This document shows positions 1 to 64,000 of a stretch of 64,000 nt of DNA, in pieces (position 1 is the stretch's first letter; the number at the start of each line of letters is the position of its first letter). The notes under the pieces are model-generated. The model was not told the DNA's origin, ran no database searches, and saw nothing but the letters and a program-made list of their open reading frames with translations. Both the position numbers and the translations under genes were made by a program. Source of the DNA: Beggiatoa alba B18LD (GTDB lineage: Bacteria > Pseudomonadota > Gammaproteobacteria > Beggiatoales > Beggiatoaceae); assembly GCF_000245015.1 (NCBI RefSeq), contig NZ_JH600070.1, forward strand, positions 4,162,780 through 4,226,779, given 5' to 3'.

Positions 1-240
1 TTTAACCTGAGTTCGGCGAGTTTCTTTTAAAAAAGACAACAGCTTGTCTGAATCAGGATTTTCAGGATTAAAAGATTGTCTGAATCAGAATTTTCAGAAT
101 TAAAAAGACAAGAAAATTAAAAGAATAAAAAATTATGTTTTTAATTCTGCTAATTCTGTGAATTCTGATTCAGACAAAAAAAGACCTGCTAGGTTTTGAA
201 AACCTAGCAGGTCTCTGTTTTTTTATAAAATTTGCAAAAC
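1..240. repeat. Family R dispersed inverted-repeat element, copy 1
   Basis: The copy opens with the arm CTGAGTTCGGCGAG followed by AAAGACAACAGCTTGTC. It continues through AT-rich direct and inverted tracts of the type TCTGAATCAGAATTTTCAG and ends with the hairpin GACCTGCTAGGTTTT/AAAACCTAGCAGGTC at about 181-213. Read on the minus strand the hairpin is followed by a T run, so it can terminate the kinase gene whose stop is at 262. The same modules recur at least eight more times in this window. It contains no ORF. Confidence 0.85.
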
Positions 241-261
241 AGGGGGAGTAATTCAGACAAA

Positions 262-1410
262 CTATTGCCTTTGATTCATTGCTAACATTTCCGTATTACG
301 TGGTAGTTGCACAGTGAATATACTGCCTTTATCTAAGACGCTTTTAACGTGAATATTCCCATTCATTGCTTGACAAAGTTGCTTACAGAGGGTTAAGCCG
401 ATGCCTGAACCTTCATAGCGACGTGTGTAAGAGTTATCAACTTGGTTAAAGGCTTCAAAAATACTGAGTAATTTATCACGGGGAATACCAATACCTGTGT
501 CGCGTACTTGTAAAAAAACCGATTCCGCTTTAATTCTAACCGCTAGAGTAATTTTTCCTTGTTGAGTGAATTTCACCGCATTCGACAAAAGATGTTGCAA
601 GATTTGTCTAACACGGGTGATATCCGCAAACATCATCCCCGTTTTATTGTTGCAACGTACCATTAATTGTTTTTCTCCAAGTGTTGGCTGTATTAAATTC
701 ACGACTTCAGTAATCAAGTCATAGATAACAAAAGCACTCGGCTTTAATTCTAACGTGGCGGTTTCAATTTTAGACACGTCTAAAATGTCACTGACTAACC
801 GCAATAAGTGTTCACCTGCTAATTGAATTTCTTTAACTTCTTCTGCTAGTTCTATATGTGAACATTCAATTAAATCTTTTTGTACCAGATAGCTATAACC
901 TAAAATGGCATTTAAAGGGGTTAGCAATTCATGACTCATTTTTGCTAAAAAAGAACTTTTTGCTCGATTTGCCATTTCTGCAACAATACGTGCTGTGTCG
1001 GCAGATTCTTTTGCATGCATTAATTCTGCTTCTATCCGTAAACGCTCTTGAATTTCTAGTTGTAATTGCTGATTTTTAGCCGCTAATTCTTGTGTTCGTT
1101 CAATAACTTTTTGTTCTAAATTATTTTGTGATTCTACTAACTGCATTTCAAATAAATCAGCATGTTCTGTCACAACATCTAATGATATTTCTAATTTTTT
1201 CTTAGTATTGTTCAATCCTTCTATTTGTTGGCGTAATTTTTCTGTTTCAGTAACAGCAACGCCTTGTTTTGCTAGGCTTTGCTCTAATCGAACGGATAAT
1301 TGTTCTTCAAGCTGCTGTTTTTCAAGCATGACATCATGTAATTTATTTTGTAATTCGTCGATTTGTTCGAGTAAGGCTTGCTGGTTCTTTGTAGAAAAAT
1401 TGCCCAACAT
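262..1410 (-). CDS. Cytoplasmic sensor histidine kinase with long N-terminal coiled coil
   Basis: 382 aa. Residues about 10-150 are rich in Gln, Leu and Glu and look like a continuous coiled coil without a membrane segment or PAS domain. A HisKA domain follows with phospho-acceptor His160 in KMSHELLTPLNAILGYS; the usual HELRTPLN motif carries Leu for Arg. The HATPase domain shows the N box (HLLSNAVKFT), G1 (VRDTGIGIP), F box (IFEAFNQ) and G2 (GSGIGLTL). There is no receiver domain, so the phosphate must pass to a separate protein. It lies 52 bp downstream of the STAS protein gene on the same strand and probably belongs to the same operon. Signal and partner cannot be read from the sequence. 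Confidence 0.88.
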   Translation of the reverse strand: MLGNFSTKNQQALLEQIDELQNKLHDVMLEKQQLEEQLSVRLEQSLAKQGVAVTETEKLRQQIEGLNNTKKKLEISLDVVTEHADLFEMQLVESQNNLEQKVIERTQELAAKNQQLQLEIQERLRIEAELMHAKESADTARIVAEMANRAKSSFLAKMSHELLTPLNAILGYSYLVQKDLIECSHIELAEEVKEIQLAGEHLLRLVSDILDVSKIETATLELKPSAFVIYDLITEVVNLIQPTLGEKQLMVRCNNKTGMMFADITRVRQILQHLLSNAVKFTQQGKITLAVRIKAESVFLQVRDTGIGIPRDKLLSIFEAFNQVDNSYTRRYEGSGIGLTLCKQLCQAMNGNIHVKSVLDKGSIFTVQLPRNTEMLAMNQRQ

Positions 1411-1462
1411 AATGGCGTGACCTAGTGGATGTGGAGTGGAGAGGGGGATAAGGCGGGGGAGG

Positions 1463-1819
1463 TTAAGCTAATTTTTCCTGCAAACTTGGCATCAGGCGTT
1501 GTAAGTTAATGGATAACTTTCTTTGCCATGTTGTTGTTTGGGTAATTAATAAGATTACTTCTGTTTTTAGTTGTTTTACTTCAGTGATATACATGACAAA
1601 CTTTGTCATCATATTGATGCCTGAGCTATTGATAAATTGCAGTTGACGAATGTCTATGGTTAAGGGGTTGATGGTTTGCTCTTCAGCAGCGGTTTTCATC
1701 AATTCTAAGATGGGTTCATAAGCGGATGTCCCGTTTAACATAAAAGAACCGCTAAATATTATATTGGCTTGTTCTGGCTGATAAACAACCATGTATTTAT
1801 CATCTTTGATGGTATTCAT
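1463..1819 (-). CDS. STAS-like regulator (slr1659-type)
   Basis: 118 aa from the ATG at 1819, which has AAGGATG just upstream. An upstream in-frame start at 1858 would add 13 residues and overlap the preceding gene, so 1819 is preferred. The fold pattern is that of an anti-sigma-antagonist/STAS domain: a beta strand with IIFSGSFMLNG, then LTIDIRQLQFINSSGINMMTKF, where the Ser-Ser-Gly positions match the phosphorylatable region. NCBI names a family of this type slr1659 and its usual partner slr1658, and the partner is the next gene upstream. Probable role: partner-switching regulation downstream of the ATPase-domain protein. The target is unknown. Confidence 0.72.
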   Translation of the reverse strand: MNTIKDDKYMVVYQPEQANIIFSGSFMLNGTSAYEPILELMKTAAEEQTINPLTIDIRQLQFINSSGINMMTKFVMYITEVKQLKTEVILLITQTTTWQRKLSINLQRLMPSLQEKLA

Positions 1820-1838
1820 TATGCATCCTTTTAGCCTT

Positions 1839-2471
1839 TTACAATGGTTGCTCTGCATTCAGTGTAACCATGGTTGTAATATTTATAATATTCATATCTA
1901 ACTCATTTGGTTGAAATTTCCAACCTAATTTTGCAGCATGGTCGCAAATCATGCTTAAAAGTCCTAAGCCTGAATAGTCAGTTTGATAATTATTCAAGCT
2001 GTTTCGCATGGTTTGCAGATAAAGTTCAGCAGTATCATTAGTTAATAATTTTTCTATATAACGTTCTAACTTGGTTGCTTGCATCAGTGTAGCGCAATTG
2101 CTGACGCTAAAAATAATTTTATCGCTATGTAGGGATAGCACAATACTTGCGGTACTTTTACGAAAAGGTATCGATTCATCTTGAAATTTCATTGCATTTT
2201 CTAGCAGTTCATTTGCGACATATTTAACAGAATTACGCAAATTATCAACTAAGTAATTATCAATATTTTCTATTATATCTTCCTGTTTACTGATATAAAA
2301 AACGCGGAAATAGTTCGCAATAAAGTCAGCGGACAAGCCATTATTTTCCCAGCGTTTTTTTAGTGGCGCATAGGTGGGATAAAAGTTAATAGTCAAAGAT
2401 TCAATGTATTCAGGCAATTTTTCTACAAACTCACCAAATATTTTATAAGTGCTTGCGGTTTGATGCTGCAT
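1839..2471 (-). CDS. ATP-binding regulator (slr1658-type, HATPase-like)
   Basis: 210 aa from the ATG at 2471, which has GAGAG seven bases upstream. A TTG at 2501 would add ten residues but has no ribosome binding site. The middle of the protein contains the N-box-like NELLENAMKF of GHKL ATPases, and a Gly-rich SGLGLLSM segment near the C terminus could be the remaining nucleotide loop. No histidine phospho-acceptor domain is seen, so it resembles an anti-sigma-type or slr1658-family ATPase rather than a kinase of the classical kind. It lies 19 bp upstream of the STAS gene, the usual pairing. Assignment rests on the motif and neighbour. Confidence 0.68.
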   Translation of the reverse strand: MQHQTASTYKIFGEFVEKLPEYIESLTINFYPTYAPLKKRWENNGLSADFIANYFRVFYISKQEDIIENIDNYLVDNLRNSVKYVANELLENAMKFQDESIPFRKSTASIVLSLHSDKIIFSVSNCATLMQATKLERYIEKLLTNDTAELYLQTMRNSLNNYQTDYSGLGLLSMICDHAAKLGWKFQPNELDMNIINITTMVTLNAEQPL

Positions 2472-2702
2472 AGAAAAATCTCTCAGCAATGAAGTGCTCA
2501 ATGTGATGTGTTAAAACCGACAGGGCTTGCTTTAAAAGATAAACCTAACAGCGTTTATTGTTAAGCGGGGCTATGACAATCGTTGTTAGGTGAATGTGGT
2601 TTATTTGTGAGGGTAAGACCAGAGTGAACCTGCTTTTACTATTTAGCATTAGCAGCATTTACTCTGAAAGCGGTTTCATCACTGATTGAGATTTTTTTGA
2701 AA

Positions 2703-4622
2703 TTAAGCAGATTGTCTATTGTGTACCACTTGCCATTTTTTATTTTTTAATAGATAGGTTTGGGTTTTGGTTTTGCCTTTTAAGTCGAGCGTGCCACGAC
2801 TGGTGAATAAGTATTCTTGGCGTAGCAGTTGGTATGTTGTTTCGCTGACTTGAATACAGCCTGCTAATCCTGTGGATTCCATTTGGCTGGCGATGTTGAC
2901 CGTGTCGCCCCATAAGTCATAGTTGAAGCGTTTAGTGCCAATCACACCCGCAACAACTGCGCCTGAGTGTATGCCAATTCGCACATCAAAATTTTCGCCA
3001 ATGACGGCACGGAATTGACGAACTGCGTCACGCATGTCGAGTGCCATATCGGCAATGGCTTGGGCATGGTCAAGACGAGCGGTGGGTACACCACCTGCAA
3101 CCATGTAGGCATCCCCGATGGTTTTAATTTTCTCTAAGCGATAGGCTTCAGCTAATTTGTCAAAGGTGTTAAAAATTTGGTTGAGTAAATCCACGTATTC
3201 TTGAGGGGGTAAACGGTGGGTTAAGTTGGTAAAGCCTACTAAATCAGCAAATAAAACCGTACTTTCTTCTACATATTCTGCTTGTAATGGTTTGCCTGCT
3301 TTCACTTGTTTTGCAATAGGGGTAGGCAGCACTGTGGTTAATAAACGTTCTGTGAGTTGTTTTTCTTGGCGGATATTGTCTTCTAATTGTTTCCGTTCGC
3401 TGATGTCTTCGACAATGCCTTCGTAGTAGAGTAAGTCGCCATTAGGATTACGCACTGCGTGTATATTTTCACGAATCCATGCGGTTGTGCCTTGTTGGCG
3501 ATAGATTTGTGACTCGTGATTTTTGACGTAATCTTGTTTTTTCAGCAAATGAATGATGTCACTGAGTTGTTCAGGCGCGACATAGCGTTGATAACCTTTA
3601 CTAAAGGCGTGTATCAGTGCGTTTGGGGTTTCGAAGCCGAAAATACGTGCAAGTGCAGGATTGACAGAAAGGTAGTGCCCATCACTGGTACGTTGAAAAA
3701 ATCCTTCTTGGCTGTGTTCAAAAAGGCTTTGTAGTTGTTGCTGTGCTTGTTGGGCATTGCGTTGGTAAATACGGAATTTATGGCTAAAAAAACCAAGAAT
3801 AATCAGTAGGATTGAGATTATTAGCGCGACGAGATAATACTCGTATTGTTTAACACGTTCTTGTGCTTGTTGGTAGTAATGTGAATAAGCGGTAAACAAA
3901 GGTTCTGTGTAGTAATCGGCGGGAAGGGTTACTAATTCTTGCAGTTGTTCATCTAAGGCAGGTTTATTCATTAAAATCAGTTGGACATGTTGATGTAAGC
4001 GGTTGACATCATCCATTGTGCCTTGTGTTGGGTCATTAGTGCGTGAATCTAGCAGTAATGTTTCTAGCTCGCTGACGGTATTTTCTATCGTATGTTTTAA
4101 GGCTTCATTGGGGCTGGTGTTGTAATACAGGATATCACGGCGCAGTTGTTCCAGATTTGAATCAATCAGCAGGGAGTTTTTACGCTGACTAAGTTTAAGT
4201 TTGAGTTCATTAATAAAGGTCGGAAAGTAGAAAAATGAGCCTTTATAGCTGGCATCTAAAGATTTAAAAGATTCTAATAATTGCTTTTTTTGTTTAACAC
4301 TGGCTTGCTGTTCTTCTAAATAGCGAGCGAGTTGTAAAGTTTCTGTCGCGGTTAAAAAACGCGGATAGTGTTGCAAATCATTTAATAATTCAGTCAATTG
4401 ATTGAGCGATTTATTCAAGTCATCATAATGATTAACAATGCCATAACGCACTTTTAAAACGTCTTGGTTTAAGGTTGCATAACCTGCCTTTAACAAGCGG
4501 GCATTGCTGATGAATTGCTCATGTTCTGTATGATTAATTGCTTGAATATTAGCCCAAAAAAAGGCAATTAATAGTATTGTGCCAATGACAAAAACGCTAT
4601 TGCGGACGAATGCCAGTATCAT
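2703..4622 (-). CDS. Membrane PAS-adenylate/guanylate cyclase
   Basis: 639 aa. A membrane helix lies at about 7-27, then a helical extracytoplasmic region of about 230 residues (resembling DAHL-type all-helical sensors), then a second helix near 262-282. A PAS domain (LFEHSQEGFFQ) with PAC segment follows, then a class III nucleotide cyclase domain. The cyclase domain has metal-binding Asp in VLFADLVGFTNLT and IKTIGDAYMVAGG and the late motif YDLWGDTVNIASQMES. It would make cAMP or cGMP in the cytoplasm in response to a periplasmic cue. Its ATG overlaps the stop of the di-heme peroxidase gene by four bases, so the two are translationally coupled. Substrate base is not certain from sequence. 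Confidence 0.9.
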   Translation of the reverse strand: MILAFVRNSVFVIGTILLIAFFWANIQAINHTEHEQFISNARLLKAGYATLNQDVLKVRYGIVNHYDDLNKSLNQLTELLNDLQHYPRFLTATETLQLARYLEEQQASVKQKKQLLESFKSLDASYKGSFFYFPTFINELKLKLSQRKNSLLIDSNLEQLRRDILYYNTSPNEALKHTIENTVSELETLLLDSRTNDPTQGTMDDVNRLHQHVQLILMNKPALDEQLQELVTLPADYYTEPLFTAYSHYYQQAQERVKQYEYYLVALIISILLIILGFFSHKFRIYQRNAQQAQQQLQSLFEHSQEGFFQRTSDGHYLSVNPALARIFGFETPNALIHAFSKGYQRYVAPEQLSDIIHLLKKQDYVKNHESQIYRQQGTTAWIRENIHAVRNPNGDLLYYEGIVEDISERKQLEDNIRQEKQLTERLLTTVLPTPIAKQVKAGKPLQAEYVEESTVLFADLVGFTNLTHRLPPQEYVDLLNQIFNTFDKLAEAYRLEKIKTIGDAYMVAGGVPTARLDHAQAIADMALDMRDAVRQFRAVIGENFDVRIGIHSGAVVAGVIGTKRFNYDLWGDTVNIASQMESTGLAGCIQVSETTYQLLRQEYLFTSRGTLDLKGKTKTQTYLLKNKKWQVVHNRQSA

Positions 4623-5635
4623 AATGGCTTACCTTGATATTCCCCTGTAAGGGTTTGTAAAAAAGAGACAATTAATTTAATTTGTTCGTTGGTTAAAGGT
4701 CGTCCCAACTGATAACGTGCCATGATTGCAACAACATCTGCTAGGTTATTGACACTACCATCGTGTAAATATGGCGCAGTGTTGGCGATATTGCGTAAAC
4801 TTGGCACGCGAAACACATACCTATCAACATCCTGTCCTGTTAAATTAAATCGTCCGTTATCCAATACACGATAATCACGTTCTGCAAAATAGTCGCTTGT
4901 TAATCCCATCTTTTGCAACAAATTCCCCCCGATATTGATACCTTGATGACAGCCTACACAACCAACTTGTTTAAAGAGTTGATAACCTTCCATTTCTTTA
5001 TCAGTCAGTGCTTGTAAATCGCCCCGCAAGAATTTATCAAAACGAGCATTAGGGGTATAAATTGATTTTAAAAAGTGCGTGAGGGCTTCTTTAATAGTGA
5101 CTTCGTTCAGCCTTGCATTAGGATAAACCCGTTTAAAGGCTTCTGCATAATCAATATATTGTTGTAATTCAGTAGCTAAAGATTGCCAGTCGGTCGCTAG
5201 TTTATCAGGTGCATGTATGCTGTTGTCGATTTCGTCGCCGAGCTGTTCTGTCCGACCATCCCAGTTAAAAAAGACATTAAAACCAATATTATATAAAGTC
5301 GGAATATTAGTGCCATTGAATTCTGTTGATTTGTATGGCTTATCTTCTGCGGTTAAGGCGTGACAGGAAACACAAGCCATTTTATTGTTTTTGGACAAAC
5401 GCGGGTCATAAAACAATTGTTGCCCTAAACGCACCTTATCGAGATTGAGCGTTAATTGTTCAGGTAATGGCTGAATGGGTTCATTAATGTACGCTTGCAC
5501 ATTTGGCTTATTCAGCGGTTTACTCGTGACTTTATCCGTATTTGACTGGGACAGCCATAAACTCATCCAAATCGCTAATGGTAAGAAACTGAGTAAAAGC
5601 CAGAAAATTTGTCGTATCAATTTCCCTACTTGCAT
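4619..5635 (-). CDS. Di-heme cytochrome c peroxidase, membrane anchored
   Basis: 338 aa. An uncleaved N-terminal helix (about 10-30) would anchor the protein with its catalytic part in the periplasm. Two c-type heme sites are visible: CVSCH at 88-92 and CVGCH at 226-230. The conserved NWDGR segment and the late FRVPSLRNIANTAPYLHDG region are typical of the CcpA/MauG family. The expected reaction is reduction of hydrogen peroxide with electrons from a small cytochrome. It is followed, with a 4-bp overlap, by the membrane cyclase gene, which suggests peroxide or redox handling is tied to cyclic nucleotide signalling. MauG-like protein-modifying activity cannot be excluded. Confidence 0.92.
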   Translation of the reverse strand: MQVGKLIRQIFWLLLSFLPLAIWMSLWLSQSNTDKVTSKPLNKPNVQAYINEPIQPLPEQLTLNLDKVRLGQQLFYDPRLSKNNKMACVSCHALTAEDKPYKSTEFNGTNIPTLYNIGFNVFFNWDGRTEQLGDEIDNSIHAPDKLATDWQSLATELQQYIDYAEAFKRVYPNARLNEVTIKEALTHFLKSIYTPNARFDKFLRGDLQALTDKEMEGYQLFKQVGCVGCHQGINIGGNLLQKMGLTSDYFAERDYRVLDNGRFNLTGQDVDRYVFRVPSLRNIANTAPYLHDGSVNNLADVVAIMARYQLGRPLTNEQIKLIVSFLQTLTGEYQGKPL

Positions 5636-5854
5636 AATGCCAAATTATATAACTAATTTTAAGAAATCGTACTTTAATTCTGTAATTGCATAAATAATGC
5701 CTTGTGTTTAGCCTTAAAAAAAATGAGGTATTATTATGAATAAAGGATTTAAGAAAAGGATTGATAAGGATAGTTTTGTTTAAAGATTTAATTCATTTTT
5801 TATAAAGAAGGGAAAACTCTTCAGCAACACCATTTTTGTGATAGCCAATTTAAG

Positions 5855-6180
5855 ATAACCTGAGTTCGGCGAGATTTTTTTAAAAAGATAACAGCTTGTC
5901 TGGAGAATCCCAATGAAAAACAAGAGAGTAATCTCTGCCAGTCCTTCAAGCCTTTTCGCCTGTTCCGACAGAGCTGCTAGGTTTTTAAAACCTAGCAGGT
6001 CTTTTTTTGTCTGAATCAGAATTCACAGAATTTTCAGAATTAGCAGAATTAAAAACAATTAAAAACATAATTTTTTATTCTTTTAATTTTCTTGTCTTTT
6101 TAATTCTGAAAATTCTGTTAATTCTGAAAATTCTGATTCAGACAATCTTTTAATCCTGAAAATCCTGATTCAGACAGTCT
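5855..6180. repeat. Family R element, copy 2
   Basis: It starts with CTGAGTTCGGCGAG, then a module with CCAGTCCTTCAAGCC, a slightly imperfect GCTGCTAGG hairpin with a T run on the plus side, and long TCTGAATCAG/CTGATTCAGA inverted tracts. It ends on the base before the stop codon of the DUF58 gene. The rest of the 5636-6180 gap (5636-5850) is AT-rich and holds the likely promoter of the peroxidase-cyclase pair; nothing else is recognisable there. Confidence 0.85.
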
Positions 6181-7104
6181 CTATAAATGCGCTTGTTGTC
6201 GTTGAGCGCGTTGGCGTAATCCGTTAAAAACGCCTTGATACACCGCTTCATCTGTGCGTAAACTGAAAAAATCAATTTGTAATTGACGGCTTAATGCTTG
6301 TAATTCTGCACGTTGTTGTTCCCAACTTTGCTGATACGCAGAACAACCCGCAGGGTTATCCGTATCAATCAAAACTTCTTGACCATCAGGGGCTGTAAAG
6401 TAAACCCTTCCTATTGCAGGTAGTTGATAATCAGCAATATCATCGATATTGATTAATACTAATTCATGGCGTTGACGTAGTGCCCGTAAGGCTTGCGCAA
6501 GTTTTTGGCTATTTAAAAGATGTAAATCAGCAATGATAAAAAGTAACGCGCCTGTCTGTTGTTGTCGCTGCAATACTGTTAAGGCTTGTTGTAAGGGTGA
6601 TTCTGATGGAAGAGCAGCAGGGGCAGGGCATGGCTCACTCAACCCTTTGAGAAAATGCCAAAACGCACGTTGTGCATGATTAGGGCGATAAAAACGGGGT
6701 TCCGCATCACTAACAATCAGCCCGCCAACACTGTCCCCATGTCCTTGCGCACTCCAACCCAGTAAGGCAGCAACTCGAGCAGCTTGCACATGTTTAAATG
6801 TGCCACGTGTTCCAAATTGCATCATCGTACTCATGTCCACACAGAATAAAACATGACGTTCACGTTCTTCACGATAGGTTTTTAAATACGGTTTACGTGC
6901 TCGGGCTGTTACACGCCAATCAATATGGCGAATTTCATCCCCATAACGATATTCACGTACTTCATCAAAATCCATTCCTTGACCGCGAAATACAGAAGCA
7001 TATAAGCCACTTAATGGCGTGTGTGTTTTCTGCGCACTGACTAAGCCTACGCTATGTGCTTGATAACGAAGTTGGGCTAATTCATCAAAAGTAGGCATGA
7101 GCAT
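6181..7104 (-). CDS. DUF58 domain protein
   Basis: 307 aa. The diagnostic DUF58 stretch is at about 40-75: FDEVREYRYGDEIRHIDWR followed by TARARKPYLKTYREER. Next comes a vWA-like fold with VLFCVDMSTMM, an altered metal-site motif. These proteins usually sit beside a MoxR AAA ATPase and are thought to help assemble or activate metalloproteins or envelope enzymes. No moxR gene is adjacent here, so this copy is isolated. The ATG at 7104 gives a full family length; an ATG two codons later is equally possible since neither has a clear ribosome binding site. A family R repeat abuts the stop codon. Confidence 0.85.
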   Translation of the reverse strand: MLMPTFDELAQLRYQAHSVGLVSAQKTHTPLSGLYASVFRGQGMDFDEVREYRYGDEIRHIDWRVTARARKPYLKTYREERERHVLFCVDMSTMMQFGTRGTFKHVQAARVAALLGWSAQGHGDSVGGLIVSDAEPRFYRPNHAQRAFWHFLKGLSEPCPAPAALPSESPLQQALTVLQRQQQTGALLFIIADLHLLNSQKLAQALRALRQRHELVLINIDDIADYQLPAIGRVYFTAPDGQEVLIDTDNPAGCSAYQQSWEQQRAELQALSRQLQIDFFSLRTDEAVYQGVFNGLRQRAQRQQAHL

Positions 7105-7289
7105 GATGGATATTGAGCAAGTTGATAAGCGGAGGAGGTAGAAAAATCAGTGTTCAGCGAGGTTGTCTAAACACACTGAAAGTCATATCAATGATAGGAT
7201 ACTCCCGCCTGTTTATGCGACAAGGGGGAGTTTTACAGCTGGATTATTGATTGTGCAACAAGCGGGCGTTGAGAATAAAAATAAAATAA

Positions 7290-8342
7290 CTAGGCTGCCA
7301 TGGTTGCGGAAGGATCATAAGGGAGGTTTAACAGTTGTGCAGTTGCACCGCCTACTTTTTGTAACGAGACGGGGTTACTTTCTGCTTGTTCAATGCTTAA
7401 GACCGCTAAACCAATGTATCCGCCTTCTGGATGTGCTTGTACATTGACTAATTTACCAATGCTTTGCACGTCCATCACGCCATAAAAATCGTCACCAATT
7501 TGGGGCGTACAATCCGCAGGTAAACGAATTAAATATAAACGTTGTTTTAATGTTGCCAAATATTGCATACGGGCGACAATTTCTTGTCCTGCATAACACC
7601 CTTTTTTAAAGTTTATACCACCAATTGCTTGATAATTCAGCATTTGTGGTACGAATTGGTCAGCAAGATTTGTCGTTATTTGTGGAATACCCGCCAAAAT
7701 ATTCAAGAGTTGCCATGCAGAAGAGCCAACAGCACGAACGGATTTAGCGGTGAGGGTTTGCCATGTTTGGCATTGTGTCTCACTATCCGCAATCACTAGA
7801 TAACGTGGGGTTTGTCCTGCAATACGTACAACCGTATATTGCCCTTGTGTAATGCTCATATTGCTTTCTTGCGGAACGGCAAAGCCTAAGGCTTCACTGA
7901 GATATTGCACGCTATGATTTCCCGCAATACTTATACTGACTAATTGTTCTGAGACATCTGTAAATTGTACATCTGCACGTAACACAAACATTTTTAGGCG
8001 TTTCTGCACAGCTTCTAAGCCTTCATAAGGCAGAAAAATTAAATAATCGTTGTTACGCTTTATCAAGTGAAAGGTATAAAGTACACGTCCTTTTGCATTA
8101 CACCACGCACTGAGCTGGCTACGCTGACCGTTGACTTGACGAACATCATTAGTGAATTGTCCTTGTAAAAACTTTTCTGCATCGTTACCTGTCACTTGTA
8201 ACAGTCCATATGCAGATAAGTCCATCAAGACATCTTGTGTTAAAACCGCTTGTTGTTCAACGTTGGGTTGTCCAAAGTTTAAAACGTTGCGAGCATCCCA
8301 TTGCGCCCCTTTTTGTTGTAAAAACTGTGTCCATTGTTCCAT
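7290..8342 (-). CDS. ygfZ: Folate-binding YgfZ protein (Fe-S cluster repair)
   Basis: 350 aa from the ATG at 8342 (MEQWTQFLQQKG). The reading frame is open for 30 further residues upstream, but that extension runs into the chemoreceptor gene and looks non-coding. The signature is NFKKGCYAGQEIVAR near residue 240, containing the invariant Cys of the YgfZ/GcvT-like family. YgfZ uses tetrahydrofolate to support repair or maturation of certain Fe-S enzymes, such as MiaB in E. coli. The gene lies 74 bp downstream of a chemoreceptor gene on the same strand, with no obvious functional link. Confidence 0.9.
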   Translation of the reverse strand: MEQWTQFLQQKGAQWDARNVLNFGQPNVEQQAVLTQDVLMDLSAYGLLQVTGNDAEKFLQGQFTNDVRQVNGQRSQLSAWCNAKGRVLYTFHLIKRNNDYLIFLPYEGLEAVQKRLKMFVLRADVQFTDVSEQLVSISIAGNHSVQYLSEALGFAVPQESNMSITQGQYTVVRIAGQTPRYLVIADSETQCQTWQTLTAKSVRAVGSSAWQLLNILAGIPQITTNLADQFVPQMLNYQAIGGINFKKGCYAGQEIVARMQYLATLKQRLYLIRLPADCTPQIGDDFYGVMDVQSIGKLVNVQAHPEGGYIGLAVLSIEQAESNPVSLQKVGGATAQLLNLPYDPSATMAA

Positions 8343-8416
8343 GATAGCGTGATGTCTGTAAGTTAAAAGTAGAGAATGAAAGGAGTAAATTAAAATATTA
8401 AATAGCGGGAAAGGGA

Positions 8417-11101
8417 TTAAAAATCCTCCCAATCATCTTTGCTTGCCTCATTAGTTTTTCTGCTTTTATCCGTTTTATATTGCACTTTTTCTAAAAAACT
8501 GGTGGCTTTTTCGACGGCTTTAGTGCGTGTAGTAGAATGATTGGCGTAAGTATTGGTATTTTTTGCGTTGGTGTAGTGCAGTTGGAAAAAGGCAACTTGT
8601 TGACGGAGTCGTTGTGCTTGCTCTGCCATAGATTCGCTTGCTGAGGCGGATTCTTCAACCAATGCCGCATTTTGTTGAGTCATTTCATCCATTTGTGTGA
8701 TGGCTTTATTCACTTGGTGAATACCCGATGATTGTTCCTGACTTGCGGCGGCAATTTCTGCAATGATATCACTCACTTTTTTAACAGCCGTGACGATTTC
8801 TTGCAAAGTATTACCTGATTCATTGACTAATTGTGTACCCTCTTTGACTTTGTCCACACTATCACGTATCAGGTTTTTTATCTCTTTAGCCGCATTAGCA
8901 CTGCGTTGGGCAAGGTTGCGCACTTCCGTTGCTACAACGGCAAATCCGCGTCCTTGTTCACCTGCACGCGCCGCTTCTACCGCCGCATTGAGCGCGAGTA
9001 AGTTCGTTTGAAAAGCAATTTCATCAATAACGCCAATAATATCAGTAACCCGTTGGCTACTTTCATTAATGGCACTCATGGCTTGCACGGCAGATTCTAC
9101 AACGGTTCGCCCTTGTGCGGCACGTTCGCGGGCAGTGCTGGCTAATTGGGTCGCTTGACGCGCATTATCCGCATTTTGCTGTACGGTGCTGGTCATTTCC
9201 TCCATGCTGGCGGCTGTTTCTTCTAAAGAAGCGGCTTGTTCTTCTGTTCGCTGGCTTAGGCTGACATTACCTAGAGATATTTCTTCTGAGGCAGTGCTGA
9301 CTGCATCCGCCGTTTCTTTAATAAAGCTGATAACTTCAGTCAATTTTTCAACTGTAGAATTTGCGTCATTTTTCAGTTGTTCTAATGAGCCTAAATAATC
9401 ACGTTCAATTTTTTGGGTCAAATCTCCTTTGGCAAGGGCAGCAAACATGCGCATCGTGTCTTCAACAGCAAGCTGGTTATAATTCATGATTTGATTCAGA
9501 CTTTCGCTAAAGGACTTGAAAAAGCCTGTTTTACCCTTGAGTTCAATCCGTTTATCAAATAAGCCCTGTGAGGCAGCATGAATAACGTTATTAATCTCTT
9601 GTTCTGTGGCAACTTCAATTGTACGGTCTTGCAACTCTGTGACATAGCCAACTCGTTCACCATCGGTATTAATCACGGGGGTCATGGTATAGTCAAAAAC
9701 AAGGCTGGTAATGTCTAAACGGTCATGTTCGCTATAGCGGAGATTTTGTAGGCGGGTGCGGTGTGTTTGTGCGTCTTTATGCAGATTGTAGAGCGATTGC
9801 CCGCATAAATTGGTCGCATCTAGTTGAGGCAGTTCACGACGTAATTTATCTTGTTCACGTTGGAATAACGTTTGTACCGCTTTATTGGCGAAAATAATTT
9901 TGTATTGACTATCGGCAATGATGACATGGGTTGTGACGCTATCTAAGGCTTGATTAATCCGTAAGGCTTCATCAGCAATGCGCTTATCCTCCTCAATGCG
10001 TTCACGGAGCTGTTGTTGCATGGTTTGCATAGAACCAAATAACCCGCCACGTTTTTTGCCTGAATCAAAAGCTAAATCACCACTTGCAATCCGTTGGGCA
10101 ATGGTTGCAACTTCGGCAGGTTCTCCCCCTAATTGGCGCGTAATTCCCCTAGTAATGCCAAATCCTAAGCCTAGCCCCGTAATAATTGCGATAAATAATG
10201 TCACCCCGATACTAAAAAAAGTTTGTTGTACACTGTCTTGCGTGGCAATTTTAGCGGTTTCAAAATCAGCCGTAATATCTGTAATCGCATTTTCAATAAC
10301 TGTTCTTGCATCATTGCCATATACACGTAATGATTTGATTAATTCGTCATTTTCCGTAATAAATCCCGCTTTGATTTCTTCAAAACCAATCACATAGGCT
10401 TGTACGACTGCCCTCAGTGAATCATAATCTATATCTGGGTTTTTATTTTTTAAATCATTAAGTTGTTCTTGCATATGTTGGATTTCTGTTTGAATTTTTT
10501 CTAACCAACGTGTATCGCCATCTTCAAAAAACTTAGATATATTTAAACGAACAGAAAGCCATGTTCGTTGTATTGCACTGTTTTGATACATCCTGTCGAT
10601 ATCTTTTGCATTAAAGCTATCTTCAACCAATTGCGCCAGCTTATTTTCAACCTCTCCCCCTTTGACAAGAATAACTTGATTAATAGTCCGATTACGACGT
10701 TGATAAATATCCGCTAATTGAGTAAGTTCTCCTTGGTACTGTTCCATACTTTTGCGGGCTTCTTCAATTTGTGGACGAGTTAAAAACAACTTTTTGTCCT
10801 GCATATCCTGCATTGTGGCTTGGAAAGCTTGAAACTCAACATAGTAACTCTCTAAATCACTTTGTTTTTTTGTACTGACATAACGACTTGTATAAAGACG
10901 TACAACAAGGATGCGATTCATTAAAGCATTTGCAGCATGTAACTCTTGTGCTAATGAATCAGTTAACGTAATCACCGTTCCTTTAATTTGGCTTAATTGC
11001 ACAAAAGCAATAAAACCAATGGTCAACATTAAAACTAATGCAATAACATATCCTGCGAGAATCTTTGTTCCAACTTTCAACTGACTCAAAAAGCGCAACA
11101 T
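8417..11101 (-). CDS. Methyl-accepting chemotaxis protein with PAS domain
   Basis: 894 aa. Order: N-terminal membrane helix (about 12-32), helical periplasmic sensor of about 250 residues, second helix (about 293-315) with a HAMP linker ([17 protein letters not shown]), a PAS-like domain (about 380-500), a second HAMP-like segment, then the conserved signalling hairpin with [20 protein letters not shown]. The last five residues are DWEDF, which fits the aromatic-x-x-aromatic pentapeptide that tethers CheR and CheB in some receptors. Ligand is unknown. In a gliding filamentous bacterium such a receptor would feed a Che or Pil-Chp pathway; no che genes are in the window. Confidence 0.93.
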
Positions 11102-11149
11102 AACACAGTCCTTTCTATAAAATTTAGATAAGCTGAAAGTAACTCATGC

Positions 11150-12676
11150 TTATGTACTACTACGTAACATTTTAATTAAGGTTTCAGGAAACCCCGCATT
11201 TTGCATATCCATCAAGGTTTTTTCGATGGGATAAGCAATAGTGTGATAAGAGATTTTTCGTGTTTCTTGATCATAAACAGCAAACTGCGCGTTTACATCA
11301 CCATTGCGCGGTTGTCCCACAGAGCCAGGGCAAACCAGCGAATAATCAAAGGGATTTAAATCGATATTGACCCCTTTATACGAACTGTCTGCAAACCCTG
11401 CTTTGCGTGCATAAATCACAGGTTGATGAGTATGCCCATGAAAGCAAATAGAAATATTTTTTCTCGCCAGAACTTCTAAATTATCCTCATAACTCATTTC
11501 ATAAACGTAAGCATTAAAGAAGGTAGGATCAATCGGCGCGCCATGCAACGCTAACCATTTTTCATCATGCAAAATAGGCGGTAAATCCGCTAACCACGCT
11601 TTCTGTTCAGTCGTCACCCGTGGAGTAGCCCATTCTAACGCCCAACTTGCACTATTAGAAAAACCTTTTTTAAAATTTCCTGTTGCTAAACCATGATCAT
11701 GATTTCCCTTCACAATATGGAAACCACTGTGTCGAACCAACTCAATACACTCACTAGGATGCGGACCATATCCCACAATATCACCAAGAATGATGCCATA
11801 AGTAATATTTTGGTCTTTTAAATACGCCAACACCGTTTCTAATGCAGGAAGATTTGCATGAATATCTGCTAATAAAGCAATATAACGGGTTGTATTAAAA
11901 TGAATATGTGTTGCTTCATGCCGCTCATCTAAGGCTTTAATAAAACTTTCTAAAGCAATACGCTGGGTTTCAGCAGGGATAAAAACATCCTCCAATTGCT
12001 CGGCTAACACACTCAAATACTGTTTATCTTTAAAATGCTTTAAAATAAGTGCTCGCATAGAACGAGCGAAAATCGGCGAGGTTTCCGTGTTTAACCACAG
12101 CAACTTACGAAAATACACGCCAATGACTTGCGCACAAGTAATAAAACGATCCCACGTATAAAAATCATCATCTAAATAATACAATTGTCCCTCTGGTGTT
12201 ACCCCAAAATTGGATAACCCCTCATCAAGACGTACCCCTGTATTTTTAGCGAGTCGCAAATAATGCTCAAATAATGTTGCTAAATGCTGTAAGCGCGTTT
12301 GAATATCGACCGTTGCATGTGTAAATAAATCATGAACTGGATGCAATCTGGGGCAAATATTTCCAATTAACGCAATGGGTTGGTCAGTTTCCTGTGCAAT
12401 AAACCATGTTTTATGTGGATGATGAACTTGATAGGTTTGTTCTTTCGTTAATGCCTGCGTTGCCCATTTTAAAGCGGCACGACTATCTAAACGAATTTCG
12501 GCGCGAATTTTAAGTGCATTATGTTCATCGATATAAAGCTTAGTACTAGGCTTACCTGTAAACAGGTTTCCATGCAATAAGGCTTGCTGTTGAGTGTTTA
12601 ATAAATTAATAATAGATTGTTCGTTATAAACAACATTTTCTCCAACTGCACCAACAATGGTGACTTTATAAGTCAT
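11150..12676 (-). CDS. Calcineurin-like metallophosphoesterase with N-terminal extra domain
   Basis: 508 aa. The C-terminal half carries the complete dinuclear metal motifs: LADIHANLPALE, GDIVGYGPHP, KGNHDHG and CFHGHTHQP, matching the YfcE/MJ0936-like phosphodiesterase group. The N-terminal 260 residues are unusual: LSNFGVTPEGQLYYLDDDF resembles the catalytic-loop plus metal-binding segment of protein-kinase-like folds, so a degenerate kinase-like domain is possible, but the usual HxD is not clear. It is divergent from the P-loop GTPase-like gene at 12819 with a 142-bp shared promoter region. Substrate is unknown. Confidence 0.85.
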   Translation of the reverse strand: MTYKVTIVGAVGENVVYNEQSIINLLNTQQQALLHGNLFTGKPSTKLYIDEHNALKIRAEIRLDSRAALKWATQALTKEQTYQVHHPHKTWFIAQETDQPIALIGNICPRLHPVHDLFTHATVDIQTRLQHLATLFEHYLRLAKNTGVRLDEGLSNFGVTPEGQLYYLDDDFYTWDRFITCAQVIGVYFRKLLWLNTETSPIFARSMRALILKHFKDKQYLSVLAEQLEDVFIPAETQRIALESFIKALDERHEATHIHFNTTRYIALLADIHANLPALETVLAYLKDQNITYGIILGDIVGYGPHPSECIELVRHSGFHIVKGNHDHGLATGNFKKGFSNSASWALEWATPRVTTEQKAWLADLPPILHDEKWLALHGAPIDPTFFNAYVYEMSYEDNLEVLARKNISICFHGHTHQPVIYARKAGFADSSYKGVNIDLNPFDYSLVCPGSVGQPRNGDVNAQFAVYDQETRKISYHTIAYPIEKTLMDMQNAGFPETLIKMLRSST

Positions 12677-12818
12677 GATAACCTCTTAAATCTTTCCAAA
12701 ATTACGACAAAACTAAAAAGAATTTATGTGATTTTGTATTAAGTTGCGCTTGTTTTTTCATCTAAATTCTTTGTAACATGATGAGAGATTCCAGCACAGT
12801 CTAAGGACTATAAAGAGC

Positions 12819-14846
12819 ATGGCAATTATTGATAAAGAACGCGACGTTATTGTTTTTCGCATAGTGTATGATGGACTTCCACAATCAGGGAAAACCACCA
12901 GTATATATTCACTTGCGAATGTGCTGGGAAGAACCAACACACTATACAGTCCACCCACCGAAGCAGGACAAGCTCCACTTTTTGAATGGATTGATTACGT
13001 AGGGGGATTTTTTAGGGGACACAGCATTGCTTGTCAAATTATTACGACACCAAGCGACCCAGCCCTACATGCGCATCGCCAATTTTTATTAAATACGGCA
13101 GATGTCGTTATTTTTATCATTGATACAAGTAACGCTGATACGCTAGAAGAATCCCTTCACTATTTTCAGGCATTACAAACTTCATTGCCCCAAGAAGGGG
13201 AAGAAGCTGTCAGAATCATTATTCAAGCAAATCAATATCTCAGTAAAGAAACATTTTCTTTAGAAGATATACAAACCTTATTTAACAATGACTCAGCTAT
13301 AAAAATTGTTGAAACGGTTGCAAAAGATGGAAAAGGTATCCGTGATACCTTTGTGTTAGCTGTACGCTATGCGGTTGAACGTGCTGAAGCACTGATGATG
13401 AAAGGGAAATTATATGTTGACCGCCCTAATATTAGCACAGGGCAAGAATTATTCGCCTTACTGCAAAATCAAATATCTAGTAGCTCCACCTCACCTTCTG
13501 CAACTTTCCTAGCAAATGCTGTTCCTGAAACCACAACTACAGTAGGTGAATTGAATTTTGATGACTTATCACCAGAAGAACAAGCCCTTTTAGCAGAAGA
13601 TGCAAGCATTGTAGATTCCGCCGCCTTGTCAGACGAATTACACCTTGAAGATTTATCGTTTGAGCAAGCACTCGTTGAAGAAGAAGACGAACTTAATTTA
13701 CAAGACTTATCCGAAGAAGAACGCGCATTACTCGCAGAAGATACAGAAATCGCTGAATCGTTACCCGCTGAACTTGCTGAAATTCATGTAGAAAGCGACG
13801 AAATAAATCTCGACGATTTATCCGAAGAAGAACGCGCATTACTCGCAGAAGATACAGAAATTGCTGAATCTTTACCCGCTGAACTTGCTGAAAACAATGA
13901 TGATAATCTTTTTGCAGATGCACCAGAATTATTAGAAAAAGATGCCATTGAACCAATCGAAACAGAAAACGAGACGCAATTAGCGGAAAAACTAGACAAA
14001 ATAGAAGAGAATTTATTAACACAAACGCCAAGTAGTACGCCAGATATATTGTATGAAGAAGTTGCGGAGTTAACACAAACGGCAATTCCTGTTGCTAACA
14101 TAACAAGTAAAAAAGTAGCAAGTGTAAGAAAAAGTAAGCGTTTACCGCTATTCCCTGATGAAGAAATCTCTTCGCAATGGATTTGGCCTCCCTTAGCGGG
14201 TCGTCATATGATAGGCGAAGTGATTAAACATCCGTTGCGCCCTCATTTAGATGCTAATGATTTATGGCATATTAATGGGAAAAATGGCTGGCGTTGTTTT
14301 TCTAAATCAGCATGGTTGTTTGAAAGTGAAGCAGATGCACGAGCCGCTTTTCGCCAACAAATTGCTTTACATATTCACTGTAGCCCCATTCTCTCTGATA
14401 ACCGTTGTATTGCGATGGTCGAAGATGCGCATGATACATGGAGATTATGGCAAATTCTCTATATAAATAGCACATTAGAAGAGCAGTTGAATACAGCATT
14501 ACACACGACAAACCCAGCGATATTTGCAACAGAATTATTCCGTTGTGCGGTTGAATATATCGATGCTTATAGCGACTGTATGCAATATTGTTCCGCGATT
14601 TCCCCAACGTTAGAAAATTTAGGGAAAGAGTCTCATGATATTATTTATACAGGGATTTTAGATAACAATATGAGTGTTCGTAAGGCAACCCCAACAGAAG
14701 CTTTAACCTATGCATTTGCGCCATTGGTTGCCGATGTGACGCAACAAGCGAATATTGATATTGTGGAAGTTTTAAAAGAGTTGCAAGATATTCAAGCCTT
14801 TGAGTATGAAGGGTTATTAAATACTTTAGGTGAGTTATTTTTGTAG
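12819..14846 (+). CDS. P-loop GTPase-like protein with acidic repeats
   Basis: 675 aa. An N-terminal small-GTPase-like domain has the P loop GLPQSGKT at 19-26, a DYVGG switch segment and the strand VVIFIIDTSNA; the NKxD specificity motif is not obvious (QANQYLS is in about the right place), so base preference is unclear. Residues about 250-400 are strongly acidic with repeats of the form LSEEERALLAED. The C-terminal 200 residues are a different globular region without a recognised motif. The overall look is of MglA/Ras-like proteins used in polarity or gliding control, which is an inference. ATG at 12819 follows AAGGACTATAAAGAG. Confidence 0.75.
   Translation: MAIIDKERDVIVFRIVYDGLPQSGKTTSIYSLANVLGRTNTLYSPPTEAGQAPLFEWIDYVGGFFRGHSIACQIITTPSDPALHAHRQFLLNTADVVIFIIDTSNADTLEESLHYFQALQTSLPQEGEEAVRIIIQANQYLSKETFSLEDIQTLFNNDSAIKIVETVAKDGKGIRDTFVLAVRYAVERAEALMMKGKLYVDRPNISTGQELFALLQNQISSSSTSPSATFLANAVPETTTTVGELNFDDLSPEEQALLAEDASIVDSAALSDELHLEDLSFEQALVEEEDELNLQDLSEEERALLAEDTEIAESLPAELAEIHVESDEINLDDLSEEERALLAEDTEIAESLPAELAENNDDNLFADAPELLEKDAIEPIETENETQLAEKLDKIEENLLTQTPSSTPDILYEEVAELTQTAIPVANITSKKVASVRKSKRLPLFPDEEISSQWIWPPLAGRHMIGEVIKHPLRPHLDANDLWHINGKNGWRCFSKSAWLFESEADARAAFRQQIALHIHCSPILSDNRCIAMVEDAHDTWRLWQILYINSTLEEQLNTALHTTNPAIFATELFRCAVEYIDAYSDCMQYCSAISPTLENLGKESHDIIYTGILDNNMSVRKATPTEALTYAFAPLVADVTQQANIDIVEVLKELQDIQAFEYEGLLNTLGELFL
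13704..13894 (+). repeat. In-gene tandem repeat, 111-bp period
   Basis: Two nearly identical stretches of about 79 bp start at about 13704 and 13815, spaced 111 bp (37 codons). They encode LSEEERALLAEDTEIAESL followed by PAELAE twice, and weaker copies occur before (LSPEEQALLAEDASI). Third-position differences are few, so the duplication looks recent. Confidence 0.9.
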
Positions 14847-14863
14847 TTTTTAATTATTCTCAT

Positions 14864-14904
14864 AAAAAAAGGAGTTTGCCTGTTTGATGTGCAAACTCCT
14901 TTTT
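14864..14904. terminator. Bidirectional rho-independent terminator
   Basis: A perfect stem AAAAAGGAGTTTGC / GCAAACTCCTTTTT surrounds an 11-base loop and has A and T runs on the two sides. It sits between the convergent GTPase-like gene (stop at 14846) and the O-antigen-ligase-like gene (stop at 14907) and can serve both. Confidence 0.93.
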
Positions 14905-14906
14905 AT

Positions 14907-16118
14907 TTATGCTGTTTTTGTTTGGGTTAATGTTGAGTAAAAAAGCCCAACAAAATACGCAAAAAAATGTCCTTCTGTCATATCAAACAAAAATGAGTTT
15001 GCTAAACAACCGACTGCCATTGCTACGACAAAGCCTTGTGCTAAATAAACATAACGACTCGGCGTTAAATAGCGCGATTGATACCATAAAACACCCAATA
15101 AGCCCATAAACAGCAATACGCCAACTATTCCTAATTGTACGCCTATCATTAAGTATTCATTATGTAAATTTTCAGTAGATGTAACATGTTGCTTTTCTAC
15201 GAATTGACGCTCGTATTCAATGGGTACGCTTCCTGTCCCCGTGCCAAGCCAAGGATGTTCAGAGAATAATAGAAAACCGTTTTTGGTAAATTCCATGCGT
15301 AAACCCATAGAAGTTATTTGTTTTCCTTCTTCATGTAGATGTAATTCTTGTAACATTAAGCCTAAGCGTTCTTGAATTGGTGCAGAACTCATATAAATGC
15401 CTACACATAATATAAACATAGGAAGAATGCTAAATGCTAAACCGCGCCAACGTGCAACTTGGTAAATAAATAATAAGACTAGGCATAAGAGAACAATATA
15501 ACCTGTGCGTCCATGTAGCATAAATAAGACATTAAACATGGCTAGACCGATGCCTATTGCACATAGCCAGCGAAAACGGGGATATTGCCAGCCATAAATT
15601 GCTAGAAAGTAGGCAACCATGGACATCATTAAACTTTGTGAAATGTGGTTTTTAAAAATAAAAGCGTTATCTGGTGTTCCTTTCGCAATTTGAATGCCTG
15701 TTCCCCACATAAAATAGGATAATATTAAGGTGTAAGCCATTACAATGACAAAAGCCCATAAGCTACCTTCCCTTGTTTCATCATCTTGAAATAATATAAT
15801 AAAAATAGGAATGTAAAAAAGCTCTCTATATTTGCTTAGAACGGATAATGATTGTTTTAAATCAGCAGTGCTATAAAAAATACCAATAATGAAGAAAATT
15901 AACAGTATTGTTGCAATTTGTGCAACAGGATGAGTGCGTAAAATAAACCAATAACGTTGAAAATTGGCTTTCTCTGTAAATAATAAAATAAAGGCAAGAA
16001 TGAGAAAGAAACTTGTTAATCCAGTCGATACGCCGAGTGCAATACCCAGTAGAATGGTGCAAACACGACGGATATCTGTGCGGTTATAAAGGGATAAGCG
16101 GATATTATGAAGGCTCAA
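14907..16118 (-). CDS. O-antigen ligase/polymerase-like membrane protein
   Basis: 403 aa with about ten to twelve hydrophobic helices. A large periplasmic loop around 250-310 contains NGFLLFSEHPWLGTGTGS and HVTSTENLHNEYLMIGV; the NEY and HPWxGxG patterns are typical of the Wzy_C/WaaL family that transfers polysaccharide in the periplasm. It could ligate or polymerise a surface glycan. The start is uncertain: the frame opens with TTG at 16118 and there is no clear ribosome binding site. No other polysaccharide genes are adjacent. It ends next to the bidirectional terminator. Confidence 0.83.
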   Translation of the reverse strand: MSLHNIRLSLYNRTDIRRVCTILLGIALGVSTGLTSFFLILAFILLFTEKANFQRYWFILRTHPVAQIATILLIFFIIGIFYSTADLKQSLSVLSKYRELFYIPIFIILFQDDETREGSLWAFVIVMAYTLILSYFMWGTGIQIAKGTPDNAFIFKNHISQSLMMSMVAYFLAIYGWQYPRFRWLCAIGIGLAMFNVLFMLHGRTGYIVLLCLVLLFIYQVARWRGLAFSILPMFILCVGIYMSSAPIQERLGLMLQELHLHEEGKQITSMGLRMEFTKNGFLLFSEHPWLGTGTGSVPIEYERQFVEKQHVTSTENLHNEYLMIGVQLGIVGVLLFMGLLGVLWYQSRYLTPSRYVYLAQGFVVAMAVGCLANSFLFDMTEGHFFAYFVGLFYSTLTQTKTA

Positions 16119-16205
16119 GGCGATACCCTTGTCTTGTTAAGGAAAGTAAAGTAATACCGATAGTTTGATATTACGATGATGATAAAAATAGGGCATTTTT
16201 AAAGA

Positions 16206-17102
16206 TTATTTTGTTGTTTTTATACGTTGAATCTGTGAAATAGGAATTCTAACTTCTCCATGGGATGGTTGACTTTTTGGTGTTTTACAACCACTTGCAT
16301 GACCATAAACAACTTCATAGGTTGCTGTTAGACCTTGAGGTGTTCTAAATTGTTCGTATTGGGCTAACATTGCGTTAAATTTATTTTTTCCTGTCAATCC
16401 TTGACGTTTACCCGTTAATACCGTTTGTGCACCAATCGCTTTTAGTTCGCGCATGAGGGTAAAAACATCGGCGTAAAAATAGCGATGCCAATCAATATCC
16501 ATCACAGGGTTGTGTAATCCTGCCCTTAATAGCGCATCACCCAGTATGTGCATGTCGATAAACTGATTGACATGGTTGGTATCGTCAACAGTTGCCCAAC
16601 TTTGGCGTAATTCTTTTAAGGTATCTAATCCTAAGGTTGAAAAAAGAAGTACCCCATCAGGTTTTAGAACCCGTGCAAACTCTGCAAAAACGTCTGCAAA
16701 ATCAGGACACCATTGCAACATTAAGCTAGAAACTAATAAATCAATGCTGTTTGAGGCTAACGGCAATTGTGTGGCATTTGCTGTTATAAAGTGTTGGCGA
16801 CGTGGTCGTATGAGGGGAAAAGACCATGGGACTTGTTGCCGCGCGACTTGTAACATGGGTAATGCAATATCAATGGCATAGACCTGTGCTTGTGGGTAAT
16901 GACGACTTAGTGAACGGGTTAAATGTCCACTGCCTGCGCCAATATCGGCAATGACAGTCGGTTGTATTTTTAGTTCTAGTGAACGTTCTAGCAGTTGGTC
17001 GCTGACTTGTTTTTGTAAGTGGGCGAATTGTTCATAAGTATGGGCTGCTCGTCCAAAAGAATGGGCAATTAGCCGATGATATAAAGCGTTAGTTAAGTCC
17101 AT
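16206..17102 (-). CDS. bioC: Malonyl-ACP O-methyltransferase BioC
   Basis: 298 aa. SAM-binding motif I is VIADIGAGSGHLTRSL, followed by acidic VYAIDIALPML and the LLVSSLMLQWCPDF stretch of the BioC group. It methylates the free carboxyl of malonyl-thioester so fatty acid synthesis can build pimeloyl-ACP for biotin. Its start codon lies inside the end of the bioH gene (14-bp overlap), so the two are coupled. Together they form the complete entry and exit of the BioC-BioH route. The other biotin genes (bioF, A, D) are not here. Confidence 0.92.
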   Translation of the reverse strand: MDLTNALYHRLIAHSFGRAAHTYEQFAHLQKQVSDQLLERSLELKIQPTVIADIGAGSGHLTRSLSRHYPQAQVYAIDIALPMLQVARQQVPWSFPLIRPRRQHFITANATQLPLASNSIDLLVSSLMLQWCPDFADVFAEFARVLKPDGVLLFSTLGLDTLKELRQSWATVDDTNHVNQFIDMHILGDALLRAGLHNPVMDIDWHRYFYADVFTLMRELKAIGAQTVLTGKRQGLTGKNKFNAMLAQYEQFRTPQGLTATYEVVYGHASGCKTPKSQPSHGEVRIPISQIQRIKTTK

Positions 17103-17871
17103 GACGTGTAAAAAATTGGGACAGGTGTTGTAGAAAAATGTCGGGATGGGATAAAAAAGGTATATGGGCTGCTGATGGAATGCAGTCGATTTCTAATGAG
17201 GGCAAGTAGTGCGGATAGGCGTGCTGAATGGCTATAGGTACTAATGCATCATGTTGACCTAAACAACTCCATGCAGGACAGGTAATATTTATTAATGTTT
17301 CGCGTAAATCGACTGAGCGTAGTAGATATAATCCGCCTTGTAATGCGTCTGCTTGCGGATAGCCTGCCTGTTGGAACAGTTGATATAGCTGACGTAGTTG
17401 ATCGCGTGCTGTGGGGCTATTTTGCACTTGTAAGGCGAGAAAGCGTTTTAGCGTAGTGACCATATCTAGCTGTAAATTTTGTTCAAATTTTTGTAGAACA
17501 GGAATTGTCATTGCACATGACCAGTCTTCAGCTGTGATAAAACGTGGCGAACTGGCAACTAAACCGAGCGCACGAACTGCTTTTGGATAACGGGTTGCAA
17601 TCGCCATGGCAAATAAGCCACCTAATGACCAACCAATCCAAATCGCTGGTTGTGGTAATTTATCGACTAATAAACGGCAGATTGTGCTTAATTCGTAATC
17701 ACATAAGGGGCTTTTACCATGACCTGGTAAATCTACTTGGTAAACGTGCCATTGATTTGCCAATTGGGTTGCTATTTCATCCCAAATCACATGGTTAAAT
17801 CCCCAGCCATGAAGCAAAATTAAAGGGTGTCCTTGCCCTTGTTCTTTGATATATAACGAATTTACAGACAT
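17089..17871 (-). CDS. bioH: Pimeloyl-ACP methyl ester esterase BioH
   Basis: 260 aa alpha/beta hydrolase. The oxyanion segment LHGWGFNHVIW is followed by the nucleophile elbow GWSLGG with Ser82, the acid in LGQHDALVP and the His in SAAHIPFLSHP. Ser82 is at the same position as in E. coli BioH. It removes the methyl mask from pimeloyl-ACP after elongation. It is the first gene of a two-gene operon with bioC. ATG at 17871 gives normal family length. Confidence 0.92.
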   Translation of the reverse strand: MSVNSLYIKEQGQGHPLILLHGWGFNHVIWDEIATQLANQWHVYQVDLPGHGKSPLCDYELSTICRLLVDKLPQPAIWIGWSLGGLFAMAIATRYPKAVRALGLVASSPRFITAEDWSCAMTIPVLQKFEQNLQLDMVTTLKRFLALQVQNSPTARDQLRQLYQLFQQAGYPQADALQGGLYLLRSVDLRETLINITCPAWSCLGQHDALVPIAIQHAYPHYLPSLEIDCIPSAAHIPFLSHPDIFLQHLSQFFTRHGLN

Positions 17872-18187
17872 AACATGCAGAACCTATTGCAATATAAACG
17901 CAGTATTAAAGTATGCAGGGGCAAATTATATGCTTTCTGTCAGTCTTTTTTTAGGGAATATCAAGAACAGTTTATCCACCTGATCGAATAAGGGATTGTA
18001 AAAGTAAAAATACTTTTTAATATAATTAGATACTCTTAATGAAGGTTAATTGTTTATTTGGTACATACTATTTTCAATAAGAACATCCGTATTATTTTCT
18101 AGTGAATTACCCCTATGCCTTAATATTTTTAGGCTCGCTATGCTGAATATAAATTTAACTCACTAAATTTTAATAGGATATTTTTTA
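17872..18187. other. Divergent intergenic region
   Basis: 316 bp, AT-rich, between bioH (leftward) and the glycosyltransferase (rightward). It must hold both promoters. I see no repeat copy, RNA gene or clear operator in it. Confidence 0.6.
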
Positions 18188-19438
18188 ATGAGAATAACTG
18201 TGATTACATTCGGTACGGAGGGGGATACACGTCCGATTATTGCGTTATGTCATGGGCTACAAGCAAAAGGTCATCAGGTTACGCTCTTAGTTGAGCGAAC
18301 CGCGCTAAATTTAGCACAATCATGGAAAGTGAGAGCGCAAGCCTTATCAGGTGATATGTTAGCCAGTTTACAAGCGCAAGGCGTACTTTCTCCTTTGATG
18401 AAAAAAGGGGGGGATGCCACACAATTAAGTAAAGCCTTAGCGAAAATAGCCAGTGAAAACACGGCAGCATGGATGCAAGTCTTAGTAGAACAAGCACAAG
18501 GAAGTGATTTAATTTTATATTCTGGACTTGCAGCTTATGTGGGTTTATCCGTTGCGGATTATTTGCGAATTCCTGCCATTGGTTTGGGATTGTGGCCAAT
18601 GTCACCAACGCGGGAATTTCCTTCACCCTTATTACCGCCTTGGCATTTAACAGGTTGGTTAAACTATATTAGTCATTTAGCAATTAATGGCTTACTTTGG
18701 CGTTTATTTCGTAAAACGTTAAATCAAGCGCGGCAACAAGTTTGTGGTCAAGCCCCGCGTTATAAAATGTGGCGAGATTACCCCATTTTATACGGCGTTT
18801 CGCCACATTTAGTACCAACTCCTCACGATTGGCTTCCTGTTTGGAAACTCTGCGGTAATTGGCAGTTACCCCTGTCTAGCGGTTGGCAAGCACCATCAGC
18901 GTTACAAGATTTTTTAGCCACAGGAGAACCCCCCATTTATGTTGGTTTTGGCAGTATGGCGGGATTTGATCAACAACGATTATTAAATATCGTGGTAGAA
19001 GCAACGCAAGGAAAACGAGTTGTATTTTTAGCAGGTTGGAGCGGTATTCGCGCAGAGCAATTGCCCAAGCATTTTTTTATGGTCAATAACATCCCGCATG
19101 ATTGGTTATTTCCAAAAATGTCATTGATTATCCATCATGGCGGGGCTGGTACGACTCATGCGGCTGCGCGGGCAGGCATTCCCGAAATTATCTTACCGTT
19201 TGCAGGCGATCAATTTTTTTGGGCGGGACGATTAGCCGATTTAGGCATTAGCCCTGAGTATATTGCCAGTCAGAAAATTACGGCGGAGTCACTTGCAACA
19301 CATATCCAATTTGCACAGCAAGCCAATGTACAGGCTAAAGCAAAAACATTAGGTCTGTTAATGGAGCAAGAAGATGGTATTCAGGCAGCTATTCAACAGA
19401 TAGAAACATGGATGATTAAGCCAATGTTATTGCAATAA
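18188..19438 (+). CDS. GT1-family glycosyltransferase
   Basis: 416 aa. The N terminus TFGTEGDTRPIIALCHGLQ is the acceptor-side loop of GT28/GT1 sterol- or antibiotic-type glycosyltransferases. The donor-binding segment HHGGAGTTHAAARAGIPEII followed by PFAGDQFFWA is the bacterial equivalent of the plant PSPG box. It probably moves a sugar from a nucleotide sugar to a lipid or small hydrophobic acceptor on the cytoplasmic face. TAGGAT lies 9-10 bases upstream of the ATG. No acceptor-synthesis genes are adjacent. A family R repeat begins about 10 bp after the stop. Confidence 0.9.
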   Translation: MRITVITFGTEGDTRPIIALCHGLQAKGHQVTLLVERTALNLAQSWKVRAQALSGDMLASLQAQGVLSPLMKKGGDATQLSKALAKIASENTAAWMQVLVEQAQGSDLILYSGLAAYVGLSVADYLRIPAIGLGLWPMSPTREFPSPLLPPWHLTGWLNYISHLAINGLLWRLFRKTLNQARQQVCGQAPRYKMWRDYPILYGVSPHLVPTPHDWLPVWKLCGNWQLPLSSGWQAPSALQDFLATGEPPIYVGFGSMAGFDQQRLLNIVVEATQGKRVVFLAGWSGIRAEQLPKHFFMVNNIPHDWLFPKMSLIIHHGGAGTTHAAARAGIPEIILPFAGDQFFWAGRLADLGISPEYIASQKITAESLATHIQFAQQANVQAKAKTLGLLMEQEDGIQAAIQQIETWMIKPMLLQ

Positions 19439-19448
19439 GCTGATTTCT

Positions 19449-19670
19449 AACGCTAGTTCGGCGAGTTTTATAAAATAAAACAGAGACCTGCTAGGTTTTA
19501 AAAACTTAGCAGGTCTTTTTTTGTCTGAATCAGAATTCACAGAATTTTCAGAATTAGCAGAATTAAAAACATAATTTTTTATTCTTTTAATTTTCTTGTC
19601 TTTTTAATTCTGAAAATTCTGATTCAGACAAGCTGTTGTCTTTTTAAAAGAAACTCGCCGAACTCAGGTT
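19449..19670. repeat. Family R element, copy 3 (best complete example)
   Basis: This copy shows the full architecture: left end TAGTTCGGCGAG, hairpin GACCTGCTAGG with a T run, then TCTGAATCAGAATTCACAG, a GAATT-rich centre, its inverted counterpart CTGAAAATTCTGATTCAGA, and the right end AAACTCGCCGAACTCAGG, which is the complement of the left end. The outer ends therefore form terminal inverted repeats about 220 bp apart. There is no coding capacity. Confidence 0.88.
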
Positions 19671-19705
19671 GAGTTCTAGGTTTGGCAGACCTTTTCACAT
19701 ATACA

Positions 19706-19817
19706 GACCTGCTAGGTTTTGAAAACCTATAGTAACCGTACCATAAAGTGATTTAAATCTAGGACTGCCAGTCCTCCATGTCGTTTTATAATACGTTTGC
19801 TATAGCAGGTCTTTTTT
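19706..19817. repeat. R-type hairpin split by a MITE
   Basis: The left half GACCTGCTAGGTTTTGAAAA plus CCTA (19706-19729) and the right half GCAGGTCTTTTTTA (19805 onward) rejoin exactly to the standard R hairpin if 19730-19804 is removed. The rejoined form would be a terminator on the plus strand. Confidence 0.88.
19730..19802. mobile_element. Family M MITE, 73 bp, with TA target duplication
   Basis: The element begins TAGTAACCGTACCATAAAG and ends TTATAATACGTTTGCTA; the ends are inverted repeats around a GGACTGCCAGTCC core. It is flanked by TA on both sides (19728-19729 and 19803-19804), and excision restores an intact R hairpin. A TA duplication suggests mobilisation by an IS630/mariner-type or TA-targeting IS5-type transposase; none of the former is in this window. 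Confidence 0.85.
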
Positions 19818-19825
19818 ATCTGAAT

Positions 19826-21343
19826 TTAGTGACGATACAACATCACTGTTAAATCAGCATCTTCATCAAACTCACTGATTTCTTGATTAATCCGCTCTTC
19901 TTCTAGCTCTAAGCGGACATTGTCATCATCAAGAAAATCAATACTATAAGAAAGCCTGACCGGTTCACCATCTTCCTCTAATTCAAAGATTAACTGTGAA
20001 TAAGTGCCATCTTCTTCATCCACAGTCGTTTCTATACGCCATGTTCCTTGTGTAATCACCCGATCAGCTTCATCACGATCAATAAATTTACCATCCGCTT
20101 GTAACGTTGTATAAACAACAGAATCACCATCGTCCCATTCCCATTCAGCCGTTAATAATTTTTGATATTGCTTATCAGCATCAGGTTTATCAGAAATATC
20201 TTCCGCATCTACAGAATAAAGGTCTAATTGGTTTTGCTCATCTTTATCAAAGTAGTATGCCCCTGTTTCTAAGTCGTAATAATAAAAATCGTCTTTGGCA
20301 GATTGGAAATACACCACACTATTGACAGGAATATTAATTTTTTCATTCGGGGCGAGTGTTATCGGTGGGTCTTCGTCGTCCTCGTTTTCTTGGTCTATAT
20401 CACGATAAAAAATAACGGGTTTATCAGTTAAATTCTCAATCGTGAGTTCTTCAGATTCTGCACTGGTTACGGGTGTAATTGGTTGAGCGGGGGTAGAGGT
20501 AGAATTAGTCTCTGTGACTAAATGGGTAGGTAGTGCAAATGCTTTTGGTGTTTGCCCTTTAATACCTTGTGTTTTTAATTCAGCCCGTTGTCGCGCAGGG
20601 AGTAAACCATACATTTGCAACGTCTTATCACGTGATTCAGTAAAGACTTTTTCCCATGAACTTGCTGGTTTCTTCATCAAGCCTTCATTGATAAAGTAGT
20701 AAGTAAAATAACCACCTAGTTGATTATCTGACCACGCATACTCCCCTTCAGATGAAGCACTCAGATGTAATAATCCCTCATGTTTCAAAAATAAATCACG
20801 ATAAACTTCATCAAATTGCCCTTTAGCCGCATTGCGTTTATTCGCCATGCTACGCATTGCAACAACGCCATCAATACTATTACTGCACGCATCCGTCAGG
20901 ATAATTTTTAACCGCGCATTTTTAGCGGCAACCGCTTTTTCTAAAGACTGGCGGTCTAAATTGGCAGAATCTGAGGTATAAAGAAAAGTTTTACCTTGTT
21001 CCATACCACCATGACCGCTGAAATAAAAGAGAATGACATCATCCGCCGCAACAGTTGTTTTATCGATAGTCTCTTTAATTCGGCTTAGCGTCGCTTGTCG
21101 TCCTCGTAAAACGGTTTTTTTCACCGCGATAATGCCACGGTCATCAAGAATCTTGAGAAATTTAGATAAATTGCCGTAATCAACTTTAATTGATTGGGCA
21201 ATATTATTTAAATCCTCGTCTTGATAATCGTCTTCTATCACCAGCAAGGCATGGAGTGTGGTTGCAAAACTACTACTTATCCACAAAAAACAGCAAAAAA
21301 TAAAACTACTTTTGATAAGTACAGAGAGCCATTTTTTTGACAT
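19826..21343 (-). CDS. Secreted caspase-family (C14) protease
   Basis: 505 aa. A signal peptide (about 1-27, ending SSSFA) is followed by a caspase-like p20 domain with catalytic His111 in YFSGHGG and Cys153 in LTDACSNS; the dyad is complete. No p10-type subdomain is evident. The C-terminal 220 residues are a separate, very acidic region with beta-rich LYSVDAEDISD and TWRIETTVDEEDG segments that may be a calycin- or lipocalin-like domain. It may act in the periplasm or outside the cell. Thirty-six bp separate it from the upstream DUF599 gene on the same strand. Confidence 0.87.
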   Translation of the reverse strand: MSKKWLSVLIKSSFIFCCFLWISSSFATTLHALLVIEDDYQDEDLNNIAQSIKVDYGNLSKFLKILDDRGIIAVKKTVLRGRQATLSRIKETIDKTTVAADDVILFYFSGHGGMEQGKTFLYTSDSANLDRQSLEKAVAAKNARLKIILTDACSNSIDGVVAMRSMANKRNAAKGQFDEVYRDLFLKHEGLLHLSASSEGEYAWSDNQLGGYFTYYFINEGLMKKPASSWEKVFTESRDKTLQMYGLLPARQRAELKTQGIKGQTPKAFALPTHLVTETNSTSTPAQPITPVTSAESEELTIENLTDKPVIFYRDIDQENEDDEDPPITLAPNEKINIPVNSVVYFQSAKDDFYYYDLETGAYYFDKDEQNQLDLYSVDAEDISDKPDADKQYQKLLTAEWEWDDGDSVVYTTLQADGKFIDRDEADRVITQGTWRIETTVDEEDGTYSQLIFELEEDGEPVRLSYSIDFLDDDNVRLELEEERINQEISEFDEDADLTVMLYRH

Positions 21344-21379
21344 GATTAATTTTTTGTTTTTAAAGGGAGTTTATGGGTA

Positions 21380-22081
21380 TTATTCCAGTAAAATTCGCAA
21401 GCTTTGCGAACGAAATTCGCGTTTATACAATACGCTGACAACCCAACTAGACGCAAGCATAAAAAGCAACGGGTGTACTATCCACGTTAACGCGGCAATT
21501 CCAAAGTAATAAGCCCGCAAACCGTGATTAAAATTTGTCCCTGCTAGCGATAATAATAAAGTGTGCCGTTTAATAAAAATTTGTTTTAAGGTCTCATCCT
21601 CATCAGGATTTGGCGCGCCACCCATTAATACCGTTGTAATACTGAATTGCCACATTGCCCAACTAAATTTAAAAAAAGCGTGTACAAAGATAAGAATTAA
21701 TAATAAAACCTTTATTTCCCATAATCCTGCTGTTGTCGCAACAGTAAAGGGTAACGTGGCTGCAATCAACATCGCACGGTCAGTTGCACCCAAAACCGCA
21801 ATTAAACCCGCTAGAATAAAAATCGTTGTTGAGACTAATAGCGATGCATTACGGTGTAATGTGCCGATGAGATTAGAATCCATAATGCGCACTTCACGCT
21901 TAATCAGTTGCTTTGACCATTCTAAGCGATAATCATGTAACACACTGTATAAACTCGGATGGCTTTGAGTTTTCACCGAGGCGAAACGGGCATAACTGAG
22001 CCAACTGATGAAAAAATAGAGCAGGGCAATAATATCAATAGACGTAATGCCTAGCATGTTAATTTCTTGAATAAAATACAT
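21380..22081 (-). CDS. DUF599 membrane protein
   Basis: 233 aa with four hydrophobic helices. The stretch LISWLSYARF-like near the start, HDYRLEWSKQLIKREVRIMD and DSNLIGTLHRNASLLVSTTI are typical of the DUF599 family, whose function is unknown. It precedes the caspase-like gene on the same strand by 36 bp, so they may be co-transcribed. The ATG at 22057 (MLGITSIDII) is an alternative start that removes eight residues; neither start has a strong ribosome binding site. Confidence 0.82.
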   Translation of the reverse strand: MYFIQEINMLGITSIDIIALLYFFISWLSYARFASVKTQSHPSLYSVLHDYRLEWSKQLIKREVRIMDSNLIGTLHRNASLLVSTTIFILAGLIAVLGATDRAMLIAATLPFTVATTAGLWEIKVLLLILIFVHAFFKFSWAMWQFSITTVLMGGAPNPDEDETLKQIFIKRHTLLLSLAGTNFNHGLRAYYFGIAALTWIVHPLLFMLASSWVVSVLYKREFRSQSLRILLE

Positions 22082-22316
22082 AATTTTGTGTCTTTGGATA
22101 AAGTGAGGCAGTACACGCTTAAATAATAGCTATTTGAAATAACTCGCAAATATAGAGGTGTTTGATGATGTCGTGTTGAATGTTATTGATAAATATCTTA
22201 CTTTAAGATGTATTTCTAATAAAATACGCCAGCTTGATAGATAGGTGTGTTTTTTAGAGATTTATCATACATCTTTGTAAAAAGATTAACGCTTTTAAAG
22301 AGATAATTGCTAACCA

Positions 22317-24029
22317 ATGGAACATTACAACAATTTTATGATTCCACCAAAACATGAACACCGTTTACTGGGTTTAATGCTTATTACGTTACATATTGCA
22401 TTATGGTGGGATTTTTCGGGAATTTTTTCACGTTTAATTTTATTAGCGCATTTTAGCGCATTTGCTATCTGGCAACCTTTTTGGGGGCGGGGCGAGCCTG
22501 CACATGTTAAAAATTTATTATTGCTCGGTTTAGGGGCTTTAGTTTTTATTGTTTTCTCCAATACTTTATTAATTACTATCTGGCAAATCATGCTGTTAGG
22601 GCTAATGGGCGGACGCGATTTAGTCAAACCGCGTGACCGTTTTGTCAATATGGCAACGATTATTTTTTTAACGCTAAATTTATTTATTTTCAACATTCCA
22701 CAGTTATTACTACCTGATGACACCATGCATGTTGTTGATTGGCTACTGGTTGATTCACAATCTTTATTACGCTACGGATTATTGTGTATTCCTTTAAGTT
22801 TCTTATTTATTAGCACGGATGACAGTTTTGAACATCGCTATCATTTGGATTTTTTTCACGGGCTAACGCTTTCTTTACTGATGATTATCATTGGGTTAGG
22901 TAGCCTAGTGATTATGTATCACAATCATATTAGTTACCCCGTTGCCGTGTTTCAAATGTCACTGGCAATTGCTATTTTTGTATTTGTTGTCAGCTGGTTA
23001 TGGGCGACAATCTCGGGAGAAGATGGAGCAGACCAATTATGGACACGACATTTATTAAATATCGGTAGTTCTTTTGAAAAATGGTTAGATGGTTTAGCTC
23101 AACCGGGTAATTATCGGAATTTAAGCCCACAAGCGTTTTTATACTCAGGCTTTGAACAACTCTCGACCTTGCCTTGGGTTTCAGGAATCGTCTGGCATTC
23201 CCTCTATGGTGAGGGCGTTATTGGTAAGATTGATACGAAATTTTTTGTTGAAATTGAATTTCAAAGTATTGAGGTAAAAGTCTATAGTTATTACCGCATT
23301 AGTAGCAGTAATTACTTTCACGTCAAAATTTTAATTCAGTTATTGGAACATTTTCATCAGGCGAAACGGCGCGAAGATGCTTTCGCACAACAAGCCCATT
23401 TGCAAGCAATTCATGAAACAGGTGCAAAACTAACCCATGACATTAAAAATTTATTGCAGTCCTTACATGCGATTAGCTCGGCGATTGAAACCTGTCAGCC
23501 TGCACAATTTGGCGATACTCAGCGGTTATTGCAAGGACAAATGCCCCGTTTAACCCAGCGTTTAAAAAGGACTTTGGATAAATTGCAAAAACCCGCAGAA
23601 TTCGCCTCGATTACTGTACCTGTTTTGTATTGGTGGGATAATTTACAAGCGCGATATCGAAAGAGAAATATTGTTTTTCATAATGCGGTGGACGTAGAAA
23701 ATATCCTCATTCCTGAAGATGCATTTGATAATGTGGTTGAAAACTTATTAGAAAATGCCTTATTAAAACGTACTCAAGAACCTGATTTAAATATTGATGT
23801 CACGTTAAAAATTAATCGTGATGGTTTGCAATTAACTGTCTGCGATGATGGGTCAGCAATTCCTGAAGGAATTTATAATACACTATTAAATCAGCCAGTT
23901 GCTTCCTCAAAACAAGGGTTCGGGATAGGCTTATATCATGCTGCGCAACAAGTTGCACAAACAGGCTATCAATTACGCATTGCCAATAATGATGAAGGGG
24001 AAGTCTGTTTCGAGTTAATCACAGCGTAA
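22317..24029 (+). CDS. Membrane sensor histidine kinase
   Basis: 570 aa. About six or seven membrane helices occupy residues 15-230, then a linker region of about 120 residues. A dimerisation helix follows with the probable acceptor His in AKLTHDIKNLLQSLHAISSA, and a HATPase domain with NVVENLLENALLKR, VCDDGSAIP and GFGIGLYHA. The HDIKN form is common in PrsK/NtrB-like kinases that regulate sigma-54 or polysaccharide genes. No response regulator is adjacent. The 235-bp region upstream is AT-rich and would hold its promoter. Confidence 0.88.
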   Translation: MEHYNNFMIPPKHEHRLLGLMLITLHIALWWDFSGIFSRLILLAHFSAFAIWQPFWGRGEPAHVKNLLLLGLGALVFIVFSNTLLITIWQIMLLGLMGGRDLVKPRDRFVNMATIIFLTLNLFIFNIPQLLLPDDTMHVVDWLLVDSQSLLRYGLLCIPLSFLFISTDDSFEHRYHLDFFHGLTLSLLMIIIGLGSLVIMYHNHISYPVAVFQMSLAIAIFVFVVSWLWATISGEDGADQLWTRHLLNIGSSFEKWLDGLAQPGNYRNLSPQAFLYSGFEQLSTLPWVSGIVWHSLYGEGVIGKIDTKFFVEIEFQSIEVKVYSYYRISSSNYFHVKILIQLLEHFHQAKRREDAFAQQAHLQAIHETGAKLTHDIKNLLQSLHAISSAIETCQPAQFGDTQRLLQGQMPRLTQRLKRTLDKLQKPAEFASITVPVLYWWDNLQARYRKRNIVFHNAVDVENILIPEDAFDNVVENLLENALLKRTQEPDLNIDVTLKINRDGLQLTVCDDGSAIPEGIYNTLLNQPVASSKQGFGIGLYHAAQQVAQTGYQLRIANNDEGEVCFELITA

Positions 24030-24094
24030 CTGAATGAAGGGCAATGAGTTGATGGGTCGTTAGCTAATGTGTGGGGCGAATATCGCCCCTGTCA

Positions 24095-24538
24095 TTAACT
24101 ATTAAAGGCGTAGGCTTTATAATTTTCGCAATTTTCGTAATCTTGACAATAACCATAAATATACAAGCAATGGTCTTTAATGGCGAAGCCTTTTTGAGCG
24201 GCGACCGCTTGCTGACGCTCTTCAATGACTTTATCAGTAAATTCCTCAATATGTCCGCAACGTGTGCAAACAATGTGATCATGATGACTACCATGATTTA
24301 ATTCAAACACAGAAAGTCCGCCCTCAAAATGATGGCGAATCACCAAACCTGCTGTTTCAAATTGGGTTAATACACGATACACCGTTGCAAGTCCAACATC
24401 TTCACCTGTTTCTAGTAACGATTTATACACATCCTCTGCACTCATGTGTCGCTGGTCGCTACTTTCTAACAATTGTAAGACGCGGACTCGTGGTAAAGTC
24501 GCTTTTAATCCCGCTTTTTTCAAATCTTGACTTTCCAT
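24095..24538 (-). CDS. fur: Ferric uptake regulator Fur
   Basis: 147 aa. The winged-helix N terminus has LPRVRVLQLLE, AEDVYKSLLETGEDVGLATV and the recognition helix YRVLTQFETAGLV. The C-terminal metal and dimerisation region has HHDHIVCTRCGHIEEF, and a late CxxC-like pair (YCQDYENCENY). It represses iron-uptake genes when loaded with Fe(II). It is divergent from bamE with an 90-bp shared promoter region, the classic gammaproteobacterial arrangement. Putative Fur boxes occur at 26602 in this window. Confidence 0.96.
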   Translation of the reverse strand: MESQDLKKAGLKATLPRVRVLQLLESSDQRHMSAEDVYKSLLETGEDVGLATVYRVLTQFETAGLVIRHHFEGGLSVFELNHGSHHDHIVCTRCGHIEEFTDKVIEERQQAVAAQKGFAIKDHCLYIYGYCQDYENCENYKAYAFNS

Positions 24539-24628
24539 TGCGAAACTCCGCTTTAATGATGTGTTTTTATCAGTAGTGCGCTATGATCCAACCCATTATT
24601 AACACTATGATAGAGGCATTCGTTGATA

Positions 24629-25003
24629 ATGCAAAAGTTTTTCATTCTTATCAGTAGCATATTATTATTAGCTAGTTGTGCTGTTTATAAAATTGATGTT
24701 CAACAAGGGGTTGTTGTCACGCAAGAGACCGTCAGCCAATTACAAATTGGAATGCCTGCACAAAAAGTCCGTTATATTCTAGGACCACCTTTAATTGTCG
24801 ATACTTTTCATAAAAATCGTTGGGACTATTTTTATAGTTATAAAGCAGGACATGCCGATCGTGAGCAAAGACATATTGTGCTGTTTTTCGATGAATATGA
24901 AAACCTCGCAGAAATTAAGGGCGATATTCAAGCAGGTACAGTTACGACCCCTACAGGTTCTACCACGCCCAGCACAGATACATCAGAACGACCTCTTTTA
25001 TAG
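24629..25003 (+). CDS. bamE: Outer membrane assembly lipoprotein BamE (SmpA)
   Basis: 124 aa from the ATG at 24629; a TTG two codons earlier is less likely. The lipoprotein signal ends in LLLASC, with the lipidated Cys followed by AVYKIDVQQG. The BamE core is seen in LQIGMPAQKVRYILGPPL and NRWDYFYSYKAG. It helps the BAM complex insert beta-barrel proteins into the outer membrane. The C-terminal tail is Thr/Ser-rich. Placement beside fur supports the call. Confidence 0.93.
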   Translation: MQKFFILISSILLLASCAVYKIDVQQGVVVTQETVSQLQIGMPAQKVRYILGPPLIVDTFHKNRWDYFYSYKAGHADREQRHIVLFFDEYENLAEIKGDIQAGTVTTPTGSTTPSTDTSERPLL

Positions 25004-25194
25004 CGGTTAATGACTTAATTTATGATGACATTTTAATAAATTAAGATATTCTCTTATCTATTAATACCGATTAATATTAGCGTTTGCTTAATTATGTTAA
25101 GATGTTTGTCGTCTTCTCTTTAAAGCTAATTAGCTAACGAATTAGCTCATTATACAACATTCATCATTATCCATTCTGATGCGAGGCTATCCCC

Positions 25195-25785
25195 ATGAAA
25201 GTGTCATTGTTGACTGCTGTTATTTCGATTCTGTTACAGACAACCGTAGCTGTTGCGGAAACACCTGCAACGACTGCACCTACTCCCGTATCTCCTGCTG
25301 CGCCAACTGCTCCCATGATGCCCACCATCGGTGATAATCCAATGATGATGCCACAAGGCTACATGGAAATGATGGAAAAACGCCAAGCCAGTTGGAAAGC
25401 CGTGCAGGCAGAAATGGACAAGATTCGGCAAATTAAAGACCCGATGGAACGCCAAAAACAAATTGAGGCACAAATCGATAAAGTTCAGCAACAAATGCAA
25501 GAAAACCACATGATGATGCGGGCATTACGTCAAGAACAAACCATGATGATGGCAGATGATGCACCCAGCTACACCCCCCCTGCGTATATGCAACCCAATA
25601 TGCCGCCCATGATGCAACAAAATTACCCAGCTTATCAGCCTCAACCTTATTCCGCTTATCAACAACCTCAAGCGATGAATATGCCGATGATGGGCATGGG
25701 AAACCGTCAACAAATGCAACAACATCAGCAAATGATGGAAGAACGTTTAAGTCGGATTGAGAAATTACTCTCTGAGAAAAAATAA
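25195..25785 (+). CDS. Secreted Met/Gln/Pro-rich protein of unknown function
   Basis: 196 aa. A signal peptide (about 1-20, TTVAVA then ETPATT) is followed by an Ala/Thr/Pro linker and then a central helical segment (about 50-105) with RQIKDPMERQKQIEAQIDKV that can form a coiled coil. A C-terminal half is very rich in Met, Gln, Pro and Tyr (YQPQPYSAYQQPQAMNMPMM), ending in ERLSRIEKLLSEKK. Met-rich periplasmic proteins sometimes bind copper, but this is not shown here. It stands alone between bamE and the Sel1 gene. I recognise no named family. Confidence 0.7.
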   Translation: MKVSLLTAVISILLQTTVAVAETPATTAPTPVSPAAPTAPMMPTIGDNPMMMPQGYMEMMEKRQASWKAVQAEMDKIRQIKDPMERQKQIEAQIDKVQQQMQENHMMMRALRQEQTMMMADDAPSYTPPAYMQPNMPPMMQQNYPAYQPQPYSAYQQPQAMNMPMMGMGNRQQMQQHQQMMEERLSRIEKLLSEKK

Positions 25786-25796
25786 GACATAAAAAA

Positions 25797-25828
25797 ACCG
25801 CTCCCCCTCAATAAAGGGTGGGAGCGGT
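25797..25828 (-). terminator. Rho-independent terminator, minus orientation
   Basis: The stem ACCGCTCCC / GGGAGCGGT has an 13-14-base loop and, read on the minus strand, is followed by seven Ts. It would end transcripts of the Sel1 gene (stop at 25906). It also lies just after the plus-strand gene ending at 25785, but lacks a T run in that direction. Confidence 0.85.
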
Positions 25829-25905
25829 AAAAAACTACATTAATATGTAAATAGTCTATTTCGGTATGTTTGCGACAATACTCATCTCAAGATTTTAATT
25901 CACGG

Positions 25906-26142
25906 TTACTGTAAGGCTCGTTTTTGTGTTCGCTGGATTTGGCGGAGTAACACTAAACTATAATGCGCTTTTGGATGTCCTTGTCGCGCCGCTTTACTTA
26001 ACCAAAATAAAGCCCTATCAAAATTCTGTGGGGTTGTTTCCCCTTCAGAATACATCAATCCTAATTGATACTGTGCCTCTGCATTCCCTTGTTCGGCTTG
26101 CCAACTTGTTTGTGAAAAATCGTTTTTTTCCACGTTGATCAT
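25906..26142 (-). CDS. Small Sel1-repeat protein
   Basis: 78 aa from the ATG at 26142, preceded by AGGGTG; a GTG four codons earlier is possible. It contains one good Sel1 repeat (AEAQYQLGLMYSEGET, then FDRALFWLSKAARQG) and the beginning of a second (HPKAHYSLVLL). Sel1 repeats are helical protein-interaction units. No signal peptide, so it is likely cytoplasmic. A weak Fur-box-like sequence precedes it, and it may be iron-regulated with its DUF2325 neighbour. Confidence 0.78.
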   Translation of the reverse strand: MINVEKNDFSQTSWQAEQGNAEAQYQLGLMYSEGETTPQNFDRALFWLSKAARQGHPKAHYSLVLLRQIQRTQKRALQ

Positions 26143-26191
26143 GACACTATGCACCCTGTCAAAAAATACGCATTTATCTTTTAAGCTAAAT

Positions 26192-26210
26192 GATAATTAT
26201 TATTATTCAA
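26192..26210 (-). promoter_or_regulatory. Weak Fur-box-like site
   Basis: GATAATTATTATTATTCAA matches the 19-bp Fur consensus at about 13 positions. It lies 50-70 bp upstream of the Sel1 gene. The region is AT-rich, so chance resemblance is possible. Confidence 0.4.
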
Positions 26211-26227
26211 ATATAAAAAAAATACAA

Positions 26228-26563
26228 TTATTGTTGTTTACCGCAAGGACAGTGCATAGAACCACATGCTGCTTTAGGGACATAACCACATTTATCTAAA
26301 CAACGGGCTAAGTCACAAACACTCCGTTTACATGCAATAAAAGGAATTTGTTGGTCTTTGGCTTGTTGGCGAAAATTGCGCATTACATTGTGTCCAACAA
26401 AGTCCGTGAATAAAATCATCAAATCCGCTTTTGCCCAGCATGTATTAGAGCACTTTTGTGCTTTCGGACATCGTCCTGTGATATGACGATAATCCGATAA
26501 GCCCCTTTCTTTCAACACATTTTCAATATTACCTAAGCGGTCAGCACCGACGAGAATAACCAT
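26228..26563 (-). CDS. DUF2325 protein, Cys-rich
   Basis: 111 aa. The N terminus VILVGADRLGNIENVLKERG and the segment DLMILFTDFVGHNVMR are the core of DUF2325, a small Rossmann-like family of unknown function. A C-terminal tail adds several cysteines (RSVCDLARCLDKCG, CGSMHCPCG), suggesting a metal or Fe-S site. The ATG at 26563 has AAGGTGAC upstream. A strong Fur box lies 39-57 bp upstream, so iron repression is likely. An iron-handling role is an inference from that and from the cysteines. Confidence 0.82.
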   Translation of the reverse strand: MVILVGADRLGNIENVLKERGLSDYRHITGRCPKAQKCSNTCWAKADLMILFTDFVGHNVMRNFRQQAKDQQIPFIACKRSVCDLARCLDKCGYVPKAACGSMHCPCGKQQ

Positions 26564-26601
26564 AATGTCACCTTAAGTCGCTGTTATGAAGTTGACTAAA
26601 T

Positions 26602-26620
26602 GATAATAATTCTCATTATC
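26602..26620 (-). promoter_or_regulatory. Fur box upstream of DUF2325 gene
   Basis: GATAATAATTCTCATTATC matches the Fur consensus GATAATGATAATCATTATC at 16 of 19 positions and is nearly palindromic. It lies 39 bp upstream of the DUF2325 start, where it could cover the promoter. A fur gene is present 2 kb away. Confidence 0.78.
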
Positions 26621-26717
26621 ATTGTAAAGATAATATAATAAAATTCTCGTATTTTTTGCTAGACCGATAATTTATGCTGTTATAGCGGGATTGCATAACT
26701 TATTAATTAATAGCTAA

Positions 26718-27275
26718 TTAAGTTGTTTTAAGCCATTGCTGAATCGTTGTAGGAAATATTGGGCTTGCTGGGTCATAGCCTAATAACTCCAATAAATAAC
26801 CTGGTGCAATGCTGTCACGCCGTCCGCGAATAATTACTTTTACTCGTCCAAGCGCGACCGTTTTTCTATTCTGCCGAAAACATTGTTCTAAATATAAACA
26901 CTGATTATCCCAACATAATAAACGGGTTGATAACTCATAACGTTGTAAAAATTTGAGCGGGTGAAAATACTGCAAATTCACCGCAACAATTTTAAATTGC
27001 CAACGTTGACGACGAATAAGTGTGTGCAACCCCATCCGCGAAGCTAAATCGGTATAACCCAATTCCATCACGTTCATATAGCGACTATTGAGCATGTGGC
27101 TTCGCCAACTTATATCTGTTGGCAACACATGGAACTGCAACACAGATTCATCTAATGGTGTGAGAGACTCCCCACGCCAAGTTTTCAATAAAACCAATAA
27201 GCGACGGAAATACAAGTTCATAAACGCTACACCCGCCCAGCAAAAGATAAAACTTACCCCTAAAAGTACACTCAT
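26718..27275 (-). CDS. Membrane-anchored hotdog-fold thioesterase
   Basis: 185 aa. A hydrophobic N terminus (about 3-25) could anchor it. The body resembles the THEM6/acyl-ACP-thioesterase-like group: DISWRSHMLNSRYMNVMELG, where the Asn-Ser-Arg-Tyr part is the conserved hotdog entry, then WQFKIVAVNLQYFHPLKFLQ. The catalytic acid equivalent may be the Glu of VMELG. It would hydrolyse acyl-CoA or acyl-ACP at the inner membrane. It stands alone, divergent from hemL. Substrate is unknown. Confidence 0.78.
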   Translation of the reverse strand: MSVLLGVSFIFCWAGVAFMNLYFRRLLVLLKTWRGESLTPLDESVLQFHVLPTDISWRSHMLNSRYMNVMELGYTDLASRMGLHTLIRRQRWQFKIVAVNLQYFHPLKFLQRYELSTRLLCWDNQCLYLEQCFRQNRKTVALGRVKVIIRGRRDSIAPGYLLELLGYDPASPIFPTTIQQWLKTT

Positions 27276-27420
27276 TTATGTACTTTTTCAGTCTATACCA
27301 GTCTGATAGTGGATTAAAATAGGGAAACTCGTGTTAATCGGTGTTAAATGACGATTTTCCTATAAATGTTTATCATAGCTAATTCACAATTTTGTTATCT
27401 GTTTGTTAAAAGGATGATTC

Positions 27421-28704
27421 ATGAGTACATCACAACAACTTTTTACTGACGCGCAACACGTTATTCCCGGTGGCGTTAATTCTCCTGTTCGGGCTTTCCG
27501 TGGCGTTGGTGGGATACCTATTTTTATCGAGCGTGCCTCTGGTGCATATCTTTATGATACTGAAGGGAAGAAATATATAGATTATGTTGGTTCGTGGGGG
27601 CCGATGGTTGCAGGACATGCGCATCCTGCGGTGATTAAAGCCGTTAAAGAAACAGCTGAAAAAGGCTTAAGTTTTGGTGCGCCGACACCGTTAGAAACGG
27701 TTATGGCAAAACGGATTTGTGAACTAATCCCCTCCATTGAAATGGTGCGTATGGTTAGTTCTGGCACAGAAGCGACGATGAGTGCGATTCGGCTTGCACG
27801 CGGTTATACAGGGCGCGATAAAATCGTTAAATTCAGTGGTTGTTATCACGGACATGCGGATTCTTTACTGGTTAAAGCAGGTTCAGGTGTATTGACTTTA
27901 GGGCTTCCTAATAGTGCTGGTGTGCCTGCCGATTTAGCAAAACATACTATCACCGCAGACTATAACGACCTCGCCCAATTGACAGAAATTTTTAAACAAT
28001 GGGGTAAGGAAATTGCTTGCATCATTGTTGAACCCATTGCAGGTAATATGAATTTTATTGCACCTGTTGCAGGCTTTTTACAAGGGTTGCGTCAACTTTG
28101 TGATGAATACGGTAGCGTGTTGATTTTTGATGAAGTAATGACGGGATTTCGCGTTGCATTAGGTGGTGCGCAGGCTTATTACGGCATCAAGCCCGATTTA
28201 ACCACTTTGGGTAAAGTTATTGGTGGCGGAATGCCAGTTGGTGCATTTGGGGGGAAACGTGAAATTATGCAATGTATCGCGCCATTAGGCTCGGTTTATC
28301 AAGCGGGTACTTTATCGGGTAATCCTGTGGCGATGGCGGCAGGGCTTGCAACACTCGATATTATTTCTGCACCTGATTTTTATACACAACTGACGGCAAA
28401 AACTGAAAAGTTAATGATGGGTTTAAAAGAACGTGCGGTTAAGGCAAAAATCCCTTTATTGACTAATCATGCGGGTGGGATGTTTGGCATTTTCTTTACA
28501 GAAGCAATGCAAATTGAATCTTTTGCAGAGGTGAGTCGTTGCGATGTAGAACGCTTTAAACAGTTCTTTCATGGTATGTTACAAGCGGGTGTTTACCTTG
28601 CGCCTTCCGCATTTGAAGCGGGTTTTGTTTCTTCAGCGCATACGGACGCAGATATTGCAGAAACTGTGGAGATTGCAGAAAAGGTATTTGCAACATTATC
28701 ATAA
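27421..28704 (+). CDS. hemL: Glutamate-1-semialdehyde 2,1-aminomutase
   Basis: 427 aa, full length. PLP-dependent class III aminotransferase fold with [17 protein letters not shown], the cofactor Asp in [11 protein letters not shown], and the Schiff-base Lys in [18 protein letters not shown]. It converts glutamate-1-semialdehyde to 5-aminolevulinate, the committed precursor of heme. AAGGATG overlaps the region just upstream of the ATG. A family R element begins immediately after the stop codon. Confidence 0.97.
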
Positions 28705-28705
28705 T

Positions 28706-28943
28706 CTGAGTTTGGCGAGATTTATAAAATAAAACAGAGACCTGCTAGGTTTTCAAAACCTAGCAGGTCTTTTTTTGTCTGAATCAGAATTCACAGAATT
28801 TTCAGAATTAGCAGAATTAAAAAGCATGATTCACCTTAATGTTTTGGTTTAAGGGGTTTAAATTCTGTTAATTCTGAAAATTCTGTGAATTCTGATTCAG
28901 ACAAGCTGTTGTCTTTTCAAAAGAAACTCGCCGAACTCAGGTT
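28706..28943. repeat. Family R element, copy 4
   Basis: The left end CTGAGTTTGGCGAG starts one base after the hemL stop. A perfect GACCTGCTAGGTTTTC hairpin with a T run follows, then the GAATT-rich inverted tracts, and the right end AAACTCGCCGAACTCAGG. The hairpin can terminate hemL transcripts. Confidence 0.88.
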
Positions 28944-28952
28944 AACATAAAT

Positions 28953-28975
28953 TAAGACGGACATTGTCCGTCTTA
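28953..28975. terminator. Hairpin downstream of slipin gene
   Basis: A perfect 10-bp stem TAAGACGGAC / GTCCGTCTTA with a 3-base loop lies 10 bp after the slipin stop codon (minus strand). The T run is weak, so it may terminate poorly or protect the mRNA end. Confidence 0.65.
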
Positions 28976-28984
28976 TTGACATAC

Positions 28985-30136
28985 TTATAGCACGCCACGA
29001 ATTTTCACTAATTCCTTCAGCAAGCCTTCTAATCCGCCGTAAACAGAAATATTGCCGACTTTTTCGGTAACTTTTTCCAGCGTTTCCAGTTCTTTTAAAC
29101 GTAACGCGGTGGGATTATCTTCCATCACTTTTGCCGTATTCAGCAGGGAGCGCGTCGCGGCGGTTTCTTCACGGCGACGGATTAAATTTGCTTGGGCAAC
29201 TTTTTCCGCTTCGACCACTTTGCTTAAAATGGTTTTCATATCGCCGGGGAGAATAATATCTTTTACCCCAACACTGTGTACGACAATGCCTAAATCTGTT
29301 GTTTTCGTTTGAATATGTGCGAAAACTTGTTCATCAATCACGGTTTTATTTTCTAGCAATTCATCCAACGTCCGTGTACCAACCACTGCCCGCAAGCCGA
29401 ATTGTAGTTCTTTGTAGATAAACTCAATCGGTTTAGATAGAGCAAGGCTGAGTTTTAAAAAGTCGGTAATTTGATAGCTAGCCGATAAGTTTATCCGCAA
29501 TGTCACCTTGTCTTTTGTCAGGATTTCTTGTCCTGCTATTTCAGTTTCTTGTAAACGGGTATCGATGACATCGACAGCAATTCGGCGGTTAAATGTCCAA
29601 TAGGCATATAAACCCGCATTGAGCAATTTTAAGCGTTGTCCGTCCACGGTTAAAACACCGACGTGGTATTCAGGCACAATGGGGCTATAGATTGCGGTGC
29701 TAACGCGGGAAGATAAAGGCGCGTTTTTAGCGTAAACCAGCATTGCCGCTTTTTCTTTGGGGATTTCATAATTTTCGCTGATGTCGATAATTTCAGCTTC
29801 TACAGTGACAAAACCTTTCCAATATAGTTGTCTTGCTGTCGGGTAAAGAATATCGGTAATAACGCCATTTTTGCGAATCAGGGCAACTTGATGATTGTTA
29901 AGTTCTACCTTGACGCAATATTTTTGCATTTCCTCTGCATATTTGGTCAGGAAAAAGTCAATCATTGCGTGGTCAAATTCTGGTTTGGCAAGGTTGCAGA
30001 CTTCAACAGTTACTTTTTTAAATGGGTCAAGGTATTTATAAGTGCCTGCTTCTAAAAAGCCTTGAAAGTCACCGTCTTTAAACAGTAAACCCCGTTCATT
30101 TTTACGCACGACAAACTTACGCCATAACGTCATCAT
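28985..30136 (-). CDS. Slipin (SPFH/band-7) family protein
   Basis: 383 aa. The SPFH core is seen in GVLTVDGQRLKLLNAGLYAY, DTRLQETEIAGQEILTKDKV and SASYQITDFLKLSLAL. The C-terminal coiled coil has LSKVVEAEKVAQANLIRRRE and ends with a short amphipathic tail. No clear transmembrane helix precedes the domain, though the first 150 residues form a band-7-type accessory region. From my knowledge of gene neighbourhoods, slipins of this kind occur with RtcB RNA ligase and tRNA-like RNAs in RNA-repair operons. Here two tRNA-like genes and a strong RNA hairpin lie upstream on the same strand, but no rtcB or rsr gene is in the window. Confidence 0.85.
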   Translation of the reverse strand: MMTLWRKFVVRKNERGLLFKDGDFQGFLEAGTYKYLDPFKKVTVEVCNLAKPEFDHAMIDFFLTKYAEEMQKYCVKVELNNHQVALIRKNGVITDILYPTARQLYWKGFVTVEAEIIDISENYEIPKEKAAMLVYAKNAPLSSRVSTAIYSPIVPEYHVGVLTVDGQRLKLLNAGLYAYWTFNRRIAVDVIDTRLQETEIAGQEILTKDKVTLRINLSASYQITDFLKLSLALSKPIEFIYKELQFGLRAVVGTRTLDELLENKTVIDEQVFAHIQTKTTDLGIVVHSVGVKDIILPGDMKTILSKVVEAEKVAQANLIRRREETAATRSLLNTAKVMEDNPTALRLKELETLEKVTEKVGNISVYGGLEGLLKELVKIRGVL

Positions 30137-30346
30137 GACTATTCCTCTATTTGATTCTCAATGGCAGGATTTGCAATAAATAATGTGACTGCTCCACCCC
30201 ACATGTGGGCGTTGGTGTAGGGATGCGATTATCTAACGACCGTTTTATTGCCCGTCTGCTAAGGTGTCAACACCGCCACAGCGTTACATAAGACGGAGGA
30301 AAAATAACGGCATGTCCTCTCTTGCCCAACGCGCAAAACCTGCGCA

Positions 30347-30402
30347 GGCTGTTAAACAATCTGTTGCTAACCGAGCCAGCAGACTGTTTAACGGGAACAG
30401 CC
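30347..30402 (-). ncRNA. Strong RNA hairpin between tRNA-like genes and slipin
   Basis: On the minus strand TTAAACAGTCTG pairs with CAGATTGTTTAA (one G-U), extended by outer GGCTG / CAGCC, around a 16-base loop. The surrounding 30137-30420 segment is GC-richer than the flanks, has no convincing ORF and lies between the tRNA-like genes and the slipin start. It could be a separate small RNA or part of the slipin mRNA leader. Confidence 0.55.
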
Positions 30403-30419
30403 ACGGGTACGACGCGATA

Positions 30420-30492
30420 GTTTAGGGTAGGATTCGAACCTACTACAGGTTGATTGGAAGTCAACTGCTCTACCAGAATGAGCTACCTAGAA
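30420..30492 (-). tRNA. tRNA-like gene, anticodon UCC (Gly type), imperfect acceptor
   Basis: Minus strand. The D stem is GCTC/GAGC, the anticodon stem GTTGA/TCAAC with loop CTTCCAA (anticodon TCC), and the T arm GTAGG-TTCGAAT-CCTAC is perfect. The acceptor stem TTCTAGG/CCTAAAC pairs at only five of seven positions and no CCA is encoded. It lies four bases after the next tRNA-like gene. It may be a divergent tRNA, a decaying one, or a tRNA mimic. Confidence 0.7.
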
Positions 30493-30496
30493 AAGG

Positions 30497-30572
30497 TGGA
30501 GTCCAATGCAGGAGTTGAACCTGCTACCTTAATTACCCAGTAATTACGCTCTAACCTGTGAGCTAATTGGAC
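30497..30572 (-). tRNA. tRNA-like gene, anticodon UGG (Pro type), CCA encoded
   Basis: Minus strand. The acceptor GTCCAAT/ATTGGAC is a perfect 7-bp stem followed by T and CCA. The D arm GCTC-ACAGGTTA-GAGC and T arm GCAGG-TTCAACT-CCTGC are canonical. The anticodon stem TAATT/AATTA has loop ACTGGGT, giving TGG at 34-36 but C instead of the near-universal T at position 33; the palindromic TAATTA stem can close to a 5-base loop. The cloverleaf is otherwise complete. Confidence 0.75.
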
Positions 30573-30838
30573 GGGATAGACAAACTTGTCATTGGTACAC
30601 ACCGCTTCAATTTGCAGAGGCAGTGCGCCAGATGGGCACACAGAACCCAGTCCGCTGAATGATAGACTTGCAATATCCGCTTTATAGTGTGCATGAAAAT
30701 TAAATTGAATGCTATGAGGGAATTAACTCATCAAGAAAATAGGTTAAGTGAATATCAGTTAAATTAATTTGCTATAGTGCAGTAGAGAAGAAAAATAACA
30801 TTATTATAAATGATTTATTATTAAGAGGTTACGCTATC

Positions 30839-31951
30839 ATGATTCGTCCTGCTCATTTAGACGATATTGAAGCTTTGTTAGTGATTGAGAATCTTTGTTT
30901 TAATACTAATCGGTTATCACGTCGTAATTTTCGGTATTTACTCAGTAAGGCGCACGCCCATACGATTGTTGATGAAGAGGCGGGCGCGATTCGGGGTTAT
31001 ACCATGCTGCTATTAAGTCATGGTACGTCTATGGCGCGTTTATATTCCTTAGCGGTACATCCTGATTATCGTCAGCAGGGTGTTGCTCAGGTGTTATTAA
31101 CGGCTGCTGAGGACATTGCTTTGTCACATGAGTGTGTATCATTACGTTTAGAAACACGTGGCGATAATATGGCGATGCAGCATTTAGTCAAGAAAAATGA
31201 GTATAAGTATTTTGAAGAAGTTTCTGATTATTATGAAGACCATATGCTAGCTTTACGGTTTGAAAAGTTTTTAGCTCCGCATTTGGCGCGGGAAATGGTC
31301 AGCGTCCCCTTTTATCAACAGACGCTTGAGTTTACCTGTGGACCTTCCGCGCTCATGATGGCAATGAGCGCGTTAGATAAGAATTTAGAGTTAAATCGGC
31401 GTTTAGAATTGCGTATTTGGCGCGAGGCAACCACGATTTTTATGACTTCTGGGCATGGTGGCTGTGGTCCTTATGGACTAGCATTATCAGCCTATCATCG
31501 CGGTTATGAGGTTGAAATTTATGTCAGTGATAAAACAGCAACTGAAACAATGTTTATCGATTCAGTACGTAATCCTGAGAAAAAAGCCGTATTACGCTTG
31601 GTTGAAGAAGATTTTTTAGAAGAAATTCGCCGTTCATCGATTAACTTAGTTTATAGCAATATTAATGTTGCTGGGATTAAAGCAAAGTTTGATGCGGGTG
31701 CAATTCCTTTAGTATTAATTAGTTCTTATCGTATTTATCGAGAGAAATTTCCGCATTGGGTTGTTATCACAGGGTTTGATGATACTTATATTTATGTGCA
31801 TGACCCTTTAGTGGATAGTGGCGCAGATGAAAGTGAAATGGACTCGATTAATATGCCAATTTTACGCAAAGATTTTGACCGTATGGCACGTTATGGAAAA
31901 TCGGCACAAAAAGCGGTTTTATTTTTAAAAAAACGTGCAAATCCTGTTTAA
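30839..31951 (+). CDS. GNAT acetyltransferase fused to C39-like peptidase
   Basis: 370 aa. Residues 1-140 are a RimI-like GNAT domain with the acetyl-CoA loop LYSLAVHPDYRQQGVAQVLL. Residues about 155-365 are a papain-like C39 peptidase domain with Gln161, catalytic Cys167 (TCGPSALMMA), His306 (PHWVVITGF) and Asp322 (HDPL); the triad is complete. C39 peptidases usually cut leader peptides after Gly-Gly. No transporter is fused. It is followed, after 244 bp, by a RimK-like ATP-grasp ligase, a pairing seen in many proteobacteria and predicted to modify or make peptides; the natural substrate is unknown to me. Confidence 0.88.
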   Translation: MIRPAHLDDIEALLVIENLCFNTNRLSRRNFRYLLSKAHAHTIVDEEAGAIRGYTMLLLSHGTSMARLYSLAVHPDYRQQGVAQVLLTAAEDIALSHECVSLRLETRGDNMAMQHLVKKNEYKYFEEVSDYYEDHMLALRFEKFLAPHLAREMVSVPFYQQTLEFTCGPSALMMAMSALDKNLELNRRLELRIWREATTIFMTSGHGGCGPYGLALSAYHRGYEVEIYVSDKTATETMFIDSVRNPEKKAVLRLVEEDFLEEIRRSSINLVYSNINVAGIKAKFDAGAIPLVLISSYRIYREKFPHWVVITGFDDTYIYVHDPLVDSGADESEMDSINMPILRKDFDRMARYGKSAQKAVLFLKKRANPV

Positions 31952-32195
31952 ATAATTAGGTCGTACTAAACAAGTCAGGTTTTAAATGCACAAATCCTGA
32001 TGCAGACAATCATGTTTTAAATTCAGTCCACCCTGATTTAGATAGTTTTTTTCAACAGTCGCCTATGAAAAACAGGGTTTAACAAGAACTAACAAAAGTT
32101 TAATCTGTGAACAAATGTTTTTTCATAGCGACTTCACATACATCTTCTTATTATTTTATTCTCCATATTAGACCGTCTTGAGGTAAACAATTAAT

Positions 32196-33665
32196 ATGCC
32201 CCCCCACCTTGTGGTTGTTGAAAATACAGCCGACTGGCAAGCGTCTTTTCCAAGTATGCAAGTAGTGACTGTAAAAGACTATATTTCACAACCTTACTAC
32301 TTTTCTTTAAAAAACGTCCGCGTTATCAATCTCTGCCGTAGTTACCGTTATTTAAGTCGCGGTTATTACTGCTCATTGCTTGCTGAAGCACGCCGTCATA
32401 AAGTCATCCCAAGCGTGCGCACCCTACGCGATTTAAGCAGTAAAGCTATTTACAGCTTAGATACAGACAGCCTTGATGATTTACTACATAAAATTTTAGG
32501 AAAACATGAAGGTAATAACCCAACAGTTTTAGAGACTTATATCTTATTCGGTTTTTGTGATAAGCCTGAACTGAAAAAAATTGCACGCCAAATCTTTGCA
32601 ACGTTCAGTTGTCCTTTGATGAAAGTAGAATTCAACTACTCAGGTTCGTGGCATATTTCATCGATTAAACCGCTTCATCTCAACGCCCTGTCAGAAGAAC
32701 AATATCCATTATTTATTGAAGCCTTACAAACTTACACCCGCAATCTTTCTACCCCCGAAAAAAACAAACAAGTCACCCGCTATGATTTAGCTATTCTTTA
32801 CGACCCCAACGAAAAGCTTCCCCCTTCCGATGCCGAAACCCTAGAGAAATTCATCACGATAGGCAGCGAACTAGGCATTGACGTTGATTTGATTAAAAAG
32901 AAAGATTATGCCCGCCTAGCAGAATATGACGCGCTTTTTATCCGTGAAACGACCAATATTGATCATCATACCTATCGATTTGCTAAAAAAGCAGAAAGTG
33001 AAGGCATGGTCGTGATTGATGACCCTGATTCTATTTTGCGCTGTACGAATAAGGTCTATTTGGCTGAACTATTAAAAGCCAATAACATTCCAACGCCAAA
33101 AACCTTTATTTTACATCGGGATAATTTGCACTTATTAGAACGTGAAATTGCTTATCCCATTGTTTTAAAAATTCCTGATGGCTCATTTTCTCGCGGTGTT
33201 TTTAAAGCGGAAACGCCTGAAGCCCTATTAGAAATGACCAATCGATTATTTAAAGAATCCGATATCTTATTAGCACAAGAATATCTATATACCGCTTTTG
33301 ATTGGCGAATAGGAATATTAAACCGCAAAGCGATTTTTGCTTGTCAATATTTTATGTCAGAAGCGCACTGGCAAATCGTGAAACACAGTTCTAACGGTGA
33401 ATTTGATTATGGAACATTCCGCACATTTGAGGTTGAAGATACCCCCAAAAAGGTAATTAAAACCGCTGTTAAAGCCGCTAGCCAAATCGGTGATGGATTC
33501 TATGGAGTGGATTTAAAACAGACTGATAAAGGCGTTGTTGTTATTGAAATTAATGACAATCCCAACTTGGATGAAGGCGTAGAAAATGCTGTGATTAAAG
33601 ATAAAATTTATCATATCATTTTAAAAGAATTTATTCGGCGTATCCGCAAAAAACAACAACGTTAA
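32196..33665 (+). CDS. RimK-like ATP-grasp ligase with N-terminal extension
   Basis: 489 aa. Residues 1-200 form an N-terminal domain found in this subfamily (LVVVENTADWQ, INLCRSYRYLSRGYYCSLL). Residues about 280-485 are an ATP-grasp domain with ATP-binding LKIPDGSFSRGVFKAE, QEYLYTAFDWRIGILN and the Mg-binding end VVIEINDNPNLDEG. RimK relatives add amino acids, often glutamate, to C termini or side chains. With the upstream GNAT-C39 protein it forms a likely two-gene peptide- or protein-modifying unit. ATG at 32196 lies after GAGGTAAACAATTAAT. Confidence 0.88.
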   Translation: MPPHLVVVENTADWQASFPSMQVVTVKDYISQPYYFSLKNVRVINLCRSYRYLSRGYYCSLLAEARRHKVIPSVRTLRDLSSKAIYSLDTDSLDDLLHKILGKHEGNNPTVLETYILFGFCDKPELKKIARQIFATFSCPLMKVEFNYSGSWHISSIKPLHLNALSEEQYPLFIEALQTYTRNLSTPEKNKQVTRYDLAILYDPNEKLPPSDAETLEKFITIGSELGIDVDLIKKKDYARLAEYDALFIRETTNIDHHTYRFAKKAESEGMVVIDDPDSILRCTNKVYLAELLKANNIPTPKTFILHRDNLHLLEREIAYPIVLKIPDGSFSRGVFKAETPEALLEMTNRLFKESDILLAQEYLYTAFDWRIGILNRKAIFACQYFMSEAHWQIVKHSSNGEFDYGTFRTFEVEDTPKKVIKTAVKAASQIGDGFYGVDLKQTDKGVVVIEINDNPNLDEGVENAVIKDKIYHIILKEFIRRIRKKQQR

Positions 33666-33751
33666 TCTTCTACTTACCCGCTTTTATAAGACATTCTATT
33701 GATAAAGATAGAACTGGCACACTATTTTTAATACAGTTGCTGTCAGTTTTA

Positions 33752-33820
33752 TAGCAAACGTATTATAAAACGACATGAAGGACTGGCAGTCCTGTGAGGA
33801 CTGCCAGTCCTAGATTTAAA
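33752..33820. mobile_element. Family M MITE, altered copy joined to family R
   Basis: The left end TAGCAAACGTATTATAAAACG is followed by an enlarged core in which GGACTGGCAGTCC and GGACTGCCAGTCC face each other. The right arm stops at ATTTAAATTAACC, where the family R end begins; the TAGYAAACG right terminus is missing. Confidence 0.75.
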
Positions 33821-34244
33821 TTAACCTGAGTTCGGCGAGTTTCTTTTAAAAAGACAACAGCTTGTCTGAATCAGAATTCACAGAATTTTCAGAATTAGCA
33901 GAATTAAAAAGCGTCATTCACCTGACTTTTTGGTTTGAGGGTTTTAAATCCTATTAACCCTGCTAATCCTGATTCAGACAAGGTTTTAATCTTGTCTGGT
34001 GAATCCCGATGAAAAAAAGAGAATAATCTCTGCCAGTCCTTCAAACCTTTTCGCGTGTTCCGACAGACCTGCTAGGTTTTTAAAAACTTAGCAGGTCTTT
34101 TTTTGTCTGAATCAGAATTTTCAGAATTAGCAGAATTAAAAAGCGTCATTCACCTGACTTTTTGGTTTTAGGGTTTTAAATCCTATTAACCCTGCTAATC
34201 CTGATTCAGACGGGCTTTAAAAGAAACTCGCAGAACTTAGGTTA
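33821..34244. repeat. Family R element, copy 5 (compound)
   Basis: Two R-like units are joined: one starts with CTGAGTTCGGCGAG and runs through GAATT tracts to CTGATTCAGACAAGG. The second includes the TCTGCCAGTCCTTCAAACC module, the hairpin GACCTGCTAGGTTTTT and further tracts, ending in AAACTCGCAGAACTTAGG. The terminal TTA on the plus strand is also the stop codon (TAA on the minus strand) of the PfkB gene at 34242. Confidence 0.83.
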
Positions 34245-35180
34245 AATAATCAATGCATAACCAAAGCTCTTTTTAAAGCGGGTTTTAAAAATTTCATTGG
34301 TAAAGGTATGATTTTGTGCGCCATGATGTTCAACTTTAATCGCCCATAAAAGCGTCGCAATTCTGCCTGTTGTTTCCCAATCAGCTTCTTTTGATAACCC
34401 GTATAAAACCCCAGCACAAAAAGCATCACGACAGGCATTAATATCATTCATGGCACGGACAGGCGGATGCGGAATTTGATAACGCGCCCCTTCTGCAAAA
34501 ACCGTCGCGCCATTCGCACCTTGCATAATGATTAACGCATCTACCCGCTGCGCAATTTGTTGAGGATTAAGCCCTGTTTGTTGCTCCATGTACTTGCATT
34601 CTTTTTCATCAACCAATATCCAAGCCGCTTGTTCGATAAATTTAAGTAAATCATCGCCATCAAATTCAAAAATATAATGAGCAGGATCGAAAATAAAGGG
34701 CGTATTAGCTTCTGTATATTGCAGGGCATGAATGCGCATTGCATCAATGTTGTCTAGGGAAATCGTACCCAGTTTGACATCTTTGGCTTTAGAAATACGG
34801 TTAGTATTAGAAAACGTCATTGCTCCTGGATGAAAGGCAGTAATGCGGTTGTCATCCATATCAAGGCTGATAAAGCGTTGTGCCGTATAACTATGGTCAA
34901 CCGCAGTAATACAATCACGGGGAATATTTAAGTGCTCTAACCGCTCGGCATAAGGGGCAAAATCAGTCCCTACCGTTGCCATGGGCAAAGGGCTTCCCCC
35001 TAGTAACTTCAGGTTATAGGCAATATTACCCGCACAGCCACTGAATTCGCGACGTAAATCAGGCAGGGTAAAGTGTGCGTCCAGCGTCTGCATGTTATCC
35101 AGCAAGATGTGATGTTTAAACTTTTCGTTAAATACCATCACGGTGTCATACGCAAAAAAACCGCAAATTAGCGCGTTCAT
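34242..35180 (-). CDS. PfkB-family kinase paralogue with altered GAGD motif
   Basis: 312 aa. Clearly paralogous to the next gene: shared SALICG/NALICG start, GCAGNIAYNLKLLGG and DWETTGRIA. The PfkB signature near residue 255 reads NDINACRDAFCAG, where the paralogue has VDPTGCGDAFRGG. The catalytic Asp is kept, but two Gly of the anion hole are changed (one to Arg) and the following Arg is lost. Activity may be reduced or substrate changed, or the protein may be a regulatory pseudokinase. It ends inside a family R repeat end. Confidence 0.85.
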   Translation of the reverse strand: MNALICGFFAYDTVMVFNEKFKHHILLDNMQTLDAHFTLPDLRREFSGCAGNIAYNLKLLGGSPLPMATVGTDFAPYAERLEHLNIPRDCITAVDHSYTAQRFISLDMDDNRITAFHPGAMTFSNTNRISKAKDVKLGTISLDNIDAMRIHALQYTEANTPFIFDPAHYIFEFDGDDLLKFIEQAAWILVDEKECKYMEQQTGLNPQQIAQRVDALIIMQGANGATVFAEGARYQIPHPPVRAMNDINACRDAFCAGVLYGLSKEADWETTGRIATLLWAIKVEHHGAQNHTFTNEIFKTRFKKSFGYALII

Positions 35181-35296
35181 GCAAACTCTTCCTAAATTTA
35201 AGCAGTAAAATCAGGTTATTTTTAAAATATTGTTTATTAAAGAAGGCGCGATAAAGGTCTTTACGCGCCCCTTTTCTACAAGAAATAACCCATTAT

Positions 35297-36235
35297 TTAA
35301 AGGGTTAAATTATAACCAAAACTATCCGCAAAGCGTTGTTGAAACTCAACTTTAGTAAAGCGGTGGTTTTGAGTGCCACTGTGTTCGATTTTAATCGTCC
35401 CAATTAAAGACGCAATTCGCCCTGTGGTTTCCCAATCCATGCCATGCATTAAGCCGTAGAGTAAACCGCCACGGAAAGCATCGCCGCAACCTGTTGGGTC
35501 AACTAATTGTTTCGCTTTTGCGCAGGGAATTTCGTAAGTTTTTTCTTGGGTGTAAATAATAGAACCTTCACCGCCTTTAGTCACAATCAGCCCTTTAGTC
35601 CGTTCAGCAACTTGTTCAGGGGTGTAGCCAGTGCGGTCGCGCATTAATTCCCATTCATAGTCATTGACCGTCACCCATGTGGCTTGGTCGATGAATTTTT
35701 TCAGGTCATCGCCGTTAAACATGGGCATTCCTTGACCAGGATCGAAAATAAAAGGGATGTTTGCCGCTGCGAATTGTTGCGCATGTTCAATCATGCCATC
35801 GCGTCCATCTGGGGAAATAATGCCGATGGTGATACCTTTTGCATCACTGACCTTGTTTTGATGAGAAAAGCTCATTGCGCCTGGATGGAAGGCAGTGATT
35901 TGATTATCATCCATATCAGTGGTGATAAAGGCTTGACCTGTATAGCTATTCTCAATTGTTTTGATATGGGTGCGGGGAATTTGACAATTATCCATCCATT
36001 GGCTGTATGGGGTGAAGTCAGTACCAACGGTTGCCATTGGTAAGGGATTGCCCCCTAACAGTTTTAAATTGTAGGCAATATTGCCTGCACAACCTCCAAA
36101 TTCACGGCGCATATCAGGCACGAGGAAAGAGACATTTAAAATATGCACTTTTTCGGGCAGGATGTGATTTTTAAATTGGTCTTTAAAAACCATAATGGTA
36201 TCAAAAGCAAATGAACCACAAATTAATGCTGACAT
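35297..36235 (-). CDS. PfkB-family carbohydrate/nucleoside kinase
   Basis: 312 aa. Canonical N-terminal Gly motif GGCAGNIAYNLKLLGG and C-terminal catalytic motif DPTGCGDAFRGG. In this group the substrate is often adenosine or a sugar; a strict assignment is not possible, though similar short PfkB proteins have been annotated as adenosine kinases. It lies 116 bp upstream of its altered paralogue on the same strand, a tandem duplication. Confidence 0.88.
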   Translation of the reverse strand: MSALICGSFAFDTIMVFKDQFKNHILPEKVHILNVSFLVPDMRREFGGCAGNIAYNLKLLGGNPLPMATVGTDFTPYSQWMDNCQIPRTHIKTIENSYTGQAFITTDMDDNQITAFHPGAMSFSHQNKVSDAKGITIGIISPDGRDGMIEHAQQFAAANIPFIFDPGQGMPMFNGDDLKKFIDQATWVTVNDYEWELMRDRTGYTPEQVAERTKGLIVTKGGEGSIIYTQEKTYEIPCAKAKQLVDPTGCGDAFRGGLLYGLMHGMDWETTGRIASLIGTIKIEHSGTQNHRFTKVEFQQRFADSFGYNLTL

Positions 36236-36336
36236 GCGTTATTTTTCCTTGTGAGTAATGCAAAATGGGCAAAGTTTGCACGAGTTCAATGATTTCGTCT
36301 AGCAAGTCCCATTTTATCGCTTAGAAATGAGCGGGG

Positions 36337-37248
36337 TTAAGCAAAATAAGGGGCGTATTCTTGTAATTGTTCAGCGGTGAGCAGGAAAACGCCATCCTCG
36401 CTCGCTTCAAAAGTGAGCCACATAAAGGGAATATCAGGATAGGCTTCCATCAGGGCGTATTGACTGACACCGACTTCAACAATCAGTACACCATGCGGGT
36501 TTAGGTAATGAATTGCTTCTTTTAAAATTTTTCGGGCGAATAATAAGCCATCACGTCCTGCTTCTAAGCCTAAGCGGGGTTCGTGATGATATTCAGCGGG
36601 CATATTTGCAAGTTCTTCCGCATCCACATAGGGCGGATTAGAAACGATTAAATCGTAACGCATCCCTTTTAAATTACTGAATAAATCCGATTGCACAGCA
36701 TAAACACGGTCTTGTAAGTCGTAGCCGTCAATATTGGCTTGCGCAATGGCTAAGGCTTCGGGGGAAATATCCACCGCATCGACTTCTGCATCAGGGAAAG
36801 CAATCAGGGCGGTAGCAATGGCAATACAGCCACTACCTGTGCATAAATCTAAGACTCGATGCACATTCTCAGGCTTAATCCATGGCTCATAATGGCGGTT
36901 AATTAATTCGGCAATTGGCGAGCGGGGGATTAAAACATGCGGGTCAACTTTAAATTGCAACCCTGCAAACCATGCCATGCCTGTTAAATAAGCGGTAGGA
37001 ATACGCTCGTCAATACGCTTTTCAATCACCGCAAATAACGCCGATTTTTCAGCGTAAGTTAAGCGAGTATCCCAAATAAACGCGGGAACATTATTCGGTA
37101 AATGTAACGTGTGCATGATGAGCCAAATGGCTTCGTCGATAGCGTTATCAGTACCATGCCCAAAATATAATTGAGCTTCATTAAAACGGCTTGCACTCCA
37201 GCGGATAAAATCGGCGGGGGTGTGCAGTTCATCAATGGGATAGTCCAT
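36337..37248 (-). CDS. prmB: Ribosomal protein L3 glutamine methyltransferase PrmB
   Basis: 303 aa. The N-terminal helical domain (MDYPIDELHTPADFIRW, then FGHGTDNAIDEA) is of the PrmB type. The SAM motif is VLDLCTGSGCIAIATA, and the catalytic motif is VSNPPYVDAEELANMP. It methylates the side-chain amide of a Gln in protein L3. It is followed 28 bp upstream by the receiver-kinase gene on the same strand. Confidence 0.93.
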   Translation of the reverse strand: MDYPIDELHTPADFIRWSASRFNEAQLYFGHGTDNAIDEAIWLIMHTLHLPNNVPAFIWDTRLTYAEKSALFAVIEKRIDERIPTAYLTGMAWFAGLQFKVDPHVLIPRSPIAELINRHYEPWIKPENVHRVLDLCTGSGCIAIATALIAFPDAEVDAVDISPEALAIAQANIDGYDLQDRVYAVQSDLFSNLKGMRYDLIVSNPPYVDAEELANMPAEYHHEPRLGLEAGRDGLLFARKILKEAIHYLNPHGVLIVEVGVSQYALMEAYPDIPFMWLTFEASEDGVFLLTAEQLQEYAPYFA

Positions 37249-37277
37249 AGATTTATCAATAGAGTCAGTAGGGAAGT

Positions 37278-38360
37278 TTAAATTTCAACGGTAAAAATAG
37301 AACCATGTGGTTGGTTTGGATTCACAAAAATTTTACCCTGATGTGCCGTAATCACCATTTTACAAAATGCCAAGCCTAAGCCAATTTGTGAAATGCCTTT
37401 TTTCTTTAAGTCCACCACCTCGAATTTTTCGAAAACCCGTTCACGGTATTCTTCAGGAATGCCCGAACCCTCATCAATGACTTCCATCCGTAGATGACTC
37501 CATTGATGTGTGTCTAAAAAATGAGATAAACGTAGGGTAACTTTAGAATGTGCGGGAGAATATTGGATTGCGTTCGCCATTAAATTATCTATCACACGAC
37601 GGAACAAATGGCTATCTAACATACTGTAAATTGGGTTTTCAGGGAGTTCTAACTGTAACGCGATGTTACGAGATTCAGCAATGATACTAAAATGTTGCTG
37701 TGTTTCTAAGGCTAATTCATTGACATTTGTACGGCTAGGATGGATTAATAATTTATTTTCTTCCATTTTTGCCATCATTAACATGTCGTTAACGAAAGAA
37801 TCAAGCCTGTCCGCTGCGATTAAAATCCGCTCGACATGGGTTTGTGTCGGCTCGTCGCTGGCATTTTCACCGATTAAGGTTGCGTGCAACAAAATAGAGG
37901 TAATGGAGCTAGACATATCATGAATGACCATGTTCGATAACTCTTGGCGGAGTTTTAACATTGTCGCTAATTCATCATATTGCCGTTTAATCCGTAGCAT
38001 AGAGCGCACACGCGCCCGTAACTCCATCCGATTAACAGGCTTAGATAAAAAATCATCCGCACCAGCGTCTAAACCTTGCGCTAAGACCTCGCTACGTTCT
38101 AACGATGAAATTAAAATAATCGGAATATGCTGTAATTCAGCGTTTTCTCTTATTTTTTGACAAATCGCAAAGCCATCAATATCAGGCAAAATTAAATCTA
38201 ATAAAATTAAATCCGCGCTATGTTCAGATAACCACGCTAATAAAGCGGTTCCAGTCTCTAGTTGCTGAATCTCATATTTTTCATCCTGCAATATGCTTTC
38301 TAATTGCTCGCGGATACTGGAATCATCATCAACAATTAAAATTTTGCTAGGCTGAAGCAT
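37278..38360 (-). CDS. Receiver-histidine kinase fusion (no sensor domain)
   Basis: 360 aa. N-terminal receiver domain with phospho-acceptor Asp55 (LILLDLILPDIDGF), acidic pocket VDDD and the conserved Lys in FLSKPVN. Then a HisKA domain with His147 in NMVIHDMSSSITSILLHA, and a HATPase with NLMANAIQYSP, VIDEGSGIP and GLGLAFCKM. An upstream kinase would feed the receiver, which then controls the kinase part. It precedes prmB on the same strand. Confidence 0.9.
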   Translation of the reverse strand: MLQPSKILIVDDDSSIREQLESILQDEKYEIQQLETGTALLAWLSEHSADLILLDLILPDIDGFAICQKIRENAELQHIPIILISSLERSEVLAQGLDAGADDFLSKPVNRMELRARVRSMLRIKRQYDELATMLKLRQELSNMVIHDMSSSITSILLHATLIGENASDEPTQTHVERILIAADRLDSFVNDMLMMAKMEENKLLIHPSRTNVNELALETQQHFSIIAESRNIALQLELPENPIYSMLDSHLFRRVIDNLMANAIQYSPAHSKVTLRLSHFLDTHQWSHLRMEVIDEGSGIPEEYRERVFEKFEVVDLKKKGISQIGLGLAFCKMVITAHQGKIFVNPNQPHGSIFTVEI

Positions 38361-38619
38361 CGGGAATCTATCCTTTTATAAGGTAGTCTATGCAAGAAAA
38401 AGTTCGCTAAGGACAATTGAATTGAACAAATATTTTTTGTAACGCAAGTGATAAAATAAACAACTTCAAGAATAAAAAATCCACACACTACAAAATAAGC
38501 CCACACAGACAGACTTATCGCAAGAAAAACAACTTGTCACAGTTTTATGTACTTGTATCTATACAAATGGGCGTTAATTATACTGTAATTTTAATCTAAT
38601 AGCTCTGATAAGGATGGTT

Positions 38620-40014
38620 ATGGTTTTAAAACATTATGATGTCATCGTCATTGGGAGCGGGCCTGGCGGAGAAGGAGCGGCAATTAAAGCCGCAAAAGCA
38701 GGTAAATCCGTTGCTTTGATTGAAAAACACAAAATCGGCGGCAACTGTACCCATTGGGGCACAATTCCCAGTAAATCCCTCCGCCACGCCATGCAACGCT
38801 TGGTTGAATTTAAATCAAATCCTTTATTTGAACACGTTTCTCACCGCTTAAATATTCAATATCCTGATTTACTCCACAGTGCTGCCAGCGTTATCGACCG
38901 TCAAGTGCGGATGCGTCAAGGCTTTTATGACCGCAACCACGTCGATATTATTTACGGTCATGCCCGTTTTATCGACCAAAACATTATAGAAGTCATAGAA
39001 GAAGATGGCAGTGTTGGAAAACAATATCGCGGGGATAGCTTTGTCATTGCCACAGGCTCACGCCCCTATCGCCCCCGCGATGTTGATTTTTCACACCCGC
39101 GCGTTTGCGACAGCGATACGATACTACAATTAAAGCAAACACCCAATTCTATTACTATTTATGGTGCTGGGGTTATCGGTTGCGAATATGCATCCATCTT
39201 TCGCGGACTCGGTGTTAAAGTAAACCTAATTAACACCCGTGAAAAATTACTTGCCTTTTTAGATGACGAAATCATCGACGCATTGGCTTATCATTTGCGC
39301 GAACGCGGTATTATCATTCGTCATAATGAAGAATATTCTTCTGTTGAAGCCACTGATGAATCCGTCACCTTACATCTTAAATCAGGCAAAGCCATTCGCA
39401 GTGATTTATTACTCTGGGCAAACGGACGCACAGGGAATTCCCAAAATATGGGATTAGAAGAAATAGGCATTGCACCTAACCGCCGTGGGCAATTAGACGT
39501 TAATGAAAAATATCAAACCGCACTCCCACATATTTACGCGGTTGGTGATATTGTTGGCTATCCTAGCCTTGCCAGTGCTGCCTACGACCAAGGACGTTTT
39601 GCAGGCACAGAATTAGTTGATGGATTCTGTGAATATCACCTTGTCGCCAATATCCCCACAGGGATTTATACCGCGCCAGAAATCAGCTCCGTTGGTAAAA
39701 CAGAAAAAGAATTAACCGAAGAGAAAGTACCTTATGAAGTCGGTCATTCCTTTTTCCGCAGTCTTGCCCGTGCGCAAATCACAGGGCAAACCGTCGGCAT
39801 GTTAAAAATTCTGTTCCACCGCGATACCCTCGCCATTCTTGGCATCCATTGTTTTGGTGCAGAAGCATCAGAAATTATTCACATTGGTCAAGCAGTGATG
39901 GCACAAAAAGGCGAAGCTAATTCAGTACTTTACTTTGCTAATACCACATTTAACTATCCGACAATGGCAGAAGCCTATCGTGTCGCGGCACTGAACGGGT
40001 TAAATCGTTTATGA
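38620..40014 (+). CDS. sthA: Soluble pyridine nucleotide transhydrogenase SthA
   Basis: 464 aa from the ATG at 38620, with AAGGA five to six bases upstream; an ATG two codons earlier overlaps the ribosome binding site. FAD-binding [19 protein letters not shown]; the region [18 protein letters not shown] has one Cys only, so the usual redox disulfide is missing, as is normal in SthA. The NAD(P) motif is [15 protein letters not shown] and the FAD closure is YAVGDIVG. It moves hydride between NADPH and NAD. The call against other lipoamide dehydrogenase relatives rests on the Cys-Thr substitution. Confidence 0.94.
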
Positions 40015-40088
40015 TGGGATAGTGATAAATTAAGTAGGGATATATGCGATTTCTCGCTAACCTGCGTTCTATAATATTTTTAATATAA

Positions 40089-40140
40089 AACATAGACCTG
40101 CTAGACTTTAAAAAGCTGGCAGGTTTTTTGTCTGAATCAG
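40089..40140. repeat. Degenerate family R hairpin
   Basis: GACCTGCTAGACTTTAAAAAG, then CTGGCAGGTTTTTTGTCTGA, is an imperfect copy of the R hairpin with T run, followed by the start of the TCTGAATCAG tract. It lies about 75 bp after sthA and may terminate it. Confidence 0.7.
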
Positions 40141-40230
40141 AATGTATCATAAAAAGATTTAAATTTAGGACTAGGAGTTCACCGCATCGTTTTATAGAAC
40201 CTATTTGAAGTCTAAGATAAAATGTAAAAG

Positions 40231-40560
40231 ATGAAAAAACAAAACAAAAAGAGTCCTTACACAAGTAGCCTAACAGATGCAGAATGGGCAGTGGTTGAAC
40301 CCCTCTTAAATGCGTTATTGCCCAAAAAAAAGCTTACCTGTCCGCATAAATGGGGCTATCGCCTGCTATTTGATGCAATGCTTTATCAGCTCAAAAATGG
40401 CTGCCATTGGGGCGACCTTCCTAAAGACTTCCCTCCCTATTCAACGGTTTATTGGCATTATAAACAATGGCGGGCTTCGGGAGTTATCGATAAATTGATG
40501 ATAGGCTTACATGAAAATGCCCGCACGCAATCAAAAAAAACGCTCAATATACAAGCCTAA
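40231..40560 (+). CDS. IS5-family transposase, frame A
   Basis: 109 aa. It holds the N-terminal DNA-binding/insertion domain: SLTDAEWAVVEPLLNALLP, then KNGCHWGDLPKDFPPYSTVY and WRASGVIDKLM. The frame ends shortly after a run of eight As (40533-40540). The zero-frame codons TCA AAA AAA ACG include an A AAA AAA slippery heptamer. Confidence 0.85.
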   Translation: MKKQNKKSPYTSSLTDAEWAVVEPLLNALLPKKKLTCPHKWGYRLLFDAMLYQLKNGCHWGDLPKDFPPYSTVYWHYKQWRASGVIDKLMIGLHENARTQSKKTLNIQA

Positions 40561-41102
40561 TCATAGTAGATTCCCAAGCGGTGAAAAATACTTGTCTGGC
40601 GAGTCGTCAAAGTAAAGGCTTCTGCTTTTACAAAGCTACCAATGGAATTAAAAGACACTTAGCCGTTGATAGTTTAGGCTTGCCCTTGTTTACACGCTGT
40701 ACAAAAGCCAATATCAATGATGACTTAGGATTGATTGAGCTGTTCAAGGAGAATATCGATTACTTCAGGAACAAACCTTTAGAGATGCCTAAAACGACAA
40801 TTCTCTTGGATAATGGCTATCATCCTGTGCGTATTCAGGAAGCGTTAGAAAAAATTTATCCTGATATTCTGAGTAAAATCCAGTTTGAGTTATCTCCCAA
40901 GCCCAATAAGCAAGAAAAGTTAGCACAAGGTAAGACAGGCTTTGTACCTGTTAAAGCAAGATGGGTAGTAGAACGTTCTAATGCTTGGGTTGAGCGATGT
41001 AAGTCCTTAGTTAAGAACTTTGAACGGACTCTTGAGAATGCTAACGCTAAACTGAAACTGTGTTTTATCAGACTCATGATTAAACGAATCGCTTCTTTTT
41101 AA
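40539..41102 (+). CDS. IS5-family transposase, frame B (joined by -1 frameshift)
   Basis: A -1 slip at the A8 run continues reading as NAQYTSLIIVDSQAVKNT, giving the first catalytic Asp. Then come GIKRHLAVDSLGLPLF, the second Asp in TILLDNGYHP and the Glu in RWVVERSNAWVERC, completing the DDE triad. The fused product would be about 290 aa, normal for the family. No independent start with a good ribosome binding site precedes the Asp, so production by frameshifting is likely. The element may therefore be active rather than broken. Confidence 0.83.
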   Translation, partial: NAQYTSLIIVDSQAVKNTCLASRQSKGFCFYKATNGIKRHLAVDSLGLPLFTRCTKANINDDLGLIELFKENIDYFRNKPLEMPKTTILLDNGYHPVRIQEALEKIYPDILSKIQFELSPKPNKQEKLAQGKTGFVPVKARWVVERSNAWVERCKSLVKNFERTLENANAKLKLCFIRLMIKRIASF

Positions 41103-41129
41103 ACATTTCAAATCGGTTCTATAGTGCGT

Positions 41130-42089
41130 TTACTCTAATCGCTCAATTTCTTCGTGTGTTAATCCCGTTGCAACCATAATAAGCTCAAGAGGCACATTGT
41201 TTTTCTTCAATGCGATTGCGACTTTTATTCTTTCTTGTGCGACTTTCATTCTTTCTTGTTCAATCCCTTGTTCGATGCCTTGCTTAACCCCTTGCTCAAT
41301 CCCTTTTTTAACACCTTGCTCAATCCCAATCTCAATGCCCTTCTCCAGACCTATCTCAATTCCTTCCTGTTTAGCCGTATCAAGCACATTGATGAAATCG
41401 CGGTAGTATTTCAAACTCAATTCATACGCATGGCGGTCTTCATAACTCATGTTGGCTAATTTGGCTAACGCAAAGGCTTCTTCAATAATATCTCCTTGAA
41501 ATTCTCTCGGCATATCGTCAAACGTTACTAATTCACGCAGGAAATATAACCACCATTCTAAATGGTTCGCTAATTCGGATTCTTGCTTTTTGAATTTCGC
41601 CATTTCTATGTAAATGAAGTTCAATTTCTTAAACATCACTTCTTTGCTGTAAATATCGGTAATTTGTCCGAAATGTAAGTAACGCTCATCGGGAAAGCTG
41701 GCTAAGGAGAAGTCTAAAATCCCAATGAAATAAATCGGGGTTAATTCAAAGTCCCATTTGCCTTTTTTGGCTTGGTCTTGAATTAAGAAACTGGCGTAGT
41801 AAGTGGCGCGGTCTTGAAAGTGTTCTTGTTTTGCACGTTGTAATTCAACAATGAATTCCTGATTTTTTTCATCCCGACAATAAATATCAAAGATGGCACG
41901 TCGGTCTTCTTCTAACATGCCGAGCTTTTCGATATTTTTAAACTCTAAGCTGACAATTTTGTGTTTTATCGGTAATAAATCATTAAGAAAGCTGATGAGT
42001 AGGGGTTTACTTTCTTCACTACCGAAGATTTTTTTAAAGCCAAAATCGGTGAAGGGGTTGATGAATGTGCCTAGGGATTTGTCGGTCAT
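41130..42089 (-). CDS. Rpn-family PD-(D/E)XK nuclease
   Basis: 319 aa. N terminus INPFTDFGFKKIFGSEESKP is the family hallmark. Nuclease residues Asp68 (AIFDIYCRD) and Glu82-x-Gln84 (FIVELQRA) are present. The C terminus contains a repetitive GIEIGIEQGVKKGIEQGVKQ segment and ends in ATGLTHEEIERLE. These proteins are annotated as putative transposases but act as endonucleases that promote RecA-independent recombination. The stop codon overlaps the MITE arm next to the IS, and a full M MITE lies 30 bp upstream of the start, so the gene is bracketed by M sequences. Confidence 0.9.
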   Translation of the reverse strand: MTDKSLGTFINPFTDFGFKKIFGSEESKPLLISFLNDLLPIKHKIVSLEFKNIEKLGMLEEDRRAIFDIYCRDEKNQEFIVELQRAKQEHFQDRATYYASFLIQDQAKKGKWDFELTPIYFIGILDFSLASFPDERYLHFGQITDIYSKEVMFKKLNFIYIEMAKFKKQESELANHLEWWLYFLRELVTFDDMPREFQGDIIEEAFALAKLANMSYEDRHAYELSLKYYRDFINVLDTAKQEGIEIGLEKGIEIGIEQGVKKGIEQGVKQGIEQGIEQERMKVAQERIKVAIALKKNNVPLELIMVATGLTHEEIERLE

Positions 42090-42118
42090 GTTGATGCGTC
42101 CTCATGCTTGGGAAGATA

Positions 42119-42191
42119 TAGTAAACGTATCATAAAATTATTTAAATTTAAGACTGGCAGTCTTCCGCATCGTTTTATAGTGCGTTTGCTA
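42119..42191. mobile_element. Family M MITE, 73 bp, complete
   Basis: Begins TAGTAAACGTATCATAAAA and ends TTATAGTGCGTTTGCTA around the core AGACTGGCAGTCT. Length and ends equal the copy at 19730. TA precedes it but TC follows, so the target duplication is not intact or has mutated. Confidence 0.82.
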
Positions 42192-42192
42192 T

Positions 42193-42405
42193 CGCAGGAT
42201 TAAAAAGCGTGATTCTAAGGGGTTTAAATTCTGTTAATCCTGAAAATCCTGATTCAGACAATGTTTTAATCTTGTCTGTTGAATCCTGATGAAAAACCAG
42301 CTTGAAGGACTGGCAGACATTTTCGCGCGTTCTGACAGACCTGCTAGGTTTTCAAAACCTAGCAGGTCTCTATTTTATTTTATAAATCTCGCAGAATTCA
42401 GATTA
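42193..42405. repeat. Family R element, copy 6
   Basis: It holds GAATT-type tracts, the GGACTGGCAGACATTTTCGC module, the perfect hairpin GACCTGCTAGGTTTTC and the end CTCGCAGAATTCAG. It lies within 10 bp of the CoA-transferase stop codon; the minus-strand hairpin would terminate that gene, although its T run is broken. Confidence 0.83.
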
Positions 42406-42413
42406 AAAAACCC

Positions 42414-43976
42414 CTAATTCAACAACCGTTGTTTTAACCCCATTGGTATTGCTTTAAAAAGGCACTCATCCATACGGCGTAAATTGGGAGAAATTAACGG
42501 GACAAAATCCATATTGGCAAGAATATCTTTACTAAGGTCGATATCGGGCGCGATTTCTATTAATAACATCCCTTCTGTCGTTAGCTGAAAAACAGCACGT
42601 TCGGTGATATATAACACTTTCTGCCCTTTACGCAGGGCATATTGTCCGTTAAATGTCAGATGATGCACATGCTCGACAAATTTTCGCTGTGTCCCTTCGC
42701 AAAAAATTTGGATGTGTCCATTTTCAATAAAAAATTCTTGGTCGCCTGAGGTAAATGTTCCCATAAAAAAGACTTGTTTCGCGTTTTGACTGATATTAAT
42801 AAAACCACCCGCGCCTGTCATGCGTGAGGCAAATCGGCTAACGTTGACGTTGCCAAATTTATCCGCTTGTGCCATGCCTAAAAAAGCTTGGTCTAAGCCC
42901 CCACCGTCATAAAAATCAAATTGTGCAGGTTGGTCGATAATCGCATCTGCATCTGCAACCGCGCCAAAACTCAAGCCCGCCGCTGGAATGCCCCCAATGC
43001 CTCCAGGTTCTATGGTCATGGTGAAAGAGTGCAAAATCGCTTCTTCATAAGCAACCGATGCAATCCCTTCAGGTGTTCCAATGCCTAAATTAACGATAGC
43101 ATTTTCTTGTAACTCAAACGCCGCACGACGTGCCATCACTTTACGTGCATCTAAGTGTAAAATGGGCAACCCATCCGCAATAGTACGAGTTTCTCCCGTA
43201 TAGTTTGGGTTGTAATACTCGCCAAACGTTTGCGGATGGTTTTCTGCTTGAGCAACGACCACACAATCAACCAAAATACTTGGAATTTTAATCAGTTGTG
43301 GGCTTAACATATGACGTGCAGTGAGCCGTTTAACTTGGACAATAACGACACCACCTGAGTTTTTAACCGCCTGCGCAATCGCTAAACTTTCCAAGACAAG
43401 GGCTTCATGCTCCATAGAAATATTGCCTTGTTCATCCGCTGTCGTACCCCGTAAAAAGGCGACATGTATCGGAAAGGCTTTATAAAAAAGATATTCTTTC
43501 CCTGCTAAATTAACGACTTCGATAATATCTTCTGTGGTTTTACTGTTAATTTTCCCGCCCTCAACACGTGGGTCGACAAACGTATGTAGTCCAACATGGG
43601 TAATCGTGCCTGGTTTATGGGCAGCAATATCTCGATATAAGTGAGTAATGACACCTTGTGGCAGGTTATACGCTTCAATTCGATTTTGACGAGCTAATGT
43701 ACCCAACGCAGGCACTAAGCCCCAATGTCCGCCAATAACCCGTTTAATCAATCCTTCATGTCCTAAATGATTTAAACCACGACTTTGTCCGTCGCCTTGC
43801 CCTGCGGCATAGACAAGGGTTAGCTGTTTCGGTTCAGCTGTTTCTAAAAAACGTTTTTCCAACGCAATTGCAAGCTCTTCGGCAAATCCAGTACCGACAA
43901 AACCGCTTGTTGCCAATGTGTCTCCATCCTTGATGAGTTTTACCGCCTCGAGTGCGGTCATGATTTTATTACGCAT
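42414..43976 (-). CDS. Family I CoA transferase (acetate/propionate type)
   Basis: 520 aa from the ATG at 43976 (MRNKIMTALEAVK); the frame runs 25 residues further upstream, but that part looks non-coding. The alpha half has LIKDGDTLATSGFVGTGFAEEL and the beta half has NLGIGTPEGIASVAYEE, followed by the active-site Glu in MTIEPGGIGGIPAAG. Both halves are fused, as in propionate CoA-transferase and YdiF. It swaps CoA between acyl-CoA and short acids, which would suit PHA or acetate metabolism. Its exact acids are not evident. Confidence 0.9.
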   Translation of the reverse strand: MRNKIMTALEAVKLIKDGDTLATSGFVGTGFAEELAIALEKRFLETAEPKQLTLVYAAGQGDGQSRGLNHLGHEGLIKRVIGGHWGLVPALGTLARQNRIEAYNLPQGVITHLYRDIAAHKPGTITHVGLHTFVDPRVEGGKINSKTTEDIIEVVNLAGKEYLFYKAFPIHVAFLRGTTADEQGNISMEHEALVLESLAIAQAVKNSGGVVIVQVKRLTARHMLSPQLIKIPSILVDCVVVAQAENHPQTFGEYYNPNYTGETRTIADGLPILHLDARKVMARRAAFELQENAIVNLGIGTPEGIASVAYEEAILHSFTMTIEPGGIGGIPAAGLSFGAVADADAIIDQPAQFDFYDGGGLDQAFLGMAQADKFGNVNVSRFASRMTGAGGFINISQNAKQVFFMGTFTSGDQEFFIENGHIQIFCEGTQRKFVEHVHHLTFNGQYALRKGQKVLYITERAVFQLTTEGMLLIEIAPDIDLSKDILANMDFVPLISPNLRRMDECLFKAIPMGLKQRLLN

Positions 43977-44208
43977 TTTTTTATCTTTATCATGCTGTTT
44001 TAATAAAAGTTGACAGACACAGAACGATGATTGACTGCGCTTATTGGTCAAACATATTTTTGCGCATCAACAGATAAACAACAGTCAACACAAAGCATTG
44101 TGCTGTCGCTTAGCGGAATACTGTTTTTTATTCAGCATCTGCCATTTTTTTCTGTACACCTACCCCTATTTTAATCCTTAAATGATTTTTTTCTTTAGGA
44201 ATGTGACT

Positions 44209-45195
44209 ATGCAAACCACAGAATTATCCGTTTTATCACAAGTGCATCATTGGTTATCCACACAGCAACCCGTGTATTTAATAACAGTTTTAAAAACATG
44301 GGGTTCTGCACCTCGTCCTGTAGGGTCGTTACTGGCGATTAATGCACAGGGGGAATTAATCGGCTCAGTTTCGGGCGGATGCGTAGAAGGTGATATTTTA
44401 GAACGGGTTTTACAGGGAGAATTTAAACAAGTCAGCCGTTTACGCTATGGCGTGACGAAAGAACAAAGCGAACGATTTGGCTTACCCTGTGGGGGCATTT
44501 TAGAACTATTATTAGAGCCGTTACAGCATGTTGAACAAGTTGCGCCCGCCGTGCAGGCTTTAAAAAATCGACAGTTAATTCAACGCAATGTTGATTTACG
44601 CACAGGGCAAATAACGTGGAAAATCCCGCAAAAAGACAGTGCTTTAAGTTATGATGAAACGCATTTTAGCCAAGTTTACGGCGCGACTTGGCAATTATTA
44701 ATTATTGGCGCGGCGCAGGCTTCGCATTATTTAGCCTCATTCGCGCTACCGTTGGGCTATCACGTTATTATCTGTGACCCACGGGTTGAGTATGCAAGCA
44801 GTTGGCAAGTAGAAGGAACAGAATTCACCCAGCAAATGCCTGATGATGCAGTACTGCACTATATTAAAGATGCTCGTAGTGCAGTGGTAGCGTTGACACA
44901 TGACCCTAAATTAGACGATATGGCACTGTTAGAAGCGTTAAACTCACCCGCTTTTTATGTCGGTGCGTTAGGGTCTAAGCAAAGCACAGAAGCCCGACGC
45001 AGTCGTTTACAAGAATTAGGGATTACTCCCCAAGCCCTTGAGAAATTGCACGCGCCTGTTGGTTTACCGATTGGCAGTCGCACCCCGCCTGAAATTGCCA
45101 TTGCGATTTTGGCAGAGATGATGGCAATACGGGCGAATTTATTGAACCAAGCGCAAGGCAAAATTCAATTGTTGCGTCAATGTGTGGCAGCTTAA
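44209..45195 (+). CDS. XdhC/CoxI-family protein
   Basis: 328 aa from the ATG at 44209 (AGGA nine bases upstream). The XdhC part is TWGSAPRPVGSLLAINAQGE and SVSGGCVEGDI with a conserved Cys, plus GLPCGGILELLLEP. The C-terminal Rossmann part has LIIGAAQASHYLASF and YVGALGSKQSTEARR. XdhC proteins bind molybdenum cofactor, help sulfurate it and load it into xanthine dehydrogenase-type enzymes. No molybdenum enzyme gene is adjacent. Confidence 0.9.
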   Translation: MQTTELSVLSQVHHWLSTQQPVYLITVLKTWGSAPRPVGSLLAINAQGELIGSVSGGCVEGDILERVLQGEFKQVSRLRYGVTKEQSERFGLPCGGILELLLEPLQHVEQVAPAVQALKNRQLIQRNVDLRTGQITWKIPQKDSALSYDETHFSQVYGATWQLLIIGAAQASHYLASFALPLGYHVIICDPRVEYASSWQVEGTEFTQQMPDDAVLHYIKDARSAVVALTHDPKLDDMALLEALNSPAFYVGALGSKQSTEARRSRLQELGITPQALEKLHAPVGLPIGSRTPPEIAIAILAEMMAIRANLLNQAQGKIQLLRQCVAA

Positions 45196-45308
45196 AGATT
45201 TATCAGGATTTAAGCGGAGATTTTCCCACTTTTTCTGAAATTGCTATAAAATCCGCTGTAGTGCTTAAAACGATAGGCTAAGTAAATTAGGGATAACTAA
45301 ATAATATT

Positions 45309-46631
45309 ATGAGTGAATTAACGCCAAGACAGATTGTGAGCGAGTTGGACAAACATATCATTGGGCAGGATGCCGCAAAGCGAGCTGTTGCGATTGCTTT
45401 GCGTAACCGTTGGCGGCGGATGCAGGTCAGTGAACATTTACGGGCAGAAATCACCCCTAAAAATATTTTGATGATAGGGCCAACAGGGGTTGGAAAAACA
45501 GAAATTGCTCGACGTTTAGCGAAGTTAGCAAAAGCTCCTTTTATTAAGATAGAAGCAACTAAGTTTACCGAAGTCGGCTATGTTGGGCGTGATGTTGAAT
45601 CGATGATTCGTGATTTAGTCGATATTTCGATAAAAATGGCGCGTGAAGAAGCTGTGCAGAAAATTCGCCCGCAAGCAATGGACGCTGCTGAAGAGCGTAT
45701 TTTAGATGTGTTATTACCGCCTGCACGTCACACACAGGAAGACAACACCGAGGAGTCTTCAACACGGCAAAAGTTTCGCAAAATGTTGCGTGAGGGTAAG
45801 TTAAACGATAAAGATGTTGAAATTGAGGTGAGCGAATCCCGTATCGGTGTAGAAATTATGGCACCACCAGGTATGGAAGAGATGAGCAATCAATTGCAAA
45901 GTATGTTTCAAAATTTGTCAGGTGGTCGCACTCGTAGCCGTAAATTGCGCGTTAAAGATGCACTGAAACTGTTGCAAGAAGAAGAAGCCAATAAGTTAAT
46001 TAATGAGGATGATTTAAAATTACAAGCCATTGAGCGTGTAGAACAAAGTGGCATTGTTTTTTTAGACGAAATTGACAAAATCACGCGCCGTGGAGAAGTC
46101 AGCGGGGCAGATGTTTCACGCGAAGGCGTGCAACGGGATTTATTGCCCTTAGTAGAAGGTTGCACCGTTTCCACCAAATACGGCATGGTGAAAACAGACC
46201 ATATTTTATTTATCGCTTCAGGTGCGTTTCATCTCTCTAAACCTTCTGATTTAATTCCAGAATTACAAGGGCGTTTACCTATTCGCGTTGAGTTAAATGC
46301 GTTAAGCGTCAGCGATTTTACCCGTATTTTAACCGAGCCAAATGCGTCCTTAACGGAGCAATATATTGAGTTGTTAAAAACAGAAGGGGTAACGCTGAAT
46401 TTTACGGATGATGCTATTCAGCGTATTGCTGAAATGGCGTGGCAAGTGAATGAACGCACGGAAAATATTGGTGCACGTCGCTTGCATACTGTCATGGAAT
46501 GTTTATTAGAAGATTTATCGTTTGAAGCAGCGGATGCGAATCAGGCGCGAGTCGTTATTGATGCGCAATATGTGGATAAACAATTGGGTGAACTCGTAAA
46601 AAATGAAGATTTAAGTCAGTATATTCTTTAA
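45309..46631 (+). CDS. hslU: ATP-dependent protease ATPase subunit HslU
   Basis: 440 aa, full length. Walker [16 protein letters not shown], the pore motif GYVGRD, I-domain between about 110 and 240, Walker [16 protein letters not shown], sensor and arginine-finger region [12 protein letters not shown], and the C-terminal tail ending YIL that docks into HslV. It unfolds substrates for the HslV peptidase. In most gammaproteobacteria hslV lies directly upstream; here the upstream gene is XdhC-like, so hslV must be elsewhere or absent. Confidence 0.97.
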
Positions 46632-46654
46632 TGCGTTGAGAGATATTTAATGCG

Positions 46655-46723
46655 GTCAAGATGGTCAGTCTTGACTCGCTAATCGTTATAACAACATTAC
46701 CCCCTGCACTCAAAGGGGGTAAT
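46655..46723 (+). terminator. Two hairpins after hslU
   Basis: GTCAAGA/TCTTGAC (46655-46675) and ATTACCCCCT/AGGGGGTAAT (46696-46723) follow hslU. Neither has a strong T run, so termination is likely but not certain. They also lie about 40 bp beyond the stop of the convergent cold-shock gene. Confidence 0.55.
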
Positions 46724-46763
46724 AACCAATTAACTTAGTATTAAAAAGTTATTAAACCCAACT

Positions 46764-47114
46764 TTATTGTGCTAAAGGAGTTACGCTCACTAAATGCTGT
46801 TCATTATTCACAATTGTTGTCGTGTAAGCGACACGTTGTCCTTGTGATAAAGAACGACGACCATTTGGTTCTGAGGGAATAATATTGCTAAAGTGTACGA
46901 AAATTTCTTCTCCCCCTGCATCAGGAATGATAAAACCAAAACCGCTTTGTTTATCAAACCATTTTACTGTCCCTATCTGCTGAATTTCTGAGTTTGCCGC
47001 ATTATTCAGGTTGACTGACTTTGTTGTAGTGGCTGAAACGGCTTCCTCTGCATATCCTACCTGCATTAATAATAATCCGAATAACATCAATATATAAAAA
47101 CGGGTTCTTTGCAT
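46764..47114 (-). CDS. Cold-shock-domain protein with N-terminal signal peptide
   Basis: 116 aa. Residues 1-22 (MQRTRFYILMLFGLLLMQVG, then YA) have a charged start, hydrophobic core and an A-x-A-like cut before EEAVS. After a short Thr/Ser linker, residues about 48-114 are a complete cold-shock domain with GTVKWFDKQSGFGFIIPD (RNP1) and EIFVHFSNI (RNP2). CSD proteins normally work in the cytoplasm on RNA and single-stranded DNA, so export to the periplasm or membrane anchoring would be unusual. A long non-coding region precedes it. Confidence 0.85.
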   Translation of the reverse strand: MQRTRFYILMLFGLLLMQVGYAEEAVSATTTKSVNLNNAANSEIQQIGTVKWFDKQSGFGFIIPDAGGEEIFVHFSNIIPSEPNGRRSLSQGQRVAYTTTIVNNEQHLVSVTPLAQ

Positions 47115-47428
47115 TTTACCTTCTCCTAGCGTCAGAAGAAATCTTGTTTATGCAAGCAGAAAACGATGAGTAATGATCACAGTTTACTTTAAGCCTGCTT
47201 TTAAAATTTTTTAAATTAAAACAAGATAATAAATTGTTACGATTTTCTTACAAAAGACTTATCGTCTGAATTATGGATAGATATCGCAAATATTGCGCCA
47301 TTAAAATAATATTTTGTTTTTATTTGAAATAATCCTAAAGCGAGGTAAGGCTAAATACCATAACAAAACGATAAAAGTGTCAAATTTTTGACGTTTTTAT
47401 CAGTATTTCGTCAATCAAAAAGGAGGGG

Positions 47429-47520
47429 GTTAATCATTGGCGGTAACACGGTGCAGCTTTGGCAAATAAAGTGACGAACTATAAAGGATTCACTCTTAAA
47501 ACCGCATAGGGGGATATGCC
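47429..47520. other. Unassigned structured sequence upstream of the CSD gene
   Basis: In AT-rich surroundings this stretch contains nested complementary pairs: GCGGT (about 47440) with ACCGC (about 47505), AGTGA with TCACT, and GCATA/TATGC around GGGGGA. It could be part of a long 5' leader on the minus strand, as in cspA-type mRNAs, or an independent RNA. 47115-47428 is otherwise plain AT-rich DNA. Confidence 0.35.
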
Positions 47521-47570
47521 TAGATAATTCAATGTATTGTCTAAAGAATCAGTAAATTTTGACGTAGGGA

Positions 47571-47763
47571 TAACCTGAGTTCGGCAATATTTATAAAATA
47601 AAACAGAGACCTGCTAGGTTTTTAAAACCTAGCAGGTCTGTAGGAACACGCGAAAAGGTTTGAAGGACTGGCAGAGATTACTCTCTTGTTTTTCATCGAG
47701 ATTCACCCGACAAGATTCAGACAAGCTGTTGTCTTTTTTAAAAAACTCGCCGAACTCAGGTTA
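47571..47763. repeat. Family R element, copy 7
   Basis: Left end CTGAGTTCGGCAATA, hairpin GACCTGCTAGGTTTTT without a long T run, the module AGGACTGGCAGAGATTACTC in reverse orientation to other copies, and right end AAACTCGCCGAACTCAGG. It is the one copy far from any stop codon. Confidence 0.82.
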
Positions 47764-47766
47764 AAC

Positions 47767-47822
47767 TAAGTAAACGCACTATAAAACGACGCGAAGGACT
47801 GGCAGTCCTAAATTTAAATTAA
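47767..47822. mobile_element. Partial family M MITE fused to an R end
   Basis: AGTAAACGCACTATAAAACG followed by GGACTGGCAGTCC and AAATTTAAATTAACG, then TAGTTCGGCGAG. Only the left arm of M is present; the junction with the R end is the same type as at 33820. Confidence 0.7.
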
Positions 47823-47873
47823 CGCTAGTTCGGCGAGTGGCGAAAACCGTTTAGAATTTTTCAACTAAAAAAT

Positions 47874-47978
47874 GTAGGGTGGAATAGCAAAGCATATTCC
47901 ACCATACGATTTATAATCTGTTTTTGCTCAGTTTTTGCAGAATTTCAAGGTGGAATACGCTTCGCTATTCCACCCTAC
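47874..47978. repeat. REP-like inverted pair
   Basis: GTAGGGTGGAATAGCAAAGC (47874 on) faces GCTTCGCTATTCCACCCTAC (47959-47978), about 50 bp apart; each half is itself a palindrome (GGTGGAATA / TATTCCACC). This is the arrangement of REP pairs mobilised by RAYT transposases. No such transposase is in the window. Confidence 0.75.
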
Positions 47979-48060
47979 AACATTCAAGCTGTTGTCTTTT
48001 TAAAAGAATCTCGCCGTACTCGCGTTATTTTAGAAAACTCATCGAACTCAGTAACAATAA

Positions 48061-48090
48061 AAAAAGCCTTCATTATGTGAAGGCTTTTTT
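48061..48090. terminator. Bidirectional terminator after fimV
   Basis: The 12-bp stem AAAAAGCCTTCA / TGAAGGCTTTTT with loop TTATG lies 29 bp after the fimV stop codon and carries A and T runs on both sides. Confidence 0.93.
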
Positions 48091-48118
48091 ATATAACACT
48101 GTAACGTTCAATGATATA

Positions 48119-50887
48119 CTAACTGATTTCTTCCATCATTGTTTGTGCTTTTTGTTTCTGCTCGGCATTACCTTCCGCAAGAATTTCAGAGAGGATATTA
48201 CGTGCAGTATCATTGTCTTCCATATCTCGATACATTTGTGCGAGGTTAAATTTATCTCCAATATCATCAGACTCTAGATCTAAATCGCCTAAATCACTGT
48301 TTAAATCTGTACTGTCCAGTCCTAAATCGTTATCTAAAGAGAAATTTCCTGCATCCATTTCTAAATCATCATTGCCAAGAGACAGTTGAGTATCATCATC
48401 TAGTGATAAACTGTTAAGCTCATCACCACTCATGTCTAGGCTAAGGTCATCGTTACCCATATCTAAACTGGCGGTATCGTCTGCGCCCATGTCTAAACTA
48501 AGGTCATCGTTACCCATGTCTAAATCGAGGTCGTCACTGCCTGTGTCTAAACTGGCTGTGTCGTCTGCACCCATGTCTAAATCGAAATCGAGGTCGTCAT
48601 CGTTTCCTGATGTCGCCATTAATCCCGCGCCTAGCGCAGCACCACCAATTGCAGCGGCGGCAACGCCAGCTTTACTTGTAGAAGCAGGACTATCCGCAAA
48701 AAGCTCACGGTTTGTATCCAAATCTTGCCACAATGCTTGGGTTCTTTCCCATAAAACCCCTTTACCACCAGTCGCATCATGCAATATTCTTGCTTCGGTC
48801 TCAAAGGCATCGACTTTCTTCGCTGCGGTTAAGACTTCTAATAATTTCATGCGGTATTCTTGCTGAGTGGGGTCTTCAGCTAGGGCATTACGTAATAAGT
48901 CTTCTGCTTGATCGTAGCGTTCATAAGCGATATAGACATCAACTTCTTCAAATAGTTCATCATTTAAAACGCCTGATGTACTATCTTCATTGGAGATTTG
49001 TTGCATTAATGCAGAGATATCTTCCTCAACAGCATCATCAGCCGCTTTTGCGGTTGTAAGCGTTTCAGTATCATCTGTATTATCTTGCTCTTCCGCTTTG
49101 AGACGCTCTAACTCTTGGCGAATATCCTCTTCTTCTTGTTCTTTGGCTTTCCGACGACGAGATAATAAGAACGCGCCACCACCTAATAACAATAATCCGC
49201 CACCAATCCCACCTAAAGTCATTAAACCGCCAGGTATTGTTTCTTCTACAATATCTAATATGCCTGTAGGCTCAACCGCTTCATCTGTCGCAGTGCTAGG
49301 TGTTGTTGCTGTTTCAGCTGTTGAGGTTGTCTCTGCTGTTTTGTTAGCGTCTGCCCCTGCTTCTGCGGTGGGTGTATTTGTTACTGGTTCAGTCGTTGGT
49401 GTTGTTGTGGCGGTATTATCAGGTGTAGCGGTGGTTGCCGTTGTATCGTTCGGTACGATAGTCGTTGTTTCTGTTGGCTTGGCTGTAACCGTTGTTTCTG
49501 TTGGTAATGTTCCAGTGGGTTGTGTCCCTGCTTGTAAGGTTGAGCTATCAACAGGGGTTGCAACAGTTGGTTTATTCACTGTTGTTTCTACTGGTAAATT
49601 ACTGGTTGGCGTTGTGGGGTTTACTTCTGTTGGGCTTGTAGTTGCCGTAGTATTCGTAGGTTCAACAGTTGTTGTTGCTGTCGTTGTCGTTTTTACTGTT
49701 GGCAATGTTCCTGCTGATGTTGTTGCAGCAGCAGAGTCCACAGGTTTAACAGGTTGACTCAGTTGGGTTTGTAATGTTGCTAGCTGTTCATTTTGCAATT
49801 TAATGAGGGTGTTTAACTCATCTAATTGCTTTTTCATCGTAACAATTAAGTCATTATTTTTTTGTAAATCTTCTTTTAGCGTCTTATTTTCATTGCTTAA
49901 ACGCAAATTTTCTTCTTCTACTCTTGCAAGAGAGGTTCTGAGCGTCTCTAATTCAGCACTTTTGCTGGGATTACCAGCTTGTGCGTTATTACCTTGTTCT
50001 AAACCTGCAATGCGAACAGATGGTTCATCCGTTAATTTTGGTCCCGTCTGTGCAGCCGCTGCTTTTAAAGCAGACTCGGGGGCTTTTTCAGGCTTTTTTT
50101 GTGTAGCAGCTGGACGTGATGTGCTTGCAGCAGATGCAACAGCCCGATTGACCTCCGCAGGTTTTAAAGTGCCATCAAAATCAGGAACACGTAAGACTTG
50201 CCCTGCTTTTAAACGGTTCATATTGCCCGCGATAAAAGCATCAGGGTTTGCGTCATAAATGCTATTCATGTGTTGTCGTAACGAGGTGTTACTTGGCAAG
50301 GTACGGCTAGCAATCGATGAGAGCGTATCACCGCTTGTTGTACGGTACTCCCCCCCTGTCACAGTGCCACGTTTGCTACTACTGGAGCTGTTACTGGCTT
50401 TACCAGTTGGACGCAATAAGGTTGTCTTATTGGCACTCATGGCTCCAACCGTTGCTGGTGGTTGTGCACTGGCAATTTTAGGTTCGTATAAAGGCGGGTC
50501 TAATAAGGCGGTATATTCACGAAGAATACGCCCACTAGGCCATTTAACTTCAACTAAAAAGTTTAGAAATGGCTCTTTAACGGGTTGATTCGTCCTGATG
50601 TGAATAACGGCTTGCGTCGCATCCGTTGGTTCTATTTCAAACCGTAATTCATTCAATACGTAGGGGCGTTCAATACCTGCCCGACGGAAGGCTTCCGCAG
50701 AAGCTAAAGTAGCTACAAGACTATCTTTGTTATTATCTAATTTTGGAATAGATAATACGTTAATCTTGGCTTTAAACGGTTCATTGAGATGGGAAGTAAC
50801 ATCAATATTACTCAATCCCAATGCGTTGGCGTTAGTGCTGAATAGTATGCTTGATAAAGCTAAGGCTAACGGTAGTTTGCGCGTCAT
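48119..50887 (-). CDS. fimV: FimV/HubP-family polar hub protein
   Basis: 922 aa from the ATG at 50887 (GGAG six bases upstream; a GTG one codon before is possible). Signal peptide ending NANA, the FimV N-terminal domain (LGLSNIDVTSHLNEPFKAKI), a LysM repeat (YRTTSGDTLSSIAS), a coiled coil (about 305-370), a long Thr/Pro/Val-rich linker, one membrane helix (GGIGGGLLLLGGGAFLL) and a cytoplasmic acidic part with SLDMGNDDL repeats. It ends with the FimV C-terminal TPR motif (FNLAQMYRDMEDNDTARNIL). It binds peptidoglycan and organises polar machinery, including type IV pili and twitching motility. It follows asd, as in Pseudomonas. Confidence 0.95.
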   Translation of the reverse strand: MTRKLPLALALSSILFSTNANALGLSNIDVTSHLNEPFKAKINVLSIPKLDNNKDSLVATLASAEAFRRAGIERPYVLNELRFEIEPTDATQAVIHIRTNQPVKEPFLNFLVEVKWPSGRILREYTALLDPPLYEPKIASAQPPATVGAMSANKTTLLRPTGKASNSSSSSKRGTVTGGEYRTTSGDTLSSIASRTLPSNTSLRQHMNSIYDANPDAFIAGNMNRLKAGQVLRVPDFDGTLKPAEVNRAVASAASTSRPAATQKKPEKAPESALKAAAAQTGPKLTDEPSVRIAGLEQGNNAQAGNPSKSAELETLRTSLARVEEENLRLSNENKTLKEDLQKNNDLIVTMKKQLDELNTLIKLQNEQLATLQTQLSQPVKPVDSAAATTSAGTLPTVKTTTTATTTVEPTNTTATTSPTEVNPTTPTSNLPVETTVNKPTVATPVDSSTLQAGTQPTGTLPTETTVTAKPTETTTIVPNDTTATTATPDNTATTTPTTEPVTNTPTAEAGADANKTAETTSTAETATTPSTATDEAVEPTGILDIVEETIPGGLMTLGGIGGGLLLLGGGAFLLSRRRKAKEQEEEDIRQELERLKAEEQDNTDDTETLTTAKAADDAVEEDISALMQQISNEDSTSGVLNDELFEEVDVYIAYERYDQAEDLLRNALAEDPTQQEYRMKLLEVLTAAKKVDAFETEARILHDATGGKGVLWERTQALWQDLDTNRELFADSPASTSKAGVAAAAIGGAALGAGLMATSGNDDDLDFDLDMGADDTASLDTGSDDLDLDMGNDDLSLDMGADDTASLDMGNDDLSLDMSGDELNSLSLDDDTQLSLGNDDLEMDAGNFSLDNDLGLDSTDLNSDLGDLDLESDDIGDKFNLAQMYRDMEDNDTARNILSEILAEGNAEQKQKAQTMMEEIS

Positions 50888-50904
50888 CACGATCTCCTTC
50901 TTTT

Positions 50905-51060
50905 ACCTATACCGGTGAGTATGCCCGTGCAGGTAGCGGGAGGCAGTCTTTTTTACTGGGTCGTGTTCGCCGAATGCACGATGGGAATTGGGGCTATGCA
51001 GCAATCCCGGTAAGCCTTGGTAGAACAGCACGACATACCTCTCTCAACGTTGGTATTTAG
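50905..51060 (-). promoter_or_regulatory. Structured, GC-richer leader upstream of fimV
   Basis: Several strong local stems are seen: CCCG/CGGG at 50925-50941, TCGTG/CACGA around TTCGCCGAA (about 50961-50983), and GGGAATTG/CAATCCC (about 50985-51008). The region stands out from its AT-rich flanks and precedes the fimV start by 20-170 bp. It may be a cis-acting RNA of fimV or a separate RNA. I could not match it to a known riboswitch. Confidence 0.45.
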
Positions 51061-51202
51061 AACTTGGATATATGAACGATTAATGAATAACTGTAGTTCA
51101 AAATAAACCTGCTAAAAGACTACAGATTAAAAATTGTATGTCAATATACCAAGTTCTAAGCCATATCTCGAATATACTTTATAATTTACCACTAACTATA
51201 AA

Positions 51203-52228
51203 TTATATATAGTCTTTTATTAAAATTTCTGCAATTTGGATGCTATTTAAGGCTGCACCCTTACGAATATTGTCAGAAACAACCCACAGATTTAAACCAC
51301 GAGGGTGGGAAAGGTCTTCGCGAATACGTCCAACATAAACGGGGTCTTTGCCTGCGGCTTCAGTCACTGCGGTCGGGTATCCACCTGCTTCCCGTTCATC
51401 TAACACAACAACACCAGCGGCTTTACTGAGTAAGGCACGTGCTTGTTCCGCTGTAATTTTGTCGCGGGTTTCAATATGGATTGCTTCGGAATGTCCATAG
51501 AAAACAGGAACACGTACAGCAGTCGGGTTAACGAGAATTTTCTCATCTTCCATGATTTTTTGGGTTTCCCACACCATTTTCATTTCTTCTTTGGTGTAGC
51601 CGTTATCCATGAAAACATCGATATGTGGCAATACGTTGAAAGCAATCTGCTTCGGATAAACTTCAGCAGTAATTGGTTTGCCGTTCAAAAGGGCTGCAGT
51701 TTGATTGGCAAGCTCTTCAATAGCTTCTTTACCTGTACCAGAAACAGATTGATAAGTTGCAACATTAATGCGTTCAATTCCGACTGCATCATAAATGGGT
51801 TTTAAAGCAACCAGCATTTGAATGGTAGAACAGTTAGGATTAGCAATGATATTGCGGTTTTTATATTGTGCGATGGCGTGTGCGTTGACTTCAGGAACAA
51901 TCAACGGAATATCAGCATCTTGGCGGAATTGTGAGGTATTATCAACCACAATACAGCCTGCTGCCCCTGCTTTAGGCGCGTAGATTTTAGAAACAGAAGC
52001 ACCAGGAGAGAATAAGCCAATTTGAACTTTACTAAAGTCAAATTGTTCTAAATCCTCAACCATTACACTTTTGCCTTTGAATTGCAAACGAGTCCCCGCC
52101 GAGCGACTGCTGGCAACGGGATATAAATTTCCGACTGGGAAATCCCGTTCTTCTAAAATGGACATCATGGTTTCGCCCACCGCACCCGTTGCACCGACAA
52201 CGGCAACATCAAACAAACGACGACTCAT
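51203..52228 (-). CDS. asd: Aspartate-semialdehyde dehydrogenase
   Basis: 341 aa. NADP-binding VVGATGAVGETMMSILEERD, active-site Cys in NPNCSTIQMLVAL, and the substrate segment SVSGTGKEAIEEL. It reduces aspartyl phosphate to the semialdehyde for lysine, diaminopimelate, methionine and threonine. It lies between leuB and fimV, the standard gammaproteobacterial order, with a 117-bp gap from leuB. Confidence 0.96.
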   Translation of the reverse strand: MSRRLFDVAVVGATGAVGETMMSILEERDFPVGNLYPVASSRSAGTRLQFKGKSVMVEDLEQFDFSKVQIGLFSPGASVSKIYAPKAGAAGCIVVDNTSQFRQDADIPLIVPEVNAHAIAQYKNRNIIANPNCSTIQMLVALKPIYDAVGIERINVATYQSVSGTGKEAIEELANQTAALLNGKPITAEVYPKQIAFNVLPHIDVFMDNGYTKEEMKMVWETQKIMEDEKILVNPTAVRVPVFYGHSEAIHIETRDKITAEQARALLSKAAGVVVLDEREAGGYPTAVTEAAGKDPVYVGRIREDLSHPRGLNLWVVSDNIRKGAALNSIQIAEILIKDYI

Positions 52229-52344
52229 TTAACAATATTCTCCAAAAAAACAATTTATATTTAGCGTGTTTAGTTGCGCTTGAAATTAAGCAGAAATCAG
52301 TCATTAAATTAAAGATGCGAGATGAGTCGCATCTTTACAACTTA

Positions 52345-53436
52345 TTAGCCTTTTAAGGCATTTAAAACGGCTTGGCCCATTTCTTGGGTGTTCACCAGTT
52401 TATATTGACTTGTGCTGGCATTGCCTAAAATGTCACGGGTGCGGAAGCCTTGTGCTAAAACTTTTTTAACAGCACTTTCAACTTTATCAGCTAAATCCGC
52501 ACGACCTAAGCTGAAACGTAACATCATGGCGACAGATAAAATGGTGGCTAAGGGGTTAGCAATGCCTTTACCTGCGATGTCAGGGGCTGAACCATGAATG
52601 GGTTCATACATCCCTTTGTTGTTAGCGTCTAAAGAGGCAGAGGGTAACATGCCAATAGAACCCGTTAATTGTGAAGCTAAATCGGATAAAATATCACCGA
52701 AAATATTAGTTGTCACAATGACATCGAATTGTTTCGGATAGCGCACTAGTTGCATGGCAGCGTTATCAACATACATGTGGGTTAATTCCACATCAGGATA
52801 TTGTTTGCCGACACGGGTAACGACTTCGCGCCAGAATTCTGTACATTCCAAAACATTGGCTTTATCAATAGAGCATAATTTCTTTTGACGTTTTTGCGCA
52901 CTTTGGAAACCAACATGTGCAATGCGCTCGATTTCGCTCTCGCTGTAAACCATGGTGTTAAACCCTTGTTTTTCACCATTTTCTAAAGTGCGAATCCCGC
53001 GTGGTTGTCCAAAATAAATATCGCCTGTCAATTCACGCACAATGAGAATGTCTAAACCCGAGACAATTTCAGGTTTTAAAGGGGACGCATCGGCTAATTC
53101 AGGATAAATGGACGCAGGACGTAAATTTGCGAATAAATTTAAGGCAGAACGTAACCCTAATAAGCCTTTTTCAGGGCGTAAAGAAATATCTAAAGGTTCC
53201 CATTTTGCACCACCAACTGCGCCCAGCATAACGGCATCGGCACGTTTCGCTAATGCTAAGGTTTCAGGGGGTAAAGGATGCCCTTTAACATCATAAGCAA
53301 TGCCACCGACTAATCCTTCTTCTAATGCAATATCTAAACCATCAGAGGTTTTTAAGACGTTAAGGACTTTTACGGCTTCTGCCATGATTTCAGGGCCAAT
53401 ACCGTCACCTGCTAAAACTGCAATGGTTTGTGTCAT
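52345..53436 (-). CDS. leuB: 3-isopropylmalate dehydrogenase
   Basis: 363 aa. Start [20 protein letters not shown], substrate-binding [10 protein letters not shown], metal-binding Asp in [15 protein letters not shown], and NAD-specific [14 protein letters not shown]. It oxidises and decarboxylates 3-isopropylmalate in leucine biosynthesis. It is preceded by leuD on the same strand (96-bp gap). Confidence 0.97.
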
Positions 53437-53532
53437 TCCAACTCTCTCAATTTATTAATTTCGTTATGTGTTTGGTAAATTTTATGTAGTAATAATGGCT
53501 CATATTTATTGAATATTAGCCCTGTTAGCTAC

Positions 53533-54168
53533 TTAGAATAACCAAGCTGCTTTTTGTTTGCGTTGGTTTTCAAATGTGCTGATTTCTGACGCATGTTGTA
53601 GGGTTAAACCGATGTCATCTAACCCATTTAACAAGCAATATTTTCTGAACTCATCCACATTAAAGGGAATCACTTGCTTGCTAGGAGTTGTAATTGTTTG
53701 TGCAGTTAAATCAACAGTTAAGCGATAGCCTGTCGTTGCAGTAACTTCTTTAAATAGTTGGTCGATGGTTGCATCGTCCAGAATAATCGGCAAAATACCG
53801 TTTTTAAAGCAGTTATTGTAAAAAATATCGGCATAACTGGGGGCAATTAAAGTACGGAAACCATAATCTAACAATGCCCATGGTGCGTGTTCACGGCTAG
53901 AACCACAGCCGAAATTTTGCCGTGTTAAAAGCACTTGCGCACCCGCATAGCGCGGTTGATTTAAGATGAATTCTTGATTCAATGGGCGGTTAGTGCAATC
54001 TTGCCCTGGTTCACCGTGGTCTAAATACCGCCACTCATCAAATAAATAAGGGCCAAAACCCGTGCGGTGAATCGATTTTAAAAATTGTTTTGGGATAATG
54101 GCATCGGTATCAACATTGACACGATCCAAAGGGGCAACTAAACCATCAAGTGTTGTAAATGCTTGCAT
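53533..54168 (-). CDS. leuD: 3-isopropylmalate dehydratase small subunit
   Basis: 211 aa from the ATG at 54168 ([20 protein letters not shown]), which gives the family length; the frame extends 17 codons upstream, but without homology. The conserved swivel-domain motif [19 protein letters not shown] is present. It works with LeuC, which carries the Fe-S cluster. leuC is normally next to leuD; here the upstream gene is tyrS, so leuC has moved. Confidence 0.95.
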
Positions 54169-54257
54169 AATAATATGTCTAACAAGTGAATAACGACTAA
54201 AAACGACAGGATTAGCCAAAAAGGCTGACCCTATACCAACTAAATCCTTTTATTGCC

Positions 54258-55463
54258 TTAGGCAACGATGCTGACTTTGGCAAAATTGCGTTTGCCAACT
54301 TGGTAAACGTGTTGGGTATTTACCGCAATTTGTAGCGTTTTATCGCTAATTTTTTCCCCGTCAATTTTGACAGCCCCTTGTTGTATCATTCTTAAGGCAT
54401 CTGATGTGCTAGGGGTTAAACCTGCTTCTTTTAACAAATTAGCAATCGGATAACCTGCTTTTCCGTCTAAATGCAAGGTGATTTCAGGTAAATCGTCGGG
54501 AATTTCTTTCTGTTTAAAACGGGCAACAAAATCCACATAAGCTTGTTCAGCCGCTTGGGTATTGTGGAAGCGGGCGACAATTTCTTGTGCAAATTCGACT
54601 TTTACATCCCGTGGATTGCCACCTTGTGCAACTTGCGTTTTCCATGCGTTAATTTCTGCCAGTGTTTTAAAGCTCAACAGCTCAATATACCGCCACATTA
54701 AATCATCAGAAACAGACATTAATTTGCCAAACATTTCACTGGGGGCTTCATGAATACCAATATAATTCCCCAATGATTTAGACATTTTTTGTACGCCGTC
54801 TAATCCTTCTAAAATCGGCATGGTTAAAACGACTTGCGGTTCTTGACCGTAATGTTTTTGCAATTCCCGACCAACTAGCAAGTTAAATTTTTGGTCTGTT
54901 CCGCCTAACTCAATGTCTGACTTTAAAGCAACAGAATCATAACCTTGTACTAGTGGATATAAAAACTCATGAATCGCAATTGATTGCCCTGTCGTGTAGC
55001 GTTTATGAAAATCATCGCGTTCCAACATCCGCGCAACATTATATTTCGCGGCAAGTTGAATCATACCCACAGTCCCCAATTCATTCATCCACTCGGCATT
55101 AAACCGAATTTCAGTTTTTTCAGGGTCTAAAATCTTAAAAATTTGCGCTTGATAGGTTTTCGCATTTTCTAACACTTGCTCACGGGTTAAAGGCTGACGG
55201 GTAACATTTTTTCCCGTGGGGTCGCCTATCATTCCCGTAAAATCGCCAATTAAGAAAATGACTTGATGCCCTAATAGTTGAAAGTGGCGGAGTTTATTGA
55301 TTAAAACCGTGTGTCCTAAATGCAAATCGGGAGCTGTTGGGTCGAAACCTGCTTTAACCCGCAAGGGTTTCCCTCTGGCTAATTTAGTGACTAATTCCGA
55401 TTCTAATAATAACTCGTGAACGCCTTGTTTAATTTGCGCTAATGCTTCCGCTGCGGTAGCCAT
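54258..55463 (-). CDS. tyrS: Tyrosyl-tRNA synthetase
   Basis: 401 aa. Class I HIGH motif as [17 protein letters not shown], tyrosine-binding [21 protein letters not shown] as [13 protein letters not shown], and a C-terminal S4 RNA-binding domain ([20 protein letters not shown]). It charges tRNA-Tyr. The overall form is that of the TyrZ-like subgroup, inferred only from the [12 protein letters not shown] variant. It is the first gene of the leftward run toward leuD. Confidence 0.96.
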
Positions 55464-55786
55464 GAAAACCTCAAAAACAACGAACTGATTATCTTGATTA
55501 GCTTAACATAAACTGCTTGCACTGTTGTGATTAAATGCGCTGATTATCGGCATTTTCACGACATTATTTTCATGCTTTACCTAATGAATGACTTGAGTTC
55601 TCAATACAGTTCATTTAATTATATCTGTTTATCGATACTCAGATATAGAGAGAGAACGATAAAGGCAACAGGAAGGCTTTACATTTGTCTATGGTGTAAA
55701 ACATCAGAAAAGGTTTTTTTACCCCTTTTATATAACAGTGTAATACACTATGGTCTGCATCAATCTTATCAGGAAGGTACTATCAA
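55464..55786. other. Divergent intergenic region tyrS/phaC
   Basis: 323 bp, AT-rich, with both promoters expected. A good ribosome binding site AGGAAGG precedes phaC. No repeat or RNA gene is recognisable. A plus-strand reading frame of about 100 codons crosses it, but shows no protein-like features. Confidence 0.55.
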
Positions 55787-57535
55787 ATGGCAACTCAGCA
55801 AGCCTATCAAACACCGAAGGAATTGTTGGAAAAGTTCAATAAGTTGACAACTGAATGGATGGAAGGATTTGGTGCAAACCAATCCCAAGAAATGTTAAAA
55901 CAGTTTACTAATGCGTGGAATGCGATTGCGACTCAATCCGCTCAAGACCCTCAAAAATGGGTGGAAATTATCACGCAATATCAGCAAGCACAAATGCAAT
56001 TATGGATGAACGTTATGGGCGCGCCGATTGGGGGCGAACATAAAACCATTGCTACCCCTGACCCAACTGACCGACGCTTTGCGGCAAAAGACTGGGAAGA
56101 GCATCCCGTTTTTGATTACCTTAAACAATCCTATTTACTAGCATCCAATTTATTGATGCAATCCGCAGAACAAGCGCAGTTAAATGATGATAATAAGCGC
56201 AAATTACGCTTTTATACCAAGTATTTTATCGATGCAATGTCTCCCAGCAACTTTGTAACGACTAATCCTGAAGTGATTAAACAAGCTGTTGAAACTAAGG
56301 GACAAAGTTTATTAGATGGGCTTAAAAACTTATTAGCCGATTTAGAAAAAGGTCGCATCAGTATGACCGATGAATCTGCTTTTAAATTGGGCAAAAATAT
56401 CGCTGTCACCGCTGGAGCAGTTGTTTACGAAAGCGACATCATGCAAGTGGTTCAATACAAACCCACCACAGAAACCGTTTTAGATAAACCTGTTGTTATT
56501 GTTCCTCCTTGCATCAATAAATTCTATATATTAGACCTACAACCCGATAATTCTTTCGTCAAATACGCCGTTGACCAAGGCAATACCGTTTTCGTGATTT
56601 CTTGGATTAACCCCGATGAAAAACTCAGCCAACTGGCATGGGATGACTACATCGATAAAGGTGTGATTAAAGCTTTTGAAATTGCAAAAGAAATCACTGG
56701 CGCGAAAAAAGTCAACGCCGTTTCTTGGTGCGTTGGCGGTACTATTTTAGCCACCGCCTTAGCTGTCTTACATGCCCGTAAAAAACAAGCACTTGTCAAC
56801 TCTGCAACCTTCTTCACCACTATGTTAGATTTTTCTGATCCTGGTGAGTTAGGCGTATTTATTGACGAAGTTCAATTCATGCAACGAGAATCCCAACTGA
56901 AACACACAGGCGTGTTATCAGGTAAAGATTTAGCCACAGCATTCTCCATGTTACGCGCTAATGACCTCATTTGGTCATATGTCGTCAATAACTATCTCAA
57001 AGGACAAACTCCAGCCCCCTTTGATATTCTTTATTGGAATAGCGACCCCACCAACTTACCCGCTAAAATGTACACCTTCTATCTACGTAATATGTACTTA
57101 GATAATAAGTTAGTACAACCCGATGCATTAACCTTATGCGATGTGCCTATTAACTTACGCAACATCAAAACGCCTAGCTACTTCCTTTCAACCATAGACG
57201 ACCATATCGCACCGTGGACAACCACATTTACCGCGACTGAATTATTCTCAGGACCTTTAGAATTCGTCTTAGGGGCAAGTGGACATATTGCAGGCGTTAT
57301 TAACCCCGCGAGTAAAAACAAACGTAACTATTGGACGGGGGGCGAAAAAGGCAAAGGCAGTGCGCACTGGTTAGAAACCGCACAATCACAAAAGGGCAGC
57401 TGGTGGAATCACTGGAGTCAATGGCTAAAAGCCCAAGGTGGCGAACAAGTCCCAGCACCAAAAGAGCTTGGCAGTAAAGACCATGCTGTTGTCGAGCCTG
57501 CTCCTGGTCGCTATGTTGCTAAACGAATTGAATAA
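55787..57535 (+). CDS. phaC: Class I poly(3-hydroxyalkanoate) synthase
   Basis: 582 aa. The lipase-like box is SWCVGG with catalytic Cys315; the Asp lies in STIDDHIAPW and the His in GASGHIAGVINP. The N-terminal segment (EGFGANQSQEML) and NPEVIKQAVETKGQSLLDGL are typical of class I. It polymerises 3-hydroxyacyl-CoA into PHB granules. phaA, phaB and phasin genes are not adjacent. A terminator lies 28 bp after the stop. Confidence 0.96.
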   Translation: MATQQAYQTPKELLEKFNKLTTEWMEGFGANQSQEMLKQFTNAWNAIATQSAQDPQKWVEIITQYQQAQMQLWMNVMGAPIGGEHKTIATPDPTDRRFAAKDWEEHPVFDYLKQSYLLASNLLMQSAEQAQLNDDNKRKLRFYTKYFIDAMSPSNFVTTNPEVIKQAVETKGQSLLDGLKNLLADLEKGRISMTDESAFKLGKNIAVTAGAVVYESDIMQVVQYKPTTETVLDKPVVIVPPCINKFYILDLQPDNSFVKYAVDQGNTVFVISWINPDEKLSQLAWDDYIDKGVIKAFEIAKEITGAKKVNAVSWCVGGTILATALAVLHARKKQALVNSATFFTTMLDFSDPGELGVFIDEVQFMQRESQLKHTGVLSGKDLATAFSMLRANDLIWSYVVNNYLKGQTPAPFDILYWNSDPTNLPAKMYTFYLRNMYLDNKLVQPDALTLCDVPINLRNIKTPSYFLSTIDDHIAPWTTTFTATELFSGPLEFVLGASGHIAGVINPASKNKRNYWTGGEKGKGSAHWLETAQSQKGSWWNHWSQWLKAQGGEQVPAPKELGSKDHAVVEPAPGRYVAKRIE

Positions 57536-57563
57536 GCCGTTTTAATACATTTATTCAATTTAT

Positions 57564-57600
57564 AAACCTAGTAGATACCTAAATCTACTAGGTTTTTATA
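57564..57600 (+). terminator. Rho-independent terminator of phaC
   Basis: Stem AAACCTAGTAGAT / ATCTACTAGGTTT, six-base loop ACCTAA, followed by TTATATA. Confidence 0.92.
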
Positions 57601-57770
57601 TAATTAAACCTTGATTAAACTCCGTCTTTTTGCAAAACACATAATTCAGAAAATATTTAATAATTTCAATCTGATACTTAATATATAAGTAATATCACAA
57701 TTTAATTCCTTTGGAATAGAAACGCGACGGTTTAAAACACATCGCTAATCATCTGCATCATGATGGATTT

Positions 57771-59366
57771 ATGAATACATTTCCGCTACTTGCTATTGAA
57801 CACCTGAGTTTGACATTCACACACACACAAACAACCGTTGTGCACGATGTGAGTTTCAACATTCATGCAGGTGAAAAATTAGCCCTCGTGGGGGAATCGG
57901 GTTCGGGTAAATCCGTCACAGCAATGTCAATTTTACGACTGTTAGACCATCAACAAGTCGCTTACCCATCAGGAAAAATCGACTTCCAAGGCAGAAATTT
58001 ACTCAAATTCAATGATGCGCAAATGCGCCAAATTCGTGGCAAAGAAATTTCCATGATTTTTCAAGAGCCAATGACAGCTTTAAATCCTGTCTATCCCATC
58101 GGTAAACAACTCATAGAACCGCTAATTATCCATCAAGCGGCTAAAAAATCTGATGCAAAACAGCGGATGTTAGAACTCTTAGCACTCACAGGAATTACCG
58201 ACCCTAAACGCTGTTTTAACGCCTATCCCCATCAACTTTCTGGCGGACAACGTCAGAGGGTCATGATTGCAATGGCACTTGCCTGTCAACCTAAATTATT
58301 AATTGCTGATGAACCAACAACCGCATTAGACGTGACGATTCAATTACAAATTATCGAATTGTTGAATACCATGCAAAAAACCTTTGGTATGGCAGTTTTA
58401 TTAATTACCCATGATTTAAATATGGTTAAACGTTTTGCTGACCGTATTTGTGTCATGCAAACAGGCAGACTAGTTGAACAAGCAAATACAACAGATTTGT
58501 TCACACAGCCGCAACACGAATACACACAACATCTACTCAATAGCCAGCCAGAAGCCTTACAAAACCCTTTCGACTATGTGCACAACTCAGAACCTTTATT
58601 AGATTGCGAATCAATGAGCTGTCACTTTATTTTGAATAGAGAAGGGCTATTCCGTCCTAAACAAAAGTTTACCGCTGTTGATAAAGTTGATTTACACTTA
58701 TACTCAGGAGAAACACTGGGCATTGTGGGCGAGTCAGGTTCAGGCAAAACCACATTGGGACTATGCATGTTACGGTTACAAACGGCGGAAGGCGTGATTA
58801 AATTTAATAAACAACGCTTAGATGGATTATCCCAATCTAAACTGCGCCCCTTACGTCGCCATTTTCAAGTTGTTTTTCAAGACCCTTATTCCTCACTTTC
58901 CCCACGCATGACTGTGGAACAAATTATCGGAGAAGGTCTAGAAATTCACTACCCACAATTACGCCGTCAAGAAAGACGCGAAAAAATTATTCAGATTCTA
59001 CAAGAAGTTGGTTTAAGTACAGACATGCTACGACGATATCCGCATGAATTTTCTGGCGGACAACGGCAACGCATCGCTATTGCACGAGCGGTTATTTTAG
59101 AACCCCGCTTAATTTTATTAGACGAACCGACCAGCGCGTTAGATGTTTCTGTACAAAAACAAGTGCTCACACTACTTCGTGACTTACAAAAAAAGCATAA
59201 TATCAGCTACCTTTTTATCAGCCATGATTTAAAAGTCATTCGTGCAATGGCACACCGTGTTATTGTGATGAAACAAGGACAATTTGTGGAACAAGGGAAA
59301 ACCGAAACCCTATTTAACAATCCACAACATCCTTACACCCAACAATTGCTACAAGCAAGTTTATAA
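57771..59366 (+). CDS. Peptide-type ABC transporter ATPase, two nucleotide-binding domains
   Basis: 531 aa. Two full ABC domains: the first has GESGSGKSVT, LSGGQRQRVMIAMA and LLIADEPTTALD; the second has GESGSGKTTLG, FSGGQRQRIAIARA and LILLDEPTSALD. Each ends with the peptide-transporter tail (QPQHEYTQHLL and NPQHPYTQQLL). The arrangement equals a DppD-DppF fusion, as in YejF. It energises import of oligopeptides, nickel or a similar solute. No permease or binding-protein genes are adjacent; upstream gap 57601-57770 is plain AT-rich DNA. Confidence 0.93.
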   Translation: MNTFPLLAIEHLSLTFTHTQTTVVHDVSFNIHAGEKLALVGESGSGKSVTAMSILRLLDHQQVAYPSGKIDFQGRNLLKFNDAQMRQIRGKEISMIFQEPMTALNPVYPIGKQLIEPLIIHQAAKKSDAKQRMLELLALTGITDPKRCFNAYPHQLSGGQRQRVMIAMALACQPKLLIADEPTTALDVTIQLQIIELLNTMQKTFGMAVLLITHDLNMVKRFADRICVMQTGRLVEQANTTDLFTQPQHEYTQHLLNSQPEALQNPFDYVHNSEPLLDCESMSCHFILNREGLFRPKQKFTAVDKVDLHLYSGETLGIVGESGSGKTTLGLCMLRLQTAEGVIKFNKQRLDGLSQSKLRPLRRHFQVVFQDPYSSLSPRMTVEQIIGEGLEIHYPQLRRQERREKIIQILQEVGLSTDMLRRYPHEFSGGQRQRIAIARAVILEPRLILLDEPTSALDVSVQKQVLTLLRDLQKKHNISYLFISHDLKVIRAMAHRVIVMKQGQFVEQGKTETLFNNPQHPYTQQLLQASL

Positions 59367-59394
59367 TAGACAGTTTTACAAATTACGTTGAGCA

Positions 59395-60039
59395 ATGTCG
59401 TACATACTGGATGCGTTAAAAAAAGCAGAACGTGAGCGGGAATTGGGAAAAATCCCAAGCATTGATAGCACCTATCCCCCACTGTTTACAGAAACTAACC
59501 ACTATTCGCGTTGGCTAATTCTGCTTACAGTGATTGGTCTGATTGGATTTATAAGCGTGGCATTTTTTTGGCAGCCTAATAAATTGTCAAATGATATGAC
59601 CGTCTTACCCACGGACAATTCAAACACGATACCTGCTACGCCCATTGCTCGCCCGTCGGTTGGTACACCCAGTCCACTTGCGCATCAAGCCCAAGTGTCT
59701 CGCGTATCCGAAACGGTGCATGATACCGCTCCGCCATCCATGCCAGCCGTATCAACACCACCGACCCGCCCTGTTTCCATACCAGCAAGTCCAGTGGTTG
59801 AAACAGCCCCCGTACCAAGCATTGCAGAAGTGCCTCAATACTTGCAACAAAAGCTACCTGAACTCACGATAAATGCGCATGTTTATGCAACCGAGGCAAA
59901 ACAACGCTTTGTTTTAATTAATGGAAGACGCTACCGCGAAGGGATGTCGATTCAAGAGGGAATGACTGTAGAAGCTATTCGTCCAAATGATGTGGTGATT
60001 AACTACCAACAAAAACGCTTTCGTTTATCGATTCGTTAA
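59395..60039 (+). CDS. gspB: Type II secretion-associated protein GspB
   Basis: 214 aa. The N terminus MSYILDALKKAERERELGK is diagnostic of GspB/ExeB. A membrane helix lies at about 41-62, then a Pro/Thr/Ser/Val-rich periplasmic linker, and the C-terminal domain LPELTINAHVYATEAKQRFV with NGRRYREGMSIQEG. GspB binds GspA or peptidoglycan and aids assembly of the secretin of the type II system. No gspA or other gsp gene is adjacent. It starts 29 bp after the ABC ATPase gene and may share its transcript. Confidence 0.92.
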   Translation: MSYILDALKKAERERELGKIPSIDSTYPPLFTETNHYSRWLILLTVIGLIGFISVAFFWQPNKLSNDMTVLPTDNSNTIPATPIARPSVGTPSPLAHQAQVSRVSETVHDTAPPSMPAVSTPPTRPVSIPASPVVETAPVPSIAEVPQYLQQKLPELTINAHVYATEAKQRFVLINGRRYREGMSIQEGMTVEAIRPNDVVINYQQKRFRLSIR

Positions 60040-60154
60040 AATAAAGAGTCGTTTTACTTAAATATCATCAGACAAGTTTCTGACCCTGTTTAGGTACAGC
60101 ATTTGCCTACTTATTACAATAAAAAACAAGTGTTTTGATATGGATTAAGTCACT

Positions 60155-61954
60155 ATGCATTCACTGTTAGAACGTCAATTACGCAGAGCAGGATTCAGCC
60201 CTGATAACTTACCCACCGACCCTATTGTATGGCGCGAATTCCTCAGTCGAATTGAGCGTTCTTACACCAATGCTGACCATGAGCGCGAACTACTTAAACA
60301 TCAATCAGGTAACACCGAACCATTGCCACCCGCAATGCCCGTGCATCACAGTGACACACTTGCGCTGACAAACAATACAACGCAACAATCTCCCCTATTA
60401 CAAGACATGGTGCTTGCTCTTAGCAGTGGCGTTTGCATTTTTGATATTACAGGACAAGCCCTTTTCATCAATCCTGCGGCACAACATTATTTAGAAATAC
60501 AAGAAACGCCACCAACCAGCCAAGCCATTTTAGAACGCTTTGAATTACATGATAGTCACAGTCTGAATAAACACCTGTCCCTAGACGATTTATTAAAACG
60601 TCTTAGCAAAGGGCGGGCGTTTTATGACCATAATGCTTACTTACAACAAAACACTCACAAGTTACCCGTTTCCTGTGTGTTTGACCCCATCTTTTCTGCT
60701 GCTGAACCTCAGCAAGAAATCAAACAATTTGTACTGCTTTTTGAAGATATTAGCGACTTAAAAAATATAGAAACGGAATTAATCACCGCAAAAGAATCCG
60801 CAGAAAAAGCCAGTCAAGCGAAATCACAATTTTTATCCAGCATGAGCCATGAATTACGTACCCCAATGAACGCAATTTTAGGCTATGGCGAATTGCTCAA
60901 AGACGACTTAGGCACACCACTCACTGAGTTAGATGATGATTACGTTGTTGATATGCGCCAATATGTCAGCAATATATTACAAGCAGGTTGGCACTTACTC
61001 GAATTAATCAATAAAGTCCTAGACTTAACACGAATAGAAGCAGGAAAACTAGAAATTTCTATTCAAGAAATCGAATTATTAGATTTGATTAAAGAATGCG
61101 TCGATTTAATTCTGCCTTTAGCAGAAAAACGACATATAAAAATCATCAATGAAACCATCTCACTACCACCACATTTTGCCCTTGTTGACCGTGGGCGTTT
61201 AAAACAAGTTATCATCAATTTACTTTCTAATGCGGTGAAATATAACAAAGAAAACGGTAACATCACGGTACGTTTAACGCAACCACAAGTCGAGTACATA
61301 CACCTATCCATTATTGACACAGGGATAGGATTAACCACAGACCAAAAAGATAAGATTTTTGAACCATTTACCCGTGTTAGTGGGCTAAATCTGATAGAAG
61401 GGACAGGCATCGGCTTAACCATCACCAAACGATTATTAGAAATGATGGATGCACGCATCACGGTAGAAAGTGAACCCAATGTCGGCAGCCACTTTCAATT
61501 AGAATTGCCCACAGGACAAATTAGCAGCACACATTTAGACCCTGCACAAACACACCGCAAACACCTATTGCTTTATGTAGAAGACAGTCGAACCAATGTC
61601 AGCCTTGTTGCACAAATCTTAAAAGCACGTCCAGATATCGCCTTAATGTCTGCCCAAACAGGCGAAATGGGCTTAGAACTCGCCCATCTGCACCACCCTG
61701 ATATTATCCTGCTCGATATCAACTTACCAGGTATGGATGGCTTTGAAGTGTTAGAACATTTACGCCAAGCAACAGATACACAAGACACGCCTGTCTTAGC
61801 CCTCAGTGCAAATGACACTGCGCACAATTTAGAACGTAGCCGTCAAGTAGGATTTCTCAGCTTTATTGTCAAACCGCTAGATATTAAAAAATTTCTCTCT
61901 GCTATTGACCATGCGTTAGATTTATCTAAACAAAATAAAGAGAAAGATATTTAA
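60155..61954 (+). CDS. PAS hybrid histidine kinase with receiver domain
   Basis: 599 aa, no membrane helix. Residues 1-50 are a conserved N-terminal helix of this type (LLERQLRRAGFSPDNLPTDP). A PAS domain follows (about 83-200), then HisKA with His232 (SSMSHELRTPMNAILGYG), HATPase (NLLSNAVKYNK, IIDTGIGLT, GTGIGLTI) and a C-terminal receiver with Asp521 (IILLDINLPGMDGF). It is a cytoplasmic sensor; partner and signal are unknown. A family R element begins 15 bp after the stop. Confidence 0.93.
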   Translation: MHSLLERQLRRAGFSPDNLPTDPIVWREFLSRIERSYTNADHERELLKHQSGNTEPLPPAMPVHHSDTLALTNNTTQQSPLLQDMVLALSSGVCIFDITGQALFINPAAQHYLEIQETPPTSQAILERFELHDSHSLNKHLSLDDLLKRLSKGRAFYDHNAYLQQNTHKLPVSCVFDPIFSAAEPQQEIKQFVLLFEDISDLKNIETELITAKESAEKASQAKSQFLSSMSHELRTPMNAILGYGELLKDDLGTPLTELDDDYVVDMRQYVSNILQAGWHLLELINKVLDLTRIEAGKLEISIQEIELLDLIKECVDLILPLAEKRHIKIINETISLPPHFALVDRGRLKQVIINLLSNAVKYNKENGNITVRLTQPQVEYIHLSIIDTGIGLTTDQKDKIFEPFTRVSGLNLIEGTGIGLTITKRLLEMMDARITVESEPNVGSHFQLELPTGQISSTHLDPAQTHRKHLLLYVEDSRTNVSLVAQILKARPDIALMSAQTGEMGLELAHLHHPDIILLDINLPGMDGFEVLEHLRQATDTQDTPVLALSANDTAHNLERSRQVGFLSFIVKPLDIKKFLSAIDHALDLSKQNKEKDI

Positions 61955-61968
61955 CGTGAGTACAATAA

Positions 61969-62220
61969 CTTGAGTTCGGCGAGTTTTATAAAACAAAACA
62001 GAGACCTGCTAGGTTTTCAAAACTTAGCAGGTCTTTTTTTGTCTGAATCAGAATTCACAGAATTTTCAGAATTAGCAGAATTAGCAGAATTAAAAACATA
62101 ATTTTTTATTCTTTTAATTTTCTTGTCTTTTTAATTCTGAAAATTCTGATTCAGACAATCTTTTAATCCTGATTCAGACAAGCTGTTGTCTTTTTAAAAG
62201 AAACTCGCCGAACTCAGGTT
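61969..62220. repeat. Family R element, copy 8
   Basis: Full copy: TGAGTTCGGCGAG, hairpin GACCTGCTAGGTTTTC with an eight-T run, GAATT-rich tracts, and right end AAACTCGCCGAACTCAGG. A second, imperfect hairpin (GACCTGCTGGTTTTAAACCC, then TAGCAGGTC) lies at about 62251-62285, just after the phytase stop codon on the opposite strand. Confidence 0.88.
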
Positions 62221-62332
62221 ACAATAATCCTGAAAATCTTGATGCAGACAAAAAAAGACCTGCTGGTTTTAAACCCTAGCAGGTCCCTGTTTTAGCCTAA
62301 AAATCTTGAAGCCTTTTCTTTACATTAAAATC

Positions 62333-64000
62333 TTAACGGGGATCAAACCCTGTCACAATACTTAAATTTAAGGCATTCGCAATATTTTCCCAAGACACCA
62401 ACTTAAAGTTTTGGTTTTCGTTAGGAACAATATTCCGCCCATCTTGCGCAATAAACACACCACTGGGGAATTTGCTCCCTAATGGCAGGTTTAACACATC
62501 TAAACCATCCGTTTCTGATACGCCATCAATACCTGAAACATCATCAGCAACCACTTGGAAACTACCAATATATGCATGATTGCCTGCCCGATCATACACA
62601 TTAAAAACATTATTACCTTGGCTAGATGCGATTAAATAACCACTTTGTTCACCGCTGTAGTAAATACTCATACCTTCCACATCCGCCGTGATATGTCCAC
62701 CTGTTGTAACCGTACTATCAATAGACACGCGAGCATTACCGTCACTGGGTTCTGCACCATATTGCCAAATGCCTACATCTTCTTCACCAACGTAGAACTT
62801 CGCAGAGAAATCATCCGCCACGCACCCTTCTGTTTGTGAACCAACAGCAAATTCACGCGACATTTCTGCATCAACTAAACCACGACCATTATCAAACACT
62901 CGCCATTGTTGCACGATACCAGCGGTGGAGTTGATAAAGACATAGTATTGATTATTAACACGGCTACGGTACATACACAAACCATAAATTTCACCTTGCA
63001 AGTTAGCAGGTAAAATTTTACGTGCGGTGACACTTGCTAATTGGCGCGTCTCATTATCAACTTTGTACAAAACAATACTGTCATCGCTACGATTCGTGAA
63101 CGCCACCAGCGCGATATTTGTACCGCCTAAAGGAAAGTTATAGCGAATATCGACATTATTCATGTCACCATCAGCGACATATTGCAACTCTTTACCATTC
63201 AAGTCATAAACGACAAAACCGCCCTGCTTTTGTGTACCAATAATAGTACTCAATGATGGATCAGTCGGATGTACCCAAATGGCAGGATCGTCCGCAGAAT
63301 CACCACTAGCAGGCACGGGATCGGTTTCCACTTGAGGCAACACAGGCTTAGTATTCGTATCGGCAAAGCCAATCGTGCGTGGATCAAAACTACTATCAAC
63401 TTGTAAACTCAAATAATTAGCAACACTTTGCCAAGAAACTAATTTGAAATTTAACGGGGTATTGCCGTTGCTATCGTCTTGCGCCACGAATAGACCCGTT
63501 GGAAAATCAGAGTTAAAAGCGACATTACTAACTGCGATGCCATTAGTTTCTTCCACAGCACCAACACCATTAACCGCAGAAGCAACCAGTTTAAAACTAC
63601 CGACAAAGACATTACCTGTAGTACGTTTATAAACTAAAAAATTGCTACTTCCTTGATTAGCCGCGATAAGGTAGCCATCACCATCGCGCCCATATACAAT
63701 ACTTAATCCTTCTAACTCAGTCACGTTGCCAAACGGCTTGGCTAAATCTACCGCAGTACGTGCAATACCGTCTTCAGGTTCAGCCCCATAACGCCACAAT
63801 GCCGTATCTTCATCAGAGATATACAACGCGGCAAATTCATCATCTGCCACACAACCTGCTGTTCCACCACCAATATCAAAGTGACGAATCAAACTTGCAA
63901 CTATTTTACCCGCGCCATTGTCTAAAAGTTCCCATTGTTCAATCGCGCCATCACCATCCATCACATAACTATAATACCTATTAGTCAGTGGGCTGCGATA
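62333..64000 (-). CDS. Tandem beta-propeller phytase, incomplete at window edge
   Basis: At least 555 residues; the frame is open to the end of the window, so the N terminus is missing. Two homologous halves of about 330 aa are seen. The complete one has DPVPASGDSADDPAIWVHPT, TQKQGGFVVYDLNGKEL, NNVDIRYNFPLGG and EGCVADDFSAKFYVGEEDVG; the incomplete one has GCVADDEFAALYISDEDTAL. These are beta-propeller phytase (3-phytase) motifs with the acidic calcium sites. The enzyme would release phosphate from calcium phytate and is normally secreted. Dual-domain forms are known, often with one weak domain that aids the other. Confidence 0.92.
   Translation of the reverse strand, partial: YRSPLTNRYYSYVMDGDGAIEQWELLDNGAGKIVASLIRHFDIGGGTAGCVADDEFAALYISDEDTALWRYGAEPEDGIARTAVDLAKPFGNVTELEGLSIVYGRDGDGYLIAANQGSSNFLVYKRTTGNVFVGSFKLVASAVNGVGAVEETNGIAVSNVAFNSDFPTGLFVAQDDSNGNTPLNFKLVSWQSVANYLSLQVDSSFDPRTIGFADTNTKPVLPQVETDPVPASGDSADDPAIWVHPTDPSLSTIIGTQKQGGFVVYDLNGKELQYVADGDMNNVDIRYNFPLGGTNIALVAFTNRSDDSIVLYKVDNETRQLASVTARKILPANLQGEIYGLCMYRSRVNNQYYVFINSTAGIVQQWRVFDNGRGLVDAEMSREFAVGSQTEGCVADDFSAKFYVGEEDVGIWQYGAEPSDGNARVSIDSTVTTGGHITADVEGMSIYYSGEQSGYLIASSQGNNVFNVYDRAGNHAYIGSFQVVADDVSGIDGVSETDGLDVLNLPLGSKFPSGVFIAQDGRNIVPNENQNFKLVSWENIANALNLSIVTGFDPR

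What the first reader, a model, noticed from the sequence alone, without database searches (positions are those of the whole stretch)
28985..30572. tRNA-like pair, RNA hairpin and slipin gene in one transcription direction
Seen: two tRNA-like genes four bases apart, each with unusual features (one has C33 in the anticodon loop, the other a poorly paired acceptor stem). A strong hairpin follows, then a slipin gene, all on the minus strand. Known, from memory: slipins occur beside RtcB ligase, Ro/Rsr and tRNA-like Y RNAs in RNA-repair operons. Inference: this may be a reduced or divergent RNA-repair module whose tRNA-like RNAs are substrates, sensors or mimics, not translation tRNAs.
Basis: partly seen in the sequence, partly recalled or inferred. 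Interest (0 to 1): 0.8.

Follow-up and report, generated by a model that had tools for sequence, protein, structure and literature searches.

The report
Slipin gene with tRNA-mimic leader RNAs
Next to a ring-forming scaffold protein gene, this bacterium carries two RNAs folded like transfer RNAs whose code-reading loops drift freely, so they probably do not read the genetic code but serve a stress or RNA-repair particle seen in many bacteria.

Summary
On the minus strand lie a structured leader RNA (30579-30673), two tRNA-like RNAs (30497-30572, 30419-30492), a structured 3' region and a slipin (28985-30136). The tRNA-likes are not decoding tRNAs: the genome has its own Gly-TCC and Pro-TGG tRNAs; 43 of 44 ordinary tRNAs keep their anticodon in the sister species, the tRNA-like pair 0 of 2. 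Of 93 related slipin loci, 62 have such genes close upstream; 50 seven-base loops show 28 anticodon triplets. In sister pairs the loop diverges at the four-fold-site rate, the tRNA body three times slower. A covariance model made here finds the leader in 77 of 94 loci. The link to RNA repair holds for the family (of 80 loci, 35 have rtcR, 28 rtcB, 13 rtcA) but not here: rtcA and rtcB are over 1 Mb away, rtcR and Ro/Rsr were not found, and three relatives have slipin without rtcB. Best reading: the mimics are RNA partners of a soluble SPFH scaffold acting in RNA damage or translation stress. SPFH plus a tRNA-like RNA was, as I recall, proposed in 2016; leader, drifting anticodons, tandem units and the Rtc-free form look new.

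The parts
30579..30673 (-). leader RNA: outer stem with AGC bulge, hairpin P1 (GGGTTC...CCC), hairpin P2 (CTGGCGCAC...GTGTGTA); the fold with outer stem spans about 30574-30678
   Evidence: covariance model R1 hit E 3.7e-17 (one of 25 training sequences); covariation of P1 and P2; single-sequence fold gives the same three helices but z only -1.3
30497..30572 (-). tRNA-like RNA 1, loop ACTGGGT (C33, read as Pro-TGG), CCA encoded
30419..30492 (-). tRNA-like RNA 2 (slipin-proximal), loop CTTCCAA (read as Gly-TCC), two acceptor mismatches, no encoded CCA
30137..30418 (-). structured 3' region, starting near the conserved GTACCCG, with the strong hairpin at 30351-30392
   Evidence: fold z -3.0; much of it conserved in L041 and L042
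28985..30136 (-). slipin: three tandem SPFH1-like beta modules, SPFH core, long helix; no membrane segment evident
28953..28975 (-). terminator-like hairpin just after the slipin stop (short T tract; weak)
   Evidence: four such sites found in the stretch against 2.5 expected

Best explanation
Shown: leader RNA, tRNA-like RNAs and slipin form a conserved block in which the tRNA body is conserved and the anticodon is not. Inferred: the transcript is cut at the tRNA-like units (RNase P/Z-type processing), and the leader/tRNA-like RNA binds the soluble slipin, which by homology with stomatin assembles into rings. The ribonucleoprotein acts when tRNAs or rRNA are damaged or translation stalls: the tRNA elbow and acceptor/T-arm, not the anticodon, are the docking surface for tRNA-handling enzymes or damaged tRNAs, as Y RNA does for Ro/Rsr in other Rtc operons. 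In this genome it would work in trans to the unlinked rtcB and rtcA, or without them, and without RtcR control.
For: Own Gly-TCC and Pro-TGG present; 43/44 ordinary tRNAs keep the anticodon in G001, tRNA-like pair 0/2. 11 non-overlapping sister pairs: loop 17/70 differences, tRNA-like body 54/664, four-fold slipin sites 518/2063. 62 of 93 loci have an ARAGORN tRNA within 720 nt upstream; 73 of 93 have an anticodon arm that my pattern parsed. Parsed loop length is not 7 in 23 of 73 (L110 is a parsing error and L143 probably spurious). Leader in 77 of 94 loci, 52 outside the training set; its two helices covary far beyond both controls and the outer stem is supported by matched versus mismatched flanks. 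In 42 family genomes the 16 leader hits below E 1e-10 fall in 13 genomes, all carrying the slipin, 15 of 16 just upstream of it. Neighbours in 80 loci: RtcR 35, RtcB 28, RlaP 15, RtcA 13. In Anabaena the slipin gene alr0740 is TrcR-repressed and chloramphenicol-induced together with rtcB and a tRNA array (PMC10272220, passages).
Against: No RNA binding by any slipin is shown here. rtcB was not found in G042, G029 and G012, which have the slipin (draft genomes, 90-99% complete). No RtcR, no TROVE in the host. Three of six cyanobacterial loci (L142, L146, L148) carry a TrcR-type box between RNA and slipin, so RNA and protein may be expressed separately there. Deleting the rtc-locus SPFH gene (paFlo8) in P. 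aeruginosa PA14 gave no phenotype in the assays whose passages I saw (pyocyanin, swimming, biofilm, oxidants; PMC13086221).
Confidence: 0.5

Rival explanations
1. Cis-acting: leader and tRNA-like units are a processed 5' region of the slipin mRNA. Processing or damage of the tRNA mimic sets slipin expression, so the mRNA itself senses tRNA-handling enzymes.
For: The proximal tRNA-like RNA lies 5' of the slipin on the same strand wherever it was called; no terminator-like site was called between them in the window.
Against: G008 has a second leader plus tRNA-like unit with no long slipin-sized ORF after it in the 1.4 kb fetched; one locus has three tandem units; three of six cyanobacterial loci have a possible promoter box between.
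Confidence: 0.22
2. Bait or competitive inhibitor: the tRNA mimics occupy or are cut by anticodon nucleases of phages, toxins or competitors, perhaps with anticodons chosen by an arms race.
For: Anticodon turnover; U36 enriched, 32/50 loops versus 13/44 ordinary tRNAs, and U36 tRNAs are (recalled) frequent nuclease targets; three Pseudomonas loci have different loops in an otherwise little-changed RNA. [quoted passage not shown]
Against: Loop divergence equals four-fold sites, no excess (p = 1.0); some lineages cap the arm with a GNRA-type tetraloop; the Enterobacteria loci read by eye (L129, L136, L137) seem to lack the anticodon arm. In Salmonella no fragments of YrlA were detected on nuclease activation (passage).
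Confidence: 0.15
3. Ordinary or reserve decoding tRNAs, like the spare tRNA arrays at related loci.
For: Good cloverleaves; 10 related loci carry 5-31 further tRNAs further upstream.
Against: Anticodon not conserved, loop lengths vary, C33 here, CCA encoded in 6/61 proximal mimics versus 28/29 judged ordinary tRNAs; isoacceptors present.
Confidence: 0.03
4. Decaying tRNA pseudogenes or integration scars.
For: Low scores; acceptor mismatches.
Against: Body under purifying selection (54/664 versus 518/2063); same order across phyla; the gene upstream differs between G000 and G001 while the block stays (the G001 stretch ends just after the slipin, so the other side was not compared).
Confidence: 0.02

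Closest known systems
SPFH/Band-7 modules with a 'novel tRNA-like molecule' in RNA-repair systems (Burroughs & Aravind 2016, NAR, doi 10.1093/nar/gkw722)
   Same: SPFH protein with a tRNA-like RNA in RNA-repair neighbourhoods
   Different: I could not read the paper (its title was seen in a reference list); the comparison rests on recall of its abstract. Leader RNA, paired or tandem mimics, anticodon drift and the Rtc-free arrangement may or may not be in it.
rsr-yrlBA-rtcBA operon (Ro/Rsr with Y RNAs; PMC7790460, passages)
   Same: RtcR/RtcB neighbourhood at family level; a noncoding RNA with a tRNA-like domain paired with a scaffold protein
   Different: SPFH protein instead of TROVE; full cloverleaves instead of a Y RNA; YrlA gathering score not reached; no RtcR, no Rsr found in this genome
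Anabaena TrcR regulon: alr0739-0740 (slipin), rtcB, trn tRNA array (PMC10272220, passages)
   Same: slipin co-regulated with rtcB and spare tRNAs under translation stress; slipin loci of other cyanobacteria carry the leader and tRNA-likes
   Different: 'tRNA-like' does not occur in its main text; repressor-controlled; the Anabaena PCC 7120 locus itself was not fetched
P. aeruginosa PA14 paFlo8 in the rtc locus (PMC13086221, passages)
   Same: SPFH gene embedded in the rtc locus
   Different: 'tRNA' does not occur in its main text; our locus is Rtc-free; the PA14 locus itself was not fetched
Eukaryotic vault (MVP, vault RNA, TEP1; the last two recalled)
   Same: SPFH-type shoulder plus long helix (Z about 12)
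   Different: the first beta module here matches SPFH proteins such as HflK, erlin and prohibitin; MVP is not among the N-terminal matches listed

Membership tests
decoding tRNA gene | anticodon conserved between orthologues | tested here: not met
   0/2 versus 43/44 for ordinary tRNAs
decoding tRNA gene | U33 and 7-nt anticodon loop | tested here: not met
   C33 in tRNA-like 1; tRNA-like 2 does have U33 and 7 nt; across loci 23 of 73 parsed loops not 7 nt (two doubtful), 40 of 50 seven-base loops have U33
decoding tRNA gene | aminoacylation and ribosome use | not testable with these tools
   needs bench work
YrlA / Y RNA (RF02553) | reaches the Rfam gathering score | tested here: not met
   no YrlA hit in the window at gathering; best 26.6 bits at this locus (L040) and 36.0 in relatives versus gathering 69
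YrlA / Y RNA (RF02553) | Ro/Rsr (TROVE) protein in the genome | tested here: not met
   0 of 3 genomes
RtcR-controlled rtc RNA-repair operon | rtcR present | tested here: not met
   not found in G000; 2 of 42 family genomes
RtcR-controlled rtc RNA-repair operon | rtcB/rtcA linked | tested here: not met
   both present but unlinked: 2980162 and 2599591 versus slipin at 4191767
SPFH/Band-7 protein with cognate tRNA-like RNA | SPFH gene with adjacent tRNA-like RNA, conserved | tested here: met
   15 of 17 family loci (the other two begin inside or near the slipin); 62 of 93 loci within 720 nt
SPFH/Band-7 protein with cognate tRNA-like RNA | physical RNA-protein association | not testable with these tools
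   needs pull-down
stomatin/slipin (SPFH) family | SPFH core fold | tested here: met
   Pfam E 1.2e-29; stomatin Foldseek E 1.1e-15
stomatin/slipin (SPFH) family | membrane anchor | tested here: not met
   max 19-residue Kyte-Doolittle mean 1.16; a hydropathy rule only
major vault protein | N-terminal MVP repeats | tested here: inconclusive
   one whole-model match spans 6..365 (9bw6, Z 12.2, rmsd 9.1, 249 aligned); the other vault rows start at 125-150; no MVP among listed rows for the N-terminal model

The most novel reading that the evidence does not exclude
A widespread bacterial ribonucleoprotein not described as such: a soluble multi-SPFH scaffold assembled with a bipartite RNA (junction leader plus one or more tRNA mimics with unconstrained anticodons), whose tRNA elbow and acceptor face recruit damaged tRNAs or tRNA enzymes, and which can work without RtcB or RtcR.
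Probability: 0.25. Interest if true: 0.85.

Novelty: new variant of a known kind. Interest (0 to 1): 0.6.

Why it matters
ARAGORN assigns these RNAs amino acids (or '???'), so annotation pipelines may list them as decoding tRNAs or pseudo-tRNAs. If they are RNA partners of a slipin, they give a concrete handle on what bacterial slipins in RNA-repair loci do, and a comparison point for Ro/Y RNA and vault particles. The anticodon drift gives a sequence test that separates tRNA mimics from decoding tRNAs.

Tried and rejected
Diversifying selection on the anticodon: rejected for now; the loop rate equals four-fold sites in 11 non-overlapping sister pairs. I picked these pairs by hand from the table, and only pairs with equal parsed loop length, so length changes are left out and loop divergence is underestimated. 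The table of all pairs counts loops of unequal length as wholly different, holds at least one misparsed arm (L110) and is not independent.

Tie to rtcB inside the family: not found. Y RNA model: below threshold. Phage origin: no match in the phage collection; one viral contig (L265, 37% identity) holds a Band_7 protein but its surroundings were not examined. Sigma-54 promoter in the window: one consensus had no match; a similar pattern occurs upstream in 25 of 93 relatives. Sigma-70 scan: of nine promoter-like sites none lies before the leader on the minus strand, so the window's promoter is not known. Vault resemblance: kept as an idea only; MVP is not in the N-terminal match lists shown. The class-wide DNA search returned what look like ordinary tRNAs and was not used. 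Regex extraction of leaders was replaced by the covariance model.

Rows dropped before counts: L070-L073 (same places as L042, L044, L048, L051); L070-L072; L051 and L073 both stay in the 94 loci. Not found by the leader model at E 1e-4: 17 of 94. Of these, five (L043, L049, L052, L147, L149) start in or close to the slipin or its RNA; seven are Enterobacteria (L127, L129, L130, L135, L136, L137, L143), of which I looked at four; L124 has a weak hit (E 0.011); L050, L078, L106 and L115 have upstream DNA and missed. In the family-wide scan ten further hits with E 0.005 to 0.1 were not counted; of 17 slipin-carrying genomes 13 have a strong leader hit.

Literature: nine searches listed no paper in the held library that by its listing describes the leader or the anticodon drift; the 2016 review is not held, so priority is unresolved.

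Full report
Setting. The window is G000:C2:4162780-4226779.

What is there. On the minus strand, in order: leader RNA, tRNA-like 1 (Pro-TGG call), tRNA-like 2 (Gly-TCC call), a structured 282-nt region, and a 383-aa slipin. Neighbours look unrelated: a class-III aminotransferase downstream, a GNAT/C39-peptidase gene upstream, both on the plus strand. No terminator-like site was called between tRNA-likes and slipin; one lies after the slipin.

Not decoding tRNAs. In the sister species G001 the RNA region is 83% identical over 263 of 281 query bases, but ARAGORN reads the anticodons as Ser-ACT and Lys-TTT. As control, 44 ordinary tRNAs of G000 were matched to G001: 43 keep the anticodon, mean identity 98%; the one exception (Leu-TAA) matched a Leu-CAA gene at 79%, apparently because its orthologue was not among those fetched. 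G000 has its own Gly-TCC and Pro-TGG. Of 17 family loci, 15 have an ARAGORN call upstream, read as Gly, Pro, Ser, Lys, Phe, Leu, Met, Asn, Ile, Asp or '???'.

Breadth. A scan of GTDB contigs kept the best 80 slipin loci (capped list). Most are Proteobacteria, with six cyanobacteria with usable upstream DNA and one Verrucomicrobium. ARAGORN finds tRNA-like genes within 720 nt upstream of the slipin in 62 of 93 loci after dropping four duplicates, loci with no upstream DNA included. My pattern parsed a proximal anticodon arm in 73 of 93: 50 loops of 7 nt with 39 distinct sequences and 28 distinct triplets; CAT is the commonest (10). 23 parsed loops have other lengths, two of them doubtful (L110 misparsed, L143 probably spurious). 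Several Burkholderia-, Acidovorax- and Delftia-type loci cap the arm with GNRA-type tetraloops. Encoded CCA: 6 of 61 judged proximal, 12 of 21 other tRNA-likes, 28 of 29 judged ordinary G000 tRNAs (15 of 44 ordinary ones could not be judged by the pattern). U36 is enriched, 32 of 50 versus 13 of 44 (Fisher p 0.001), not corrected for relatedness; a remnant of a U36 ancestor would explain it.

Rates. In 11 hand-picked, non-overlapping sister pairs with equal loop lengths: loop 17/70 (24%), anticodon stem 15/110 (14%), rest of tRNA-like 2 54/664 (8%), spacer 497/3066 (16%), four-fold slipin sites 518/2063 (25%). Loop versus body p 1e-4; loop versus four-fold p 1.0 (values). So the body is under purifying selection and the loop behaves as unconstrained. 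This argues against an arms race in general, though three Pseudomonas loci (L085, L091, L092) differ at 3, 3 and 5 of 7 loop bases with four-fold differences of only 14-26%.

Leader. Model R1, built from 25 loci with 14 pairs, hits 77 of 94 slipin loci at E below 1e-4, 52 of them outside the training set. On the training alignment 94.3% of cells pair; 53 cells change on both sides against 18.2 in shuffles (0 of 500 as high), covariation score 0.439 against 0.186 shuffled and at most 0.116 when slid; the structure came from the same alignment, which favours it. The number of pairs with a change on both sides (8 of 14) is less striking, 28 of 500 shuffles reach it. The outer stem, not in the model, pairs much better within a locus than between loci (-21.0 versus -12.0 kcal/mol; 0 of 5000 permutations). 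Since base composition differs between loci, I repeated it against shuffles of the same flanks: 51 of 65 loci lie below their own 5th percentile, median z -2.8; the window's own copy is only z -1.4. In 42 family genomes 16 hits below E 1e-10 occur in 13 genomes, all with the slipin; 15 lie just upstream of it, one (G008 C85) is an orphan unit with a tRNA-like RNA. No Rfam family besides tRNA reached its gathering score in the window.

Link to RNA repair. Clustering the ORFs of the 80 loci gives RtcR in 35, RtcB in 28, RlaP in 15, RtcA in 13, a treble-clef protein in 8 (one representative of each confirmed by Pfam; contigs are often cut, so these are lower bounds). Ten loci carry 5-31 further tRNAs upstream; six of the ten have rtcB. 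In this genome rtcB and rtcA are elsewhere, RtcR and TROVE were not found, and three draft family genomes have the slipin without rtcB; in all rtcB is in 35 of 42. In Anabaena PCC 7120 the alr0739-0740 unit (slipin), whose promoter TrcR binds, rises in the trcR mutant, and with chloramphenicol, together with rtcB; the trn array does so too (PMC10272220, passages).

Protein. AlphaFold2 (41 sequences, pLDDT 82, pTM 0.56) gives three tandem beta modules, the SPFH core and a long helix. The three modules match each other in one-against-one profile comparison (E 3e-10, 4e-11, 3e-9). The first matches the corresponding part of HflK, erlin and prohibitin (best Z 5.9, rmsd 1.9, 46 residues); that is below the level the tool calls safe, but SPFH proteins fill the first 14 rows. 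Foldseek alone gave no match below 1e-3 for this part and ranked kinase regulatory chains first. The core matches stomatin best. MVP also matches the core (Foldseek E 7.6e-11; Z 12.2 for 9bw6), a resemblance I do not press. No membrane segment is evident.

Mechanism. Shown: conserved block, conserved body, free anticodon, family-level tie to Rtc, and (from the literature passages) co-regulation with translation stress in Anabaena. Inferred: processing at the tRNA mimics, RNA binding by the slipin ring, docking through the tRNA elbow and acceptor/T-arm. The reduction of tRNA-like 1 to an acceptor plus T-arm in a Burkholderia locus and a similar reduction in three Enterobacteria loci (read by eye) fits this. 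The main rival is a cis-acting processed leader.

Novelty. The pairing of SPFH proteins with a tRNA-like RNA is, as I recall from an abstract, from Burroughs and Aravind 2016, which I could not read. The leader family, the drift of the anticodon with its control, the tandem units and the Rtc-free form are additions as far as nine searches of the held library show (listed under Tried and rejected).

Noticed in passing
L051 / L073 (G042; Beggiatoa sp. SZUA-411 in the named collection): Three tandem copies of the leader with tRNA-like units upstream of one slipin.
   Followed up: partly
L226 (G008:C85:119719-119812): Orphan leader plus tRNA-like unit with an odd four-base anticodon call and no slipin-sized ORF after it in the fetched stretch.
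   Followed up: partly
L141, L077, L075, L116, L117, L080, L082, L087, L089, L101: Arrays of 5-31 further tRNAs upstream of the tRNA-like RNA and slipin; six of these ten loci also have rtcB: possible tRNA replacement islands.
   Followed up: partly
L142, L146, L148: Exact TGTAGTAT (TrcR-type box) 176-315 nt before the slipin in three of six cyanobacterial loci; chance level not computed.
   Followed up: partly
G002, G003, G008, G023, G024, G026, G027, G038, G040, G041: RtcB matches in two pieces inside one long open frame of 544-744 aa: looks like inteins in rtcB.
   Followed up: no
L265 (viral contig, 37% identity): A slipin relative on a contig filed as viral; its surroundings were not examined.
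   Followed up: no
L129, L136 and an E. coli record (L266): In Enterobacteria the RNA region seems reduced to a T-arm/acceptor remnant; in the E. coli record the slipin is followed by a nucleotidyltransferase gene.
   Followed up: partly
window 30839-33665 (+): GNAT/C39-peptidase protein followed by a RLAN/RimK ATP-grasp protein: looks like a peptide-tagging or modification pair.
   Followed up: no
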